Shown here one piece after another: positions 1 to 64,000 of a stretch of DNA of 64,000 bases. The stretch is from Parvularcula sp. BBD 1991-13 (GTDB lineage Bacteria > Pseudomonadota > Alphaproteobacteria > Caulobacterales > Parvularculaceae): positions 186,001 to 250,000 of the forward strand of contig LYSZ01000001.1 of assembly GCA_001657385.1 (NCBI GenBank). Reading direction: 5' to 3'. The translations under genes were made by a program, and so were the position numbers. The notes under the pieces are model-generated. The model was not told where the DNA came from. It did not search any database and saw only the letters and a program-made list of their open reading frames with translations. Position 1 is the first letter of the stretch, and each line of letters starts with the position of its first letter.

Positions 1-1485
1 GCCGCGGCCGCCGCCGCCGAGCGCGGGCGGGAGGGCGAATACGCCGTCACCAACACCCGCTCGTCGATGGACCCGTTCCTGAAGTACTCGGACGAACGCG
101 ACCTGCGCGAGACGGTGTGGCGGACCTATTACAATCGCGGCGACAATGGCGACGAGCACGACAACAACGCCGTCATCGCGGAGATCCTGCAATTACGGCA
201 TGAGCGGGTCGGCCTGCTCGGATACGACAACTACGCCGCCTGGCGTTTGCAGAACCGCATGGCCAAGACGCCGGAACGCGCCCTGGACCTGATGCAGGCG
301 GTCTGGCCCGCCGCGATCGCCCGCGTGGAGGAGGAAGTCGCCGAGATGCAGGCGATGGTCGACGCCGAGGGGGGCGGTTTCGCGATCGCGCCGTGGGACT
401 ACCGCTATTACATGGAGAAGGTGCGGCAGGCGAAATATGATCTGAATTCGGATGAAGTGAAGCAGTATCTCCAGCTCGACAAGCTGCGCGAGGCGATGTT
501 TTTCGTCGCCGGCGAGCTGTTCGGCTTCGCGTTCGCCCCCGTGCCCGAAGGGGCCGTCCCCGTTTTCCACGAAGACGTGAAGGTGTGGGACGTGACGGAC
601 AGGACCACCGGAGAGCATGTCGGCCTGTGGTATCTCGACCCGTTCGCCCGCGCGGGCAAGCGCTCCGGCGCCTGGGCGACCAGCTACCGCTCCCATGACA
701 CGCTGAACGGCGTGAAGAAATCGGTTCTTTCCGCCAACAATTCGAATTTCATCGAGGGCGCGCCGGGCGAGCCGGTCCTGATCTCCTGGGACGATGCGGA
801 GACTTATTTCCACGAGTTCGGTCACGCGCTGCATTACCTGTCGTCGAATGTCGACTATCCGACCCTCAACAGCGGCGTTCGCGACTATACGGAGTTTCAG
901 TCGCAATTGCTGGAGCGCTGGCTGGCGACGGACGCGGTGATCGACAGGTATCTCGTCCATGTCGAGACCGGCGAGCCGATGCCCGCCGACATGGTGGAGA
1001 AAATCAAGGCCGCCGCGACCTTCAACCAGGGGTTCGCGACGACGGAATATCTCGCCTCGGCGCTGGTCGACATGAAGTTCCATATGACCGACCCGGCCGG
1101 CATCGATCCCGACGCGTTCGAGCGCGAAACCCTTGCGGCGCTCGGCATGCCGGAGGAACTGGTCATGCGTCACCGCAGCCCGCATTTCGGCCATATCTTC
1201 TCCGGAGAGGGATACTCGGCCGGATATTATGGTTATCTGTGGGCGGATGTTCTAACCTCGGACGCGGCCGAGGCGTTCGCCGACGCGCCCGGCGGCTTTT
1301 ACGACGAGGAACTGGCGGGCAAGCTCGTGCGCTATCTGTTCGCGCCGCGCAACGCCATCGACCCGGCGGAGGCTTATCGCCTGTTCAGGGGGCGCGATGC
1401 GGGGATCGAGCCTTTAATGCGCGATCGCGGCTTTCCAGTTCCCAGCGGCGATGGCGGCGGCAATGGGAGCGCAGGCTCGCAGTAG
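1..1485 (+). CDS. dcp: M3 family metallopeptidase (peptidyl-dipeptidase Dcp-like), 5' end outside window
   Basis: The frame is open from base 1, so the start lies outside the window; about 494 C-terminal residues are visible. The zinc motif HEFGHALH is encoded at about 811-834 and is followed about 25 residues later by the DYTEFQSQ segment that supplies the third ligand (Glu), the arrangement of thimet/Dcp (M3) peptidases. The visible N-terminal part, with FLKYSDERDLRE, matches the helical region ahead of the M3 catalytic core. Enzymes of this family cleave short peptides: Dcp removes C-terminal dipeptides, and related oligopeptidases cut internally. The last about 15 residues are Gly/Ser-rich and probably disordered. 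The gene converges on msrA with only a 6-base gap. The M3 assignment is firm; Dcp rather than another M3 subfamily is inferred from similarity of the visible half. Confidence 0.9.
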   Translation, partial: AAAAAAERGREGEYAVTNTRSSMDPFLKYSDERDLRETVWRTYYNRGDNGDEHDNNAVIAEILQLRHERVGLLGYDNYAAWRLQNRMAKTPERALDLMQAVWPAAIARVEEEVAEMQAMVDAEGGGFAIAPWDYRYYMEKVRQAKYDLNSDEVKQYLQLDKLREAMFFVAGELFGFAFAPVPEGAVPVFHEDVKVWDVTDRTTGEHVGLWYLDPFARAGKRSGAWATSYRSHDTLNGVKKSVLSANNSNFIEGAPGEPVLISWDDAETYFHEFGHALHYLSSNVDYPTLNSGVRDYTEFQSQLLERWLATDAVIDRYLVHVETGEPMPADMVEKIKAAATFNQGFATTEYLASALVDMKFHMTDPAGIDPDAFERETLAALGMPEELVMRHRSPHFGHIFSGEGYSAGYYGYLWADVLTSDAAEAFADAPGGFYDEELAGKLVRYLFAPRNAIDPAEAYRLFRGRDAGIEPLMRDRGFPVPSGDGGGNGSAGSQ

Positions 1486-1491
1486 GCGCGC

Positions 1492-2127
1492 TTACTCCCC
1501 CCACACCTGCGCCACGCGGCGGTCCCGTCCGCAGGCGGTGCGATACAGCTTATAGCGCAGGGGGTTTTTCTTGTAGTAATCCTGGTGGTAGTCCTCGGCG
1601 ATCCAGAACCGGTCCAGTTCCCGAATGGGGGTGACGACAGGTTGGCCGAGGGCTTCCTCGGCGGCGGCCTTCGCCGCCTGGGCCGCTTCGTATTCGTTCG
1701 CATTCTGATAGAAAATCGCGGTCGTGTAGGAATGCCCCCGGTCGCAGAACTGTCCGCCGTCGTCAAGCGGGTCCACATGGCGCAGGAAATAGTCGACAAG
1801 TTCGCGATACGTGACGACATCCGGATCGTAGGGCGCGCGCACCACCTCAAGATGCCCCTCGTGATTGCGGTAAGTGGGGTTTTGCAGGGTTCCCCCGGCA
1901 TAGCCGGAGACGACGTCGCCGACGCCGTCAAGTTTTTCAAGGTCCGCTTCCACGCACCAGAAACACCCGCCGGCCAGCACCAGCGTTGCGGAATAGGCGC
2001 CGTCGGTTCGGGCCGGCGCATCCTGCGCGGCTGCGGCGCCGGCGGACAGGGCGCGGGCAGACACCGCGCCGATCGCCAGGACGATAAGGGCCGCGATGGC
2101 GACCGCGGTTGGGGTCGATAGTCTCAT
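1492..2127 (-). CDS. msrA: Peptide-methionine (S)-S-oxide reductase MsrA, exported form
   Basis: The 211-residue protein has the MsrA active-site motif [13 protein letters not shown], with the catalytic Cys in GGCFWC. Downstream are the conserved [16 protein letters not shown] and RQYTT-like ([10 protein letters not shown]) blocks. It reduces methionine-S-sulfoxide in proteins or free methionine using thioredoxin-type reductants. Residues 1-34 form a signal peptide (basic start, alanine/isoleucine-rich core, ending near AGAAAAQ), so this copy probably acts in the periplasm on oxidised envelope proteins. The start ATG is preceded by AAGGA eight bases upstream. It converges with the M3 peptidase gene. 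MsrA family identity is very secure; periplasmic location is inferred from the leader. Confidence 0.95.
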
Positions 2128-2341
2128 GGTTTCGATCCTTTTTCCGACATATGGAGCCTTCGCGCCCGCGGGCGCCAGCGCCTCGCGGCTTTTCTCACCG
2201 GATTGTTACGCCTTTTCGCCATGGTCGGTTTCCTCCGGCGCCGGGAAAGCGGCGCGCCGCCGCCTGCGCCCGAAGGCGCATTGCCCGCGCCGTCAAAACC
2301 GGCTTACAGTGCGCCTTTCAAATTGACACAGGAGCCGCTCC

Positions 2342-4606
2342 ATGCATTGCCGCGCCTTGATGATGATCGCCTGCGCCGCCATTTTGTCGGCCTGCGGGCA
2401 AACCGACCCGTCATCCGCTGAAGACAACCGGAAGGAAAAAGCCATGACCGAGCGCGCCCCGACGGCGAGCGCCGCTTTCGCCGCCGCCCTGGAGCTGACG
2501 CCGCCGGCCATCGAAAAACGGCCCGTGGAAATTACCCAGCATGGCGTGACGCGCGTCGACAATTACGCCTGGCTGCGCGACGAGAGCTGGCAGGAGGTCC
2601 TGCGCGATCCGTCTCAACTGGACGACGACATCCGCGCCGCGCTGGAGCGGGAAAACGCCTATTACAAGGAAGCGACCGCCGATCTTGACGGTCTGCGCAA
2701 GACCCTGTTCGCGGAGATGCGCGGACGGATCAAGGAAGATGATTCCAGCGTGCCGATGAAGGACGGCGACTGGGTGTACTGGACCCGCTACCGCGAGGGC
2801 GGGGAGTATCCGGTCTTCATGCGCGCGCCCGCGTCGACCGGCGCCGCCGGCGGCAAGGACGAGATCCTCTTCGACGGCGACAAGGAGAGCGAGGGCGCCG
2901 AGTTCTTCAATGTGGGCGACGTCGCGCACAGCCCCGATCACCGCTACATCGCCTACGCCGTCGACCGGCTGGGTTCGGAGTATTTTTCGATCCGCGTGCG
3001 CAATGTCGACACCGGCGAGGAATACGACGAAACCATCGAGAGCGCCGACGGCTTCGGCGCTGTATGGACCGCTGATTCCGCCGCCTTTTATTACGTCGAG
3101 CGGGACGACAACCAGCGCCCCAAGCGCGTCAAGCTGCACCGTCTGGGAACCGATCCGTCGCAGGACCGCATGGTGTACGAAGAGGCCGATGACGGATTTT
3201 TCCTCACCATCGGCAAGAGCCAGAGCGGCGAGTATGTCTTCATCCAGGCTGGCAGCCATACCTCCAGCGAGGTGCGCTTCCTCCCGGCCGACGACCTTGA
3301 CGCCGAACCGGCGCTGGTCGAACCGCGTACGGAAGACATGGAATATTCGGTCGACCATCATGGCGATTATTTCTATATTCTCACCAACGCCGACGGCGCG
3401 GTCGACTTCAAGATCGCCCGCGCGCCGGTCGCCGCGCCGGGCCGCGCCAACTGGACCGATTGGGTCGCGCACGAAGTGGGAACCTACATCATCAGCATGG
3501 TTCCGTTTCAGGATTATTTCGTCCGCCTGGAACGCAATAACGCGCTGCCGCGCATCGTGGTGTCGACCTATGACGGCGAGGAGCACGCCGTGACTTTCGA
3601 GGAAGCCGCCTACAGCCTCGGCATGCGGGCGGGTTTCGAATTCGACACCGGGCTGTTGCGCTTCACCTACGAGTCGCCGTCGACGCCGGAACAGACCTTC
3701 GACTACGACATGGCCGCGCGCACGCGCGCGCTTTTGAAGACCCAGGAAGTGCCGAGCGGACATGACGCCTCGCTCTATGCGGTGGAGCGGATCATGGCCA
3801 CGGCGGCGGACGGCGCCCAGGTCCCGGTGACGATCCTGCGGCTGAAATCGACGCTGAAGGACGGGTCGGCGCCGGTGCTGCTCTATGGCTACGGTTCCTA
3901 TGGGGCGACCATTCCGGCGAGCTTCTCGACCAGCCTGCTGTCCCTGGTCGATCGCGGCGCCATCTACGCCCTCGCCCATATCCGGGGCGGCGCCGCCAAG
4001 GGCCGCCAGTGGTATCTCGACGGCAAGCTCGACAAGAAGATGAACACGTTCACCGATTTCACCGCCGCCGCCGACGCGCTGATTGCGGAAGGCTACACCT
4101 CGGAGAAGAACATCGTCATTTACGGCGGCAGCGCCGGCGGTCTCCTGGTCGGCGCCGCCGTCAATCTGCGCCCCGAGCTTTTCGCCGGGGTCATCGCCGC
4201 AGTGCCGTTCGTGGATGTCGTCAACACGATTTCGGACGCGGACCTGCCGCTGACGCCGCCGGAGTGGGACGAGTGGGGCAATCCGATCGAGAGCGCCGAA
4301 GAGTATGGCTGGATCGCCGAATATTCCCCTTATGACAATATCAGGGCCGAAACCTATCCGCCGATCATGGCGACGGGCGGGCTCACCGATTATCGCGTCA
4401 CCTACTGGGAGCCGGCGAAATGGATCCCGCGCCTGCGCGACGAGGCGGAAGGCGGCCCGTTTGTGCTGCGCATGAATATGGGCGCCGGCCATGCCGGCTC
4501 CGCCGCGCGGTTCGAACGGCTTGACGAGCGCGCACATCTTTACGCTTTCGCGCTGAAAGCCCTCGGCATGGAAACCGCCGAACCGGTCCGCCATAACGGC
4601 GACTAG
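2342..4606 (+). CDS. ptrB: Oligopeptidase B-like S9A serine peptidase, lipoprotein
   Basis: This 754-residue protein begins with a lipoprotein signal (hydrophobic stretch ending LSAC, Cys18), so it is probably anchored to a membrane facing the periplasm. That is unusual for a family whose classical members are cytosolic. After the leader comes the seven-bladed propeller region (about residues 75-470), then the alpha/beta-hydrolase domain with YGYGSYGATIPASF, the nucleophile Ser597 in GGSAGGLLVG, Asp683 in GLTDYRV and His717 in GAGHAG. These match the catalytic triad of oligopeptidase B, which cuts peptides after Lys/Arg. An AGGAG ribosome site lies seven bases before the ATG. The gene stands alone and converges on the haloperoxidase gene. 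S9A family membership is certain; trypsin-like specificity is inferred from family resemblance. Confidence 0.93.
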   Translation: MHCRALMMIACAAILSACGQTDPSSAEDNRKEKAMTERAPTASAAFAAALELTPPAIEKRPVEITQHGVTRVDNYAWLRDESWQEVLRDPSQLDDDIRAALERENAYYKEATADLDGLRKTLFAEMRGRIKEDDSSVPMKDGDWVYWTRYREGGEYPVFMRAPASTGAAGGKDEILFDGDKESEGAEFFNVGDVAHSPDHRYIAYAVDRLGSEYFSIRVRNVDTGEEYDETIESADGFGAVWTADSAAFYYVERDDNQRPKRVKLHRLGTDPSQDRMVYEEADDGFFLTIGKSQSGEYVFIQAGSHTSSEVRFLPADDLDAEPALVEPRTEDMEYSVDHHGDYFYILTNADGAVDFKIARAPVAAPGRANWTDWVAHEVGTYIISMVPFQDYFVRLERNNALPRIVVSTYDGEEHAVTFEEAAYSLGMRAGFEFDTGLLRFTYESPSTPEQTFDYDMAARTRALLKTQEVPSGHDASLYAVERIMATAADGAQVPVTILRLKSTLKDGSAPVLLYGYGSYGATIPASFSTSLLSLVDRGAIYALAHIRGGAAKGRQWYLDGKLDKKMNTFTDFTAAADALIAEGYTSEKNIVIYGGSAGGLLVGAAVNLRPELFAGVIAAVPFVDVVNTISDADLPLTPPEWDEWGNPIESAEEYGWIAEYSPYDNIRAETYPPIMATGGLTDYRVTYWEPAKWIPRLRDEAEGGPFVLRMNMGAGHAGSAARFERLDERAHLYAFALKALGMETAEPVRHNGD

Positions 4607-4665
4607 GCGCGGCTATTTTTGAGGGCGGGCCTTTCGCCGGCCCCCTTGAAAAGCCGGTTATCGGT

Positions 4666-4696
4666 CCGCCCGCGGCCCGGTTCGAGCCGCGGGCGG
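4666..4696. terminator. Strong hairpin between convergent genes
   Basis: A perfect 11-base-pair stem (CCGCCCGCGGC / GCCGCGGGCGG) with a 9-base loop lies in the 127-base gap between the oligopeptidase B and haloperoxidase genes. A second, weaker GC hairpin (GGGCGGGCC, then GCCGGCCC) precedes it at about 4623-4645. Neither has a long T-run, so they may act as bidirectional transcription barriers rather than classical intrinsic terminators. Confidence 0.5.
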
Positions 4697-4733
4697 CATT
4701 GGTTCCACCGACGGTTTTATCGGCGCCCGGATG

Positions 4734-6566
4734 TTATCCCGGGATGTTGGTGACGACGCCGTCCCTGATGCGGATGCGCTGACCGTTCAGCCGGCGGAGC
4801 GTCAGCCCGTCGATCTCCTCGTTATAGGTGATCGTGTAATCGGCGAGCAGCGCGATGCCGGCTTCCTCGCCGATGAGGTTGCCGACACCGTCGGAACGCC
4901 AGTGCATGCCCGCGCCGTCGCGGCCATGGGTGACGTTGGCGATCAGCTTGTTCAGTTCGCCGCCGATGGTGAGCGGCGCGCCGAGCCAGGGGTCCAGCGC
5001 CGTGCCGCCCTGGTTCGGCACCTGCGGATTCTGGAACACGTAGTCCTCGTTGAGAAACGCCTTCAGGATCGTCGCGCCGGCGGCGACGAAAGACGAGTGC
5101 CCGCCCGGATAAGCCGGGTGCACGGGCGAACCCTCGGGGAAGCCCATCGGCAGAAGGCCGTCATTGGCGGTGTCGCCCGGCGCGGTTCCGTTCACGGCCC
5201 GCACCTCGTCGACGGCGCGGTTATAGGCTTCGGAGCCGAACAGCTCCGCGCCGACGCCGTAATTGACGAAGCCGTTCACCTGCCGGTTGATGCGCCCGCC
5301 ATAGGCTTCGGGCCGAAGCCGCCGGTGGGCGGACCATTTCTGGAACCAGGCGCCCGTGAGCGCCTGGCGCGGCGCGTGCACCGTCAGGTGGCTGATGTCC
5401 GGCAGGCCGAAGCTGACAAAGCCGGCCTGCGTCGAGCTGTTGACCCGCAGATAGGGCAGCGACGGGTCGAAGGCGTTGTCGTCGTTAAGGGCGAAGACGA
5501 CGGACAGGGCGTGGAGCGGCGACTGCAGCGGGAAGTCGCGATGCACCCATTCGGACAGGTCGCGCATGCGCGCGATGAACCGCGTGCCGCCGGTGAAGGT
5601 CGACGCGTTGCCGGAGGGCGTGTTGCGGTTCGGCTCAAACCCGCGCTGCACCGCCAGCCACTCGTTGTACTCGGTCATGAACTGGTTCGGTGCGCCGCGT
5701 TCCAGCTTGGGATAGCGCTGTTCGACGACGAGCTGGCCGATCTGGAACGGCAGAAGAAGGAACTGGCTCACGAACGGGCCTGTCAGAACGCCGTCGGGAA
5801 CCCGGCTGGCGAAGGTTGCGTCGACGGGGATGGTGCCGCGGAACAAGGTCGCCGGGGTGACGAGACCGCTGGCGTCGCGCGGAAAAATGTCGCTGCGCGA
5901 AAACCGGTTGAGGTCGTCGGCGGCGCGCTGGATGATGTTGCGGCTCTCATAGACGGAAAACGGCACGTCGCGCGTGACCGAATACCAGTAAAGCTCGGCC
6001 ATCTCCGCCTCGTTGATGGCGCTGTCGAACGAGGGCGCGGCGAAGATGCGGTTGGCGTTGCCGTCGAGACCCGACATTTCGAAGGCGAACGCCGCCTGCG
6101 GGCTGACCAGCCGGTTGCGCAGCGGGTCGTTCTCCCGGCCCACCAGGATCGCTTCGAAATCGGCGAAGTTGCGGCTGTTGAGCGCCGTCAGCAGGGAATG
6201 GTAGGAATTCGCCGTAACCTCGCCGTTGGCGTTGTGTTTCAGGGACTTGCTGAACATGCCGCGGAAATCGCCGAAGCGCGTCTCGTCGTCGTTGATCGGC
6301 TGAAAGCTGAGCGGGGTCTGGTTGAAATTGGTCTGCGCCCGGTTCTCGCGGATGCTCAGGGCGTCGGCGCGGCGGTAGATGGGATCGTCCGCAAGCACCT
6401 GTCCGAGCGGGGCGCTGGCCGCCGCCTTGCCGGAGACGCCGCCGGCCCCGGCGACCGCCGCCGCGACCGCCGCCGTCTGCAGAACGCCGCGACGCGAAAC
6501 GCTGAAACGGGCGCTGTCCGCGCCGTTATCGTCAGCAGCAACATTTTCCGTATCTTTTTCTTGCAT
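4734..6566 (-). CDS. Vanadium-dependent haloperoxidase/PAP2-type phosphatase family protein, Tat-exported
   Basis: I take the ATG at 6566 (610 residues), because it has a near-perfect ribosome site (AAGGAGAG) just upstream; the frame stays open for 58 more codons. Residues about 24-45 carry a twin-arginine leader (SRRGVL followed by an Ala-rich core), so the folded enzyme is exported. The vanadate/phosphate pocket is recognisable in three parts: Lys410 with the Arg residues of KWSAHRRLRPE, PGGHSSF with His490, and HWRSDGVG with His555 as the probable axial ligand. This is the layout of vanadium haloperoxidases and related PAP2 phosphatases. At about 610 residues it is haloperoxidase-sized and far longer than simple PAP2 proteins. 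It could oxidise halides with peroxide or hydrolyse phosphate esters; the sequence alone does not decide between them. Confidence 0.85.
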   Translation of the reverse strand: MQEKDTENVAADDNGADSARFSVSRRGVLQTAAVAAAVAGAGGVSGKAAASAPLGQVLADDPIYRRADALSIRENRAQTNFNQTPLSFQPINDDETRFGDFRGMFSKSLKHNANGEVTANSYHSLLTALNSRNFADFEAILVGRENDPLRNRLVSPQAAFAFEMSGLDGNANRIFAAPSFDSAINEAEMAELYWYSVTRDVPFSVYESRNIIQRAADDLNRFSRSDIFPRDASGLVTPATLFRGTIPVDATFASRVPDGVLTGPFVSQFLLLPFQIGQLVVEQRYPKLERGAPNQFMTEYNEWLAVQRGFEPNRNTPSGNASTFTGGTRFIARMRDLSEWVHRDFPLQSPLHALSVVFALNDDNAFDPSLPYLRVNSSTQAGFVSFGLPDISHLTVHAPRQALTGAWFQKWSAHRRLRPEAYGGRINRQVNGFVNYGVGAELFGSEAYNRAVDEVRAVNGTAPGDTANDGLLPMGFPEGSPVHPAYPGGHSSFVAAGATILKAFLNEDYVFQNPQVPNQGGTALDPWLGAPLTIGGELNKLIANVTHGRDGAGMHWRSDGVGNLIGEEAGIALLADYTITYNEEIDGLTLRRLNGQRIRIRDGVVTNIPG

Positions 6567-7018
6567 AAGCTCTCCTTCGCTTCCCTCGGGAAGCGTTGTT
6601 TTGATATGAAACGGAAGCGCCGGCGTTTGCCGCGCCAGCGGCTTCCTCCTGATGCAGAAGATTCCGTGGTGTTGATACTCTACGGGAAGGTCCTGGGCCG
6701 TACCGCAACAGATTGGCCCCGCCCGCCTGGCGACGGGCAAAAAATGCTGTCAGCGCATTCATGCACGACCGGGACGGTCGTCGGAGGCTCGCCGCCGACG
6801 GTTATGCGAGAAGCGCCGGCCGCGACATGCGCGTCATATTCAGACGACAGGATGGTTACAAGATTATTTCTTCATTGGCGATAGAAAAAATACCGTTAAA
6901 TGAATGAAAATAACTATAGAATTTTCATTGAACAGAATCCGGAAATATTGTTGTAAAGATATTGCAGGCTATTTTCCGGCCGCGCCTCCGGGACGCTGTT
7001 GCGCAATGCGCCGAACGT
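6567..7018. promoter_or_regulatory. Long intergenic region with AT-rich segment and perfect inverted repeat
   Basis: No credible gene fills these 452 bases between the haloperoxidase start and the rnr stop. The half next to rnr is unusually AT-rich (about 6865-6965). It contains a perfect 9-base inverted repeat AATGAAAAT / ATTTTCATT at 6903-6911 and 6921-6929 with a 9-base spacer, which looks like an operator. Because rnr ends here, any promoter would serve the haloperoxidase gene on the minus strand, about 340 bases downstream. No standard -35/-10 pair was convincing. Confidence 0.4.
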
Positions 7019-9367
<2,349 letters not shown>

Positions 9368-9452
9368 AATCTGTCTTTCGGGTGTCTGTCTGTCGTGGGG
9401 CGTAGCCTTAGCACGGTTCGCGGGCGTTCGCGAAAACGACCGGACGCGCCCG

Positions 9453-10043
9453 TCACCGGCCCGCCGCAAGCGGATCGCGCGCGCGCCCGCCGACGATGAT
9501 CTCGTAATGGAGATGGACGGCGGTGGCGTTGCCGCTGTCGCCGGTGCGGCCGATCGGCTGGCCCCGACGCACGCGGTCGCCGGGCGCGAGCCCGCGTTCA
9601 TAGGCGGAAAGATGCGCATAGCGCGTCTTGACCCGGTCGTTGTGGCGGATCAGCACCATGCGCCCATAGCCGCGCAAGGACCGCGCCGCCTCGACGACGC
9701 CGTCGCCGGCGGCGTATACCGGGCGCGGCGCGCCGGTGTAGATATCGAGGCCGTAATGGAACGGTCCGGCGCCGCCGCCGGCTTTTCGCGGGCGCCGCGG
9801 GCCGAAGCCGGAGGAGACGCACCCGTCAGTCGGCGCCCGGGCGAGAACGATCCCTGAAACGCGCGTCACGGGCGCATAGCCGGCGACGCGGCGGGCGGCG
9901 TCCGTTCGCGGGGCGTTGGAGACATGGCCGGGGCACACCCGCAGCCCCTCGCCGAAGGCGGCGTCCGGCGCTGGCGCGCTCGCGCAGGCGGCGACGCAAA
10001 GGAATGCCGCAACGCCGGCCGTCCGCCGCGCCGATATCGTCAT
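9453..10043 (-). CDS. M23 family (LytM-type) metallopeptidase, lipoprotein
   Basis: The C-terminal half carries the peptidoglycan endopeptidase motifs of the M23 family: HYGLD (His and Asp zinc ligands) and, about 80 residues later, HLHYE, with the intervening YAHLSAYERG segment. Such proteins cut peptide crosslinks in peptidoglycan or act as catalytic amidase activators. The N-terminus is a lipoprotein signal ending CVAAC, so it is likely membrane-anchored and about 170 residues long after processing. I start it at ATG 10043 (196 residues), where TGAGG sits six bases upstream; an ATG 12 bases earlier is an alternative. It is followed on the same strand by rnr with an 85-base gap. All metal ligands are present, so it is probably enzymatically active. 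Confidence 0.88.
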   Translation of the reverse strand: MTISARRTAGVAAFLCVAACASAPAPDAAFGEGLRVCPGHVSNAPRTDAARRVAGYAPVTRVSGIVLARAPTDGCVSSGFGPRRPRKAGGGAGPFHYGLDIYTGAPRPVYAAGDGVVEAARSLRGYGRMVLIRHNDRVKTRYAHLSAYERGLAPGDRVRRGQPIGRTGDSGNATAVHLHYEIIVGGRARDPLAAGR

Positions 10044-10253
10044 GCAACGCCTCATTATACTGCCGCCCGACCATAGGCTGCGACGGCAATGAGGTGAAGT
10101 TAAGGCGGGGTCAGAGGGGGCGATGGCGGCGGGCTGCGGGAGGAGATGCAGGATGACTTCCGCATGGCCGCGCTCCATTCGGCGTCCTGCGAAATGACGG
10201 AAGAAAGAAAACTTGATACTGAGAAATAATGATGAAAATATAGTTGGGAAAAT

Positions 10254-10271
10254 TTTTCTGAAGTCAGAAAA
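10254..10271 (+). promoter_or_regulatory. Inverted repeat in AT-rich leader of the orphan gene
   Basis: TTTTCTG and CAGAAAA form a perfect 7-base inverted repeat around the 4-base loop AAGT, 17 bases upstream of the GTG start at 10289. The surrounding 10200-10275 stretch is AT-rich for this genome and includes a TTGATA -35-like hexamer at 10213. It may be an operator or a leader hairpin. Confidence 0.35.
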
Positions 10272-10288
10272 CAGACTGGGGGGTTGGG

Positions 10289-11596
10289 GTGAAATATTTT
10301 GGTTTGTTCGCATTTTTCCTGGCGCTCGGCGCGACGATTGTCGGCGTAGGCGGCGCATGGGCGCAGGAACGCAGCGAGACATCTCAGGCCAGCCAGGACG
10401 AGCCATCCGAAGCCGATCTATTAAGGGCGAAATATGAGGCGCGCCTGGACGCGCTGGAGTTGTCGAACCAATCGCTGGACCGGGTCGTTCAGGTCGGCGG
10501 CTGGATCGGGTTCACCATCGCCGCCGTCGCCGTTATCGGATCGTTTTATTTCGGCAAGAGTATTTCAGATATCAGAGATCAGGCTGAAAAGACGGCCAAA
10601 AACTCCATTCAGGACGCAATTCGCGGCACAAACGAGAAAAACGGTGATCTGCAAAACGTTCTGGAAGACGTTAAAAATACGTCGCAACGACTGAAGGACA
10701 TAGAAAGCGAACTCAGTGGTTACGTGACTTTACGCGACGTGGCGCAATCGGCATCCGGCTTCGATCCTCTGGTTGAGTATTATGAAATTTATCCCGAGAT
10801 CGATCGGCGCGCCGAAGCGACCACAAGGATGCGCACCGGGGATCAAAGCATCGATCCGAAAGATACGTCCTACGACAGGGACTTTCGGCAGCGAATTGCG
10901 CTTGTGTTCGACCGCCTGCTGACCCGGCTGCGCGAGAACGAGAAAAGCGGCACGCAAAAACTGACTTCAAGCGATTATTTCAATTTGTCCGCCAATGCGT
11001 CGAAACTCGGCATGGATTTCGTTTCGCTGGAGTTCATGGAGGCGGCGGAGCGCATCGCCAAGGGAAGCGATCCCGAAGTGACGTCGCGGCTGGTCCGGCT
11101 GCGGTTAAGCATGACGGTCATCACGGATGAAGAAGCCAAGGAGCTGCTTCGAAAGGCCTTGCGCGATACGTCGGCTGACGTTCTGCATCTTGTGGTTTCG
11201 GAAGCTTTCAACATCGGCGTCAGCACCTCCGACCCGATCGGCGTCGCCGAGGTTATCATGAATGAATTGCCCGAAGATTTGCGGGCCTCGTCGATCTGCC
11301 TGTTGAACGCATCAAGACTTTCTCTTTTCGGCAGCACGCAGGAGCACTGGAGCAGAGCCAGGGAGCTTTATGTCAGCGGGATAGACGCCTTCGCGAAAGA
11401 GGCGCCGACGGCAAGATGGTTCAAGGACAGCGCGGCGGAAATTGCAAAAATTGTCGAGGCAGATCTCTCGCTGATGGAATTGGGCGATCCCCCGATACTG
11501 GAGCGAATAGAAAAGGGATTAGCGCCTGACGTTTTCATCAAGAAGTACGGCTTTGCTTTTTTTGCGTTTTACAACCAGCATGTAAATACCGCCTAG
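10289..11596 (+). CDS. Membrane/envelope protein of unknown function with coiled coil
   Basis: I do not recognise this 435-residue protein. It starts at a GTG behind a GGGGGG-rich ribosome site. Residues 1-25 look like a cleaved signal peptide (core FGLFAFFLALGATIVGV, end GGAWAQ). A second hydrophobic segment at about residues 69-90 (GGWIGFTIAAVAVIGSFYF) would anchor it with the rest in the cytoplasm or periplasm, depending on leader use. Heptad-like charged helices flank the membrane segment (about 42-68 and 93-145). The remaining 290 residues are alpha-helical, without cysteines in motifs or catalytic signatures, and have a TPR-like look in RELYVSGIDAFAKEAPTARWFKDSAAEI. It lies on the strand opposite the rnr-topA block. 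Its codon use and flanks are AT-richer than its neighbours, which suggests a late arrival. Confidence 0.75.
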   Translation: MKYFGLFAFFLALGATIVGVGGAWAQERSETSQASQDEPSEADLLRAKYEARLDALELSNQSLDRVVQVGGWIGFTIAAVAVIGSFYFGKSISDIRDQAEKTAKNSIQDAIRGTNEKNGDLQNVLEDVKNTSQRLKDIESELSGYVTLRDVAQSASGFDPLVEYYEIYPEIDRRAEATTRMRTGDQSIDPKDTSYDRDFRQRIALVFDRLLTRLRENEKSGTQKLTSSDYFNLSANASKLGMDFVSLEFMEAAERIAKGSDPEVTSRLVRLRLSMTVITDEEAKELLRKALRDTSADVLHLVVSEAFNIGVSTSDPIGVAEVIMNELPEDLRASSICLLNASRLSLFGSTQEHWSRARELYVSGIDAFAKEAPTARWFKDSAAEIAKIVEADLSLMELGDPPILERIEKGLAPDVFIKKYGFAFFAFYNQHVNTA

Positions 11597-11668
11597 GAGA
11601 CAGGGTCCGCCGGAAGGTTCAAAAAACAATTCTCGGAAGCGCCAGGCGGGGCGGGGTCAGCTTGACGA

Positions 11669-11708
11669 GGCCCGTCATCGCGACCGCATTTGGCGGGCCG
11701 TTTTGTTG
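11669..11708 (+). terminator. Possible terminator of the orphan gene
   Basis: GGCCCG (11669-11674) and CGGGCC (11694-11699) can pair around a 19-base loop and are followed by GTTTTGTTG. The position, about 75 bases after the stop codon, suits an intrinsic terminator, although the stem is short. Confidence 0.35.
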
Positions 11709-11803
11709 ATTGGCGGATGCCGTTCCAACGATAAATCTGAATTCCGCCCCTCGAACGCCGCTGAACGCCGCCGCCATACGCTTTCGTCCCGCCGGCGCCA
11801 TGA

Positions 11804-11835
11804 CGAAACGGGCGCCCGCCTGAACGCCCGTTTCG
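11804..11835. repeat. Perfect 11-base inverted repeat
   Basis: CGAAACGGGCG (11804-11814) and CGCCCGTTTCG (11825-11835) are exact inverse copies around a 10-base spacer. It lies in the 394-base gene-free stretch between two converging genes and is not followed by a T-run, so it may be a repetitive palindrome or a barrier to read-through. Confidence 0.45.
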
Positions 11836-11873
11836 CCGGAACTCGATAATCCTTATACGGCGTTTCGCCCAGT

Positions 11874-11993
11874 GCGCGTTGCAGCGAAAGTGGCTCGCGG
11901 TTGATGGTTCCGGTCCATCAATTGCGTCCGCAACGCGCTTAAATAATTATTCAGAGCCGTTTGAATAAATCACATGAATGGCAAACGGTTCTA
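11874..11993 (-). repeat. Composite two-hairpin element, copy B
   Basis: Read on the minus strand, the element starts with the TAG stop codon of the PepSY-like gene. Hairpin 1 is AGAACCGTTTG / CAAACGGCTCT with an 18-base loop (11953-11992). An AT-rich linker ending TTAAGCG follows. Hairpin 2 has outer arms GCGCGTTGC / GCAACGCGC (11874-11882, 11930-11938) and inner arms TTGATGG / CCATCAA (11901-11907, 11915-11921). The order, linker and spacing match the plus-strand copy at 29664-29768, although most stem bases differ in compensating ways. Confidence 0.6.
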
Positions 11994-12470
11994 GCCGACC
12001 GATCCGTCGGAGACGAACAGGACGCGGCCGTTTTCGGCGATCTCGATCTCGAGCTGGCGGCCGTTATGCTCGCCTTCGAATTCGTAGACGTAATCGCGCC
12101 CGCCCTCGCGCACGGAGTATTCCACGTAGTCGGGTTCGAACCCGGCGGCGACCTCGTCGAGGGCCGCTTTGACCGCGCTCGGCGTCTGCGCGAAGGAAAT
12201 CTCCATTTCGATTTCCTGAATCGCGCCGCCTTCGGTGATGTCCACCTCGACATGCTGTCCGGCGCTGTTGAACGCTTCGAATTCGTAGATCAGGACGCCG
12301 CCTTCGAGCTCGGTCGAAACGCGGTGGAAGGTGACGCCGGGGACGGTGGTTTCGGCCTTGGCGATGATGTCCGAGGGCACGTCGTCAAGGGAGATTTCGG
12401 TTTGGGCGAAAGCGGCGGACCCAATAGCGCCGAAGGCGAGGGCCGCGAAGGCGGTAAGCGCGCGTGGCAT
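11991..12470 (-). CDS. Periplasmic PepSY-like domain protein
   Basis: This is a 159-residue secreted protein. A signal peptide covers residues 1-22 (MPRALTAF, Ala-rich core, ending AAFAQ). The mature part holds two beta-rich repeats of the PepSY-like type. Each has a short helix (DIIAKAETTVPG and AVKAALDEVAAGFEP) followed by strands such as GVLIYEFEAFNSAGQHVEVDI and RDYVYEFEGEHNGRQLEIEI. Domains of this kind bind or inhibit secreted enzymes or bind small ligands in the envelope; the partner here is unknown. The protein is strongly acidic. GGAG lies seven bases before the ATG. The stop codon is the first base triplet of the composite hairpin element, whose first hairpin could terminate transcription. 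Family assignment rests on repeat pattern and size. Confidence 0.75.
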   Translation of the reverse strand: MPRALTAFAALAFGAIGSAAFAQTEISLDDVPSDIIAKAETTVPGVTFHRVSTELEGGVLIYEFEAFNSAGQHVEVDITEGGAIQEIEMEISFAQTPSAVKAALDEVAAGFEPDYVEYSVREGGRDYVYEFEGEHNGRQLEIEIAENGRVLFVSDGSVG

Positions 12471-12728
12471 GGCATGCTCCGATTTTCATGTTTTATGCGT
12501 TGTGGGCGAGCCGGGTTTCTCGACGGCTCAATGGGCGAAATAGGCTGGTTTGATGACGGTTCAACGATGATTTGATGAACCGGAAATGAATTTCTGCTGC
12601 GCCGCACAAGATGCCGCAGACCGCTAAATTTTTAGGGTTTTTGCTATTTTTCGGGATGCTTGTGCTGCGTTGCAGCGCGATCGGCTCGCCTGCGGCGAAG
12701 GCCATCGGCCGCCCGCGGGCGGGGCGGA

Positions 12729-15437
12729 TTAATCTGCTGTTTCGGGCGCAGGCGACGCTTTTTTTGCGGCCTTTTTCGTCGTTTTCTTGGCGGTTTTTTT
12801 CGCAGCCGTTTTTTTCGCTGTTTTTTTCGTCGCGGCTTTCTTCGTTGCAGCTTTTTTGGTTGTCGCTTTCTTTTTCGCGGCGGCTTTTTTCTTGGTCGCT
12901 TTTTTCGTTGTCGTTTTTTTCCGGGCCGGCTTTTTCTCCTTGGCGGCGATCAGCTCAAGCGCCTGTTCGAGGGTCACGTCGGCGGGGTCAACGCCGCGCG
13001 GCAAGGTGGCGTTGGTCTTCTGGTGCTTGACGTAAGGCCCGTAGCGCCCCTCCATGACATTGACCGCTTCGCCGGTGTCGGGGTGCGCCCCAAGCTCCTT
13101 CAGCGCCTTGGCGGCCTGGCGGCCGCGCGGGTTGGCTTTTTTCTCGGCGATGAGGGCGACGGCGCGGTTGAGCCCCACCTCGAACACCTCGTCCACGGTC
13201 GGCAGGTTGGCGTAGGTCTTGCCGTGCTTGACGAACGGGCCGTAGCGGCCGAGGCCCGCCTCGATGATTTCGCCATCCTCCGGGTGCGGACCGACCTCGC
13301 GCGGCAGCGACAGCAGCATGAGCGCTTTTTCGAGGTCCAGCTCCTCGACCTTCCAGGTTTTCGGCACGCCGGCGCGCTTGGGTTTTTCCTTGGAGCCTTT
13401 TTCCTGCTCGCCGAGCTGCGTGTAAGGGCCGAAACGGCCGATCTTCAGCCAGACGTCGAGGCCGGTTTCCGGGTCCGTCCCCAGCACCTTGTCGGCGTTC
13501 TCCGCGCCGTCCTCGCCCTCGCCGAGGGCGGAAAGCTGGCGCGTGTAATTGCAGTCCGGATAGTTGGAGCAGCCGATAAAGGCGCCGAACTTGCCGGTCT
13601 TGAGCGACAAGCGGCCGTCCGCGCAGGACGGGCAGGCGCGCGGGTCCGAGCCGTCCTCTTTCTTGGGAAAGATCAGCGGACCGAGGGATTCGTTCAGCGC
13701 TTCCAGCACCTCGGAGATGCGCAGATCGCCGATGTCTTCCACGGCGGCGTGAAACTCCGACCAGAAGTTGCGAAGGAACACTTTCCAGTCCGCTTCCCCG
13801 GCGGAAATCTCGTCGAGGGTTTCCTCAAGGTCGGCGGTGAAGTCGTATTCCACGTATTTGCGGAAATAATTCTCCAGGAAGGCGGTGACGATGCGGCCCT
13901 TGGAGTCCGGAATGAACCGGTTGCGGTCCATGGTGACATAGCCGCGGTCGCGCAGGGTGGAGAGAATAGAGGCGTAGGTGGAGGGCCGGCCGATGCCCAG
14001 TTCCTCAAGCCGCTTGACCAGGCTCGCCTCCGAATATCTTGGCGGCGGCTGGGTGAAATGCTGGTCGGCGGCGATCTCCGACACGCTCGCCGCCGCGCCG
14101 ACGGAAAGCTTGGGCAGGACGCCGCCGCCCTCTTCGGCGTCGGCGTCGTCCTTGCCTTCTTCATAAAGAGCGAGAAAGCCGTCGAACAGGATGACCGAGC
14201 CGGTGGCGCGCAGTCCCGTTTTCCGGTCCGTGGAGACGAGGTCGATGGTGGTGTTCTCCAGCCGCGCCGATTCCATCTGGCTGGCGATGGCGCGTTTCCA
14301 GATCAGTTCGTAGAGCCTGTACTGGTCGGCGCCGAGGCCGCGGATGGAGTCCGGCGTGCGGGCGAAGGCGGTCGGGCGGATGCATTCATGCGCTTCCTGC
14401 GCATTCTTGGCCTTGCTTTTGTAAATGCGGGGTTTTTCTGGAACATATTGATTTCCGAACTGAGCATTCAGCGCTTGCCGCGCGTCCTGGACCGCTTCCG
14501 GCGCCATGTCGACGCCGTCGGTCCGCATATAGGTGATGAGACCGGTGGTCTCCCCGCCGATGTCGATCCCTTCGTACAGGTTCTGGGCGGTGCGCATGGT
14601 GCGCTGGGCGTTGAAGCCGAGCTTGCGGGCCGCTTCCTGTTGCAGGGTGGAGGTGGTGAACGGCGCCGGCGGGTTGCGCCTGGCTGGCTTGGCCTCGACC
14701 GCGTCGACCGCGAACGCCGCCGCCTCGACCGCGCGCTTGGCGGCCATGGCCAGCGCCTCGGTGTTGAGGCTGAACTTCTTCAGTTTCTCGCCATCGTGCA
14801 TGACGAGGCGCGCCTCGAACGGCGCCGAGGCGCCGGACGCCGCCTGCGCCTTCACCGTCCAGTATTCTTGCGGAACAAAGGTCTCGATCTCCAGTTCCCG
14901 GTCGCAGATCAGCCGCAGCGCCACTGACTGCACCCGGCCGGCCGAGCGCGATCCCGGCAGTTTGCGCCACAGCACCGGCGAAAGCGTGAAGCCGACGAGA
15001 TAGTCGAGGGCGCGGCGCGCGAGATAAGCGTCGACCAGGTCCTCGTCGATGCGGCGCGGATTGTCGATCGCCTGTTTCACGGCGGCCTTGGTGATGGCGT
15101 TGAAGGCCACGCGGTCGATGACAATGTCCTTCAGCGCTTTTTTGTCGCTGAGCGCCTCCAGGAGGTGCCAGGAAATCGCTTCCCCCTCGCGGTCGGGGTC
15201 GGTGGCGAGGATCAGCCGCTCGGCGCCTTTCACGGCGCTGGCGATTTCGTTGACGCGTTTTTTCGAGCCGGCGTCGAGTTCCCAGACCATCTTGAAATCG
15301 TTGTCCGGGTCCACCGACCCGTCCTTGGACGGCAGGTCGCGGATATGCCCGTAGGAAGCGAGGACCGTATAGCCGGACCCGAGATACTTGTTGATGGTTT
15401 TCGCCTTGGAGGGCGATTCAACGATGACGACCTGCAT
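12729..15437 (-). CDS. topA: DNA topoisomerase I with histone-like lysine tail
   Basis: This type IA topoisomerase relaxes negative supercoils by passing DNA through a transient single-strand break. It starts with MQVVIVESPSKAKTI (ATG 15437, 902 residues; a TTG four codons upstream is less likely). The TOPRIM metal site ATDPDREGEAISWHL and the active-site Tyr303 in YMRTDGVDM are intact. C-terminal zinc-ribbon repeats follow, including CPSCADGRL with CSNYPDCNY and three LGRYGPFVKHG/GRYGPYVKHQ-type repeats. The last about 70 residues are built almost only of Lys, Ala and Thr (KKATTKKAATKK pattern), resembling histone H1 tails and the tails of some actinobacterial and alphaproteobacterial TopA. 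The tail should bind DNA nonspecifically and aid processivity. It belongs to the dprA-topA-rnr block, but a small divergent gene separates it from dprA. Confidence 0.97.
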   Translation of the reverse strand: MQVVIVESPSKAKTINKYLGSGYTVLASYGHIRDLPSKDGSVDPDNDFKMVWELDAGSKKRVNEIASAVKGAERLILATDPDREGEAISWHLLEALSDKKALKDIVIDRVAFNAITKAAVKQAIDNPRRIDEDLVDAYLARRALDYLVGFTLSPVLWRKLPGSRSAGRVQSVALRLICDRELEIETFVPQEYWTVKAQAASGASAPFEARLVMHDGEKLKKFSLNTEALAMAAKRAVEAAAFAVDAVEAKPARRNPPAPFTTSTLQQEAARKLGFNAQRTMRTAQNLYEGIDIGGETTGLITYMRTDGVDMAPEAVQDARQALNAQFGNQYVPEKPRIYKSKAKNAQEAHECIRPTAFARTPDSIRGLGADQYRLYELIWKRAIASQMESARLENTTIDLVSTDRKTGLRATGSVILFDGFLALYEEGKDDADAEEGGGVLPKLSVGAAASVSEIAADQHFTQPPPRYSEASLVKRLEELGIGRPSTYASILSTLRDRGYVTMDRNRFIPDSKGRIVTAFLENYFRKYVEYDFTADLEETLDEISAGEADWKVFLRNFWSEFHAAVEDIGDLRISEVLEALNESLGPLIFPKKEDGSDPRACPSCADGRLSLKTGKFGAFIGCSNYPDCNYTRQLSALGEGEDGAENADKVLGTDPETGLDVWLKIGRFGPYTQLGEQEKGSKEKPKRAGVPKTWKVEELDLEKALMLLSLPREVGPHPEDGEIIEAGLGRYGPFVKHGKTYANLPTVDEVFEVGLNRAVALIAEKKANPRGRQAAKALKELGAHPDTGEAVNVMEGRYGPYVKHQKTNATLPRGVDPADVTLEQALELIAAKEKKPARKKTTTKKATKKKAAAKKKATTKKAATKKAATKKTAKKTAAKKTAKKTTKKAAKKASPAPETAD

Positions 15438-15543
15438 ACGCGCCCGCAACTCCGGATGTTTCCGCCTGATCCTGTTAGGGGCGGTCTAATGGGGCTGGCG
15501 CGGGGGCCGTGTCAACTGCTGCACATGCATCAATAATTTATTT

Positions 15544-15572
15544 TTGATTGTGTTGTTTCCTATACATATACT
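15544..15572 (+). promoter_or_regulatory. Sigma-70 type promoter
   Basis: TTGATT at 15544-15549 and TATACT at 15567-15572 are separated by exactly 17 bases in an AT-rich stretch. This is the best housekeeping-type promoter seen in the window. It points at the small gene starting at 15623, about 45 bases downstream of the predicted start of transcription. Confidence 0.6.
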
Positions 15573-15622
15573 ATAAGTTGTGCCACTGGGGTACAATTGC
15601 AGAAAAGCAGGGGTGCTGCGTG

Positions 15623-15850
15623 ATGGATTTCGATAAGCGCGACGACAGCGTTCTCAAAACCGGACATCGGCGCGCCGAGGATGCGCCGGTCGGCGCCGAC
15701 TGGGAGCGCGAGGAGGCTGCGCGGTACATCGAGCAGATGCTTTGCGGGCTGGAAGAGATCGCCGCGACGCATCGTATCGAGCCTTTGCGCGACATGCTTG
15801 CGCGGGTCAAGGAAGCGGCGCGGCAGGCGTCGCAGCCTGCGCGCCGTTAG
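15623..15850 (+). CDS. Small conserved-looking protein of unknown function
   Basis: A 75-residue protein (MDFDKRDDSVLKTGHRRAED start) that I do not recognise. The C-terminal 45 residues form an amphipathic helical hairpin, EREEAARYIEQMLCGLEEI and RIEPLRDMLARVKEAARQA, with no signal peptide or membrane segment, so it is probably a soluble regulatory or adaptor protein. I prefer the ATG at 15623, preceded by AGGGG about ten bases upstream; the frame extends further 5' but into the promoter. It is transcribed divergently from topA from a strong promoter. Codon usage and the good promoter make it credible as a gene despite its size. Confidence 0.6.
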   Translation: MDFDKRDDSVLKTGHRRAEDAPVGADWEREEAARYIEQMLCGLEEIAATHRIEPLRDMLARVKEAARQASQPARR

Positions 15851-15863
15851 GCGCGCCCCGGAC

Positions 15864-15895
15864 CGCCCAGCCGCTCGCCCGCCCAGCCGCTCGCC
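15864..15895. repeat. Exact tandem duplication of a 16-base unit
   Basis: CGCCCAGCCGCTCGCC occurs twice back to back just after the small gene's stop codon. It is one of several short intergenic tandem repeats of 13-16 bases in this window. Confidence 0.7.
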
Positions 15896-16042
15896 CAGGC
15901 GCCAGTGCAGGACCGCCGCAGGTCTCTGCGCCGTGAACGCATAACCACATCTTTCCGGGATCGCCGCAGCGGCCCCTTCTTTCAACTGCGCTGAAAAAAG
16001 CTGTGTAACCAACTGACAGCGTGGGCCGATATGGTGCGTCTT

Positions 16043-17173
16043 TCAGTCGACGCCGCCAAGCGAAAATCGGCCGCCTTCATGCTCCGCCGCCTCGCCGCTG
16101 AGGATCAGCTCAAGCAGCGCGTCGGCGACCAGGCCCGGCGGCGCCGCCGCCTCGCGCAGGATATCGTCGCGGTGAAGCGGGGTGACGCTCAGAATTTCAA
16201 GAATGCGCGCCCGCAAGGCGGCGAGGTCGGCGGGGTCCGGGGCGGTCTCCTGCGGTCCCTCGGCCCAGTCGAACAAATCCCGCGGACCTTCCTTGATCTG
16301 CCGGGTCTGCGCCGCCAGCGCCGCGAGGATGTCTTCCGCGGTTTCCACCAGGGTCGCGCCCTCGCGGATCAGCCCGTTCGCGCCCTGGCATCGCGGGTCA
16401 AGGGGCGAGCCGGGCACGGCGAACACCTCCCGGCCCTGTTCGTTGGCGAACCGGGCGGTGATCAACGTGCCGGAGCGCGACGCCGCCTCCACCACGACGA
16501 CGCCGCGGGAAAGCCCGGAGATCAGCCGGTTGCGTTTGGGAAAATCCCGCGCCGTCGGCCGATAGCCCATCGGCTGTTCGGAGAGAAGGGCGCCCTCGGC
16601 CGCGATCCGCGCCGTCAGCGCTTCATGTTCGGGCGGGTAGATTACGTCGACGCCCCCGGCGACGACGGCGACCGCGCCGGTCGCGAGGGACGCCTCGTGC
16701 GCCGCGCCGTCGATCCCGCGCGCCAGACCCGAGACGACGACGACGCCGGCCGCGCCGAGATCGGCCGCGAGCGTGCGCGCGATCTTGCGTCCCGCTCCGG
16801 AGGCGTTGCGCGCGCCGATGATCGCCACCGCCGGTTTCTCGAACAGGGCGGCGTGGCCGCACACGAACAGGACCGGCGGATGGTCGCCGATGGCGCCCAG
16901 GGCCTGCGGATATTCGGGCTCGCAAGCGGCGATGAGGCGCGCGCCCCGCCGCTCCGCCTCGCGCATTTCCGCCTGCGCCGCGCTGCGGTCCCCGGCGCGC
17001 AAGGGAACGGCGCGGCCCGCCTCGCGCGATATGTCCGGAAGGGCGTCGATGACCGCCCGCGCGGTCTCGAACTTCTCCAAGAGCCGGTGAAAGGTGATCG
17101 GCCCGATCGTGTGGGTGCGGATCAGTTGCAGCCAGTCGAGCTTTTCCGCTTCGTCAAGACGTCGCGCCATCAT
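16043..17173 (-). CDS. dprA: DNA processing protein DprA
   Basis: DprA (Smf) binds incoming single-stranded DNA during natural transformation and loads RecA. The 376-residue protein has an N-terminal helical domain (about 1-75), the Rossmann-like DprA core with VAIIGARNASGAGRKIA, VVSGLARGIDGAAHEASL, FPKRNRLISGLSRGVVVVEAASRSGTLITARFANEQGREVFAVPGSP, and a C-terminal winged-helix domain (about 310-376). Its length and three-domain layout are normal for Alphaproteobacteria. The start overlaps the plsY 3' end by 20 bases, so the two are translated together in the pyrB-plsY-dprA series. The core motifs are complete, implying a functional protein; other competence genes are not in view. Confidence 0.96.
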   Translation of the reverse strand: MMARRLDEAEKLDWLQLIRTHTIGPITFHRLLEKFETARAVIDALPDISREAGRAVPLRAGDRSAAQAEMREAERRGARLIAACEPEYPQALGAIGDHPPVLFVCGHAALFEKPAVAIIGARNASGAGRKIARTLAADLGAAGVVVVSGLARGIDGAAHEASLATGAVAVVAGGVDVIYPPEHEALTARIAAEGALLSEQPMGYRPTARDFPKRNRLISGLSRGVVVVEAASRSGTLITARFANEQGREVFAVPGSPLDPRCQGANGLIREGATLVETAEDILAALAAQTRQIKEGPRDLFDWAEGPQETAPDPADLAALRARILEILSVTPLHRDDILREAAAPPGLVADALLELILSGEAAEHEGGRFSLGGVD

Positions 17174-17831
17174 CGGCCCTGTTATCGGATGTGGTGTTGT
17201 CAGGCGTGGGTGTGTCGTCAGATTTGGCGGCGTCAGGCGGGGGGGCGCCGCCGGCGTTCGCGCCGCCGATCTTCGGTTCGGACCCGGTGAGCAGTCGCTC
17301 GATATTGGCCCGGTGGCGCGCGTAAATCAAAACCGCCATGAACAGCGCCGCGAACGCATAGGACGGCCGGCCCATGGCGAACAGGACGAGCGGCGCCGCC
17401 GCCGCGGCGAGCAGCGCTGACAGGGAAGAGTACCGCGTCGCCGCCGCCGCGCCAAGCCAGACGAAAGCGGCGAGAAGCCCGGCCGGCCAGTGCAGGGCGA
17501 AGAGCCCGCCGAAGAACGTCGCCACCCCCTTGCCGCCCCTGAATTTCAGCCAGACCGGAAAGCAGTGGCCCAGGAACGCCGCCGCGCCGGCGACTTCCGG
17601 ACGCCAGCCGAGCAGGGCGGCGGCGGCGATGGCGATCGCCGCCTTGCCGCCGTCGAGCAGAAGCGTGGCCAGCGCGAGATCCTTTCGGCCCGTGCGCAGG
17701 ACATTGGTCGCGCCGATATTGCCGGAGCCCACATTGCGGATGTCGCCGAGCCCGGCGAGCCGCGTCAGCACCAGCCCGAACGGGATCGAGCCGAAGAGAT
17801 AGCCAAGGATGGCGGGCAGGATAAAGTCCAT
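17154..17831 (-). CDS. plsY: Acyl-phosphate:glycerol-3-phosphate acyltransferase PlsY
   Basis: PlsY is the integral membrane enzyme that adds the first acyl chain to glycerol-3-phosphate using acyl-phosphate. The signature loops are present: GYLFGSIPFG, the RNVGSGNIGATNV substrate loop, KAAIAIA, and HCFPVWLKFRGGKGVATFFG. Five or six membrane segments are apparent. I begin it at ATG 17831 (AAGGCG just upstream), giving 225 residues; a longer in-frame start 16 codons earlier would add an unlikely basic leader. The last about 40 residues (after HRANIERLLTGSEPKIGG) form a Gly/Pro/Asp/Thr-rich, acidic, disordered tail that the family normally lacks, and its end overlaps the dprA start. Usually pyrC lies between pyrB and plsY; here it does not. 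Confidence 0.95.
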   Translation of the reverse strand: MDFILPAILGYLFGSIPFGLVLTRLAGLGDIRNVGSGNIGATNVLRTGRKDLALATLLLDGGKAAIAIAAAALLGWRPEVAGAAAFLGHCFPVWLKFRGGKGVATFFGGLFALHWPAGLLAAFVWLGAAAATRYSSLSALLAAAAAPLVLFAMGRPSYAFAALFMAVLIYARHRANIERLLTGSEPKIGGANAGGAPPPDAAKSDDTPTPDNTTSDNRADDGATS

Positions 17832-17852
17832 GACGCCTTGTGTACTCCCTTT

Positions 17853-17908
17853 CCGGCTTGCGCCCCTAGCTCTGCGCACCTGGCTCTGCGCCCTAAGCCC
17901 TGCGTTCT
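17853..17908. repeat. Degenerate tandem repeat, 14-base units
   Basis: About four imperfect copies of a 14-base unit with the core GCTCTGCGC (clear units at 17867-17880, 17881-17894 and 17895-17908, and a diverged one upstream) fill the short gap between pyrB and plsY where pyrC would normally be. Confidence 0.6.
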
Positions 17909-17923
17909 TTTAACCCCGCCGTC

Positions 17924-18976
17924 CTAATCCGCGTCGCCGGCCAAGAGCGCGTCGAGCGCGGCCATCCGGGTGGCGACGCCGTAAAACACTTGCCGCAGCA
18001 CCAGAGAACGGTCGGGATCGTCGGCCAGCGCGCCGTCGATTTCAACGCCCCGGTTCATCGGGCCGGGATGCATGACCTTCGCATGCGGGGCGGCGTATCG
18101 CAGCGTTTCGTGGGTCAGCCCGAATTCCCGGAAGTATCGCCGGCTGCTTTCCTCGTCGCGCAGGGCCTCGCCGGTCGTCTCGCCGAACTCCGCGCCCATG
18201 CGTTCGAACTGCATCCTGAGACCCATGACGATGTCGGCGCCGGCGAGACCGTCCTTCAGCGTGTCGAAGCGTTCAATGTCCGTGAACTGATCGTCCGGCG
18301 GTGCGAGCCGCGCCGGTCCGACGAAGCGCACCTCCGCGCCGAGGCGGCGCAGGAGCCGGGCGTTGGACCCCGCCACGCGGGAATGGCGCACGTCGCCGCA
18401 GATCGCGACGATGCGGCCCTCAAGGCCGCCGAAGGCGGAGCGCGCCGTCGCCGCGTCTAGGAGGGCTTGCGTCGGATGCTCCCGCGCGCCGGCGCCCCCG
18501 TTGACGACGGCGCAGTCGAGCCGCGCGTCGAGGGCTTCGTGCAGCCCTTCCTCCTTCGCGCGCACGATCATGACGTCCGCGCCCATGGCGGCCATGGTCT
18601 GCGCCGTGTCCACAAGGCTCTCGCCCTTGTGCACCGACGAGGCGGAGACCGGGACGTTGATGACGTCCGCGCCGAGCCTTTTGCCCGCCAGTTCGAAGGA
18701 GAGATTGGTCCGGGTGGAGTCCTCGAAAAAAAGATTGATCTGGGTCTTGCCGCGCAGCCGGGCCGGCGCCGGCGCCGACCGGCGAAGATAGCCGGCATAA
18801 TATTCCGCGAGCCTGAGAATGTAATCGACGTCGCCGTCGGACAAATCGTCGATCCCGATCAGTCGGCGGGCGGAAAAGCCGCCTTGCGGCGGCGCGGGGC
18901 GCTGGGCGTCGATCATGCCGCGCTCTATACGCTGCGCCGGCGGCGATAGGCAATCGTTGCGCGCTTCGGCGGTCAC
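17924..18976 (-). CDS. pyrB: Aspartate carbamoyltransferase catalytic subunit
   Basis: The enzyme joins carbamoyl phosphate and aspartate to carbamoyl aspartate, the committed step of pyrimidine synthesis. The carbamoyl-phosphate motif FFEDSTRTNLSFELAGKRLG, the catalytic lysine loop SSVHKGESL, the HPTQALLD motif and the aspartate-binding HPGPMNRGVEI are all present. I start at GTG 18976, because it overlaps the ruvX stop in a GTGA junction that suggests translational coupling; this gives 350 residues, with about 30 extra N-terminal residues. The ATG at 18916 is an alternative that would give the usual length. No pyrC or pyrC-like pseudo-dihydroorotase follows, so the pathway partner must be elsewhere. 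Confidence 0.96.
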   Translation of the reverse strand: MTAEARNDCLSPPAQRIERGMIDAQRPAPPQGGFSARRLIGIDDLSDGDVDYILRLAEYYAGYLRRSAPAPARLRGKTQINLFFEDSTRTNLSFELAGKRLGADVINVPVSASSVHKGESLVDTAQTMAAMGADVMIVRAKEEGLHEALDARLDCAVVNGGAGAREHPTQALLDAATARSAFGGLEGRIVAICGDVRHSRVAGSNARLLRRLGAEVRFVGPARLAPPDDQFTDIERFDTLKDGLAGADIVMGLRMQFERMGAEFGETTGEALRDEESSRRYFREFGLTHETLRYAAPHAKVMHPGPMNRGVEIDGALADDPDRSLVLRQVFYGVATRMAALDALLAGDAD

Positions 18977-19440
18977 TTCGAAAGTCCGCGCAGCCGGTCG
19001 ATTGCGCCTTGCAGGATGAAGGCGGCGGCGGCCGCGTCGATCTGTTCGGCGCGCCTCGCGCGGCTCGTATCGAGGGCGATCAGCTCGCGCTCCATCGCGG
19101 CGGTGGAAAGCCGCTCGTCCCAGAACGCGACGGGCAGGGGCAGGATGCGCGCGAGATTGCGGGCGAAGGCGCGGGTCGACTGGGCGCGGGGGCCTTCGCT
19201 GCCGTCCATGTTGCGGGGCAGGCCGACGACCAGGCCGACGATGCCGCGCTCGGCGGCGAGGGCGGCGAGCCGTTCGGCGTCCGGCGTGAATTTCTTTCTG
19301 CGGATCGTCTCCACCGGCGCGGCCACCTCCCGCGCGGGGTCGCAGACCGCGACGCCGATGGTTTTCTCCCCGAGGTCGAGGCCGAAAAGCGCGCCCGAAG
19401 CGCCAAACGCGCCGGCCTGCTGTTCAAAACTGTCCTTCAT
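18973..19440 (-). CDS. ruvX: Holliday junction resolvase-like nuclease RuvX/YqgF (pre-16S rRNA nuclease)
   Basis: This 155-residue RNase H-fold protein of the YqgF family helps process the 5' end of 16S rRNA. The conserved blocks are GLDLGEKTIGVAVCDP with the first catalytic Asp, VVGLPRNMDGSEGPRAQSTR, FWDERLSTAAME and DAAAAAFILQGAID with the last acidic residue. It is divergent from the membrane protease gene, with a 33-base gap, and its stop codon overlaps the pyrB start by four bases, so pyrB translation is probably coupled to it. Length and motifs are normal. Confidence 0.95.
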   Translation of the reverse strand: MKDSFEQQAGAFGASGALFGLDLGEKTIGVAVCDPAREVAAPVETIRRKKFTPDAERLAALAAERGIVGLVVGLPRNMDGSEGPRAQSTRAFARNLARILPLPVAFWDERLSTAAMERELIALDTSRARRAEQIDAAAAAFILQGAIDRLRGLSK

Positions 19441-19473
19441 GGGCTAGATCATACCACTGGAGGTCAAGAGGCG

Positions 19474-20916
19474 ATGCTGAGGATGCCGGGCCGGATGCGC
19501 CGTGCGGGCGTGACCGCCGTCTTTGCTGGGGCCGCGGCGGCTGGGTTTGTCGCGGCGGGGCTCGTCGCCGCGCTGATTTTTTCGCCGCCGCGCGCGTTTC
19601 TCCCCGCCGCCGGGACGGGGGCGCCCGCGCTTCGCATCGCCGTTGCGCAGATTGACGGCGCGGCGTTGCGCGTCTCCTACCGCTGGCGCGAGCCGCGTCC
19701 GGCGATGGCGTTTCGAGTGGTTCCGGGCAGCCATCGCGCGCGGCGGTGGTCGGTCGAGGACGACGGCTTCGCCCTGCGCGCCGGCGCCGGCGTCGATACG
19801 ATCGTACGGACCGACGGGGCCCCGTTCGCGGCCGTAACGCTGATCGTCCGGCCGGACGAGACCCGTCCGCCTAAGGATTATTCGCCTGTCGCGGCGTATG
19901 GCGAAGGCGGCGCGCTCGTCTATACCGGCCATCTCCTGCCGCTCGGCGAGGACGGCGCCCGCATCGAGGCGCGTTTCGATTTCCAGCCGGCGCCCGGCAA
20001 CGCGGCGACGGCGTTCGGCGCCCATGCGCCGTCCCTCGCCGACTGGCGCAGCCCCACAGGCGCGCCGGCCTTCGTCTATCTCGGCCCGCTGGCGCCGCGG
20101 ATCACGGCGCGCTCTGCGGCGCTCGTCGATCCGGCGGCGCCGGCCTGGGCGCGGGCGGAATTCCAGGCGGTGTCGGCGCGGGCCCTGGATCATTTCACGG
20201 CGGCGTTCGGCGACGCCATGGCGATCAAGCCCAACCTTTTCCTCACCGCCGGCGCCCTCGACGAGCCCGGCCGGATGCGCTTTTCCGGCGACGCCGCGCC
20301 CGGCCAGTTTCAGGTCACGCTGGAGGGCGGCGCCTGGCGGTCCCCGAGCGCGGCGGCGCGGGACACGCTCCGCCTGTCAACGATCCACGAGGTCTTTCAC
20401 CTCTGGCAGCACGCGGCGGCGCCGCCCGAAACGGCGCATGCGCCGGGCTGGATCCATGAAGGCGCCGCCGACATCGTCGCGGCGGAGGCCATGGTCGCCC
20501 TCGGCTACTGGGACGGTGCGGCCCTGGAGGGGTTCATGGCGCGCTCGCGCCGGGCGTGCGCTTTCGGCATCGAATACGGCGCCCTCGCGGGCGCGCGCCG
20601 GCGCGGCGATTTCCGCGCGCTGTACGGCTGCGGCGTCGTGATCGGCGAGGCGGCGGCGCGCGCCGGCGGGACCACGGCGAGCGCGTTCTGGCGCGATTTT
20701 CTGATCATGGCGGCGGCGCGCGGCGGCTATTCCGAGGCGATGTTTTACGACGTCGTCGCCGCGCGGACGGACCGGACCTTCGCCGACGCCGTGCGCCGTT
20801 TCGTCAGGACGCCGCACGCCCGTCCGGAAACAGCGATGCAAGCGCTGGCGACGGCGGCCGCGGCGGCGCGGGCCGGCGCCGGCGCACGCCCCCTTGCGCA
20901 GGGCGGGCGGCGTTGA
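19474..20916 (+). CDS. Membrane-anchored zinc metallopeptidase-like protein (HExxH gluzincin)
   Basis: This is a 480-residue protein with one N-terminal membrane segment (about residues 12-33, AGAAAAGFVAAGLVAALIF) and a large periplasmic part. Residues 305-309 are HEVFH and Glu329 lies in WIHEGAADI. The pattern HExxH-x19-E, with a second acidic residue, resembles M1/M61-type gluzincins. The N-terminal half (about 45-220) is beta-rich and without a known motif. GGAGGT lies nine bases before the ATG at 19474. The gene is divergent from ruvX and 36 bases before gatC, so it could be the first gene of the gat operon. I do not recognise a named family; peptidase activity is inferred from the motif only. 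Confidence 0.8.
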   Translation: MLRMPGRMRRAGVTAVFAGAAAAGFVAAGLVAALIFSPPRAFLPAAGTGAPALRIAVAQIDGAALRVSYRWREPRPAMAFRVVPGSHRARRWSVEDDGFALRAGAGVDTIVRTDGAPFAAVTLIVRPDETRPPKDYSPVAAYGEGGALVYTGHLLPLGEDGARIEARFDFQPAPGNAATAFGAHAPSLADWRSPTGAPAFVYLGPLAPRITARSAALVDPAAPAWARAEFQAVSARALDHFTAAFGDAMAIKPNLFLTAGALDEPGRMRFSGDAAPGQFQVTLEGGAWRSPSAAARDTLRLSTIHEVFHLWQHAAAPPETAHAPGWIHEGAADIVAAEAMVALGYWDGAALEGFMARSRRACAFGIEYGALAGARRRGDFRALYGCGVVIGEAAARAGGTTASAFWRDFLIMAAARGGYSEAMFYDVVAARTDRTFADAVRRFVRTPHARPETAMQALATAAAAARAGAGARPLAQGGRR

Positions 20917-20952
20917 TAGGGCTCTGGGATTCTTAACCGTTATCGAGGCGTC

Positions 20953-21252
20953 ATGGCAGTTGACAAGGAAACCGTTCGCAAGGTCGCGCGCCTTGCGCGC
21001 ATCGCCGAACCGGAGGAGCGGCTAGAGCCGCTGGCGAAGGAGCTGTCGGGCATCCTCGACTGGATCGAGCAGCTGGGCGAGGTCGATATCGAAGGCGTCG
21101 AGGCGATGGCGTCGACCGTCGACGTCACCCTGCCGATGCGCGCGGACGCGCTCCAGGACGGGCCCACCGGCGGCGGCCAGCCTGACAATATTGTCGCCAA
21201 TGCGCCGAAAACGGAAGATCACTTCTTCGTGGTGCCGAAGGTGGTGGAGTAA
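20953..21252 (+). CDS. gatC: Asp/Glu-tRNA amidotransferase subunit C
   Basis: GatC is the small belt-like subunit that holds GatA and GatB together in the enzyme that amidates misacylated Glu-tRNA(Gln) and Asp-tRNA(Asn). The 99-residue sequence has the standard motifs VRKVARLARI, LSGILDWIEQL and the C-terminal LQDGPTGGGQPDNIVANAPK. Its stop codon overlaps the ATG of the next gene (TAATG), so translation of the unknown downstream protein is coupled to gatC. GAGGCG precedes the start. Confidence 0.96.
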   Translation: MAVDKETVRKVARLARIAEPEERLEPLAKELSGILDWIEQLGEVDIEGVEAMASTVDVTLPMRADALQDGPTGGGQPDNIVANAPKTEDHFFVVPKVVE

Positions 21253-21692
21253 TGACGGCGGAGGCCGGGCCGCTGGTCGCCAAGCTGGGCGTTTTCGTCA
21301 ACGACAAGTCGGCTTTCGGCGACCGTTACAATAATGACGAGGCAAGGCTCATCGCCGACGGCGTCGCGGCCCTCGCGCGCGAAAAACTGACGGCGCGCGG
21401 CCTCGACGACGCCCTGTCGGTCGAGCTGACCGACATGCGCCGCGGCTGCATCATCGTCGAACTGGGCTTTTTCCTGCTGGCCGGCGGCGCCTTTTACAAG
21501 GGCGTTAAGGACTATCCGAAACTGAAACAGGGCGTTCAGGAAATCGCGCGTGACGTCAACGGGCTGCGTCTTCGTCTGAATCCGCCGGATCCGCAGGCGC
21601 TGATCGATGAAGAACGGCTCAGCCTTTATAACCGCGGACACATGATGTCTGTACGCATGATCGAACACTATCCTCAAGCGGTGCAAGCATGA
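21252..21692 (+). CDS. Unknown protein coupled between gatC and gatA
   Basis: I do not recognise this 146-residue protein. It shares one base with the gatC stop (TAATG) and four with the gatA start (ATGA), so all three are translated in series. Residues 1-60 look alpha/beta ([19 protein letters not shown], then [16 protein letters not shown]). Residues 65-85 form a moderately hydrophobic segment ([17 protein letters not shown]) that could be one membrane pass or a buried strand. It is followed at once by a basic amphipathic helix ([19 protein letters not shown]). The tail is Pro/Asp/Glu-rich. The strong-turn motif [11 protein letters not shown] and the KDYPK segment recall small domains fused to bacterial signalling or effector proteins, but that is only an impression. 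Position implies a link to tRNA amidation, or simple hitch-hiking. Confidence 0.85.
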
Positions 21693-23170
21693 CCGAAATC
21701 GCAAACCTCACCCTGACGCAGCTTCGCGACGCCCTCAAGGCGAAGGAGTTCACCGCCCTCGAGGCGACCGACGCCTATCTGGCGCGCATCGAGGAGGCGA
21801 AAGCGCTGAACGCCTTCATCACCGTGGCCGCCGACAAGGCGCGGGATATGGCAAGGGCCGCCGACGCGCGGCTTGCGAAAGGCGAGGGCGGCCCCCTGGA
21901 GGGCGCGCCCCTGGGGATCAAGGACCTGTTCTGTACGGAAGGATTGCTCACCACGGCGGCCTCGCACATTCTCGACGGCTTCACCCCGCCCTATGAATCG
22001 ACGGTCACGGCGAATCTCTGGCGCGACGGCGCGGTCTGCCTCGGCAAGCTCAATCTCGACGAATTCGCCATGGGCTCCTCCAACGAGACGAGCTTTTACG
22101 GCCCCGTGGTCAATCCCTGGCGGCGAAAAGGCGACGCCGCGCCGCTGACGCCCGGCGGCTCGTCCGGCGGTTCGTCGGCGAGCGTCGCCGCGCGGCTGTG
22201 CGCGGCCGCCACCGGCACCGACACCGGCGGGTCGATCCGCCAGCCCGCCTCGCTCACCGGCACGGTGGGGGTGAAGCCGACCTATGGCCGCTGTTCGCGC
22301 TGGGGCGTCGTCGCGTTCGCCTCGTCCCTCGACCAGGCGGGGCCGATCGCCCGGGACGTGCGGGACGCGGCGGTCATGCTGCGCTCCATGGCGGGATACG
22401 ATCCCAAGGATTCGACCTCGGTCAACCGTCCGACGCCGGATTACGAGACGGCGCTCGGCCAGTCGGTCAAGGGGCTGAAGATCGGCGTGCCGAAGGAATA
22501 CCGGGTCGACGGCATGCCCGACGAGATCGAGGCGCTGTGGCGGCGGGGCGTCGAGTGGATGAGGGACGCCGGCTGCGAGATCGTCGACATTTCCCTGCCG
22601 CTCACCAAATACGCGTTGCCGGTCTATTACATCGTCGCCCCGGCGGAGGCGTCCTCGAACCTCGCGCGCTATGACGGGGTGAAATACGGGTTCCGCTCCG
22701 AAGACGCCGGCGACATTCTTTCCATGTATGAAAACACCCGCGCCGAAGGGTTCGGCGACGAGGTCAAGCGGCGCATTCTTATCGGCGCCTATGCGCTTTC
22801 GGCCGGTTATTACGACGCCTATTATCTCCGTGCGCAGAAAGTCCGGAAAAGGATTTTCGATGAATTCGCGCAAGCCTTCGCCAAGGTCGACCTGATCCTG
22901 ACGCCCTCCGCGCCGTCGGCGGCGTTCGGCCTCGGGGAAAAGACCGACGATCCGGTTCAGATGTATCTGAACGACGTATTCACCGTCACCGGCAACCTTG
23001 CGGGGCTGCCGGGCGCATCCGTGCCTGCCGGCCTTGACGCGCAAGGTCTTCCCCTCGGCCTGCAGCTTCTGGCGCGTCCGTTCGACGAGGAGACGATGTT
23101 CAGGGGCATGTACGCCCTGGAGCAGGCGGCTGACTTTACCGCCAGGCCCGAGCCGTGGTGGGCGGTCTAG
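21689..23170 (+). CDS. gatA: Glu/Asp-tRNA amidotransferase subunit A
   Basis: GatA hydrolyses glutamine (or asparagine) to supply ammonia for tRNA amidation. The 493-residue protein carries the amidase-signature triad: Lys78 (GIKDLF), the cis-Ser in [10 protein letters not shown] (about residue 158) and nucleophile Ser182 in [10 protein letters not shown]. Later conserved blocks such as YFGFRSE-like KYGFRSED and DLILTPSAP are also seen. It begins inside the stop of the unknown gene (ATGA overlap). Presence of GatCAB implies that this organism makes Gln-tRNA and/or Asn-tRNA by the indirect route, normal for Alphaproteobacteria. gatB is not next but 4.4 kb downstream. Confidence 0.97.
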
Positions 23171-23217
23171 CTTGAAAGAAGCGCTCTGAACTAAGCGCCC
23201 TGAGCGGCCGGGTCTAG

Positions 23218-23273
23218 CCGACTGGGCCTATCCGACTGGGCCTCTTCGATTGGGCCGGCGCGATTGGTCCCGG
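23218..23273. repeat. Degenerate tandem repeat, four 14-base units
   Basis: Four consecutive 14-base units follow gatA: CCGACTGGGCCTAT, CCGACTGGGCCTCT, TCGATTGGGCCGGC and GCGATTGGTCCCGG. The first two are almost identical and the others diverge stepwise, as in a decaying tandem array. No gene lies here. Confidence 0.75.
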
Positions 23274-23385
23274 CCGGGCGGCTGGCCGATGGCGGCGGGG
23301 CCCGAAAAGCCGGTCACGCGTTCGTTGATTGCAGGTGAGCGTTCTCGTTGTCATCTTCTGTCATGGGCGATGATGGAGGATGCAT

Positions 23386-23751
23386 ATGCGACTTCTGACG
23401 CTGATCCGAATCCCGCTTAAGGCTGCGTTCCTTGCGCCGATGGCGGCCGCCGCGGTCCTGCTCGCGCCCGAAGGGACCGCCGCCGCCGAACCGGCGCCGG
23501 CGCTTTACGACGCCGCCGGCGGGGGCGCGCTTTACACGGACGTTCACTATCGCGGCCGCGGATATTACGGCGCCGAACGGTTTTATCCCCGGGGCTATGT
23601 CAAGGGACGCGGGTTTCGCCATCGTGGATATTATCGCGGCCATCGCGGGGTTTACCGTCACGGGTATTATGGCCGCGGCAAGTTCCGCGGACATCGCCGG
23701 TTCCACGGTCGGGGCAAGTTTCGCCATCGCGGGGCGTTCCGACATTACTGA
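23386..23751 (+). CDS. Small secreted Gly/Arg/Tyr/His-rich protein
   Basis: A 121-residue protein with a signal peptide (residues 1-32, ending TAAAEPA) and a mature part of low complexity. From about residue 55 it is dominated by Gly, Arg, Tyr, His and Phe in short repeats such as RGRGYYG, FRHRGYYRGHRG, YRHGYYGRG and KFRGHRRFHGRGKFRHRG. It is very basic and probably disordered; such sequences bind nucleic acids, polysaccharides or metals, or form condensates. The start at 23386 is chosen because GGAGG sits six bases upstream; an ATG two codons earlier would place the ribosome site too close. Function unknown, and not recognised as a named family. Confidence 0.7.
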   Translation: MRLLTLIRIPLKAAFLAPMAAAAVLLAPEGTAAAEPAPALYDAAGGGALYTDVHYRGRGYYGAERFYPRGYVKGRGFRHRGYYRGHRGVYRHGYYGRGKFRGHRRFHGRGKFRHRGAFRHY

Positions 23752-23845
23752 CGGGCCGACCCGATTGACGGGGCGCAAGCCCGTATCAGGGACAATCTGT
23801 AAGGGATGATCCGCTCGTCCATCCGGCGGGCGGCTCGCCGCGTCG

Positions 23846-24715
23846 TCAGGCGTGCTCGACCACCGCGCCTTCGCGCTTCAAAACCGACTCTCCCCGCTCG
23901 TAAATCCGCTCCAGCGCATGCCAGGGCGCATAGGGGTAGAGGTGATGGATGAGATGGAAATTGTGGTAGTTGAACATCCACGCCAGCGCGCGGCCGCGCC
24001 AGTCCCTGCCCGTCGTGATGATGCGCGAGACTTTTATCGGATCGGTCTCGGTCTCGATCAGCCGGTGCGGCAGCCAGATGAAGCGAAAGGCGTTGCCGGC
24101 CCAGCTGTTCATCGCCGGAATGATCCATAGCATCAGCACTTCAAGCCCGTACCCCATGGCCGTCAGGGCGACGGGAACCGAATAGATCACCGCGGTTTCC
24201 AGCGCGACCTGGGCGAGGTACCGCCCCGGACGCTGTTTCATACGCGCCGCCTTCAGCCCTTTCCAGGTGGAGCTGAAGTAAAACAGATAGCAGTAAAGCG
24301 CCGTCTGCCAGAAGCCCCGGGCGGTGGCGACGAAATGCTCCGCATCGAGATCCGGATCGTTCGGGTGCGAATGGTGCAGCCTGTGGCTTGTCTCGTGCAG
24401 GGTGTAGGATTGCAGCCCGTAGCCCATGTTGACGACGCCGTAGGCGTAGTTCAGCCAGTAGGCATTTTGATCCGTTCCATGAATATTGCGGTGAACGCAT
24501 TCATGGGCGGGCGTGTAGCCGTGCACCATCCAGAAGGAATTGATCAGCAGCCCGGCCCATAAGGGAATGACGCCGCCGACCGCGAGCGCGGCGGTGACGA
24601 AGATCGCGGCGTTGAGAAAAGCGCCGAAGCCGACGGTTTTCCAGCACACGCCTTTGCGCTGGGCGAGCGCATAGGCTTTCAGATCGTGCATCGACCGAAT
24701 GGATGCGGTACTCAT
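23846..24715 (-). CDS. Membrane fatty acid desaturase/hydroxylase family protein
   Basis: This 289-residue integral membrane protein carries the three histidine boxes of the desaturase/hydroxylase superfamily: HECVH (about residue 92), HETSHRLHH (about 128) and HNFHLIHHLYP (about 258). These bind a di-iron centre that inserts a double bond or hydroxyl with O2. Four membrane segments are visible, including the pairs around FLNAAIFVTAALAVGGVIPLWAGLLI and ETAVIYSVPVALTAMGYG. The ATG at 24715 follows GAGGA at ideal spacing; an upstream in-frame ATG has no such site. It could be a lipid desaturase or a carotenoid/sterol-type hydroxylase; the substrate is not deducible. It is divergent from the hydrolase gene and convergent with the secreted RGY-rich gene. 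Confidence 0.85.
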   Translation of the reverse strand: MSTASIRSMHDLKAYALAQRKGVCWKTVGFGAFLNAAIFVTAALAVGGVIPLWAGLLINSFWMVHGYTPAHECVHRNIHGTDQNAYWLNYAYGVVNMGYGLQSYTLHETSHRLHHSHPNDPDLDAEHFVATARGFWQTALYCYLFYFSSTWKGLKAARMKQRPGRYLAQVALETAVIYSVPVALTAMGYGLEVLMLWIIPAMNSWAGNAFRFIWLPHRLIETETDPIKVSRIITTGRDWRGRALAWMFNYHNFHLIHHLYPYAPWHALERIYERGESVLKREGAVVEHA

Positions 24716-24855
24716 ACTTGTCCTCTTAGCGGGAGAAACTATTGCCTTTGTCAATCCGCGCAAGATTTGTAAGTCGAAATCGTTCACTTATAAGTTGCGG
24801 GTTAAAAATCGATTGCGGCGCGTCAGCGAATGCGCCGGTTTTAACGGATTAACCG

Positions 24856-25722
24856 ATGACCGCCCCTTATCGAGACGCCGCCCCTTACCGAGACATTGTC
24901 TACACCGCCCCGATTGCCTCCGCGCCCGGCGGGCGCATGCAGATCGACGCCTCGTTCGCGCCGGGCGAGGGCGAGTGGCGGGTTTTCGTGTTTACCGGAT
25001 CGCCAGGCAACAGGCGGCTTTTTACCCGTTTTTTAAGGACCGCGCCGCGCGATCTTGAGATCGTCGTCATCAGCCGGCCCGGTTTCGGCAAGGACCACGA
25101 CGAGCCGGTGCTGTCGTTCGAGGAGCAGGTCGCGGCGATCACCCCCTTTCTGCCCGGCAACGCCGGGCGGGGGGCCGAATGGGCCGACAAGAAGATCGTC
25201 GCCATGGGCGTTTCCTATGGCGGCGAGCTGGCGCTCCAGGCCGCGCTCACCTTTCCCGAAGCGGTGCGCGGGGTGGTAACCCTGTCGGCCCTGATCGACG
25301 AGCCGCATGATTATCTCCTGCGGCTGGAACAGCTCGGCGGCGCGCCCGGGGTGGAGGATTTCGTCCCCTCGGTCTGGCGCAAGGTGCGCGCGGAAATCGC
25401 CGGGCGGCGCGCGCAGATCGGCCCGCTGCTCGCCTCGCTGGGCGACCTCGCCGCGCCGGTGGAGGTGCTGCATGGCGATTTCGACGCGCTGGTGCCGCAG
25501 TCCAATGCGCGCACCCTCATGCGCGCGCTGGAGCCGACGGGCCTGGCGGCGCTCGAAATCATCCCCGGCGGCACCCATTATATCGAGTTGCAGTATCCGC
25601 GTCGGCTGCACCAGGCGATCGGCCGCGTCATCGAACGCAGCGAGCGCCTCGACGCCGGCGACGGACGAGACGCGCGCCAGATGAGACGCACATCAGATGA
25701 AAGGACAGGTTCCGATGGCTGA
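24856..25722 (+). CDS. Alpha/beta hydrolase
   Basis: A 288-residue cytosolic alpha/beta-hydrolase. The triad is readable: Ser120 in GVSYGGELAL, Asp210 in HGDFDALVP and His241 in GGTHYIEL. The oxyanion region is VFTGSPGNRRLFTRFLR. The substrate is unknown; esters or lipids are likely. The N-terminus contains a duplicated PYRD..PYRD sequence caused by an 18-base direct repeat directly after the ATG. The 3' end overlaps the next gene's start by eight bases, so the hydrolase and the following redox fusion are probably co-expressed. Confidence 0.85.
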   Translation: MTAPYRDAAPYRDIVYTAPIASAPGGRMQIDASFAPGEGEWRVFVFTGSPGNRRLFTRFLRTAPRDLEIVVISRPGFGKDHDEPVLSFEEQVAAITPFLPGNAGRGAEWADKKIVAMGVSYGGELALQAALTFPEAVRGVVTLSALIDEPHDYLLRLEQLGGAPGVEDFVPSVWRKVRAEIAGRRAQIGPLLASLGDLAAPVEVLHGDFDALVPQSNARTLMRALEPTGLAALEIIPGGTHYIELQYPRRLHQAIGRVIERSERLDAGDGRDARQMRRTSDERTGSDG

Positions 25723-27505
25723 CACCCCGAACGCAGGCGCCCCCGACACGGGTCTTGGCGCGGACCCCGGCATCGCCGAGGCGCCCGCCGACGATCCCCG
25801 CATTGCGGCGCCGAGGCCCGACAACCCGTCGGACCCGTATGCGCGCAGGGAGCAGACTTTCCCGAGGCTCACCGAGGCGCAGATCGAGCGCATGAAGCCG
25901 TTCGGGACCGTCGAGACGCTGCCGAAAGGGGAGGCGGTGTTCCGGCGCGGCGAGCGCACCGTCGACTTTTTCGTCGTGCTGAGCGGTCGGATCGAGATCT
26001 ACGACAATGACGCCGGCGACGGGGACGCCGGCGAAGAGAACGTCTTCACCGTCCACGCCGAGCGCCAGTTCACCGGCGAGCTGGATCTCTTCAACGACCG
26101 CAAGATCCTGGTCAGCGGCCGCATGGGGGAGGAGGGCGAGGTGTTGCGCGTCAACCGCGCCTCGTTCCGGCGGATGATGACGAGCCTGCCGGATGTCGGC
26201 GAGATCATCATGCGCGCGTTCATCCTGCGCCGTGTCGGCCTGATGGAGCACCAGCAGGGCGCGGCGACGGTGATCGGGCGCAAGGGGTCGGGCGCGCTTC
26301 TGGAGGTCGAGCGGTTCCTGCGCCGCAACGGCTATCCGCTTCGTGTACTGACGGTCGAGGACGATCCGCAGGCCGGCGAGCGTCTCGCCCGCCTCGGCAT
26401 CGACGCGGACGCGCATCTGCCCGTGGTGCTGGACCGGGACGACGCCTATATCCGCCGGCCATCCCGGCTCGACCTCGCGCGCTTTCTCGGCCTCGCGGTG
26501 GAGTTCGAGGGCGAGGAGATCTACGATGCGGTGATCGTCGGGGCCGGTCCGGCGGGCCTCGCAGCAGGGGTTTACGCCGCCTCGGAAGGGCTGAAAACCC
26601 TGATCCTGGAGGGGCTCGCGCCCGGCGGACAGGCGGGGACCAGCTCCAAGATCGAGAACTATCTCGGCTTTCCGACAGGCGTTTCCGGCCAGGCGCTGGC
26701 CGGCCGCGCCCAGGTCCAGGCGCAGAAATTCGGCGCGGTCCTGGCGACGCCCTTCGCCGCCGAGCGCCTGTGCTGTCAGGAGCGGCCCTACCGCATTTTC
26801 CTGACCAGCGGCGACATGGTCTGTGCGCGTACGGTCGTGGTCGCTTCCGGCGCGCGCTATCGCAAGCTTTCGGTGGACAATCTTGAAAACTACGAAGGCC
26901 AGAACGTGCATTACGCCGCCACCGCGATCGAGGCGCGGCTGTGCGGCGACAGCGACGTCGTCGTCATCGGCGGCGGCAATTCGGCGGGACAGGCGGCGGT
27001 GTTCCTATCGCAGCACGCAAACCATGTGCACATGCTGGTGCGGGGCCCGGAAATGGCCGCCTCCATGTCCGACTATCTGGTGGGCCGGATCCACGCCTCG
27101 CCGAAGATCACCCTCTACCAGAACGCCGAGCTGTGCGAGATCGACGGCGACGAGGCGCTTCAGGCCGCGGCTTGGCGCCATCGCCAGAGCGGGGAGATCA
27201 CCCGGAAGCCCGTCGCCCATATCTTCGTGATGATCGGCGCGGCGCCCAACACCGACTGGCTCGACGGGTGTCTCGCCCTCGACGACAAGGGGTTCGTGCT
27301 GACCGGCCGCGCGGCGGAAGCCTGCGCGGAATGCGCCCGCGCGCCTTACGCCTTCGAGACCTCCGAGCGGGGGATTTTCGCCGTCGGCGACGTGCGCGCC
27401 GATTCCGTCAAGCGGGTCGCCTCCGGCGTCGGCGAGGGCTCGGTCTGCGTTTCAGACATTCACAAGGCGCTCGCGGAGCTTTATCCCGGACCTGAAAACG
27501 AATAG
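25715..27505 (+). CDS. Cyclic nucleotide-binding domain fused to thioredoxin reductase-like flavoprotein
   Basis: A three-part 596-residue protein. A disordered acidic N-terminus (about 1-45) precedes a cyclic-nucleotide-binding domain (about 50-180; KGEAVFRRGERTVDFFVVLSGRIEI, FTGELDLFNDRKILVSG). Next is a thioredoxin-fold-like segment (about 190-260; ALLEVERFLRRNGYPLRVLTVEDDP). Last is a pyridine-nucleotide flavoprotein domain (about 270-596) with FAD motif GAGPAGLAAGVYAASEG, NADPH motif GGGNSAGQAAVFLS and GIFAVGDVRADSVKRVASGVGEG. The redox CxxC of true thioredoxin reductase is replaced by NVHYAATAIEA, so it may not reduce thioredoxin. Related fusions with receiver or CNMP domains are known in proteobacteria. 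The ATG at 25715 with AGG just upstream is preferred to that at 25697. It sits between gatA and gatB. Confidence 0.9.
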   Translation: MADTPNAGAPDTGLGADPGIAEAPADDPRIAAPRPDNPSDPYARREQTFPRLTEAQIERMKPFGTVETLPKGEAVFRRGERTVDFFVVLSGRIEIYDNDAGDGDAGEENVFTVHAERQFTGELDLFNDRKILVSGRMGEEGEVLRVNRASFRRMMTSLPDVGEIIMRAFILRRVGLMEHQQGAATVIGRKGSGALLEVERFLRRNGYPLRVLTVEDDPQAGERLARLGIDADAHLPVVLDRDDAYIRRPSRLDLARFLGLAVEFEGEEIYDAVIVGAGPAGLAAGVYAASEGLKTLILEGLAPGGQAGTSSKIENYLGFPTGVSGQALAGRAQVQAQKFGAVLATPFAAERLCCQERPYRIFLTSGDMVCARTVVVASGARYRKLSVDNLENYEGQNVHYAATAIEARLCGDSDVVVIGGGNSAGQAAVFLSQHANHVHMLVRGPEMAASMSDYLVGRIHASPKITLYQNAELCEIDGDEALQAAAWRHRQSGEITRKPVAHIFVMIGAAPNTDWLDGCLALDDKGFVLTGRAAEACAECARAPYAFETSERGIFAVGDVRADSVKRVASGVGEGSVCVSDIHKALAELYPGPENE

Positions 27506-27610
27506 ACCGAACGCCAAGGGGCCGAACCAGGCCGACCGACGCGGGCCAGGACGCGCCCGCCCGCTGGCGGTTTCAGGGTGGTTCCGGCTGGGCGCGACGA
27601 CAGGATGACG

Positions 27611-29080
27611 ATGAGCGAAACAAGACATCTGCTGCAGGGAATGACGGGCGACTGGGAAGTGATCGTGGGCCTTGAGGTGCACGCGCAGGTCTCGTCCGTT
27701 TCGAAGCTGTTTTCCGGGGCGAGCGCCGAATACGGCGCCGGGCCGAACGAGAACGTGTCGCTGGTGGACGCGGCGATGCCGGGCATGCTGCCGGTGATCA
27801 ACAAATACTGCGTCGAGCAGGCGGTGCGCACCGGGCTCGGCCTCAACGCCAGGATCAATCTCTGGTCGCGCTTCGACCGCAAGAACTATTTCTACCCCGA
27901 CCTGCCGCAGGGCTATCAGATTTCCCAGTACAAGGACCCGATTGTCGGCGAGGGCGAAATCGAGGTGGAGGTGGACGCCGAGGAGACCATTACGGTCGGC
28001 ATCGAGCGGCTGCATCTGGAACAGGACGCGGGCAAGTCGATCCACGACCTGTCCCCGCGCGAGTCCCATGTCGACCTCAACCGCTCCGGCGTCGCGCTGA
28101 TGGAAATCGTCTCCAGGCCCGACATGCGCTCGGCGGACGAGGGCGCGGCCTATTTCTCCAAGCTGCGCACCATCGTTCGCTATCTCGGCACGTGCGACGG
28201 CAACATGGAGGAAGGCTCCATGCGCGCCGACGTCAACGTCTCCGTGCGCCGTCCGGGCGAGCCCCTCGGCACGCGGACGGAAACGAAAAACGTCAACTCC
28301 ATCCGCTACGTCAAGCAGGTGATCGAGTACGAAGCCCGCCGCCAGATCGAGATCCTCGAAGCCGGCGGCGAGATCGATCAGGAAACCCGCCTGTTCGACG
28401 TGAAATCCGGCGCGACCCGGACCATGCGCTCGAAGGAAGACGCCCACGATTACCGCTATTTCCCGGACCCGGACCTGTTGCCGCTGGAGCTTGACCCGGC
28501 CTGGGTCGAGGAGATCCGGGCGGGGCTGCCGGAACTGCCGGACGTCAAGAAACACCGTTTCATGGACGAGTACGGACTGTCGGCCTACGACGCGGCGGTG
28601 CTCGCCGCCGACAAGGCGAAGGCGGACTATTTCGAAGGGGTCGCCAAAGGCCGCGACGGCAAGCTCGCCGCCAACTGGGTGACGGGCGAGCTGTTCGGCG
28701 CGCTCAACAAGGACGGCGTCGATATCGGCGACAGCCCGATCGGCGCCGACCGTCTCGGCAAGCTGATCGATCTCATCAAGGACGGCACGATCTCCGGCAA
28801 GATCGCCAAGGACGTCTTCGCGCTCATGTTCGAGGGCGCGGAGGCCGGCGACCCGGCGGAAATCGTCGACAAACGCGGCCTGAAACAGGTGACCGATGCG
28901 GGCGCGATCGAAAAGATCGTCGACGAGATCATCGCCGCCAATCCGGACCAGGTCGAGCAGGTGAAGGAAAAGCCCAAGACCTTCGGCTGGTTCGTCGGCC
29001 AGGTGATGAAGGCGAGCCAGGGCAAGGCGAACCCCCAGGCGGTGAACGAAATCCTGAAACGCAAGCTGGGCGTGGAATGA
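27611..29080 (+). CDS. gatB: Asp/Glu-tRNA amidotransferase subunit B
   Basis: GatB phosphorylates the carboxylate on Glu-tRNA(Gln) or Asp-tRNA(Asn) and transfers ammonia delivered from GatA. The 489-residue sequence holds all family blocks: [32 protein letters not shown], the zinc/ATP region EDAGKS-like [41 protein letters not shown], and the C-terminal YqeY-type tail [19 protein letters not shown] 27611 has AGGA five bases upstream; other ATGs lie 6 bases upstream. It is four bases ahead of the cupin gene. Usually gatB directly follows gatA; here a hydrolase, a desaturase, a redox fusion and a secreted peptide are interposed. Confidence 0.97.
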
Positions 29081-29084
29081 TCCG

Positions 29085-29600
29085 ATGACTGAACAGCCAG
29101 GCCATGTCCTGAAAGCCGGCGACCAGGACGCGCTCGCCTTTCGCTTCCGTCACCCGCTGGGCCGGGGCGGCTCGGAAATCGTCATGACCATGCTCGCCCG
29201 CGCGGCGGGCCTGACGCGGGTCGGCGTCAATCTCGCCCGCGTGCCGCCGGGCAAGGAAGCCTTTGTCTATCACCGCCACCACGCGGAAGAAGAGTGGGTC
29301 TACATCCTCGAAGGCGCGGCGCTGTCGGAGATCGACGGCGAGGCGCAGGCCGTCGGGCCGGGCGATTTCATCGCCTATCCCGCCGGCGTCGCCCATACGC
29401 TGAAAAACACGGGCGAAGGCGATCTTGTCTACCTCATGGGCGGCGAACAGACCGCGGTGGAGATCGCCGACTTCCCCCGTCACGGCAAACGCATTCTGCG
29501 CCGCGGCGATCATGCCGAGCTTGTCGATGCGGAGGCGTGCGAGGCGTTCGTTCCCGATCTCGAACCCGTCGGCAAGGGCCAGCGCGGTCGGCGTGGATGA
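29085..29600 (+). CDS. Cupin domain protein
   Basis: A 171-residue single-cupin protein. Cupin motif 1 is HRHHAEEEWVYILEGAALSEIDGE (His and Glu metal ligands) and motif 2 is VGPGDFIAYPAGVAHTLKNTG with the third His, so a metal site is intact. The GRGGSEIVMTMLARAAGLTRVGVN leader strand is typical of small cupins that act as sugar/amino-acid binding proteins or dioxygenase-like enzymes. It follows gatB after four bases and is very likely co-transcribed. The product and reaction are unknown. Confidence 0.85.
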   Translation: MTEQPGHVLKAGDQDALAFRFRHPLGRGGSEIVMTMLARAAGLTRVGVNLARVPPGKEAFVYHRHHAEEEWVYILEGAALSEIDGEAQAVGPGDFIAYPAGVAHTLKNTGEGDLVYLMGGEQTAVEIADFPRHGKRILRRGDHAELVDAEACEAFVPDLEPVGKGQRGRRG

Positions 29601-29663
29601 GCCTTTGTGAAGGCGGGTTCAGAATCTTTGCATGGACGTTTTCCCGCCGGGGGCGTAAGACGC

Positions 29664-29768
29664 TAGAACCAATTGCGTTCGATGCGATTGACAATTGGCT
29701 CTGGATTCTTAAGCGGAGCGTGTTGCGAACCGCAAAACCGGCAATCCGCTTTTGCGGCGACACGCTCC
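29664..29768 (+). repeat. Composite two-hairpin element, copy A
   Basis: The element begins TAGAACC. Hairpin 1 pairs AGAACCAATTG (29665-29675) with CAATTGGCTCT (29692-29702) around a 16-base loop, with one A/C mismatch at the fourth position. The linker GGATTCTTAAGC follows. Hairpin 2 pairs GGAGCGTGT (29715-29723) with ACACGCTCC (29760-29768), and inside it CCGCAAAA with TTTTGCGG (29730-29737, 29750-29757) and CGG with CCG around CAAT. It lies between the cupin and cysteine synthase genes, ending 27 bases before the ATG. A second copy with different stems is on the minus strand at 11874-11993. Confidence 0.65.
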
Positions 29769-29795
29769 AGGCAGTCCCGCAACCTGGGAGTTATC

Positions 29796-30833
29796 ATGAA
29801 ACACGACTCCATTCTGGGCGCCGTCGGCAATACGCCGGTGATCCGCATCAATCGCCTGGCGCCGGACGGGATCAATCTTTACGTGAAGTTCGAGGCGTTC
29901 AACCCGCTCGGATCGGTCAAGGACCGGCTCGCCCTCGGCGTGATCGAGGCGGCGGAAAAGACCGGCGCGCTGAAGCCCGGCCAGACGGTGATCGAGGCGA
30001 CGAGCGGCAACACCGGCATCGGCCTCGCCATGGTCTGCGCGGCGAAGGGCTATCCGCTGGTGGTGACCATGGCGGAGACGTTTTCGCTGGAGCGCCGCCG
30101 GCTGATGCGGTTTCTCGGCGCGCGGGTGATCCTGACCCCGAAGGAGGAGAAGGGCACCGGCATGGTGGAGAAGGCCAGGGAACTCGCCGCCGCCCATGGC
30201 TGGTTCCTGACCCGCCAGTTTGAGAACGACGCCAATCCGGACATGCATGAGCGCACGACGGGCCGCGAGATCGTGGACGCCTTCAAGGGCGAGACGCTCG
30301 ATTACTGGGTGACCGGCTTCGGCACCGGCGGCACGCTGACCGGCGTCTCCCGCGTTCTCAAGCGGGAAAGCCCGGACACGAAAATCGTGGTCTGCGAGCC
30401 GCCGGAAGCGCCGATGATTGCGTCCGGCGTTCCGCAGGAGCGCAACGCGGACGGCGGTCCGGCGACGTCGCACCCGGCCTGGAAACCGCACCCGATCCAG
30501 GGCTGGAGCCCGGATTTCATCCCGAAAATCGCCTCCGAGGCGATCGACGCCGGGGTCATTCACAAAATCGTCGAGACGCCGGCCGCCGACGGCATGGCGT
30601 GGGCGCGCGCGCTGGCCCGCAAGGAAGGGATTTTCACCGGCGTATCGGGCGGGTCCACCTTCGCCGGGGCGATGCAGATCGCCGAAGCGGCGCCGACGGG
30701 GTCGACGATCCTCTGTATGCTGCCCGACACCGGCGAGCGGTATCTTTCAACGCCGCTGTTCGGCGACGTCGCCACGGAGATGACGGAAGAAGAGATCGAG
30801 ATTTCCCGCTCCACGCCAGGATATCAGCTCTGA
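29796..30833 (+). CDS. cysK: Cysteine synthase family PLP enzyme
   Basis: A 345-residue fold-type II pyridoxal-phosphate enzyme that should make cysteine from O-acetylserine (or a related beta-replacement substrate) and sulfide. Lys42 in NPLGSVKDRLA binds PLP, EATSGNTGIG is the substrate loop, and GFGTGGTLTGVSR binds the cofactor phosphate. It is longer than the usual about 310 residues because of an insertion around GVPQERNADGGPATSHPAWKP ahead of the conserved HPIQGWSPDFIPK, a variant seen in some proteobacteria. GGGAG lies five bases before ATG 29796. Downstream motif GVSGGSTFAGAMQIA and LPDTGERYLSTPLF are normal. The synthase role is likely, though a cystathionine beta-synthase-like or other role cannot be excluded. 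Confidence 0.92.
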   Translation: MKHDSILGAVGNTPVIRINRLAPDGINLYVKFEAFNPLGSVKDRLALGVIEAAEKTGALKPGQTVIEATSGNTGIGLAMVCAAKGYPLVVTMAETFSLERRRLMRFLGARVILTPKEEKGTGMVEKARELAAAHGWFLTRQFENDANPDMHERTTGREIVDAFKGETLDYWVTGFGTGGTLTGVSRVLKRESPDTKIVVCEPPEAPMIASGVPQERNADGGPATSHPAWKPHPIQGWSPDFIPKIASEAIDAGVIHKIVETPAADGMAWARALARKEGIFTGVSGGSTFAGAMQIAEAAPTGSTILCMLPDTGERYLSTPLFGDVATEMTEEEIEISRSTPGYQL

Positions 30834-30892
30834 AGGACCGGCGCGGGGCCTACGCGATTGTGATCGCGCGCACGGACGCGCGGCTGTCGCGG

Positions 30893-31030
30893 ATGGTGTA
30901 TGGTATTGTGGCGTCGGTCTTGTGCGTATTGTTCTTAAGCGGGGCCGGTCCGGGATGCGCGGCCGGGCCAGCGTTTCAGATCGACAACCGCTTCAATGAC
31001 GGGCGTCGGGGGCAGGGAGCAGACAGATGA
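30893..31030 (+). CDS. Possible small exported peptide upstream of the DUF6491 gene
   Basis: A 45-codon frame starts MVYGIVASVLCVLFLSGAG, giving a good signal-peptide core and a lipobox-like SGAGPGC, and ends in an ATGA overlap with the next gene's start. The overlap suggests coupling, but there is no strong ribosome site and the peptide is short. It could be a leader peptide or chance. Confidence 0.25.
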   Translation: MVYGIVASVLCVLFLSGAGPGCAAGPAFQIDNRFNDGRRGQGADR

Positions 31031-31473
31031 ACTTTCCGAAAACTTATGCGGCCATGGGCCTGGCCCTGGCGACTGCGGGCGCGCTCGCGGCCTGTGCGTC
31101 GGTCGAACGCCCGGAGATCACGCCGGAAGCCGAGGCCCGGCTCGACGACTTCGAGCGCACGGGCGAGATGCGCAATTGCCTGAGCCTGACCGCCATCGAC
31201 CGGATCGAGCCGCTGGACGAGCGGCACTTTCTGGTGCGGGTCGGCCTCAACGATTACTACCTCAACGAAATCCCCGGCCGGTGCAGCGGCGCGGGGCGGT
31301 TCAACAACCGCATCCAGTACGTCACGAGCCTTGCGCAGCTCTGCCGCAACGAGATCATCACCATCGTTGACAACGCCACCGGCTTCATCGCCGGTTCGTG
31401 CGGCCTCGGCGCATTCGAGCGGCTGGTGGAGAAGCCGGAGGATGAAGAAACCGAAGACGCCGCGGAAAGCTGA
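31027..31473 (+). CDS. DUF6491-family lipoprotein
   Basis: A 148-residue lipoprotein with a leader ending LAAC (Cys23). The mature part carries the pattern of the DUF6491 family: an early Cys in RNCLSLTAIDRIEPLDERHFLVRV, then NDYYLNEIPGRCSGAGRFNNRIQY and LAQLCRNEIITIV. The spaced Cys residues probably form disulfides in the periplasm. The function of the family is unknown. A GGGAG ribosome site precedes ATG 31027. An acidic tail (EKPEDEETEDAAES) ends the protein. Confidence 0.85.
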   Translation: MNFPKTYAAMGLALATAGALAACASVERPEITPEAEARLDDFERTGEMRNCLSLTAIDRIEPLDERHFLVRVGLNDYYLNEIPGRCSGAGRFNNRIQYVTSLAQLCRNEIITIVDNATGFIAGSCGLGAFERLVEKPEDEETEDAAES

Positions 31474-31622
31474 GCCGGCGGCTCCTTGCAGACGTTCCTT
31501 GAGACGGCGCCCCGGCCGGGCCGCGCGGGCCGGCGCTTGACGGCGCACTCAGTCGCACCCATGTTCTGTGTCCGCCGACTTTATCCTTGTACGGTTTTTT
31601 TAATGTTATCGCGAGGCGCTTT

Positions 31623-32309
31623 ATGATCGATCTTTATTTCTGGCCGACGCCGAACGGCTTCAAGGTCTCCATCATGCTGGAGGAGCTGGGCGTTCCGTAC
31701 AAGGTCAATTTCGTCAATATCATGAAAGGCGACCAGTTCGAGGAAGCCTTCCTCAAGATCGCGCCGAACAACCGCATGCCCGCGATTGTCGATCATGACG
31801 GTCCCGGCGGCGAGCCCGTGTCGGTTTTCGAATCCGGCGCGATCCTTCAGTATCTCGGCCGCAAATACGACCGGTTCTATCCGCGTGACGAACGCGTGCG
31901 CATCGCCGTGGAGGAATGGCTGTTCTGGCAGATGGGCGGGCTCGGCCCCATGGCCGGGCAGGCGCACCATTTCGTGCGATACGCGCCGGAGAAAATCCAG
32001 TACGCCATGGATCGCTACGTCAACGAGTGCAAACGCCTTTACGGCGTTCTCGACCGCCGGCTGGAGGGGCGCGATTACCTTGCCGGCGATTACTCCATTG
32101 CCGACATGGCGTCGTTCGGCTGGGTCGCATCGCATGAGTGGCATATGATCAGCCTTGACGACTTCCCGAACGTCAAGGCGTGGCGTGAACGCGTCGGCGC
32201 GCGCGAGGCGGTCGAGCGCGGGCTCGCCCTCGGCGCCGAGGAGCGCGCCGCCACCCGCGCTCTGGCCGAAGACGAGGAAGCGAAGAAAAACCTGTTCGGC
32301 CAGCGATAA
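31623..32309 (+). CDS. Glutathione S-transferase family protein (YfcG/YghU type)
   Basis: A 228-residue GST. The thioredoxin-fold N-terminal half shows the glutathione-binding TPNGFKVSIMLEELGVPYKV start, NNRMPAIVDHDG with cis-Pro, and the ESGAILQYLGRKY glutathione carboxylate site. The helical half ends SIADMASFGWVASHEWHMISLDDFPNVKAWRERV, which is characteristic of the Nu-class (YfcG, YghU) disulfide reductases acting on glutathione-bonded substrates. GAGG lies seven bases before ATG 31623. The gene stands alone; the C-terminal tail of about 20 residues is charged. Subclass assignment is by resemblance. Confidence 0.9.
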   Translation: MIDLYFWPTPNGFKVSIMLEELGVPYKVNFVNIMKGDQFEEAFLKIAPNNRMPAIVDHDGPGGEPVSVFESGAILQYLGRKYDRFYPRDERVRIAVEEWLFWQMGGLGPMAGQAHHFVRYAPEKIQYAMDRYVNECKRLYGVLDRRLEGRDYLAGDYSIADMASFGWVASHEWHMISLDDFPNVKAWRERVGAREAVERGLALGAEERAATRALAEDEEAKKNLFGQR

Positions 32310-32321
32310 CCGCCGGCATGA

Positions 32322-32360
32322 CGTCCTCGATGATCGTCCTCGATAATCGTCTTCCGGTGA
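32322..32360. repeat. Tandem repeat, 13-base units
   Basis: Two near-identical 13-base units (CGTCCTCGATGAT, CGTCCTCGATAAT) and a diverged third (CGTCTTCCGGTGA) follow the GST stop codon directly. Confidence 0.65.
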
Positions 32361-32436
32361 AGGTTCCAATTTAACGGACTGGGGGCGGGGCCGGCGCCGC
32401 TCACGGATATCCCGCGCCCCCCGGCTAAAAATCTTT

Positions 32437-32452
32437 ACACTGATTACAGTGT
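32437..32452. promoter_or_regulatory. Palindromic operator-like site
   Basis: ACACTG-ATTA-CAGTGT is a perfect 6-base inverted repeat with a 4-base spacer, inside an AT-rich stretch in the 276-base gap before the Sel1-like gene. About 45 bases on, TTAA-N7-TTAG at 32496-32510 matches seven of eight positions of the CtrA consensus, and TTAACCATG occurs on the minus strand at about 32530-32538. Confidence 0.35.
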
Positions 32453-32585
32453 TAACAAACCCTGAAAAATCGGTAAACAAATTGATAATCGCCAATTAAC
32501 CTGATTTTAGGGCGCAGCCTTTCAATCTTGTCATGGTTAATCGCCGCATCCGGGCGAGACAGAAGGGACAGGAAGGGGCTGTATC

Positions 32586-32873
32586 ATGACCATTTCGATG
32601 CAGGCGGAGGCGCTGATCGGAGCGGAGGCGGTCCTGAGCGGGGAAGACATGTACCGCTTGGGGCTCGAAGCATCGACCGGCGACGCACACGGAACATTTG
32701 ACCTCGTCACCGCGCACAAGTGGTTCAACCTGGCGGCGATGCAGGGCAATCTGGAGGCGCGCGCCTACCGCGCGGAGCTTTCCAAGGAAATGACGGGTGA
32801 GGAAATCGCCGAGGCCCAGCGCCAGGCGCGGGCCTATCTCGCCACGCACCGCCAGAAAACGCTGAACGCCTGA
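32586..32873 (+). CDS. Sel1-repeat-like small protein
   Basis: A 95-residue soluble protein with one Sel1-type helical repeat: EDMYRLGLEASTG, then DLVTAHKWFNLAAMQGNLEARAYRAELSKEMT. This is the TPR-like alpha/alpha repeat that mediates protein contacts. Similar one-repeat proteins are widespread in Alphaproteobacteria, without known function. GGAAGGGG is upstream of the ATG. The flanking promoter region is AT-rich with possible CtrA elements, so it may be cell-cycle controlled (inferred). Confidence 0.75.
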   Translation: MTISMQAEALIGAEAVLSGEDMYRLGLEASTGDAHGTFDLVTAHKWFNLAAMQGNLEARAYRAELSKEMTGEEIAEAQRQARAYLATHRQKTLNA

Positions 32874-33032
32874 GCGGTTCCGGCGCGAGACCGGATCTTG
32901 CGCGAGCCCGGGCCGGCGCCGCCGCGCCGCGTTCGAGGGCGTTCTAGGGGGTGGAATGCCGGCTGCGGCCCGGATTGACCGGCCGTCGGATGGTCTCGTC
33001 GGCCATCTGTTCTTGTCAGATATCTTTTCCCG

Positions 33033-33554
33033 TCAGATGTCCTGGCCGTCTCCGCCGCCAGAACCGCTGGCGGAACCGCCGCCAAGGCTTTCCCCTGCGC
33101 GCGGGGACGGCGACAGCGCCGACAGGGCCGTCCGGCGGAAGCGTTCTTTCTGATGCTCGGCGAGATTGTTGAAAGCCGGCGTCTTGACGTTTCTGAGGAC
33201 CAGGCGCTGATCCGGCGTCATCGACCGGTAGAACCGGCGCCGCGCCGCGCGAAACGCCTCGCGGTCCTCCGGCGACAGGGAGCGATAATACCGGGCGGTT
33301 TCGGCCTCGATCCGGCGCGTCTGCGACAGCCGCAGGTCGTTTTCAAAAAAATCCGCGGCGATCCGGTCGGCGAGCCGCATTTCCCCGGCTTCGAGGGTCG
33401 GCAGGCCGCGCCGGTCGAGCGCGGCGTTCTCCGGGGCGATCGCGCCCCGCCCTCGTGGGGCGCTCGTTTCCTGAGCCGCCGCGTCCGGGACGAGGCCGGC
33501 GGCCGACAGGGCGCCCGCCGCCATTGCGCTGAAAAACAAGGACTTGCGCATCAT
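33033..33554 (-). CDS. Secreted protein of unknown function
   Basis: A 173-residue protein with a signal peptide (residues 1-28, ending DAAAQE; GGGAAT before the ATG pair at 33554/33551). The middle part (about 50-145) is helical and strongly basic/acidic, with ETARYYRSLSPEDREAFRAARRRFYRSMTPDQRLVLRN, which has two similar YxRSLSPEDR/FYRSMTPDQR units suggesting an internal duplication. The tail is Gly/Ser-rich. I do not recognise a family; it may be a periplasmic helical chaperone-like or structural protein. Confidence 0.7.
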   Translation of the reverse strand: MMRKSLFFSAMAAGALSAAGLVPDAAAQETSAPRGRGAIAPENAALDRRGLPTLEAGEMRLADRIAADFFENDLRLSQTRRIEAETARYYRSLSPEDREAFRAARRRFYRSMTPDQRLVLRNVKTPAFNNLAEHQKERFRRTALSALSPSPRAGESLGGGSASGSGGGDGQDI

Positions 33555-33790
33555 TATTCCCCTATCTTGGACAGGGCACGCTACCGCCTTGCGGTTTCAG
33601 TCAGTTGAAAACGATGGGCGCAATTGTCTCCAACCCCGTTAAGGCCCGGCGGCGCGGTTTCCCTCGCGCCTTGAAAATGCGCCGTCCGGCCTTGCCAAGC
33701 CGCGCCCGTTGGCTTAGACGACCGCTTTTCGACAGGCGACGCCAAGGACGATGTCCTCAAGGTCGGCGCTGAAACGCATAAAGGTGTCCC

Positions 33791-33973
33791 ATGGCCGTTC
33801 CAAAGAGGAAAGTCACGTCCGCCAAGCGCGGCATGCGCCGCAGCCACGACAAGCTGGCGGGCGAGACGTATATCGAAGACAAGGACTCCGGCGAACTCCG
33901 CCGTCCGCACCATATCGACCTGAAAACCGGCAAATATCGCGGTCGTCAGGTGCTTGAGCCCCAGGACGACTAG
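33791..33973 (+). CDS. rpmF: 50S ribosomal protein L32
   Basis: The 60-residue sequence [19 protein letters not shown] is the conserved start of bacterial L32 (non-zinc form: no CxxC pairs), ending in the RGRQVLEP motif. It binds the large ribosomal subunit near the peptidyl transferase centre. AAGGTG precedes the ATG. It is followed by a hairpin with CTTT. Confidence 0.98.
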
Positions 33974-33974
33974 A

Positions 33975-33997
33975 ACCGGCGGCCCTTCGGGCCCGGT
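33975..33997 (+). terminator. Hairpin terminator after rpmF
   Basis: ACCG and GGCCC pair with GGGCC and CGGT around a TTC loop, followed by CTTTG, starting right after the rpmF stop codon. Confidence 0.5.
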
Positions 33998-34003
33998 CTT
34001 TGA

Positions 34004-35513
<1,510 letters not shown>

Positions 35514-35554
35514 TTAGGATTCTGTTAGGCGTTCGGCCATGATTCGGACGCCCG

Positions 35555-35890
35555 ATGCTGAACGCTCGCTTTCTTGTGGAGATCGTCTTTCCCGCGCTCG
35601 TCCTGTGCTGGACGGCGGTTCTCGTCTACAGCGCGGTGGCGGGCTCGACAGGCTATCGCGCGCTTTCCTCGCTCGAGGCGGCGGTGGAGGAAAAGACCGG
35701 CGAGGTCGACGCCCTCAAGGCCCGCCGCGCCGCGCTGGAAAAGCGCGCGGACCTTCTGAACTCCGGCTCCCTCGACCCGGACATGGTGGATGAGCGCATC
35801 CGCGCCGTGCTTGGCTACAGCCGCGAGGGCGACGTGGTCATCCCGCGGCGCGAGGCGGAGACGCTGCTGCGCGCGGCGCCGTCCGACTGA
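35555..35890 (+). CDS. ftsB: FtsB/DivIC-family cell division protein
   Basis: A 111-residue single-pass protein of the septum-initiator family. The membrane segment is at residues 7-30 (LVEIVFPALVLCWTAVLVYSAVAG), followed by a coiled coil (about 37-70; SLEAAVEEKTGEVDALKARRAALEKRADLL) and the conserved NSGSLDPDMVDERIRAVLGY end. FtsB bridges FtsL and FtsQ in the divisome. The location between eno and pdhA is a conserved alphaproteobacterial arrangement. The CtrA-like site just upstream suggests cell-cycle control. Confidence 0.9.
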   Translation: MLNARFLVEIVFPALVLCWTAVLVYSAVAGSTGYRALSSLEAAVEEKTGEVDALKARRAALEKRADLLNSGSLDPDMVDERIRAVLGYSREGDVVIPRREAETLLRAAPSD

Positions 35891-36081
35891 AGCCCCCCGG
35901 AGCGGGCCGCAGCGCCCTTCGGCGCGCGCGCCTTTATGCGTTTAGGCCGCCCGCCCTCGGTCGGCGCCGGGCGCTGATGTCTTCGCGCCTGATCCTAAAG
36001 CGTTGAACTTCAGTCCTGATCCCCGCTTGCTCCGGTCGGGCCGGCGGCGTATGACTGCGCCCGTCATCAAGGAGAAGCCCT

Positions 36082-37071
36082 ATGCCCGCCGACAGCGCCT
36101 CGTCGAACCTCAGCGCCACCAAGGACGAACTGCTTGCGTACTACCGCAACATGCTGCTCATCCGCCGGTTCGAGGAGCGCGCGGGACAGCTTTACGGCAT
36201 GGGGCATATCGGCGGGTTCTGCCACCTCTATATCGGTCAGGAAGCGGTCGTCGTCGGCATGGAGGCGGTGAAGCAGGAAGGCGACCAGACCATCACCGGC
36301 TATCGCGACCACGGCCACATGCTCGCCTGCGGCATGGACCCGAAAGGCGTCATGGCCGAGCTGACCGGCCGGCAGGGGGGCTACTCCAAGGGCAAGGGCG
36401 GCTCCATGCACATGTTCTCCAAGGAAAAGGAATTCTACGGCGGCCACGGTATTGTCGGCGCCCAGGCGCCGCTCGGCGTCGGCCTCGCCTTCGCCAACCG
36501 CTACCGCGACGAGCCGAAGGTGAGCCTGACCTATTTCGGCGACGGCGCGGCCAACCAGGGCCAGATCTTCGAGGCGATGAACATGGCCCAGCTCTGGAAG
36601 CTGCCGGTGGTGTTCATCATCGAGAACAACCAGTACGCCATGGGGACGAGCGTGAAGCGCTCCCACTCCGAAACTCATCTTTACCGCCGCGGCGCGTCCT
36701 TCGGCATTCCGGGTGCGGAGGTCGACGGCATGGACGTTCTCGCCGTTCGCGAGGCGGGCCGCGACGCGGTCGAACACGCTCGCGCCGGCGACGGCCCGTT
36801 CGTCCTGGAGATGAAGACCTACCGCTATCGCGGCCACTCCATGTCGGACCCTGCGAAGTACCGCACTCGGGAGGAGGTCGACGACGTCCGCGAGCACAAC
36901 GACCCGATCAAGCGCTGCGAAAAGCGCATCTTCGACCAGGGGTATGCGGAGGAAAGCGCCCTGAAGGACATCGACAAGGAAATCAAGGCGATCGTCAAGG
37001 ACGCCGCGGATTTCGCCCTGGAAAGCCCGGAACCGGCGCCGGCGGAGCTTTTCGAGGACGTGTTCGCCTGA
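36082..37071 (+). CDS. pdhA: Pyruvate dehydrogenase E1 component, alpha subunit
   Basis: This 329-residue subunit, with a beta subunit, decarboxylates pyruvate using thiamine diphosphate and feeds acetyl groups to E2. Visible features are the N-terminal LLIRRFEERAGQLYGMG, IGQEAVVVG, GYRDHGHMLA, the thiamine-diphosphate motif GDGAANQGQIFEAMNMA with IIENN, and the phosphorylation-loop-like YRYRGHSMSDPAKYRT. AAGGAG precedes the ATG. The beta subunit gene (pdhB) usually follows at once; here tad-type genes follow after a long spacer, so pdhB must be elsewhere or the block is broken. Confidence 0.96.
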   Translation: MPADSASSNLSATKDELLAYYRNMLLIRRFEERAGQLYGMGHIGGFCHLYIGQEAVVVGMEAVKQEGDQTITGYRDHGHMLACGMDPKGVMAELTGRQGGYSKGKGGSMHMFSKEKEFYGGHGIVGAQAPLGVGLAFANRYRDEPKVSLTYFGDGAANQGQIFEAMNMAQLWKLPVVFIIENNQYAMGTSVKRSHSETHLYRRGASFGIPGAEVDGMDVLAVREAGRDAVEHARAGDGPFVLEMKTYRYRGHSMSDPAKYRTREEVDDVREHNDPIKRCEKRIFDQGYAEESALKDIDKEIKAIVKDAADFALESPEPAPAELFEDVFA

Positions 37072-37410
37072 CGCCACGCTCGGCGCGCCGCTCTCGGAAC
37101 TGGTTCGGGAACCGGCGTGGGAACCGGTTGGGGCAGTCCGCCTTTCGCGGCGCCGACGCGTTGTTGCGTTAGTCCTTATTTATAAAATTATTGAAAATTT
37201 TCATTTTCATTTTCCATATCGCCATGGGGCGATAACCATGTCTTTTCGGCAATAAACCGCGAGGGCCCTGTCCGCGCTGGCCAATTCGGCCCGGCGACGC
37301 CCGCGCGCGGCGTATGAATTAACCAGTCTTCCTTACACCGCATTAATGACAAGAGCTTTAAAGTGCCCGCCGGCTCGGGGAATGGGCCCGTAGAGATTCG
37401 GTTTGGCGTT
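37072..37410 (+). promoter_or_regulatory. Long leader region of the tad-type genes with palindromes
   Basis: This 339-base gap holds no gene. It starts with a GC repeat (GGGAACCGG-type units at about 37104-37130), then an AT-rich core with TGAAAATTTTCA at 37192-37203 followed by ATTTTC repeats, and a perfect 7-base hairpin TATCGCC-ATGG-GGCGATA at 37217-37234. These look like regulatory elements for the TadG gene at 37411. Confidence 0.4.
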
Positions 37411-39555
37411 ATGATCAACCTTCGCACCATCACAGGCCGCCTGCGGCCGGCTTTCCTGCAACCGTCCGGCGATGCGCCGCGCGGCGCGCTCCTGCGGCGC
37501 TTCCGCCGCAACGAGGACGGCAACATTGCGATCCTGTTCATGTTCATGAGCACGGCCCTGTTCTTTTTCGTCGGCGGGGCCGTCGATTATTCGCGGTGGA
37601 ACGCAATCCGCGCGGACATGATCGAATCCATGGACGCGGCCGGCCTCGCCATGGCGCGGCTCGCCCAGAAGGACCCGGACATTACCGACGCGGAACTCGA
37701 AGCCTACGGCGTCAGCTTCTTCAACGAGAATTTCAATTTCGAGGATGAGATCGAAAAGGTCGCCGACAGCGGAGGCGGCCTGCCGGATTCCATCATCGAT
37801 TTCGACCTGTCCAACCAGGCGCTTGTCGGCGCTTGCGTCACCGGGCGGCTGAAGACGCATCTTCTCGGCGCGGTGGGAATTCGCTATTTCGACATCGACA
37901 ATTGCGTCGAGATCACGAAGAAAGGCTCCGGCCGGGTCGAACTGGCGCTGGTCCTGGACGTCACCGGGTCGATGAACCAGGATCTCGACGGCAACAATAC
38001 GTCTACTGACGAAGAGCGGAAGATCTATCATTTGCGCCAGGCGGTGAAGACGATGCTCGACGTCATGTTCGACGATGAGGCGACGAGCGACAATCTGAAA
38101 ATGGGCGTCGTGCCGTTCAACGCCTTCGTCAATCCCGGCGGCGCGGCGAGCTGGGATTCCTCCTGGGGCGACCTGAACGCCGAGGCGCATTATCACGGCG
38201 CGCGTTTCTTCCATGTCGATGAAACCGGGGCGATTGATCTCGATACGAAGGTGAACCATTACGCCCTGTTCGATTCCGTGCCCGGCGTCGACTGGGCGGG
38301 CTGCGTCGAGGCGAGACCCTATCCGCTGGACGAGTTGGACGTGGGCGTCGGCGCGACCATCGCCAGCAACGTCATCACCGACGCGCTGGTGACGCCGAGC
38401 CAGTATGTCAGCGCCACCACGCCGGAAGGGATCCGCATGCGCGAGGCGTTCGACGATGCGCCGTCGATCGCGCTGACGACCACGCAGCTTACCGATTCCG
38501 ACAATTTCCGCTGGGTGCCGATGTTCTATGGCGACGAGCCGGACTGCAACCACAGCGACGAGTGCGAAAGCGGCGGCTATAGCGAAAGCGGGACGACGGC
38601 TTACGGCACGCCTTGGGTCGGCTATTATTTCGACGACCCGGACGACGACGCCAACCATTCCTCCGGGACCATCAGTGAAAACAACTACAACAACCGGTAT
38701 TTCATCGATGACCGTCGATTTACGAATTACACGCAATCGCCGCAATTCGACAATTACGCGGTGCATGTGGACTATTTCCGCAACGTGCTTGACGGCGCCG
38801 TCACGGACGAGCCCTTCATCGACATGCTGACGCGAATCGGCGTCGACACTGCGCTGAACAAGCGCAGTCACGCGCGGGGCCGTCAGGAATACATTTTCCG
38901 GCAGGCCTATGTCGGCTGGTGGGACCCCGTGAGCGGCGCCTATGATTACCGCTATGATCTCTCGCCGAGCGTGACGTCGAGCCGCGGCCCGAACCGGAAC
39001 TGCCCGGCGGAAATCCTGCCGCTCACCAATGTCCGTTCGGCGATCGAAACCCATGTCGACTCGCTGAACCCGAACGGCTTCACCAACTCCGCCCATGGCG
39101 CGGTCTGGGGCTGGCGCATCCTGTCGCCGGAAGCGCCGTTCACGGAGGCCGTCGGTCCGTCCGACACGGATTTCAACGAATGGCAGAAGGCGGTGGTCAT
39201 CATGACCGACGGCGAGAACACCATCGAGAACAGGAACACCCACTGGGATTCCGGCCAGGGCGCGAACGGCTACGCCATCGAAAGCCGCATGGGCGTCAAC
39301 ATGACCAACCGCGGGAATATGCGCGACGAGATCGACAACAAGCTCCTGCGGGTGTGCCACCGGATGAAATTGGAAGGCTACATCGTCTACACCATCATGT
39401 TCGGATTGGAGAGCACGTCCACGGAGCGCGTCTTCAAGGCCTGCGCGACGGAGCCGAGAGCGCCGTATTTCCAGGATGCGGCCACGGGCGACGACCTGAA
39501 CGACGCCTTCGGCGACATCGCCGCCGACCTCGTCGATCTCCATATCAGCAAATAG
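37411..39555 (+). CDS. tadG: TadG-like protein with von Willebrand factor A domain
   Basis: A 714-residue envelope protein. After about 30 basic residues comes the TadG/TadE pseudopilin helix (EDGNIAILFMFMSTALFFFVGGAVDYSRW) that inserts in the inner membrane. A large vWA domain follows with a MIDAS-like DVTGSMNQD at about residues 188-196 and the later VVIMTDGEN. The vWA domain is interrupted by a long Asp/Asn/Ser/Tyr-rich insert (about residues 290-470). In Flp pilus systems TadG links pilus assembly to the cell wall or acts as an adhesin. The ATG at 37411 is the first reasonable start. Two TadE-like genes follow with 39- and 7-base gaps, forming an operon. The motor, platform and secretin genes of Tad are absent. 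Confidence 0.85.
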   Translation: MINLRTITGRLRPAFLQPSGDAPRGALLRRFRRNEDGNIAILFMFMSTALFFFVGGAVDYSRWNAIRADMIESMDAAGLAMARLAQKDPDITDAELEAYGVSFFNENFNFEDEIEKVADSGGGLPDSIIDFDLSNQALVGACVTGRLKTHLLGAVGIRYFDIDNCVEITKKGSGRVELALVLDVTGSMNQDLDGNNTSTDEERKIYHLRQAVKTMLDVMFDDEATSDNLKMGVVPFNAFVNPGGAASWDSSWGDLNAEAHYHGARFFHVDETGAIDLDTKVNHYALFDSVPGVDWAGCVEARPYPLDELDVGVGATIASNVITDALVTPSQYVSATTPEGIRMREAFDDAPSIALTTTQLTDSDNFRWVPMFYGDEPDCNHSDECESGGYSESGTTAYGTPWVGYYFDDPDDDANHSSGTISENNYNNRYFIDDRRFTNYTQSPQFDNYAVHVDYFRNVLDGAVTDEPFIDMLTRIGVDTALNKRSHARGRQEYIFRQAYVGWWDPVSGAYDYRYDLSPSVTSSRGPNRNCPAEILPLTNVRSAIETHVDSLNPNGFTNSAHGAVWGWRILSPEAPFTEAVGPSDTDFNEWQKAVVIMTDGENTIENRNTHWDSGQGANGYAIESRMGVNMTNRGNMRDEIDNKLLRVCHRMKLEGYIVYTIMFGLESTSTERVFKACATEPRAPYFQDAATGDDLNDAFGDIAADLVDLHISK

Positions 39556-39593
39556 GGCCGCCCAATCGCATCGCCGCGTCGAGGGTGAGAACA

Positions 39594-40235
39594 ATGATGA
39601 CCATCGGTAAGCTGAAGATCAGGCGCAAGGGCGCGCGCCGCGGACAGCGCGGCGCCGCGGCGGTCGAGTTCGCGCTGGTCGCGCCGGTTTTCCTGATCAT
39701 GATGTTCTCCCTGTTCGAGGTGGGATGGTTCTTTTTCTCCACATCCGTCGTCGACGCCTCGGCCAGCACCGCCGCGCGCCTGGTGCGCACGGGGCAGGTG
39801 CAGCGCTGGACCGTCAATCCGTATAACAACAACTCCCCGATCACCAGCGAGGCGGACCGGGCGAAGGCGCTGTTCGACAGCGTCTGCCGCGCCCTCGGCC
39901 CGCTTGGCGACTGCGACGAGCGCATGACCGTCGAGGTGGAGTCCTTCGACACCTTCACGGAACTCAACGCTGCGACGATATCGAACCCGCCCACCTGCGC
40001 CGACGCGACGGCGGAGGAACTGGCGGAAATCATTTTCAGCCCCGGGGACGAGTTGCAGATCATTCGCCTGCGGATCTGCTTTATCTACAATACGGTGAAC
40101 CCGCTTGTCGGCTTCGACAGCATCGGCGCGGGCGTGGACCTGTCCGAGGGCGACACCGGGCGGCGGCGCGTCATCACCAGCATGGTTTTTCGCAACGAGC
40201 CTTATGAAAGCAACTTGCAGCAGGGCGGAGGCTGA
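39594..40235 (+). CDS. TadE-like pseudopilin protein
   Basis: A 213-residue protein with the TadE signature: basic start then GAAAVEFALVAPVFLIMMFSLFEVGWFFF, in which the G|AAAVE boundary is the prepilin-type cleavage site, followed by helices VVDASASTAARLVRTGQ and a C-terminal beta domain. TadE family proteins are minor pseudopilins of Flp/Tad pili. GAGGGTGAG is upstream of the ATG pair (39594/39597). It is part of the three-gene operon after TadG. Confidence 0.9.
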   Translation: MMTIGKLKIRRKGARRGQRGAAAVEFALVAPVFLIMMFSLFEVGWFFFSTSVVDASASTAARLVRTGQVQRWTVNPYNNNSPITSEADRAKALFDSVCRALGPLGDCDERMTVEVESFDTFTELNAATISNPPTCADATAEELAEIIFSPGDELQIIRLRICFIYNTVNPLVGFDSIGAGVDLSEGDTGRRRVITSMVFRNEPYESNLQQGGG

Positions 40236-40241
40236 TCGGCG

Positions 40242-40877
40242 ATGACGCGCGCGGCAAACTGGATCAGGATGCTTTTCGAACGGCGTTCCGCGCCGGACGC
40301 CTACTCACTCGACGCCCGCCCGGCTAAGGCCCGCTCGCCGGAGGCCGGGCTGGCGACGACGGAGTTCGCCCTGTTGATGTCGTTCTTCCTGGTGCCGCTT
40401 CTGTGGGGGCTGCTGGAAGCGTCCGAGGCGATGACCGTGAACCGGCGCGTGACCTCCGCCGTCAACAGTCTCGCCGACCTTACCGCGCAGAGCGAAAGCT
40501 TCACCGAGACCGACCTCGACGCGCTGATCGCCGACATCGGCAGGATCGTCAATCCGGCCGACGGGGTGCAGCACCCGCTGGACATCAAGGTGGTGAGCGT
40601 CGTTCTGGACGCGGACGACAATCCGACGGTGGACTGGAGCCGCGACGACCTCCAGGGCTCGCCCTATTCGTCGGGCAGCGCTTACGGCAAGCTGGGCGAT
40701 CCGAGCCTGCTGATCCCCGGCGACTCGCTGATCGTAGCGGAGATGCGCTACGAGTACGAATTGAGCTTTTTTTCGAATTTTTTCAGCAGTCCGGTGATCT
40801 TCGAGCGTCATTCCGTGCGGTATCCGCGCCTCGTTGATCAGGTCGTCCTTTGCTCGGGCGGCGGCGACTGTCCCTGA
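40242..40877 (+). CDS. Second TadE-like pseudopilin
   Basis: A 211-residue relative of the preceding gene product. The hydrophobic helix lies later (AGLATTEFALLMSFFLVPLLWGLLEA, about residues 35-60) after a longer basic N-terminal region, followed by SEAMTVNRRVTSAVNSLADLTAQ. The rest, with a Cys pair at the C-terminus (LCSGGGDCP), is probably periplasmic. It starts 6 bases after the first tadE stop. It ends with a possible disulfide near the tip. Family assignment is good; the exact role in a pilus is inferred. Confidence 0.85.
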   Translation: MTRAANWIRMLFERRSAPDAYSLDARPAKARSPEAGLATTEFALLMSFFLVPLLWGLLEASEAMTVNRRVTSAVNSLADLTAQSESFTETDLDALIADIGRIVNPADGVQHPLDIKVVSVVLDADDNPTVDWSRDDLQGSPYSSGSAYGKLGDPSLLIPGDSLIVAEMRYEYELSFFSNFFSSPVIFERHSVRYPRLVDQVVLCSGGGDCP

Positions 40878-41070
40878 CCGCAGCGCCGCCGGCGCCGGCG
40901 AGACGCAATACCGATCAACGGCTTATCCTCCGCCACAGCGCGCCGCCCGCCGCCGCAATGCGCCGGCGGGTAATTGCGCCCGGCGGGCCTAGCCGAGGCC
41001 GATTTGACAAGTTTCCCGAGTATGGCGATGACTGACGCAACGAGCGCCGACGCGAAGCGATGCGGAGACC

Positions 41071-41232
41071 ATGAGCAGACAAATCGACTTTTCGGGCGGC
41101 GGCGCGCCGGCAAGCCCGCGATGGGGCCGGTTTTTCCCTGATTTGCGCCGGCGGGGGCGTGGCGCGGCGCCGGACATGCCGGCCCGTGATCCTGCGCTCG
41201 AACCAGGGGCCTTTGCTGTCGTCACGTCTTAG
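41071..41232 (+). CDS. Possible short gene in the efflux leader
   Basis: A 53-codon frame (MSRQIDFSGGG start) has GGAG four bases before its ATG and ends 26 bases before the adaptor start. It is rich in Pro/Arg and has no recognised domain. It lies in a 381-base region (40878-41258) that otherwise shows no gene, only GC-rich hairpins, so it may be chance or a leader peptide. Confidence 0.25.
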   Translation: MSRQIDFSGGGAPASPRWGRFFPDLRRRGRGAAPDMPARDPALEPGAFAVVTS

Positions 41233-41258
41233 TCATCATCATGCACACGGAGAAAAAG

Positions 41259-42329
41259 ATGCGCGCCATGAGTTCACCATGGAGTCTTCCGGTCCTGCTG
41301 TCAGCCGCCCTCGCGGCTTGTTCGCCGCAGGCGGAAGAAGCGCCGGCGCCGGTCGTCCGGCCGGTCAAGCTGGCGACCGTCGAGGCGACGTCGAACCGTT
41401 TTCCCCTGAGCTATCCGGCGGTGATCGAGGCGGCCCAGTCGTCCGTTCTCACCTTTCAGGTCAGCGGGCTCCTGCAGGAACTGCCGGTCAATGACGGCGC
41501 GCAGATCAGCAAGGGCGACCTGATCGCCAAGCTGGACCAGCGCGATTTCCAGACCAACTACAATTCCGCCAAGGCGCAATACGACACCGCCGAGTCGGAA
41601 TACCGGCGCGCGCGGCGGCTGGTGGAGGAGAACGCCATTTCCCGCAGCGTTCTGGAGCAGCGCCTGTCCGCCCGCGACGTTGCCCTCGCCGCGTTCGAGA
41701 CGGCCGAGAAGGCGCTGGAGGACAGCGAACTGCGCGCGCCGTTCGACGGCCAGATCGCCGAGGTGCATGTGGAGAATTTCCAGAACGTCGCCGCGCAACA
41801 GGCGGTCGTGACCTTGCAGAGCGCCAACGAGGTCGAGGCGGTGATCAACGTGCCCGCCGCGATCATCGCCTACGTGCCCCAGGTCGATCCGGTGGACACC
41901 ATCGTCACCCTGGACGCCGCGCCGGAGGTCGAGATCCCCGCGCAATTCAAGGAAACGGCGCTCAGGGCCGACCCGACCACGCAGACCTATCGCGCCCGTT
42001 TCTCGTTCACCCCGCCGGAAGACTTCCTGATCCTGCCGGGCATGACCGGCAAGGTCGACACCACCTTCGTCTATCGCGGCGACCGCGCGCAGCTTGGCGT
42101 CTCGGTGCCGAACAGCGCCGTCGTCGCCGACGGGGAGGGGGTCTATGTCTGGCTCGTCGACGAGACCGACATGACCGTGTCGAAGCGGGCGGTCACCGTC
42201 TCGGACGAACGCTTCGGCGCCGGCGTCGCCATTATCGACGGGCTGGAAGGGGGAGAGGTCATCGCCGCCGCGGGGGCGGCCTATCTGCACGAGGGCATGC
42301 GCGTCCGCGCCTGGGAAAAAAATCAATAA
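41259..42329 (+). CDS. RND efflux periplasmic adaptor (membrane fusion) lipoprotein
   Basis: A 356-residue adaptor that links the RND pump to the outer-membrane channel. The leader ends LAAC (lipoprotein). Typical parts follow: barrel-sandwich half GLLQELPVNDGAQISKGDLIAKLDQRDF, an alpha-hairpin (NYNSAKAQYDTAESEYRRARRLVEENAISRSV), the second lipoyl half RAPFDGQIAEVHVE and beta-barrel/membrane-proximal domains. ATG 41259 is chosen because GGAG lies 6 bases upstream. It is 15 bases before the pump gene, forming a standard adaptor-pump-channel operon. Confidence 0.92.
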   Translation: MRAMSSPWSLPVLLSAALAACSPQAEEAPAPVVRPVKLATVEATSNRFPLSYPAVIEAAQSSVLTFQVSGLLQELPVNDGAQISKGDLIAKLDQRDFQTNYNSAKAQYDTAESEYRRARRLVEENAISRSVLEQRLSARDVALAAFETAEKALEDSELRAPFDGQIAEVHVENFQNVAAQQAVVTLQSANEVEAVINVPAAIIAYVPQVDPVDTIVTLDAAPEVEIPAQFKETALRADPTTQTYRARFSFTPPEDFLILPGMTGKVDTTFVYRGDRAQLGVSVPNSAVVADGEGVYVWLVDETDMTVSKRAVTVSDERFGAGVAIIDGLEGGEVIAAAGAAYLHEGMRVRAWEKNQ

Positions 42330-42344
42330 CGCGAAGGGGCGATC

Positions 42345-45300
42345 ATGAATCCCGCAGAATTCGCCATCAAAAATCGCCTCTTGAGCGCGATCGTCATTCT
42401 GGCTGCGCTGTTCGGCGGCTGGACGGCCTATGAAAACATGCCCCGCTTCGAGGATCCTGAATTCACGATCCGCACGGCGCAGGTGCTGACCCAGTATCCG
42501 GGGGCGAGCCCCGAGGAGGTGGCCAACGAAGTCGCCGAACCGCTGGAGACGGCGATCCAGGAAATGCAGGAAGTCGAGGAAATCCGGTCCGTTTCCCGCG
42601 CCGGGTTCTCCGAAATCAGCGTCGATATCCTGTATGAATTCTCGCCGTCAAAGTCGGATCTGCAACTGATCTGGACGAAGCTGCGCAACAAGGTCAACGA
42701 CGCCCAGGGGGATCTGCCGCCGGGGGCGACGCAGTCGATCGTGTTTGACGATTTCGGCGACGTATACGGCGTTTACTATCTCCTGACCGGCGACGGCTAC
42801 GGCGCCGACGAGCTGCTCGCCTACGCCAAGGATCTGCGCACCGATTTGCTTCAGGTCGACGGCGTCGGCAAGGTGAGCTTCGGCGGCGAGCAGACCGAGG
42901 TGATCTATGTGGAGATTTCCCGGCAGCGCGCGGCGGCGCTGGGCGTGTCCGTGGCGAACCTCTATTCGGCCCTGTCGGCGCAGAACGCGGTGGTCTCCGC
43001 CGGCGACGTCAAGGTCGACGATTACCGGCTGGAGATCTCGCCGTCCGGCGAGATCGGTTCCGTCACCGCGATCGAAAACCTCCTGGTCTCGACGTCTTCG
43101 GACGGCGACCTGACCTATCTGCGCGACATCGCCAACGTCTCGCGGGGCTATCAGGACCCGCCCGCCACGCTGATCCGGTATGACGGCAAGCCGGCGCTGG
43201 CGATCGGCATCGCCAATGTCGCCGGGGCCAATGTGGTGAAAATGGGCGAGGGGATCGACGCCAAGCTGGCCGAAGCGGAGGAGTTGCGTCCGCTGGGCAT
43301 GGAGCTGCACGAGTTCTATCACCAGGGCAAGGTCGTCAACAAATCCATCGAGGACTTCGCCGTCAACGTCTTCATGGCGCTCGTCATCGTTCTCGTCACG
43401 CTCCTGGTGTTCATGGGGCCGCGCTCGGGCCTCGTCATCGGCGTCGTTCTGGTGCTGACGATCGGGGCGACGCTGGCGACCATGAACCTCGCCGGGGTGC
43501 CGATGCACCGGATTTCGCTGGGCGCCCTGATCATCGCGCTCGGCATGCTGGTGGACAACGCCATCGTCGTGACCGAAGGGGTCCTTGTCGGCGTGCAGGC
43601 GGGGCGCAAGAAGCTCGACGTCGCCAAGGACATCGTCGCCAGGACCAAGTGGCCGCTGCTCGGCGGCACGCTTGTCGGGATCATCGCCTTCGCCCCGATC
43701 GGCTTCGCGCCGGGCTCGACCGCGGAGTATACCGGCGATCTGTTCTGGGTGATCCTGATTTCCCTTCTGTTCAGCTGGGTGTTCGCGCTGACCCTGACGC
43801 CGCTGTTCTGCTACCTGCTGTTTCCGGAGAGCGCCGGCGACGGGACCGGCGCCGCGCCGGCGGACGGACGGTTCTCGCGCGCGTTCAAATGGTTCGTCGC
43901 GCGGGCGCTGAAATTTCGCTGGGTGGTGACGGCGGGCGCGGTCGGCGTCTTCGCCGCGGCGGTGTGGGGGTTCCAGTTCGTCAAGAGCGGCTTTTTCCCG
44001 GCCTCCACCACGCCGCAGATCGTTCTCGATTACTGGCTGCCGGAGGGTTCCGACATCGAGACCACCAACGCCGACCTGAAGCGCCTGGAGGACTATGTCA
44101 TGGGCCTTGACGGGGTCAGCGGCGTGCAGACCCTGGTCGGCGCGGGCGCGCTTCGCTACATGCTGGTTTACAATTTCGAATCGAGAAATTCAGCTTACGG
44201 ACAGCTTCTTGTCAAGGTCGAGGAATATGACCGCATCGCCGAGTTGCTGCCGGTGCTCCAGTCCCATGTCGACCAGAACTATCCCAACGCCCAGGCAAAG
44301 GTATGGCGCTTCATTCTCGGACCCGGCGGCGGCTCGAAGATCGAGGCGGCGTTCAGCGGTCCCGATCCGAAGGTGCTGCGCCGTCTCGCCAACGAGGCCA
44401 AGGCGATCATGGCCGCCGACGGGCGCGCGCTCGCGGTCAAGGACGACTGGCGCCAGCCGGTCAGCGTGATCGAGCCGGTCTATTCCGAAAGCAAGGGGCG
44501 CCGCGTCGGCATCACCCGCGAGGATTTCGCCAACGCGCTTCAGACCAATTTTTCCGGGCGTCAGGTCGGCGTTTACCGCGAGGGCGACACCCTGCTGCCG
44601 ATTATCTCCCGCGCGCCGGCGAACGAACGCCAGAGCATCATCAGCCTGCGGGAGGTGCGCGCGCTGAGCGAGGCGACGGGGCGCGTCGTGCCCCTGTCGC
44701 AGGCGATGGACAATGTGCGCACGGTCTGGCGCGACGGCCAGATGCGCAAGGTCGACCGCGTATGGACCATCAAAGCGCAGGCCGATCCGTATCCCGATGA
44801 ACTGGCGGCCGACCTGTTCGGCCGGCTTCGCGGTCCGATCGAGGCGATCGCGCTGCCGCCCGGCTATGCGCTGGAATGGGACGGCGAATACGGCTCATCG
44901 ACGGAAGCCAACGAGAATCTGGCGACCACGATCCCGATCGGGCTCGCGGCCATGGTGCTCGTCGTCGTCGTTCTGTTCAACGCGCTGCGTCAGCCGCTGG
45001 TGATCTGGCTCGTCGTGCCGTTGTCGATCATCGGCGTGGTGGTGGGGCTCGTCTCCACCGGCACGCCGCTGGAGTTCATGGCGATCCTCGGCCTCCTGTC
45101 CCTGTCCGGCCTCCTGATCAAGAACGCCATCGTGCTGGTCGATCAGATGGACATGGAAATCGGCGAGGGCAAACCCCGCTTTGACGCGGTGGTCGATTCC
45201 GCGGCGAGCCGGGTGCGGCCGGTGATGATGGGCTCGTTGACGACCGTTCTCGGGGTGCTGCCGCTGATGGGCGATGCGTTTTTCCGCTCGATGGCGGTGG

Positions 45301-45422
45301 TGCTCGTCTTCGGGTTGAGTTTTGCAACCCTGCTGACCCTTGTCATCGTACCGGTACTTTATGCCATTATGTTCAACATCCAGGCCGGCGAGTCCGCTGC
45401 GGCGTCTCCGGCGACGGCTTGA
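42345..45422 (+). CDS. RND efflux transporter permease (hydrophobe/amphiphile exporter)
   Basis: A 1025-residue inner-membrane pump with two repeats of six membrane helices and two periplasmic loops. Characteristic parts are the N-terminal PRFEDPEFTIRTAQVLTQYPGASPEEVANEV, the TM4 acidic relay in ILGMLVDNAIVVTE, the NVFMALVIVLVTLLVFMGPRSG helix and the second-half IKNAIVLVDQMDMEI. It exports amphiphilic drugs or lipids with proton antiport. RBS GAAGGGGCG precedes the ATG. The adaptor and channel genes flank it. The substrate is unknown; no local regulator gene is present. Confidence 0.95.
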   Translation: MNPAEFAIKNRLLSAIVILAALFGGWTAYENMPRFEDPEFTIRTAQVLTQYPGASPEEVANEVAEPLETAIQEMQEVEEIRSVSRAGFSEISVDILYEFSPSKSDLQLIWTKLRNKVNDAQGDLPPGATQSIVFDDFGDVYGVYYLLTGDGYGADELLAYAKDLRTDLLQVDGVGKVSFGGEQTEVIYVEISRQRAAALGVSVANLYSALSAQNAVVSAGDVKVDDYRLEISPSGEIGSVTAIENLLVSTSSDGDLTYLRDIANVSRGYQDPPATLIRYDGKPALAIGIANVAGANVVKMGEGIDAKLAEAEELRPLGMELHEFYHQGKVVNKSIEDFAVNVFMALVIVLVTLLVFMGPRSGLVIGVVLVLTIGATLATMNLAGVPMHRISLGALIIALGMLVDNAIVVTEGVLVGVQAGRKKLDVAKDIVARTKWPLLGGTLVGIIAFAPIGFAPGSTAEYTGDLFWVILISLLFSWVFALTLTPLFCYLLFPESAGDGTGAAPADGRFSRAFKWFVARALKFRWVVTAGAVGVFAAAVWGFQFVKSGFFPASTTPQIVLDYWLPEGSDIETTNADLKRLEDYVMGLDGVSGVQTLVGAGALRYMLVYNFESRNSAYGQLLVKVEEYDRIAELLPVLQSHVDQNYPNAQAKVWRFILGPGGGSKIEAAFSGPDPKVLRRLANEAKAIMAADGRALAVKDDWRQPVSVIEPVYSESKGRRVGITREDFANALQTNFSGRQVGVYREGDTLLPIISRAPANERQSIISLREVRALSEATGRVVPLSQAMDNVRTVWRDGQMRKVDRVWTIKAQADPYPDELAADLFGRLRGPIEAIALPPGYALEWDGEYGSSTEANENLATTIPIGLAAMVLVVVVLFNALRQPLVIWLVVPLSIIGVVVGLVSTGTPLEFMAILGLLSLSGLLIKNAIVLVDQMDMEIGEGKPRFDAVVDSAASRVRPVMMGSLTTVLGVLPLMGDAFFRSMAVVLVFGLSFATLLTLVIVPVLYAIMFNIQAGESAAASPATA

Positions 45423-45436
45423 GGGGGTTAAGAACG

Positions 45437-46819
45437 ATGTCTGTATTCAGAAATACCTTGCTTTATTCCGCCGCGGCCCTGTCCCTCGGCGCCTGTGCGA
45501 GCGTCGCCTCGATTGAGGAGGCCGGCGCGGGCGCGCGCGACAGTGCGCCGCAAACGCCCGGGGCCTGGCGTTCGGTCCAGGAAAGTGTCGGCGACGTGGA
45601 GGTCGGCTGGATCGCGAGCTTCAGCGATCCGGTGCTGACGTCGCTGGTGGAGGAGGCGCAGGCGCACAACCGCAACCTGCAAATCGCCGCCGCCAATGTC
45701 GACCGGTCGCGCGCCCTGGCGCGGCAGGCCGGCGCGGCGCTGACGCCCAACGTCAATCTCGCCCTCGGCGCCAGCGAAGGCGGCGGCGTGCAGAATACCT
45801 CTCGCACGCAGCTTTCCACGGGGCTGGAGCTGAACTGGGAAGTCGACGTATGGGGACGGATCCGGTCCGGCCAGCAGGCCGCCGTCGCGAGCGCGCTCGC
45901 CGCGGAAGCCGATTACGTGTTCTCGCAATACTCCCTCGCCGCCGGCGTCGCCCGGGCGTATTTCCTCGCCATCGAAGCCGGCCTGCAGGAGGGCGTCGCC
46001 CGCAGCACCGCCGATGCGCTGGAGGAGACGGCGCGCATCGTGAATGTTCAGTATCAGAACGGTCTCGCCTCGTCGCAGGACCTGGCGCTGGCGCGCAGCG
46101 ACCTCGCCACCGCGCGGGATACCCTCACCAACGCCGCGGGGGCCCGGCGCGACGCCTTGCGCGCGCTTGAAATCCTGCTCGGCCGCTATCCGGGCGCGGA
46201 TCTCGATCTGCGCGCCACCCTGCCGGATGCGCCGCCGCCGCCGCCCGCCGGCGTCCCCTCGGAAATCCTGGAGCGCCGTCCGGACCTGATCGCCGCCGAG
46301 CGGGAGGTCGCGGCGGCGTTCAACAGCCTTGAGTCCGCGAAGGCCGCGCGCCTGCCGGCGATCAGCCTGACAAGCCAGATCGGCGGTACGTCGCAATCCC
46401 TGACCAATCTCCTCGACCCGGCGAATGTCGCCTGGACCCTGGCCGGCAATCTCGTCGCACCGCTGTTCGACGGCGGCCAGCGCCAGTCGCAGGTGGATAT
46501 TTCGACCGCCGAGCAGAAACAGGCCGTCGCCGCCTATGGCCAGGCTGCGCTCGACGCTTTCGGCGAGGTCGAGACCAATCTCGACCAGGGGGTCGTCCTC
46601 GACGATCGCCTCGCCGCGCTCAGCGAAGCCGCGGCGGAAGCGAACGAGGCCTATCGCCTTGCGCGGCTGCGGTACGACGAGGGCGAGACCGACTTGATTG
46701 ACGTCCTGACGATCCAGCAGCGGGTTTTTTCAACGGAGAGCAACCTGGCGACGGTTCGGCGCCTGGTGCTGGACCAGCGCGTCAATCTCAGCCTCGCCCT
46801 CGGGGGCGACTGGGAGTAA
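45437..46819 (+). CDS. RND efflux outer-membrane channel (NodT/TolC type), lipoprotein
   Basis: A 460-residue outer-membrane factor. The leader ends SLGAC (lipobox). Two repeats of the OMF helices are seen: NRNLQIAAANVDRSRALARQAGAALTPNV, LNWEVDVWGRIRSGQQAAVASALAAEADY and a second set around ERRPDLIAAEREVAAAFNSLESAKAARLPAISL. The start at 45437 is preferred to a TTG six codons earlier. It is 14 bases after the pump stop and completes the operon. Confidence 0.93.
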   Translation: MSVFRNTLLYSAAALSLGACASVASIEEAGAGARDSAPQTPGAWRSVQESVGDVEVGWIASFSDPVLTSLVEEAQAHNRNLQIAAANVDRSRALARQAGAALTPNVNLALGASEGGGVQNTSRTQLSTGLELNWEVDVWGRIRSGQQAAVASALAAEADYVFSQYSLAAGVARAYFLAIEAGLQEGVARSTADALEETARIVNVQYQNGLASSQDLALARSDLATARDTLTNAAGARRDALRALEILLGRYPGADLDLRATLPDAPPPPPAGVPSEILERRPDLIAAEREVAAAFNSLESAKAARLPAISLTSQIGGTSQSLTNLLDPANVAWTLAGNLVAPLFDGGQRQSQVDISTAEQKQAVAAYGQAALDAFGEVETNLDQGVVLDDRLAALSEAAAEANEAYRLARLRYDEGETDLIDVLTIQQRVFSTESNLATVRRLVLDQRVNLSLALGGDWE

Positions 46820-46901
46820 CTGCGCCGTCCGCGCCGATACTGCCGGCCCGGCTTGGCGAACCTGTCAGGGTGCGATAAGGCTTGCCTTCAGACCTGCGTA
46901 A

Positions 46902-47294
46902 AAGGGCGAAGGGGGCGGCATTGGGATTGATGAAAACCGGCCTGCTGATTGCGGGGGCGTCTGGGGGCTTGGCGCAATGCTGTACGCGCCGACCCGCTCA
47001 GGAGACGATTACGTCTACGGCCATGACGGCGCCAATGAGCCGGCGATCAACGTCGCCCTGCGGATCAATCCGCAAACGGACGACGCCCTGATTGCGCTGA
47101 CGAACGGTCATGCCTCGCTCGCCTCCGACATCGGCGCCGAATGGACGCTGTGGCAGACCGGTTATCCGGATGTCCTGTCGACGCGGAAAGCCCTGAAAAG
47201 CGCGCTTGTCCCCGCGCTTGTCGGCGGCGGCGCGATCTTCATCGCTTTCTTTCTCCTCTCACGACGGCTGTCCTCCGCGCCCGCGCGGCGATAA
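46902..47294 (+). pseudogene. 3' remnant of a serine hydrolase (beta-lactamase class C-like) gene
   Basis: A frame of about 130 codons opens only after a stop at 46899-46901 and reads GVWGLGAMLYAPTRSGDDYVYGHDGANEPAINVALRINPQ, then LIALTNGH, then a C-terminal membrane segment (SALVPALVGGGAIFIAFFLLS). This matches the last third of beta-lactamase-family serine hydrolases: the GHDG-type box near the active site and the ILVVLTNG strand. The N-terminal catalytic SxxK and YxN parts are missing upstream. It lies between the efflux channel and the heme transporter and is presumably decaying. A functional shorter product from ATG 46977 is unlikely. Confidence 0.6.
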
Positions 47295-47387
47295 GACCGC
47301 GCGGTCAAAAGGGGAGGAGAGCTTCCGGGCGCGCCGGCCGCGCCTTCCTGGCCCCGTAGGCCTTGCGATCGCCGTTTCTATTGCTTT

Positions 47388-47402
47388 TGATAATTATTAT
47401 CA
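47388..47402. promoter_or_regulatory. Fur-type binding site before hmuT
   Basis: TGATAATTATTATCA is a perfect 7-1-7 palindrome matching the Fur consensus half site TGATAAT, in an AT-rich stretch about 100 bases ahead of hmuT. It would repress the hemin uptake operon when iron is plentiful. Confidence 0.7.
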
Positions 47403-47500
47403 TTAAACTGCGGGCGCAGCGGCGGCCGGGCGCCGCCGTCCCGTCCGACATTATTCGTCGTCCCTGTCCGCCGCTTTTGGCCCATTGTGGAGAAAACCAT

Positions 47501-48379
47501 ATGCCCAAGTTCATGCGCTCACCCCCGGCGATCGTTGCGATTGTCGCGATCCTCGCTGTCCAGATCACCCCTGGCGCGCATGCGCAGGACCGGGTCGTTT
47601 CCGTCGGCGGCGACCTGACCGAGATCATCTACGCGCTCGGCGCCGGCGAACGGATCGTCGCCACCGATTCGACCAGCGTTTATCCCGAGGCCGCGGGGCA
47701 GACGCCGAAGGTCGGCTATCTGCGGCGTCTTTCCGCGGAGGGCGTCTTGTCGGTGGAGCCGGATCTCGTCCTGGTCAGCGGCGCGGCGCGTCCGCGCGAA
47801 GCCGTGGCGCAGATCCGCGCCGCCGGCGTGCGCATGATCGAGATGGAGCCCGACTACACCATCGGCGGCGTCCTTGAGAAAACCCGCATCGTCGCGGAAA
47901 CCCTCGGCCTTGAGGCGCGGGGCCGGACTTTCGCCGCGGAAATCGAGCGCGCCTGGGCCGACGCGCAACGCGCCATGGACGCCCTCGACATCTCGCCCAG
48001 CGTTCTGTTTTTCGCGGCGACCCCGGACGGTGCGCCGCGGGCGGCCGGCGCGGACACGGCGGCGGACGGCGTCATCCGGCTGATTGGCGGGCGGAACGTC
48101 TTCGCGGACCATTCCGGGTACAAATCGCTCTCGCTGGAAGCGGCGGTGGCCGCCGATCCGGACATCATCCTCATCATGACCCATCATGCCGACCGCGTCG
48201 GCGGGGCCGAGGCCGTTTACGCCCATCCCGCCCTGTCCCTGACCACGGCGGCGAAGGAGCGCCGCATCTTCTTCGTCGACCAGCTTTCCGTGATGCAGTT
48301 CGGGCCGCGCATGCCGGCGGCGATCGCAAGCCTTGTCGCTGACATTGCAGCCAGTCAAGCCGCCCATGACGACAGCTGA
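47501..48379 (+). CDS. hmuT: Hemin ABC transporter substrate-binding protein
   Basis: A 292-residue periplasmic binding protein with a signal peptide (end PGAHAQDR). The helical-backbone class III fold is seen in RVVSVGGDLTEIIYALGAGERIVATDSTSVYPEAA and PKVGYLRRLSAEGVLSVEPDLVLVS. A Tyr in the PEAA..KVGYLRRLS region and a conserved C-terminal HPALSLTTAAKERRIFFVDQ fit heme-binding HmuT/PhuT. The binding protein delivers heme to the permease. The start ATG has GGAG nine bases upstream. It is under the upstream Fur-type site. Confidence 0.93.
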   Translation: MPKFMRSPPAIVAIVAILAVQITPGAHAQDRVVSVGGDLTEIIYALGAGERIVATDSTSVYPEAAGQTPKVGYLRRLSAEGVLSVEPDLVLVSGAARPREAVAQIRAAGVRMIEMEPDYTIGGVLEKTRIVAETLGLEARGRTFAAEIERAWADAQRAMDALDISPSVLFFAATPDGAPRAAGADTAADGVIRLIGGRNVFADHSGYKSLSLEAAVAADPDIILIMTHHADRVGGAEAVYAHPALSLTTAAKERRIFFVDQLSVMQFGPRMPAAIASLVADIAASQAAHDDS

Positions 48380-49469
48380 CGTCCGCCCGCCCGTCGACAT
48401 TGCGAGGCTGGGGGAAGCCAGGCGCCGCCGCGGCGCCGCGGTCCTCATCGCCTGCGCCATTCTGTGCGGCGCCGGGATCGTCGCCGGCGTCGTCTTCGGG
48501 CCGCTGGCGATCGGCGCCGGCGATTTTGTCTCGGTCCTGATCAAACAGGTCGGCGTCGGCGACGCGGCCGGCGTATCGGCGGTCAAGATCGGCGTCATCG
48601 AACAGATCCGCGCCCCGCGCGCATTGCTCGCCTTCGCGGTCGGCGCCGCGCTCGGCTCGGCAGGCGCGGCGATGCAGGGGTTCTTTCGCAACCCGCTCGC
48701 CGATCCGGGCCTTGTCGGCGTTTCCGCCGGCGGCGCCCTGGCGGCGGTCGCGATGATCGTCCTGGGGGGCGGCGTTCTCGCACCCCTTGCCGAGGCGTTC
48801 GGCGCCTTCGCCATGCCGGTGGTGGCGTTCCTCGGCTCTTTCGCGGCGGTGTTCCTGATCTATCGCCTATCGATGCTCGACGGGCGGGTGATCGTGGCGA
48901 CCATGCTCCTGGCGGGGGTGGCCGCCAACGCACTGGCCTATTCCGGGATCGGCTATCTGACCTTTCTCGCCGACGACGCGCAGTTGCGCGACCTGACCTT
49001 CTGGACGCTCGGCAGTCTCGGCGGCGCCACCTGGGCGCGCATTCTGCCCGCGCTGTTGCTGATCGGCGTCGCCGTCGCCGGCCTGCTGACGCTGGCGCGG
49101 CCCATGAACGGCCTTCTGCTCGGGGAGGCGGATGCGGCGTCCCTCGGCGTCGAAGTTGAAAAGATCAAGACTAGGGCCGCGTTGTTCACGGCGATCGGCG
49201 TCGGCGCGGCGACGGCGGTGTGCGGCATCGTCAATTTCGTCGGCCTGGTCGTGCCGCATCTTGTCCGCCTCATGACCGGGCCCGACCACCGCTATGTCAT
49301 GCCCGGCTCGGCGCTGCTCGGCGGGGCGCTCGTTCTGTTCTCGGACCTTGTCGCGCGCCTGTCGGTTACGCCGGCGGAACTGCCCCTTGGCGTGGTGACG
49401 GCGGCCGTGGGCGCGCCGTTTTTCTTCTGGCTGCTGATCAGGGACAAGAGCAGGGGCGGTCTTGGATGA
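48366..49469 (+). CDS. hmuU: Hemin ABC transporter permease
   Basis: A 367-residue FecCD-type permease with about ten membrane helices. Signature segments are RAPRALLAFAVGAALGSAGAAMQGFFRNPLADPGLVGVSAGG, LLLAGVAANALAYSGI, and the coupling region near VVPHLVRLMTGPDHR. ATG 48366 overlaps the hmuT stop region by 14 bases, implying translational coupling. The longer upstream start is unlikely. It forms the membrane channel of the heme importer with HmuV. Confidence 0.95.
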   Translation: MTTADVRPPVDIARLGEARRRRGAAVLIACAILCGAGIVAGVVFGPLAIGAGDFVSVLIKQVGVGDAAGVSAVKIGVIEQIRAPRALLAFAVGAALGSAGAAMQGFFRNPLADPGLVGVSAGGALAAVAMIVLGGGVLAPLAEAFGAFAMPVVAFLGSFAAVFLIYRLSMLDGRVIVATMLLAGVAANALAYSGIGYLTFLADDAQLRDLTFWTLGSLGGATWARILPALLLIGVAVAGLLTLARPMNGLLLGEADAASLGVEVEKIKTRAALFTAIGVGAATAVCGIVNFVGLVVPHLVRLMTGPDHRYVMPGSALLGGALVLFSDLVARLSVTPAELPLGVVTAAVGAPFFFWLLIRDKSRGGLG

Positions 49470-50221
49470 CCCTGACGCTGAAAACCGCATCGGTGATCCG
49501 CGGCGGCCGGGCCATCCTGGACAGGGCGAGCCTTGTCTGCGAAGCCGGACGCTTCTCGGCCCTGTGCGGTCCCAACGGAGCGGGCAAGACGACGGCCCTG
49601 TCGGCAATGTCCGGCGCGATCCGGTGCGACGCCGGGGCGGCGCTGTTCGAGGGCCGGCCCTTGCGCGCCTTCCGGCCGGCGGTCCTGGCCCGGCGGCGCG
49701 CCGTCGTATCGCAAAGCTCCCCCTTGAGTTTTCCGTTCCAGGTGCATGAAGTGGTGGCCATGGGCCGCGCGCCGCATCAGGGCCGCACCGGCGCGGCGGA
49801 CGACCGACGCATTGTCGCAGAAGCGATCCGGCTGCTCGACCTGGAGTCGCTGGTCGAGCGCAATTACCTGACCTTGTCCGGCGGCGAGCGTCAGCGGGTG
49901 CAGATTGCCCGCGCCCTGGCCCAGGTCTGGGAAGCGCCGGCGGCCGGCGGCGCGCGCTGGCTGCTCCTGGACGAGCCGACGGCCGCGCTTGACCTCAAAC
50001 ACCAGATCGACCTGATGGCGCTGCTTGCGCGGCTGGCCGGCGAGGGCTGGGGGATCGCGGCGGTCCTGCACGACCTCCACCTTGTCAAGGCGTATGCGGA
50101 CGATGTCGTCCTGTTCAAGAACGGCGCCGTCGTCGGCGCCGGTCCGGTGGGCGATCATCTGACGCCTGAACGGGTGCAGGCGGTGTTCGACCTCGCCGAG
50201 CCTTACGCCATGGCCGGTTGA
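49466..50221 (+). CDS. hmuV: Hemin ABC transporter ATP-binding protein
   Basis: A 251-residue ATPase: Walker A GPNGAGKTT, Q-loop SQSSPLSFPF, signature LSGGERQRVQIARAL, Walker B WLLLDEPTAALDLKHQ and H-loop AVLHDLH. It powers the heme importer. Starts in an ATGA overlap with hmuU. Its 3' end overlaps the converging monooxygenase gene by 19 bases, so antisense transcription may occur. Confidence 0.96.
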   Translation: MTLTLKTASVIRGGRAILDRASLVCEAGRFSALCGPNGAGKTTALSAMSGAIRCDAGAALFEGRPLRAFRPAVLARRRAVVSQSSPLSFPFQVHEVVAMGRAPHQGRTGAADDRRIVAEAIRLLDLESLVERNYLTLSGGERQRVQIARALAQVWEAPAAGGARWLLLDEPTAALDLKHQIDLMALLARLAGEGWGIAAVLHDLHLVKAYADDVVLFKNGAVVGAGPVGDHLTPERVQAVFDLAEPYAMAG

Positions 50222-50532
50222 GGCCCGGACGACAGGACGACCGTGAATCCCTCGAATTCGGGCCGGTCGAGATAGAGCGACCGGTTGTCGCCGGCGTTCC
50301 TGTGCGCCTTGCGAAACGCCTCCGACGTCGTCCAGGCTTGGAACGCCGCCTCGCAGTCCCACACCGTATGCGTTGCGTAGAGCACTTGGTCCTCACGCTC
50401 GGGACCGCGCGCCAGGTGAAACGCGCGAAATCCCGGCACGCCGGCCAGATGGGTCTCGCGCGTCGCCCAGACCTGTTCGAAATCGGCTTCCGAGCCGGGC
50501 GCGATCTTGAAACGGTTCATGGCGATAAACAT
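50203..50532 (-). CDS. Antibiotic biosynthesis monooxygenase-family heme-degrading enzyme
   Basis: A 109-residue ABM-fold (ferredoxin-like dimeric) protein: MFIAMNRFKIAPGSEADFEQVWATRETHLAGVPGFRAFHLARG, ATHTVWDCEAAFQAWTTSEAFRKAHRNAG. This matches the IsdG/IsdI-like class that opens the heme ring and releases iron. GGAG lies 12 bases before ATG 50532. Its place opposite hmuTUV and behind the PepSY-TM gene strongly supports a role in heme iron release. Candidate heme-ligand His residues lie in THLAG and KAHRNAG; the exact oxygenase class is inferred. Confidence 0.85.
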   Translation of the reverse strand: MFIAMNRFKIAPGSEADFEQVWATRETHLAGVPGFRAFHLARGPEREDQVLYATHTVWDCEAAFQAWTTSEAFRKAHRNAGDNRSLYLDRPEFEGFTVVLSSGPQPAMA

Positions 50533-50604
50533 AAGCGTTGCTCCTTTTCGCACCGGCCGCCGCAGGCGCCTCATGCGCGCGCAGCCGGCGGCGGCGAAAT
50601 CCGT

Positions 50605-52182
50605 TTATGACGATGGCGCAAGCCTTGTCCTGTGGCGCGCTTCGGGCCGGCGTTTGGGGAGCGCCGCCGACAGCCCGAGCCCGATCGCGCCGAGCGCCAG
50701 CAGGCAACCGTCCGTCCACGCCGTCGGCGCGTGGTCGGCGCCGCCGAGGCCCGCCCAGACCGGATGATCCGTCATCGCTCCGTTCAGCATGACCGCGACG
50801 ATCAGGGCCGCGCCCGACGCCGCCAGCAATTCGGTGGCGGCGCGGTATTCGTTCCCGCGCAGGAAGGCGTATCCAATGGCGGCGAACCAGATCGCGAAGT
50901 ATGTCCACCCGGTCCAGGCCATGCGCGAGGCTTCCGCGCCGGCGTATAATACATTGTGTACGAACAGCCCGGCGCTTGCGGCGACAACGCCCATGCACAC
51001 ACCGACGACAAGGCGGCTGAGACGCCGGTAAAAGCGCCGCCCGCGCTTTCCTTCCTTGCCATGGAGGCGCCGCTCGATCCACATCATGATCCCCATGACG
51101 GTGATGACGGCGAGCGCAATCCCAAGCAGAAAATAAAGAGCCTTCAGCGCGATTCCGCCATAGGTCCCGTAATGCAGGGGCGTGACGGCGCCGACGACGC
51201 GGTTCGCGGGCGTGTCCGCAGCCGCGGCGGGATTGCGCACGGGCGCGCCCGAAACGCCGCTGACGGAAACCGCCTCCACGGTCTTCAATTCCGTATCCGG
51301 AGAGAAATAAACATCGAATGTCGCCGCCCTGTCGCCCCAGTGATGGGCGACCATGTAAAGCGGCGCATGGCCGCTTTCAGGGTGGCGCATGGCGGCGATA
51401 TCATCCACGGAAAGCATGGGCGCGGCGATCCCGACGGCGGCGGGCGGCTCGCCGACGACCGCGTCGATCAGCGCTTCCTGATCGCCCTTGAAGGCGAGGA
51501 CCGCAATGATCGGCGCGAGGAGGGCGACAATGCCGAGGAATGCGCCGGAAAACGCGATCATCGCATAAAACGGCAATCCCCAAAGCCCGAGCACCTTGTG
51601 CGTATCCTGCCATTTCAGCCGCACCGACCGGAGGTAGCGCAGCGAGAACAGCTCTTCGCGAATCTTGGTGTGCGCGACGACGCCGGTGACGATGGACAGG
51701 ATCAGGATCACCCCCGCGACGCCGACCAGCGCGCGCCCGACCGTGCGCCCCCCAAGCGCCGCCGGCCACATCAGGTCGCGGTGAAAATCGTAAAGCCACT
51801 GCGCCATGCCGTCCGCGCGCGACGGCAGGCGGTCAAGGCTCGCCGGATGCCAGCGCGCGACATGGTCGGCGTCCCGACCGTCGGCGCCGCGCACGCGCCC
51901 GAAAGCCTGGTAATAAGGTTCGTACACGGTGGGAAAGCCGATATTCAGGATTTCTATGTCGCCGCCGGTTTCCAACGCATCGGTCCACGCGGTCAGGGTA
52001 TCGTCGAACGGCGCCGGGCTTTGCGCCAGCGTAATGCGCTTGGCCGGATCCTCCCAGGCGAGCATTTCATGATGGAAAAGCGCGATGCAGCCTGAAAAAC
52101 AGACCACAAAGACGAACAGGCCGAGCGTTACGCCAGTCCATGAATGGAGATCGTAATTGCGGTCGTGACGCGCTCGGTTCAC
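50605..52182 (-). CDS. PepSY-associated TM helix protein (iron-uptake membrane protein, PiuB-like)
   Basis: A 525-residue inner-membrane protein. The first membrane segment sits in DLHSWTGVTLGLFVFVVCFSGCIALFHHEMLAWEDP with an early His pair, and a second helix pair follows GRALVGVAGVILILSIVTGVVAHTKI and HKVLGLWGLPFYAMIAFSGAFLG. PepSY-like periplasmic domains are in between, and four more helices toward the C-terminus. Such proteins are thought to reduce ferric-siderophore or metal complexes with heme b in the membrane. It lies second to last in the leftward operon, 72 bases ahead of the monooxygenase gene. Confidence 0.88.
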   Translation of the reverse strand: MNRARHDRNYDLHSWTGVTLGLFVFVVCFSGCIALFHHEMLAWEDPAKRITLAQSPAPFDDTLTAWTDALETGGDIEILNIGFPTVYEPYYQAFGRVRGADGRDADHVARWHPASLDRLPSRADGMAQWLYDFHRDLMWPAALGGRTVGRALVGVAGVILILSIVTGVVAHTKIREELFSLRYLRSVRLKWQDTHKVLGLWGLPFYAMIAFSGAFLGIVALLAPIIAVLAFKGDQEALIDAVVGEPPAAVGIAAPMLSVDDIAAMRHPESGHAPLYMVAHHWGDRAATFDVYFSPDTELKTVEAVSVSGVSGAPVRNPAAAADTPANRVVGAVTPLHYGTYGGIALKALYFLLGIALAVITVMGIMMWIERRLHGKEGKRGRRFYRRLSRLVVGVCMGVVAASAGLFVHNVLYAGAEASRMAWTGWTYFAIWFAAIGYAFLRGNEYRAATELLAASGAALIVAVMLNGAMTDHPVWAGLGGADHAPTAWTDGCLLALGAIGLGLSAALPKRRPEARHRTRLAPSS

Positions 52183-52194
52183 GGCGGGGCTCCC

Positions 52195-52512
52195 TTAGAC
52201 AGGCGGATCGACGAAAACGGTCACGGCGCCGCCGATAACGGTGAGGGCGATCAAGCCGCCCGCGACGCGCCATCTGTTCGCGTCCCAGTAGCACCAGAAC
52301 TGAAACCCCGCCCAGATCAGCGGGACCGCCAGCGAAAGCCACAAGGCGAGTTCCGAAAACGGTCCCGGCGCGGTGAGCAACATCGCCGAGGTCAGCAACA
52401 GCGTCGCCGCGAGCGACCAGAAGAGCGCCCCGGCAAGGCGCGGCGCCTTGTACGTGGCGAAGGCGAGGCCGGCGAGGGCGAGCCCGCCCGCAGCGATCGG
52501 CAAAAGGCTCAT
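52195..52512 (-). CDS. Small membrane protein of the iron operon
   Basis: A 105-residue protein with about four predicted membrane helices (SLLPIAAGGLALAGLAFATYKAP; LAGALFWSLAATLLLTSAMLL; SELALWLSLAVPLIWAGFQFWCYW; RVAGGLIALTVIGGAVTVFV). I do not recognise the family firmly. In related iron-uptake operons, DUF3649- or DUF3325-type small membrane proteins sit beside PepSY-TM genes, so a similar role is inferred. It starts in an ATGA overlap with the DUF3325 gene and ends 12 bases before the PepSY-TM start. Confidence 0.75.
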   Translation of the reverse strand: MSLLPIAAGGLALAGLAFATYKAPRLAGALFWSLAATLLLTSAMLLTAPGPFSELALWLSLAVPLIWAGFQFWCYWDANRWRVAGGLIALTVIGGAVTVFVDPPV

Positions 52513-52865
52513 CCGGCCGCTCCCGTCGCCGTCGCGGCGGTTGCAAGCACGATCGCGCCGGCGCCGGCCGCAGCGCCGCTGGCGACGTGCCAGCCTGGGC
52601 GCAGGGCTGATATCAGCATGCTGAGGATGCCTGCGGCGCTGACCGCGCCGATCCAGATCGCGACGCCGCGCTCCCACCCGTGCGGTTGCGCGAACAGCCA
52701 CAAAGCAGCCAGGAGCGCCGCCCAAGCAGCGGCCCGCGCGGCGGCTCGGGCCTGTTGCGACGAGTTCAGAACCGCGACGGCCGTGCGCCGTTCGCCCGCC
52801 TGGTAGAAGAGGGCGCAGGCCATATAGGCGAGAACGCCGCCGAGACCGGTTACGAGCGCGCTCAT
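52509..52865 (-). CDS. DUF3325-like small membrane protein
   Basis: A 118-residue protein with three or four membrane segments: ALVTGLGGVLAYMACALFYQ, then a helical loop with NSSQQARAAARAA, then WAALLAALWLFAQPHGWERGVAIWIGAVSAAGILSMLISALRPG. The order and the WGW-like HGWERGVAIWIG motif resemble DUF3325, a family found with siderophore uptake and PepSY-TM genes. The start (ATG 52865) lacks a clear ribosome site; further in-frame codons extend upstream. It is the first gene of the leftward iron operon. Confidence 0.7.
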   Translation of the reverse strand: MSALVTGLGGVLAYMACALFYQAGERRTAVAVLNSSQQARAAARAAAWAALLAALWLFAQPHGWERGVAIWIGAVSAAGILSMLISALRPGWHVASGAAAGAGAIVLATAATATGAAG

Positions 52866-53092
52866 TGGAATATCCGCGCCGCCCCCGCGCGCGACGACGT
52901 TAATGGCGATAATCCTCTCGCCGAGGGGGGGCGGCAAAGCCATCTTGATACGGATCGTTTCAACGTCGTCTCCCGGTTCTCGCAAAGGTCCTGGACGCGC
53001 GTCGACGGTCCCGCAGGCTCACGCCCCTCGGGCGGCGCGCCGCCCGCAGAGAAGCCGTCATGCGCGCCCGCATCGACGTTTTCTACCTAATA

Positions 53093-53110
53093 ATGCAAAT
53101 TACTCGCAAT
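53093..53110. promoter_or_regulatory. Fur-like palindrome ahead of the leftward iron operon
   Basis: ATGCAAATTACTCGCAAT is an imperfect inverted repeat (GCAAAT / CGCAAT arms) in an AT-rich patch about 230 bases upstream of the DUF3325 start. It resembles Fur-family operators of the TTGCGA-type, less certain than the perfect site at 47388. The rest of 52866-53310 has no credible gene. Confidence 0.4.
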
Positions 53111-53310
53111 AAATAACAGCTTTCATGCGGGCGCACAAGTCAAATTCTCAGGCGCGCCGCCTGGGGCGCCTTCTGGGCGGCGGTCTGAAACGCCGTCTCT
53201 CGACCTGATTCCGTTACGCCCGGCAGGCTTTCGTCCGCGCGAACGAATGCTTTCGCGCACAGGACCAAGGCGCTTTCGGCGCATCGAACCCCGCAGGGTT
53301 TCGGAAAAAG

Positions 53311-53346
53311 CAAAGAAACAAAGGCGCCGCCAAAGCGGCGGCGCTT
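53311..53346 (-). terminator. Intrinsic terminator downstream of tRNA-Arg
   Basis: On the minus strand AAG-CGCCGCC pairs with GGCGGCG-CCTT (one bulge) and is followed by a T-rich tail (TGTTTCTTTGCTTTTTCC). It lies about 75 bases beyond the tRNA. Two further hairpins precede it, at 53402-53423 and 53362-53382 (perfect GGTTCGAA / TTCGAACC). Confidence 0.5.
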
Positions 53347-53418
53347 TGCCAATGGCGCGACGGTTCGAACTTCGTTCGAACCTGAATTTGAAGGAAGGTG
53401 ACGCCATTCCCGAAGGGA

Positions 53419-53495
53419 TGGCGCACCGGGGAAGATTCGAACTCCCGACCCCCAGATTCGTAGTCTGGTGCTCTATCCAGCTGAGCTACCGGTGC
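53419..53495 (-). tRNA. tRNA-Arg(ACG)
   Basis: The minus strand folds into a full 77-base cloverleaf. The acceptor stem is GCACCGG / CCGGTGC, with discriminator G and encoded CCA. The D-arm has GCTC AGCTGGATA GAGC. The anticodon stem CCAGA / TCTGG holds loop CTACGAA, giving anticodon ACG (Arg; A34 would be edited to inosine). The T-arm is GGGAG TTCGAAT CTTCC. No intron or mismatch is seen apart from a G-T pair. Confidence 0.97.
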
Positions 53496-53675
53496 CGCTG
53501 CGGCGCGAAGACCACGCCGAGCGCGCGGTTTAACCTCAACTGACGCACAAATGCAAGGGCTGTTTTTCGCCGCCTTTCTGCGCGCCCTTTTGCGCCCGTC
53601 GTTCCGCATGTTGCGCTGCCCGGTCGACGACTGATAGGTCTGCGCGGGAGACGATATCAGCCGGAGACGATACAT

Positions 53676-55520
53676 ATGACGGGATTGCGGGCGAGGGGAT
53701 TGCGGAACTTGGCGCTCGGTGCGGCGGCCTTGTGCTTTTTGGCGGCCTGCGGCGGCGAGCGCGGGACCGGCCGCGAATCCGCGCGCGGCGGCGCTGGCGA
53801 TGCGGCGGCGGCGCAGGACGCGGCGGCGGCCGACGGGCGCTGGTTCATCGCCGCGGCGAACCCCTACGCGGCGCAAGCCGGGGCGGCGATCCTGCGCCGC
53901 GGCGGTTCGGCGGTCGACGCCGCGGTCGCGACCCAGGCCGCCCTCGGCCTCGTCGAGCCGCAGTCGTCGGGCCTCGGCGGCGGCGCCTTCATGCTGCATT
54001 ACGACCCCGCATCGGGATCGCTGGAAACCTATGACGGCCGCGAGACCGCGCCGGCCTCGGCCCGGCCGGACCGGTTCCTGAAGGACAATGGCGAGCCTAT
54101 GGGCTTTTACGACGCCGTGGCGGGCGGGTTATCCGTCGGCGTGCCGGGCGTCGTTCGCATGCTCGGGCTCGCCCATGAGGACCACGGCGTCCTGGCGTGG
54201 GAGGATCTGTTCGCCTCGACCGTGACCCTGGCGGAGGAGGGGTTCGAGGTCTCGCCGCGGCTCAACGACCTGCTCGCGCGCATTCCCCGGCTGAAGCAAC
54301 TGCCCGCCGCGGCGGCGTATTTCTACGCCGAGGACGGAACGCCCCACCCCGCCGGCCACGTGCTGCGGAACCCGGCCTACGCCGAAACCCTGCGGATCAT
54401 CGCGAAAGGCGGCGCCGACGCATTTTACGAGGGCGGCGCCATCGCAGAGGCGATCGTCGAGGCGGTGAACAGCGCGCCCAACCCCGGCGGCATGACGCTG
54501 GAGGACATCGCCGCCTACCGGCCGATCAAGCGCGCGCCGGTCTGCGGACCTTACCGCGCCTTTGAAATCTGCTCCATGGCGCCGCCCAGTTCCGGCGGGG
54601 TGACGACGCTTCAGATCCTCAGCCTGCTGGAGCCGTTCGACATCGCCGCGGCCGGGCCGGGCTCGGTCGAGGCGCTGCACCTCCTGTTCGAGGCGAGCCG
54701 CCTCGCCTACGCCGACCGGAACCGATATCTTGCGGACAATGACAGCCTCGACCCGGCGGCGGGATTGTCGGCCGACGCCGTGATCGCGGGGCTGTTGAAC
54801 CCGGACTATCTCGCTGCGCGCGCCGCGCTGATCGACGCCGACGCCGCCGCGGAGACGGTGGAGCCGGGCGATCCCTCAGCCTACGCCGTCGATGCGAGCG
54901 CCGGCCGCTGGAGCGGTTTCGGCGCGGACGCCTCGCCCGAGCCGCCCTCGACCAGCCATTTCGTGATCGTCGACGGCGAGGGACGGGTGGTCTCGATGAC
55001 CACCACGGTCGAGTTCGCCTTCGGCAGTCACCTGATGGCAGCGGGCATGGTGCTCAACAATCAGTTGACGGATTTTTCCTTTCTGCCGGAGCGCGACGGG
55101 CGGCCCGTCGCCAACGCGGTCGCGGGGGGCAAGCGTCCGCGCAGTTCCATGAGCCCGGTGATCGTCTTCGACGAAAACGGCGCGCTCTGGGGCGCGCTCG
55201 GCTCGCCCGGCGGGCCGGCGATCATCGGTTATGTGGCCAAGACCCTGATCGGCCTTATCGACTGGAACATGTCGGTGCAGGAGGCGATCGACCTGCCGAA
55301 CGCGGTGTATCCGCGCGGCGCGCCGCTGCTCGAGGAAGGGCTGTTCGACGAAGAGACCGTCGCCGGCCTCGAGGCGCGGGGTCACGATGTCGCCCAGCGC
55401 GCCCTTACGAGCGGCGTTCACGCCGTGCGCGCGCTTGCGGACGGACGCTATGACGGCGGCGCCGATCCGCGCAGGGAGGGCGTCTGGCTTTCCGGCGAGG
55501 TCGATCCGTCAGCGGAATGA
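53676..55520 (+). CDS. ggt: Gamma-glutamyltransferase, lipoprotein
   Basis: A 614-residue N-terminal-nucleophile hydrolase that cleaves gamma-glutamyl bonds, for example of glutathione. The leader ends LAAC (Cys25), making a lipoprotein. The GGT motifs are ANPYAAQAGAAILRRGGSAVDAAVA, SSGLGGGAFML, APPSSGGVTTLQIL, and autocleavage before Thr426 in PPSTSHFVIVD; downstream GKRPRSSMSPVIVF and GSPGGPAII are the glutamate and oxyanion segments. The first 55 residues are Ala/Gly/Arg-rich. Its end overlaps the converging histidine-kinase gene by 73 bases. Confidence 0.95.
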   Translation: MTGLRARGLRNLALGAAALCFLAACGGERGTGRESARGGAGDAAAAQDAAAADGRWFIAAANPYAAQAGAAILRRGGSAVDAAVATQAALGLVEPQSSGLGGGAFMLHYDPASGSLETYDGRETAPASARPDRFLKDNGEPMGFYDAVAGGLSVGVPGVVRMLGLAHEDHGVLAWEDLFASTVTLAEEGFEVSPRLNDLLARIPRLKQLPAAAAYFYAEDGTPHPAGHVLRNPAYAETLRIIAKGGADAFYEGGAIAEAIVEAVNSAPNPGGMTLEDIAAYRPIKRAPVCGPYRAFEICSMAPPSSGGVTTLQILSLLEPFDIAAAGPGSVEALHLLFEASRLAYADRNRYLADNDSLDPAAGLSADAVIAGLLNPDYLAARAALIDADAAAETVEPGDPSAYAVDASAGRWSGFGADASPEPPSTSHFVIVDGEGRVVSMTTTVEFAFGSHLMAAGMVLNNQLTDFSFLPERDGRPVANAVAGGKRPRSSMSPVIVFDENGALWGALGSPGGPAIIGYVAKTLIGLIDWNMSVQEAIDLPNAVYPRGAPLLEEGLFDEETVAGLEARGHDVAQRALTSGVHAVRALADGRYDGGADPRREGVWLSGEVDPSAE

Positions 55521-56977
55521 TCCGGCGCGGCGCCGGGCAGCGTGATGCGGAAAACCGTGCCGTCGGCGCCGCTGCGCACCAGCGTCAACTCCCCGTCATG
55601 GGCGCGCACGATTTCCGCGGCGATGGCGACGCCGAGCCCTGAGCCGCCGGGTTTCTGAGAGCCCTTGAAGGGTTCGAACAATTCCGCCATGGCGTGCTCC
55701 GGAATGCCCGGCCCGGTGTCGCTGACGTCGATTTCGACCCCGGCGGGGCCGCGCCGCGCGGCGATGGCGATGGCGCCGTAATCCAGCGCCGCCGGATCGG
55801 CGCCCGCGGCGTCCTCGCCGTTCACGGCCGCGCCGTCGCCGGCCGGGCTCATCGCCTCGACCGCGTTGCGGGCGAGATTGAAAAGGCTGCGGTAAAGCTG
55901 GGTGCGGTCCGCGAAGACGGTCAGATCTTCCGGCGTCAGATTATCCGAGGATACGCCGATCGCGGCGGTGTCGTCGAACACCTCGTCCACCAGGTCGCGC
56001 AGGTTGACCGGCGCGCGCTTCAGGGCCGACGGCTCCATGCGTCCGAACGCCAGCGTGTCGCGGCTCAATGCAATCGCCCGGTCGAGGGCCGAGATCAGTC
56101 GCGGGCTCAGCTTGCGCACGCGCGGATCGTCCGACCTCGCCAGGCGGTCGGACATCAGTTGCGCCGAGGCGAGAATGTTGCGCAGATCGTGGCTGATCTT
56201 CGAAATGCCCGCGCCGAGGGCGGCGAGGCGCCGGCGCTGTTTCAGGAGGCCGTGGATCGAGCGTTCCATTTCGGCGAGGCTCTTTTCCGCCGCGCCAAGC
56301 TCGTCGCTGCGCCCGCTCGGCGACAGGATGCGCTCGGCCTGGTCCGGATTGGCCTGGAACGACATGATGTTCCGCGTCAGCTCCTTGACCGGCTTCACGA
56401 TCATGCGGTTGAGGCTCCAGAACACCAGCGCCGCCGTCAGGACGGAGATGATCAGCGAGAGGACGAGAATGTTGCGCGCATAGCGGCGCAGATCGCCGCG
56501 CAGCGCCTGTTGCGAGACGACGATGTTGACTTCCCGGTCCGGCGCGAAGCGCGGCGCGCCCGTCACCTGGATCAGCTTGTCTCCCTTGGACAGGAGGGTG
56601 CCCCAGGCCTCGGCGATGGCGGTCGTCGCCATCTGTTCGTCGAGGTCGACGCGGTGCATCTCGGGCGGATTGTCGGCGTCGAATTGCGGCGCGAGGATCA
56701 GCTTGCGCATGTGGTCCTCGTTGATCGTCACGCCGACGATATTGGCGGTGTAGAAAAGCTGGCGCGTGACGTCCTGCTCCGGCATGCCCCCGCGCGGCCC
56801 TTCGAGGGCGAGGCTGACGAGATAGGCCGCCTCGATCCTGGCTTCGAACCATTCGAGCCGCTGGTTCGAAATCGACGGGATCATCACCAGAAGCTCGGCC
56901 AAGAGCACGAACAGGATCGTCAACAACAAAAGCTTGGTTGAAAGGGATCGTTTCGCGACGGCGCTGGAGATGATCAT
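55448..56977 (-). CDS. Sensor histidine kinase with HAMP domain
   Basis: A 509-residue membrane sensor. The N-terminal membrane segment (LLLLTILFVLLAELLVMIP, about 16-34), a periplasmic sensor domain (about 35-170), a second segment (NILVLSLIISVLTAALVFWSL) and HAMP (MIVKPVKELTRNIMSFQANP) lead to the DHp helix with phosphate acceptor His263 in ISKISHDLRNILASAQ. The ATPase motifs SLFNLARNAVEAM, DTGPGIP, GGSGLGVAIA and GADGTVFRITLP follow. There is no adjacent response-regulator gene. It is the last gene of a three-gene leftward operon, after a flavin oxidoreductase gene with a 39-base gap. The final about 30 residues are low-complexity. Confidence 0.92.
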   Translation of the reverse strand: MIISSAVAKRSLSTKLLLLTILFVLLAELLVMIPSISNQRLEWFEARIEAAYLVSLALEGPRGGMPEQDVTRQLFYTANIVGVTINEDHMRKLILAPQFDADNPPEMHRVDLDEQMATTAIAEAWGTLLSKGDKLIQVTGAPRFAPDREVNIVVSQQALRGDLRRYARNILVLSLIISVLTAALVFWSLNRMIVKPVKELTRNIMSFQANPDQAERILSPSGRSDELGAAEKSLAEMERSIHGLLKQRRRLAALGAGISKISHDLRNILASAQLMSDRLARSDDPRVRKLSPRLISALDRAIALSRDTLAFGRMEPSALKRAPVNLRDLVDEVFDDTAAIGVSSDNLTPEDLTVFADRTQLYRSLFNLARNAVEAMSPAGDGAAVNGEDAAGADPAALDYGAIAIAARRGPAGVEIDVSDTGPGIPEHAMAELFEPFKGSQKPGGSGLGVAIAAEIVRAHDGELTLVRSGADGTVFRITLPGAAPDHSADGSTSPESQTPSLRGSAPPS

Positions 56978-57016
56978 GGAGGCCCCGGTCGGGTGATGTC
57001 TGACGTCGGGGGACGT

Positions 57017-58429
57017 CTAGTCGAATACGGACAGCAACGATACCAGCTTTTGCGTGCGTTTGGAAAACAGGGTCGGCGTGTACCAGGCGCCGGCGGCGCG
57101 CTTGTTCGCCTCGCCGCGGGTGGGGTAGGGGGCGATGTAGTTGGTGAACGCCCGAATTTTCAGCTTGTTGGCGATCGCCAGCGCCCAGGGCTGGATCAGG
57201 TCGCCGGCGTTCCGCCCGACGATCGACGCGCCGAGGACGCGGCCCTTGGCGTCCGTCACGACCTTGACGAGGCCGCGCGCGTCGCGTTCGGCGAGGGCGC
57301 GGTCGTTCTCCTCGAACCGCCAGCGCGCTATCTTCACGTCCGCGCTGGCCTTGCGCGCTTGCGCTTCGGTCAGGCCCACATGGGCGAGTTCCGGATCGCA
57401 ATAGGTGACCCAAGGGGCCTCGTCTTCGTTGTTCTTCGCCGGGGCCTTGAACAGGATGCTCTTTACAAGGACGGATGCGTGATAGCCGGCGACATGGGTG
57501 AACTGGCGCCCGCCGGCGACGTCGCCGATGGCGTAGACGCGCTTGTTCGAGGAGCGCAGCCGCGCGTCGACCTTGATTCCCCGGTCGTCATAGGCGACGT
57601 CCGCCGCTTCGAGATTAAGCCCGTCGACCGTGGGCTTGCGGCCGACCGCGATCAGGAGGTGCGAGCCGGTCACGGTCCGCCCCGCCGCGCGGACCTCGAC
57701 GCCGCCGTCAGTCCGGGCGACGCTGTCCGCCGAGGCGTTCTCGATGATCTCGATATCCTCGCCGGCCAGTTGTTCGCGCACCACGGCGACCAGTTCCGGA
57801 TCGTCGTTGCCCAGGATCGTCGCGCCCTCGATCACGGTCACGCGCGCGCCGAGGCGGCGATGGGCCTGCGCCATCTCGACGCCGATCGGCCCGCCGCCGA
57901 TGACGATGAGATGATCCGGGCGGGTCCGGTTCCCGAAGATCGTTTCATTGGTGAAATAAGGGACGTCGGCGAGCCCCGGGATCGGCGGGACGAACGGCGT
58001 CGAGCCGGTCGCGACAATGAAATGCTTTGCGTTGACGATGGTCGGTCCGGCCTTGAGCTGGCGCGGCCCGGTGAACGCGGCGTGCTCGCGCAGCACCGTG
58101 ACGCCGAGCCCCTCGAACCGTTCCTGGCTGTCATTGGGCTCGATGGCGGCGATGACGCCGCGCACGTGATCCATGACCGCGCCGAAGTCGATCTCCGGCT
58201 CGACGCCGGCGACGCCGAACTTGCCCGCGCTGCGCATGGCGTGGGCGCGCGCCGCGGCGGCGATCAGCGCCTTGGACGGCACGCAGCCGGTGTTGAGGCA
58301 ATCGCCGCCCATCTCGCCTTTTTCCACCAGCACGGTCTTGCGGCCGAGCTGCGCCGCGCCGGCGGCGACGGAAAGGCCCGCCGAGCCCGCGCCGATGATG
58401 CACAGATCGGCGTCAATCGAAGTCGTCAT
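57017..58429 (-). CDS. Pyridine nucleotide-disulfide oxidoreductase (dihydrolipoamide dehydrogenase/mercuric-reductase type)
   Basis: A 470-residue flavoprotein. FAD site GAGSAGLSVAAGAAQLG, redox-active disulfide Cys44/Cys49 in GGDCLNTGCVPSK, NAD(P) site GGGPIGVEMAQAHRRLG, and FAD site 2 YAIGDVAGG are intact. The C-terminal dimer segment is IAPYPTRGEANKRAAG, which lacks the catalytic His-Pro pair of true lipoamide dehydrogenase (HPTxSE), so it is a related type. Proteins like this, next to TVP38-type genes, are common in proteobacteria; the electron acceptor is not known. It lies 45 bases after the membrane protein gene. Confidence 0.9.
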   Translation of the reverse strand: MTTSIDADLCIIGAGSAGLSVAAGAAQLGRKTVLVEKGEMGGDCLNTGCVPSKALIAAAARAHAMRSAGKFGVAGVEPEIDFGAVMDHVRGVIAAIEPNDSQERFEGLGVTVLREHAAFTGPRQLKAGPTIVNAKHFIVATGSTPFVPPIPGLADVPYFTNETIFGNRTRPDHLIVIGGGPIGVEMAQAHRRLGARVTVIEGATILGNDDPELVAVVREQLAGEDIEIIENASADSVARTDGGVEVRAAGRTVTGSHLLIAVGRKPTVDGLNLEAADVAYDDRGIKVDARLRSSNKRVYAIGDVAGGRQFTHVAGYHASVLVKSILFKAPAKNNEDEAPWVTYCDPELAHVGLTEAQARKASADVKIARWRFEENDRALAERDARGLVKVVTDAKGRVLGASIVGRNAGDLIQPWALAIANKLKIRAFTNYIAPYPTRGEANKRAAGAWYTPTLFSKRTQKLVSLLSVFD

Positions 58430-58474
58430 ATCGGGAAGATTTCCTTGTTGTCGGTTGGGAACGCGCCGTCGGGC

Positions 58475-59263
58475 TCAGGCGTCGCCGCCGAGGGCGGCGG
58501 CGCGTTTGTTGACCCGTTTCAGGAGGATGGGCAGTGCGGCGAGGGCGGCGAGCCCGATGATCGGCAACAGGATCGCCGGCTGGGTGAGGACGCCGGTCAG
58601 GGACACGTCCTCGCCGGCGTCGAAGGCCGCGCCCGCCGCGTTGCCGATGCTGGCGTAGACGAACGAGCCTGGGATAATGCCGAACAGGGTGCCGATCAGG
58701 AAGTTTTTCAGCTTCACGCCGATCAGGCCCGCGGCGATGTTGATCGCCCAGAACGGGAACACCGGGATGATCCGTAACAGGAACATATAGCTCAGCTCGT
58801 CCTCGCGGAAGCCGGCCTCCATGCGCTTGACGAAGCCGCTGGCGCGTTTTTGCAGGATGTCGCCGAGCGCGGTTCTGGCGACGAGAAAGATCACCGTCGC
58901 GCCCAGGGTCGCGGCGATGACGATGGCGGGAACGCCCGGCCACAGCCCGAACAGGAAACCGCCGAAAATGGTCAGGATCGATGCGCCGGGAAAGGAGATG
59001 GCGACGGCGGCCGCGTAGACCAGGACGAAAACGCCGACGGCGAGAAGCGGGCGCGCGGCGACCCAGCCGTTCAGGGCCTCGCGGTTCTCCCGCAGGGTCT
59101 CCAGCGAAAAATACTGGTGCAGGCCGAGGGCGAAGAACAGGGCGAGCGCGGCGGCGATGGCGGCGAGCGGGACGATGCGCCCGACGATGCCCCTGCCCGC
59201 AGCGTTTTTGCCCGCAGCGTCTTTGCCTGCGGCGTTTTGCGTGTCTGCTGTCGGTTGGGTCAT
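58475..59263 (-). CDS. TVP38/TMEM64 (DedA-like) membrane protein
   Basis: A 262-residue membrane protein. After a low-complexity N-terminus with repeated AAGKD/AAGKN/AAGRG units (a 15-base tandem repeat at about 59198-59243) come five or six membrane segments with the family motifs FPGASILTIFGGFLFGLWPGVPAIVIAATLGATVIFLVAR, VFPFWAINIAAGLIGVKLKNFLIGTLFGIIPGSFVYASIGNA. DedA/TVP38 proteins are thought to flip lipids or move protons across membranes. ATG 59263 is chosen as the simplest; a start 15 codons earlier is possible. First gene of the leftward operon. Confidence 0.88.
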   Translation of the reverse strand: MTQPTADTQNAAGKDAAGKNAAGRGIVGRIVPLAAIAAALALFFALGLHQYFSLETLRENREALNGWVAARPLLAVGVFVLVYAAAVAISFPGASILTIFGGFLFGLWPGVPAIVIAATLGATVIFLVARTALGDILQKRASGFVKRMEAGFREDELSYMFLLRIIPVFPFWAINIAAGLIGVKLKNFLIGTLFGIIPGSFVYASIGNAAGAAFDAGEDVSLTGVLTQPAILLPIIGLAALAALPILLKRVNKRAAALGGDA

Positions 59264-59570
59264 GGTTGCGCTTTTCCTGTCGGCCGGTGAATTGAGTTTG
59301 CTGTTCATAAAAGCGACGCGGGGCCGGGCGCCAGTCACCTTCGGGCGCCGCGCGCTCACAAAGCTGCGACATGCCTGCCCCCCGCGAAAAATCGTCCCTC
59401 AGCCGCCTTGCGCGGTTCTCCTGTGCGGCGGATGAGGCTAAATCTTCCTTAAATGAAAACCAGAACTGGATTAATCGAAAACAAACGCCGTGGCGACCGC
59501 CGCGACTGCCGCGATCGCGCGCAGTGTCCGCGGCGCCGGCCCGATCCGCAACCGAGAAGGGAGCTTTTCC

Positions 59571-61676
59571 ATGCGTAACGCGCTATGCCGTCTCTTGGCC
59601 CTCATTTCCGCGCCTGTTTGCGCGCTTTCCCTCGTTGTCGGCGCGGCGGGCGTCGGCGCGGCGCTTGCGGGCGCGGCCGAGGCGCGGCCCATGACCATCG
59701 AGGACCTGCCGCAGATCCGTCACGCCGGCAATCTCGCCGTGTCGCCGGACGGATCGGCGCTCGCCTATACCCTTGGCGAGCCGCGTAATCCGTTCGAGGG
59801 GGACGCGGACGGCGGCGCGGACGCGCATCTTTACGTCATTCGCGACGGCGGCGCGCCGACGCCCTTCGTTACCGGCGAGGGCGCGATTTCCGGCGTGCGT
59901 TTTGCGCCGGACGGCGCCAGCGTCACCTTCCGGGCGAAGCGCGCTGGCGACAAGCACCGGGCGCTGTACGCAATCCCGCTTGCGGGCGGGGAAGCGAAAA
60001 AGCTCTTCGGCCATGCCGCTTCGATCCGCGACTACGCGGTCTCGCCGGACGGCGCGCGCCTTTACTTTGTCGCGACCGACGCGCCCGACGACGACAAGGC
60101 CCTCAAGGACAAGGGCTTCAACGCTTACGCCTATGAGGAGGAATTGAAGTTCGCGTCGATCTGGACGGTGGCGCTTGGCGACGAGGCAGGCGAGAATGGG
60201 GCGACGGCGAGAAAGCTTTACGACGGCGGGCATGTCTCCGGCATCGAATTGTCGGCGGACGGGCGAACCCTCGTGGCCGCCGTCGCGCCGACGCCCTTGG
60301 TGGACGACTCGCTGATGAAGCGGCGCCTGCATGTGCTCGACGCCGGCACGGGCCGCATGCGCGCCGTGGTGGAAACCCCGGGCAAGCTCGGCGGCTTCCG
60401 GATATCGCCCGACGGCTCGGCGATCGCCTTTCACGCCGGAACCGACATCGCCGACACTTCCGACGGCGTACTCATGATCGCCGACGCCGCGGACGGGGCC
60501 TTTCGTCAGCTTACGCCGGACGCGCGCCAGCATGTCGTCGACGTGGAGTGGCTCAGCGACGGCGAGATCCTCGCGCTCGCCCATCGCGGCGTGGAGACCG
60601 CGCTTGTCGTCTATGACCGCGCCGGCGAGGAGCAACGCATGCTGAACGCCTCTGACGACATCGCCCTGCGCGACGCTGCCCTTGGCGGCGGACGGATCGC
60701 CGTTATCGCCGACGCGCCGGTTCATCCGCGCGCGGTGTTCGCGGTGGAGGGCGCCGGCGTGCGCAAGCTCACCGACCATAATGCGTGGCTGGAGGAGATC
60801 GACCTCGCCGAGCAGACGACCTTCGTCTATGCGGCGCGGGACGGGCGCGAGATCGAGGGCCTTCTGATCACTCCGTCGGGGCGCAAGCCGCGCCGCGGCT
60901 GGCCGCTGATCCTCACCGTCCATGGCGGACCGGAAGCGCATTACTCCGACGGCTGGCTCACCCGCTATTCCGGGGCCGGCCAATTCGCCGCCGGGGCCGG
61001 CTACGCGGTGTTCTATCCCAACTATCGCGGCTCCACCGGACGCGGCGTCGCCTTCGCCAAGGAGCACCAGAACGATTACGCCGGCAAGGAGTTCAACGAC
61101 CTTGTCGACGGGGTCGAGGCGCTGGCCGAGGCGGGGATCGTCGACCGCGACCGCGTCGGCGTCACCGGCGGCTCCTACGGCGGCTACGCCTCCATGTGGG
61201 GCGCGACGGCCCTGAGCGAGCATTTCGCCGCGGCCGTCGCCTTCGTCGGCATCTCCAACCAGGTCTCGAAATTCGGCACCAGCGACATCCCGCAGGAGAT
61301 GTACCACGTCCATTCGACCCGCTGGCCGTGGGAGGACAACTGGATGAACCTGCTCGAACGCTCGCCGGTTTTCCACGCCGGCGCTTCGACGACGCCGACC
61401 CTGATCCTGCACGGCGAAAAGGACACGCGGGTCCACCCGTCGCAGTCCATGGAGCTTTACCGCGCCATGAAGGTGCGCACCGATACGCCGGTTCGGCTGG
61501 TCTTCTACCCCAATGAGGGGCACGGCAACCGCAACGCCGCCGCGCAACTCGACTACGCCTACCGGCTGATGCGCTGGATGGACGTATATCTCGCCGACGG
61601 CGACAGCCGCGACAAGCCGATGCCGGCGTTCGACCTCGGCCTGGAAGACAGGCTGGGGCTCGACGGCGACGACTAG
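59571..61676 (+). CDS. S9 family (acylaminoacyl-peptidase/prolyl-oligopeptidase type) serine peptidase, exported
   Basis: A 701-residue protein with a signal peptide (residues 1-32, end AAEARP). A propeller with PDG-containing blades (SPDGSALAYTL, APDGASVTFRAK, SPDGARLYFVA, SADGRTLVAAV) covers about residues 40-420. The alpha/beta-hydrolase domain follows with Ser535 in GVTGGSYGGYASMW, Asp618 in HGEKDTRVHPSQ and His651 in NEGHGN. It removes dipeptides or acyl-amino acids from peptides. AGGGAG precedes ATG 59571. The gap upstream (59264-59570) has an AT-rich patch at 59435-59485 with palindrome CCAGAACTGG but no clear promoter. Confidence 0.93.
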   Translation: MRNALCRLLALISAPVCALSLVVGAAGVGAALAGAAEARPMTIEDLPQIRHAGNLAVSPDGSALAYTLGEPRNPFEGDADGGADAHLYVIRDGGAPTPFVTGEGAISGVRFAPDGASVTFRAKRAGDKHRALYAIPLAGGEAKKLFGHAASIRDYAVSPDGARLYFVATDAPDDDKALKDKGFNAYAYEEELKFASIWTVALGDEAGENGATARKLYDGGHVSGIELSADGRTLVAAVAPTPLVDDSLMKRRLHVLDAGTGRMRAVVETPGKLGGFRISPDGSAIAFHAGTDIADTSDGVLMIADAADGAFRQLTPDARQHVVDVEWLSDGEILALAHRGVETALVVYDRAGEEQRMLNASDDIALRDAALGGGRIAVIADAPVHPRAVFAVEGAGVRKLTDHNAWLEEIDLAEQTTFVYAARDGREIEGLLITPSGRKPRRGWPLILTVHGGPEAHYSDGWLTRYSGAGQFAAGAGYAVFYPNYRGSTGRGVAFAKEHQNDYAGKEFNDLVDGVEALAEAGIVDRDRVGVTGGSYGGYASMWGATALSEHFAAAVAFVGISNQVSKFGTSDIPQEMYHVHSTRWPWEDNWMNLLERSPVFHAGASTTPTLILHGEKDTRVHPSQSMELYRAMKVRTDTPVRLVFYPNEGHGNRNAAAQLDYAYRLMRWMDVYLADGDSRDKPMPAFDLGLEDRLGLDGDD

Positions 61677-61750
61677 GGTAAAGCCCGAGGGCCCGCCCGG
61701 CGCGCGCCCGACGCGGTTGCGGCGTCTTCCGGCTGCGACGGGCTGAAAAA

Positions 61751-61799
61751 CCCGCCGCCGCCGCCTTAAAAAGGCGTCCGACGCCTTGACGGCGGCGGG
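61751..61799. terminator. Large nested hairpin between the S9 peptidase and rpmH
   Basis: CCCGCCGCCG (61751-61760) pairs perfectly with CGGCGGCGGG (61790-61799). Inside it AAGGCGT pairs with ACGCCTT around CCG (61771-61787). On the minus strand the stem is followed by GTTTTTCAG, but no minus-strand gene ends here, so it may block read-through from either side or be a structural repeat. Confidence 0.5.
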
Positions 61800-61944
61800 G
61801 TGTTGCGTCTATTTCCCCGCCTTCGCGCCGCAGTCGGGCGCTATGAATTGTGCGGGGGCGGAAACCGGCCCCGAAAGCCCGGCCGCCCGGTTGTTGCGGG
61901 GCGGCGGCGAGGACAGCGGGCTTCTGCCGAGAGGAAGTTGGACC

Positions 61945-62079
61945 ATGAAACGGACTTTTCAACCGAGCCGCCTGAAGCGCAAGCGCCGCCACGGCTTCCG
62001 CGCCCGCAAGGCGACCAAGGCCGGGCGCAAGGTTCTGGCCGCCCGCCGCGCCAAGGGCCGCAAGCGGCTCTCGGCCTGA
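61945..62079 (+). CDS. rpmH: 50S ribosomal protein L34
   Basis: The 44-residue sequence [19 protein letters not shown], then [22 protein letters not shown], is unmistakable L34. GAGAGGAAG lies upstream. It starts the conserved rpmH-rnpA-yidC cluster found near the chromosome origin region in many bacteria. Confidence 0.98.
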
Positions 62080-62101
62080 GACCGGCCCGGACGGGCGCCG
62101 G

Positions 62102-62602
62102 ATGGCCGATCTTTCAGGCCCGCGCCCGTGCAATACGCGCTTGGAGAATTCACGCCTGTCCAAAACGGGATCGCCTGACGCCGCGACGCGCGGCGCGCCC
62201 AACGCCCGGCGCGGCAAACCTGGCGCGGCCGGCAAGTGCGCGGTCGGAACCGGCGTCGGCAAGCTTGGCGTTATCAAGAAAAGACGGGATTTCCTGGCGC
62301 TTCGCAGCGCCGCCAAGGCCCATTCGCCGGGTTTTCTGATGGCGGCGCGGCGCAATCCGGACAACGCGCCGGATGAAGCGCGCCTCGGTCTGACGGTGAC
62401 GAAGAAACTGGGCGGCGCGGTTTCGCGCAATCGCATCCGCCGCCGCCTGCGCGCCGCGGCGCGGGAGGTCTTCCCCGCTTTCGCCGCGCCGGGCGTGGAT
62501 TACGTTCTCATCGCGCGGCCGCCGGCGCTCCGCCGCGATTACCGGTCGCTGCTTGACGATATGGAGCGGGCCCTTTTAAGGCTCGGCCCAGCCCTTAAGT
62601 AG
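62102..62602 (+). CDS. rnpA: Ribonuclease P protein component, with N-terminal extension
   Basis: A protein subunit that helps RNase P RNA cleave tRNA precursors. The core begins at about residue 55 with LGVIKKRRDFLALRSAAKAH, and includes LGLTVTKKLGGAVSRNRIRRRLRAA (the RNR motif) and PPALRRDYRSLLDDMERAL. The ATG at 62102 gives 166 residues with an extra about 50-residue, charged, low-complexity N-terminus. The only start codons nearer the core are weaker (TTG 62141), so the extension seems real. It is 22 bases after rpmH. Confidence 0.9.
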   Translation: MADLSGPRPCNTRLENSRLSKTGSPDAATRGAPNARRGKPGAAGKCAVGTGVGKLGVIKKRRDFLALRSAAKAHSPGFLMAARRNPDNAPDEARLGLTVTKKLGGAVSRNRIRRRLRAAAREVFPAFAAPGVDYVLIARPPALRRDYRSLLDDMERALLRLGPALK

Positions 62603-62668
62603 GGAAAACCAGAGAGATAGAGGACCGAAAATAGACCGCCGGGGGAATCCGTGGTATCGCCCGACAAC

Positions 62669-62707
62669 GCTGCAAACGGGCGCTGCGAACTGGTGCTGCG
62701 AACGGGC
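62669..62707. repeat. Tandem repeat, three 13-base units
   Basis: GCTGCAAACGGGC, GCTGCGAACTGGT and GCTGCGAACGGGC follow each other between rnpA and yidC, where yidD is usually found. No gene is present in this 152-base gap. Confidence 0.7.
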
Positions 62708-62754
62708 TCGACGGGCTCTCGCGGATCGCCTTTAGCCAATGCTGAGACGCTTTC

Positions 62755-64000
62755 ATGGACCGTAACTTCATTCTCGCGATCACCCTTTCCCTGGGCGTCA
62801 TCCTGTTGTGGGAACTGCTCGTCGCCGGCCCCCAGCGCGAAGAGCTTCAGGCCGCGCGCGAGGCGGCCGCCGAGACCGCCCAGGAGGCGGCCGATCTCAA
62901 CCCCGACATTGAAGGGTTGCAGGGACTGGAGCCGGAGCCGCAGGCGATCGCGGTGGAAGACGCGCTGGAGCGCGCCAGCGGCCGCGTGCCCATCCGCACG
63001 CCGAGCCTCGAAGGATCGATCAGCCTCCAGGGCGGGCGCATCGACGATCTTAAACTGACGCAGTATCGCCAGACCCTTGCCGACGACAGCCCGGTCATTC
63101 GCCTGTTGTCGCCGCGCGAGACCGAACACGGCCACTATGCGCAACTCGGCTGGATTTATGACGGGAATGCGTTCGAAAACGCCGAATGGGCCGCCCCCGC
63201 CGGCGCCGTCCTGACCCCCGATACGCCGGTGACGCTGACGCGCCGGTCAAACGGTCTCGTCTTTGAAAAGACGATCTCCGTCGACGAGCGCTACATGTTC
63301 ACCATGGAGCAGACCGTGCGCAACGACAGCGGGGCGGTGCGGCGTCTCACGCCTTACGCCCTCGTCGTGCAACGCAACATTCCCGAGGAATTTCAGAACT
63401 TCATGATCCTTCATGAAGGCCCCCTCGGCGTCATCGGCGGCGCGCTCTACGAGCGCAAGTACAACAACATCCGCAAGAATCCGGAAAAGCGCGTCGAGGA
63501 AAGCGGCGCCGGCGGCTGGGTCGGCATCACCAACAAGTATTGGCTGGCCGCCGCGGTGCCGCCGCAGGAAGAGGAGATGCGCGCGTCCCTCGCCAATGTC
63601 GGCACCGAGAGCGCGCCGATCTTCCGCGCCAGCTATTCCCTGCCGACGCGCGAGCTTCAGCCCGGCGAGGAAATCAGCCTTTCCTCCCATGTCTATGGCG
63701 GCCCGAAGGACGTCGACACGCTCCAGTCCTATGAAGCCTCGCCGGAAAAGGGCGGGCTCGGCGTTTACGATTTTGACAAGGCCGTCGACTGGGGGCACCT
63801 GTTCGTCCTGACCCGGCCGATTTTTTACACCCTGAATTTTTTCGGCGACCTGACCGGCAATTTCGGCATCGCCATTCTCATCCTCACGCTGATCATCAAG
63901 GCGATCCTCTTTCCCCTGGCCAACAAGGGGTACGAGTCCATGTCCAAGATGAAGAAGCTGCAACCGGAAATCGAAAAGCTGCGCACGCGCTACGCCGACG
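62755..64000 (+). CDS. yidC: Membrane protein insertase YidC, 3' end outside window
   Basis: The first 415 codons of YidC/Oxa1, which inserts proteins into the inner membrane with or without Sec. The N-terminal anchor (NFILAITLSLGVILLWELLV), the large periplasmic P1 domain (about 60-350) and the start of the insertase core (FYTLNFFGDLTGNFGIAILILTLIIKAILFPLANKGYESMSKMKKLQPEI) are present. The hydrophilic groove arginine should be in the missing part or near LTLIIKAI. The ATG at 62755 lacks a strong ribosome site (GAGACG). Position in the cluster is as expected. Confidence 0.97.
   Translation, partial: MDRNFILAITLSLGVILLWELLVAGPQREELQAAREAAAETAQEAADLNPDIEGLQGLEPEPQAIAVEDALERASGRVPIRTPSLEGSISLQGGRIDDLKLTQYRQTLADDSPVIRLLSPRETEHGHYAQLGWIYDGNAFENAEWAAPAGAVLTPDTPVTLTRRSNGLVFEKTISVDERYMFTMEQTVRNDSGAVRRLTPYALVVQRNIPEEFQNFMILHEGPLGVIGGALYERKYNNIRKNPEKRVEESGAGGWVGITNKYWLAAAVPPQEEEMRASLANVGTESAPIFRASYSLPTRELQPGEEISLSSHVYGGPKDVDTLQSYEASPEKGGLGVYDFDKAVDWGHLFVLTRPIFYTLNFFGDLTGNFGIAILILTLIIKAILFPLANKGYESMSKMKKLQPEIEKLRTRYAD

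Follow-up and report, generated by a model that had tools for sequence, protein, structure and literature searches.

A dispersed two-hairpin repeat with an IS630-like end and its likeness to the CIR repeats of alphaproteobacteria

Two copies of a composite two-hairpin repeat, here called A and B, occur in the window, that is in the whole analysed stretch of 64,000 nucleotides, part of a 4.24-Mb genome. The arms of the two copies differ while their pairing appears to be kept, which raises the question of whether such a sequence is a mobile miniature element, a transcription attenuator or a structured RNA, the three readings offered by the original prediction. The repeat is very probably a non-autonomous DNA transposon (MITE) of the IS630/Tc1-mariner type, to be grouped with the CcrM-associated intergenic repeats (CIR) of alphaproteobacteria (Chen and Shapiro 2003, via the consulted part of Delihas 2007, PMC2229807).

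The two window copies and their family

Both copies are found as predicted, together with their gene context: copy B opens with the TAG stop of a PepSY-domain gene and copy A sits upstream of cysK, between a cupin gene and cysK (Table 1). The pattern TAGAACCNNNTGN{5,30}CANNNGGCTC occurs twice in the window and never in 100 shuffles, and both copies fold better than all of 200 shuffles, with z values of -5.5 (A) and -3.8 (B) as written and of -6.7 and -5.1 on the other strand, where the A/C mismatch of hairpin 1 reads as G-U. This mismatch, predicted to be a shared feature, is indeed present in both copies; it is no trait of the family, as the position is G (TAGAGCC) in 54 and A in three of the 57 alignable copies of the same genome, and the mismatch of the window copies is a G-to-A change. 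The 3' TA has decayed in A and B alike (extents are set by the outer TA marks), and copy B has in addition lost both of its GANTC sites. In copy A the loop of hairpin 1 reads GATTG at the place where intact copies have GANTC, and the linker site is kept.

Table 1. Positions, in the window, of the two repeat copies, their parts and the neighbouring genes
Feature	Position	Strand	Remark
Putative CIR-like MITE, copy A	29664..29769	+	5' TA to decayed 3' end (GCTCCA)
Copy A, hairpin 1 including terminal T (TAGAACCAATTG..CAATTGGCTCT)	29664..29702	+	
Copy A, linker GANTC (GATTC), CcrM-type site	29704..29708	+	just 3' of hairpin 1
Copy A, hairpin 2 (GGAGCGTGTTGC..GCGACACGCTCC, inner CCGCAAAA/TTTTGCGG)	29715..29768	+	
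Putative CIR-like MITE, copy B	11870..11993	-	subfamily with arms GTTTG/CAAAC
PepSY-domain gene	11991..12470	-	TAG stop supplied by copy B; PF03413, E 1.1e-8
Cupin gene	29085-29600		5' neighbour of copy A
cysK	29796..30833	+	3' neighbour of copy A

A covariance model (R1) built from A and B alone returned 73 matches at E<=10 in their own genome, including 62 at E<0.001 that represent 61 distinct places, the surplus match being an overlap on the other strand. Ten or more structured matches had been proposed as the sign of a dispersed family, and the genome thus passes that mark amply. Of the 27 further genomes of the genus, 17 also match R1 at E<=1 (18 of 28 when its own is counted), G009 with 21 matches; at class level the model matched only four of 190 genomes, its own included, its reach there being limited by the two-sequence model and stricter filters. 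A blastn search of plasmids (words of 11) with copy A as query gave no match, and Rfam gave none, at the gathering threshold, to the element in the window or in 20 chosen loci. Three loci (L013, L015 and L016) that show the hairpin-1 pattern alone, without linker or hairpin 2, were taken as chance. Two other candidates, a group II intron domain V (GAGCC..GGUUC with G-U) and an integron attC, were set aside after inspection by eye: a matching upper helix is absent, the arms have the wrong orientation, and Rfam gave no match.

Intact copies measure about 105-125 bp and read, hairpin 1 first, (C/T)TAGAGC-arm-loop-arm-GCTCTA-linker-hairpin 2-GCTCTA(G/A), hairpin 2 often containing the core AAAACCGGNNNNCCACTTTT. 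Only 12 of the 63 own copies (the 61 places at E<0.001 and two at E 0.01-0.02) retain TA at both ends. Several of them (L029, L042, L043, L045 and others) carry an extra partial repeat of the 3' arm of hairpin 1, with a loop or linker about 16 bases longer, as if the arm had been duplicated. The core was found at no fewer than 80 loci (>=80) in named genomes. Among the matches listed, the complete layout was recognized by eye in Caenispirillum (L214, L229, L245, L272), Rhodospirillaceae (L237, L251, L264), Mesorhizobium (L215), Afifellaceae (L220), Hyphomicrobiaceae (L256), Bradyrhizobium (L265), Xanthobacteraceae (L270) and Parvularculaceae (L284), and many further Rhizobiales matches among those listed have hairpin 2 alone or a degenerate hairpin 1. 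The listed matches to AAAACCGGNNNNCCACTTTT in other phyla look like chance, apart from L282 (labelled Marinimicrobia), where hairpin 2 ends in CTAG.

Pairing between and within subfamilies

The original prediction held that the stems covary and that selection acts on structure. Covariation between subfamilies is indeed strong: in an alignment of 63 matches, fitted to the structure, comparing subfamilies and including a few loci on both strands, 92.3% of cells are paired and 19 of 20 pairs show double changes, a level reached by none of 500 shuffles. Among the 51 own copies of a single subfamily the picture is different: 14 compensatory changes compare with an average of 10.7 under permutation (767 of 5000 runs reach this count), and 476 of 561 cells are paired where permutation gives 474.7 (1962 of 5000 as high). 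When a second subfamily is added, giving 57 copies, double changes that keep pairing rise to 25 against 13.5 expected (0 of 2000 as high), and this rise is a signal between subfamilies. As there is no excess of pairing among the 51 resident copies, their changes correspond to plain decay, and nothing was found that keeps pairing after landing. The covariation part of the prediction therefore stands and the maintenance of pairing among resident copies does not. We infer that every hairpin originated when a transposon end was duplicated in inverted orientation; new arm pairs would then appear together, and families would be unlike each other and yet seem to have kept their pairing. The case is a caution against taking covariation in dispersed hairpin repeats as proof of a selected RNA.

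The same data bear on the idea of a family of structured regulatory RNAs or attenuators with pairing under selection and an incidental spread. Such RNAs would account for the family-level covariation, the stable folds and the intergenic location. Indeed, of the 30 own copies (out of 63 in all) that have long flanks, none is spanned by a gene predicted with a purpose-made simple gene caller. Mean coding cover is 0.06 over these 30 and 0.77 over intervals nearby; only copy A has a high value, which is due to an over-extended cysK start. Against the RNA reading stand the free decay of pairing among the 51 resident copies and the lack of any Rfam match; the TA-bounded ends and nested insertions described below would also be unexpected under it. 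Moreover, neither A nor B has a terminator-like site on either strand, and T-runs of at least five in the linker zone occur in five of 98 copies, which leaves attenuation unsupported at the window copies. By eye, the element of copy A was seen upstream of cysK in none of 26 other genomes of the genus, so that copy A looks like a local insertion. A structured RNA or attenuator kept by selection is accordingly quite improbable, and the evidence turns instead to an IS630-type MITE.

Target site and IS630 elements with the same end

In G009, one subfamily has inserted twice into copies of another, and the joined flanks show what the target was. At the first nested site (L113, identical in place to L169), joining the flanks by a single TA restores an outer copy to which six uninterrupted copies align across the junction; a single TA stands there in L062 (89%), L075 and L064, and other letters occupy that dinucleotide in L061, L179 and L181. 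Similarly, the joined flanks of the second site (L178), again with one TA, match L062 (90%), L075 (89%) and L181 (87%), all three with a single TA at the junction. The target was thus a single TA that is now duplicated, as read from these two sites, both in G009 and neither in the genome of the window. Duplication of TA is characteristic of the IS630/Tc1-mariner group. The preferred target can be read from intact termini among the 63 own and 35 genus rows (one genus locus being present twice): the base before the 5' TA is Y in 33 of 33 own and 28 of 28 genus copies (61/61), and the base after the 3' TA is R in 31 of 32 and 25 of 25 (56/57). An empty site for copy A was sought in other members of the genus, whose cysK upstream regions were too diverged to align, and the neighbourhood of copy B gave weak partial matches in other genomes.

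These findings bear on a second alternative, in which the repeat would be a REP/BIME-type palindrome moved by a RAYT (IS200/IS605-like, HUH) transposase that recognizes single-stranded hairpins. Two hairpins whose structure is better kept than their sequence between subfamilies would suit such an element. Both nested sites, however, duplicate TA, and to our knowledge HUH transposition gives no TA duplication. In addition, the foot of the hairpins here is CTAGAGC and lacks the GTAG or CGTC tags reported for large REP groups (consulted part of PMC3733652), so that movement by a RAYT appears highly improbable.

The IS630-type reading draws on transposons that carry the same end. Genes with PF13358 (DDE_3) were found in three of eight genus genomes searched, and the congeneric transposase ORFs match the NCBIfam model transpos_IS630. 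The two congeneric elements for which both ends were found are bounded by TA; L184 ends in TAGAGC.. and TAGCGC.., L185 in TAGAGC.. on both sides, and each has a GANTC at 22 on the transposase-side end. In both, the transposase consists of two overlapping ORFs, as if expressed by frameshift (L184:1414-2410; L185:385-1153). That no DDE_3 (IS630) gene was detected in the window's genome (97.95% complete) counts against the IS630 reading, and suggests that the copies of this genome are relics.

Elements of the same kind occur on plasmids and across the class. A related ORF was present in 926 plasmid records, and 14 elements fetched from 40 of these comprised 11 from alphaproteobacteria and three from elsewhere. 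TAGAG stands at both ends in six of the 11, five of which have GANTC exactly 22 in on the transposase-side end, the sixth being the TAGAGC element of Methylobacterium (L337). Two others (L328 and L335) have diverged tips and still carry GANTC at this place, no ends could be recognized in the remaining three (L329, L330 and L334), and the TAGAG tip is absent from the three non-alphaproteobacterial controls. In an even class-wide sample, DDE_3 was found in 50 of 190 genomes, and nine of 22 scannable loci (30 fetched) have TAGAG at both ends. These nine are 1015-1060 bp long. On the transposase-side end all of them carry GANTC at 22; on the other end that position never has it, and three have a GANTC at 7. 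The N of the nine sites is A in six and G, C and T in one each; such freedom to vary points to a methylation site and not to a fixed word. For seven of these elements at least one of 20 shuffles equals or beats the inverted-repeat score, and the assignment of the ends consequently rests on tips, length and GANTC together. A GAATC at 21 occurs on the other end of L327 and of the fragments L186 and L187, so the restriction of the site to one end is not absolute. Stretches from a survey of G170, G244, G119 and other genomes, many of them picked by their GANTC pattern, were left out of these counts.

The tip and the offset, TAGAGC-N16-GANTC, are thus common to the repeat and to many alphaproteobacterial IS630 elements. 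The closest single match between MITE and transposon joins L060 (G016) to L185 (G009), with 13 of 14 and 14 of 15 bases identical at the two ends. In L060 position 22 holds no GANTC, both strands match the model, and the likeness to the transposase-side end lies in the hairpin-2 end and not in hairpin 1; confidence in the IS630 reading is slightly lowered because this best match departs from the GANTC layout. Long shared ends were found for the L060 type only: no IS630 was found with an inner end equal to that of the window's own subfamilies, nor any with long ends equal to those of an abundant CIR of the same genome (G170, G244, G119 and others).

A different transposase that duplicates TA or YTAR, of the IS5/IS427-like kind, could be imagined as the mover. 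IS5-type targets also fit the YTAR preference, and PF13340 genes were found in G009, G016 and G022 (three of six genomes searched). Yet the TAGAGC-N16-GANTC layout is common to the repeat and IS630, and the window's genome has no PF13340 gene, which makes an IS5-type mover unlikely in our judgement. The mobile miniature element of the original prediction is hence supported, by its dispersed copies, by the duplication of TA and by matching transposon ends. In the mechanism that we propose from these ends, an IS630-type transposase made elsewhere would recognize TAGAGC../..GCTCTA, cut the repeat out and insert it at YTAR with duplication of the central TA; an IS630 enzyme is, judging from the letters of the ends, the probable mobilizer.

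GANTC sites and likeness to known repeats

Counted from the T of the terminal TA, the GANTC of hairpin 1 often has a fixed offset of 22, and the linker holds a second one at 39-42. Among 35 genus rows (34 distinct loci, one present twice) the loop site, at 21-23, occurs in 22, against 0.43 on average and 4 at most when the first 60 bases are shuffled, with A in 14, G in five and T in three at the variable base; among the 63 own copies, 22 have GANTC at 21-23 and 16 have the linker site. This GANTC is best read as coming from the transposase-side end of IS630. The genome encodes a CcrM homologue (ORF L371, with N6_N4_Mtase and RAMA domains) that matches the CcrM model at E 1.5e-185 and scores below its curated cut-off (616 of 830 bits).

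CIR have been described as intergenic sequences of about 110 bp with two inverted-repeat arms and a linker, GANTC in the terminal loop and TA termini, present in alphaproteobacteria (consulted part of PMC2229807), and the consulted part of a 2024 MITE review cites them as strictly intergenic. The present family fits CIR in every published feature that could be tested, the likeness being one of description. Size and layout agree, the loop GANTC is present in the frequencies given above and lost in A and B, none of the 30 copies checked lies inside a predicted gene, copy B supplies a stop codon, and the host has the CcrM homologue with the sub-threshold score. The difference lies in mobility: here TA duplication and an IS630-type end were found, whereas for CIR the target duplication is entered as '?', the mechanism is left open and more information on mobility is called for (same source). 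CIR have been linked to CcrM since 2003 with no known way of moving (PMC2229807, in the part consulted), and neither the 2007 nor the 2024 review, in the consulted parts, names a transposase for them. Titles and abstract openings in the literature surveyed gave no link of CIR, or of GANTC, with IS630 or its ends; the original CIR and RIME reports might state one. The family is thus known in kind, and what is new is the proposed way of moving and the likely origin of the CcrM-type site.

Other intergenic palindromic elements of like description occur in the alphaproteobacteria. The RIME and ABC intergenic mosaic elements of rhizobia and BRU-RS of Brucella measure about 100-110 bp. RIME and the AB/C motifs are named in the portion of the literature consulted. 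Among the stretches inspected, those of Mesorhizobium (L215) and Bradyrhizobium (L265) have both hairpins in the usual layout and the core AAAACCGGNNNNCCACTTTT, that of Brucella (L243) has a degenerate hairpin 1 and that of Rhizobium (L211) hairpin 2 only. L243, from Brucella gallinifaecis, and L266 share a variant core, AAAACCGGTAAACCACTTTT, with a degenerate hairpin 1, and copies of this type may be the Brucella CIR of the literature. More distant is RUP of Streptococcus pneumoniae, a 107-bp MITE with a TA target and IS630-Spn1 as proposed mover, thus similar to the present family in small size, target and suggested mover; it differs by its outer terminal inverted repeat of 9 bp, by the absence of a listed DNA motif and by its host, a member of the Firmicutes (consulted part of PMC2229807).

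The position of the site allows a tentative extension, which we hold with less than even confidence. By analogy with Dam for IS10 and IS50, alphaproteobacterial CIR could be MITEs of a CcrM-gated IS630 group, in which a GANTC 22 inside the transposase-side end, with any base at N, would tie transposase expression or end use to methylation after passage of the fork and so couple transposition to the cell cycle. Expression of the IS50 transposase is regulated by Dam at two GATC sites (consulted part of PMC4265352). IS50 and IS10 resemble the present IS630 ends in having adenine-methylation sites at the transposase promoter, here GANTC at 22 and often a second; they differ in relying on Dam and GATC, where the IS630 ends would rely on CcrM and GANTC. 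If this extension is true, the 'CcrM association' of CIR would be an inherited transposon regulation and not a control of host genes. CIR-like repeats occur in many alphaproteobacteria, and with the TA duplication, a partner transposon and a methylation site common to both, their mobility and its coupling to the cell cycle can be put to a direct test.

On the transposase-side ends of the IS630 elements the second GANTC is often at 33-36, 11-14 bases past the first, an arrangement reminiscent of the pair of GATC sites in the IS50 transposase promoter. The end type itself is widespread: in 190 genomes, YTAGAGC-N16-GANTC has 792 matches against 155 for a reversed control, 33 genomes have at least five matches against one for the control, and 316 matches remain against 119 when the ten highest genomes are removed on each side. 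One 3.7-Mb member of the class, G170, has 192 matches against one for the control, an exceptional expansion of this end type.
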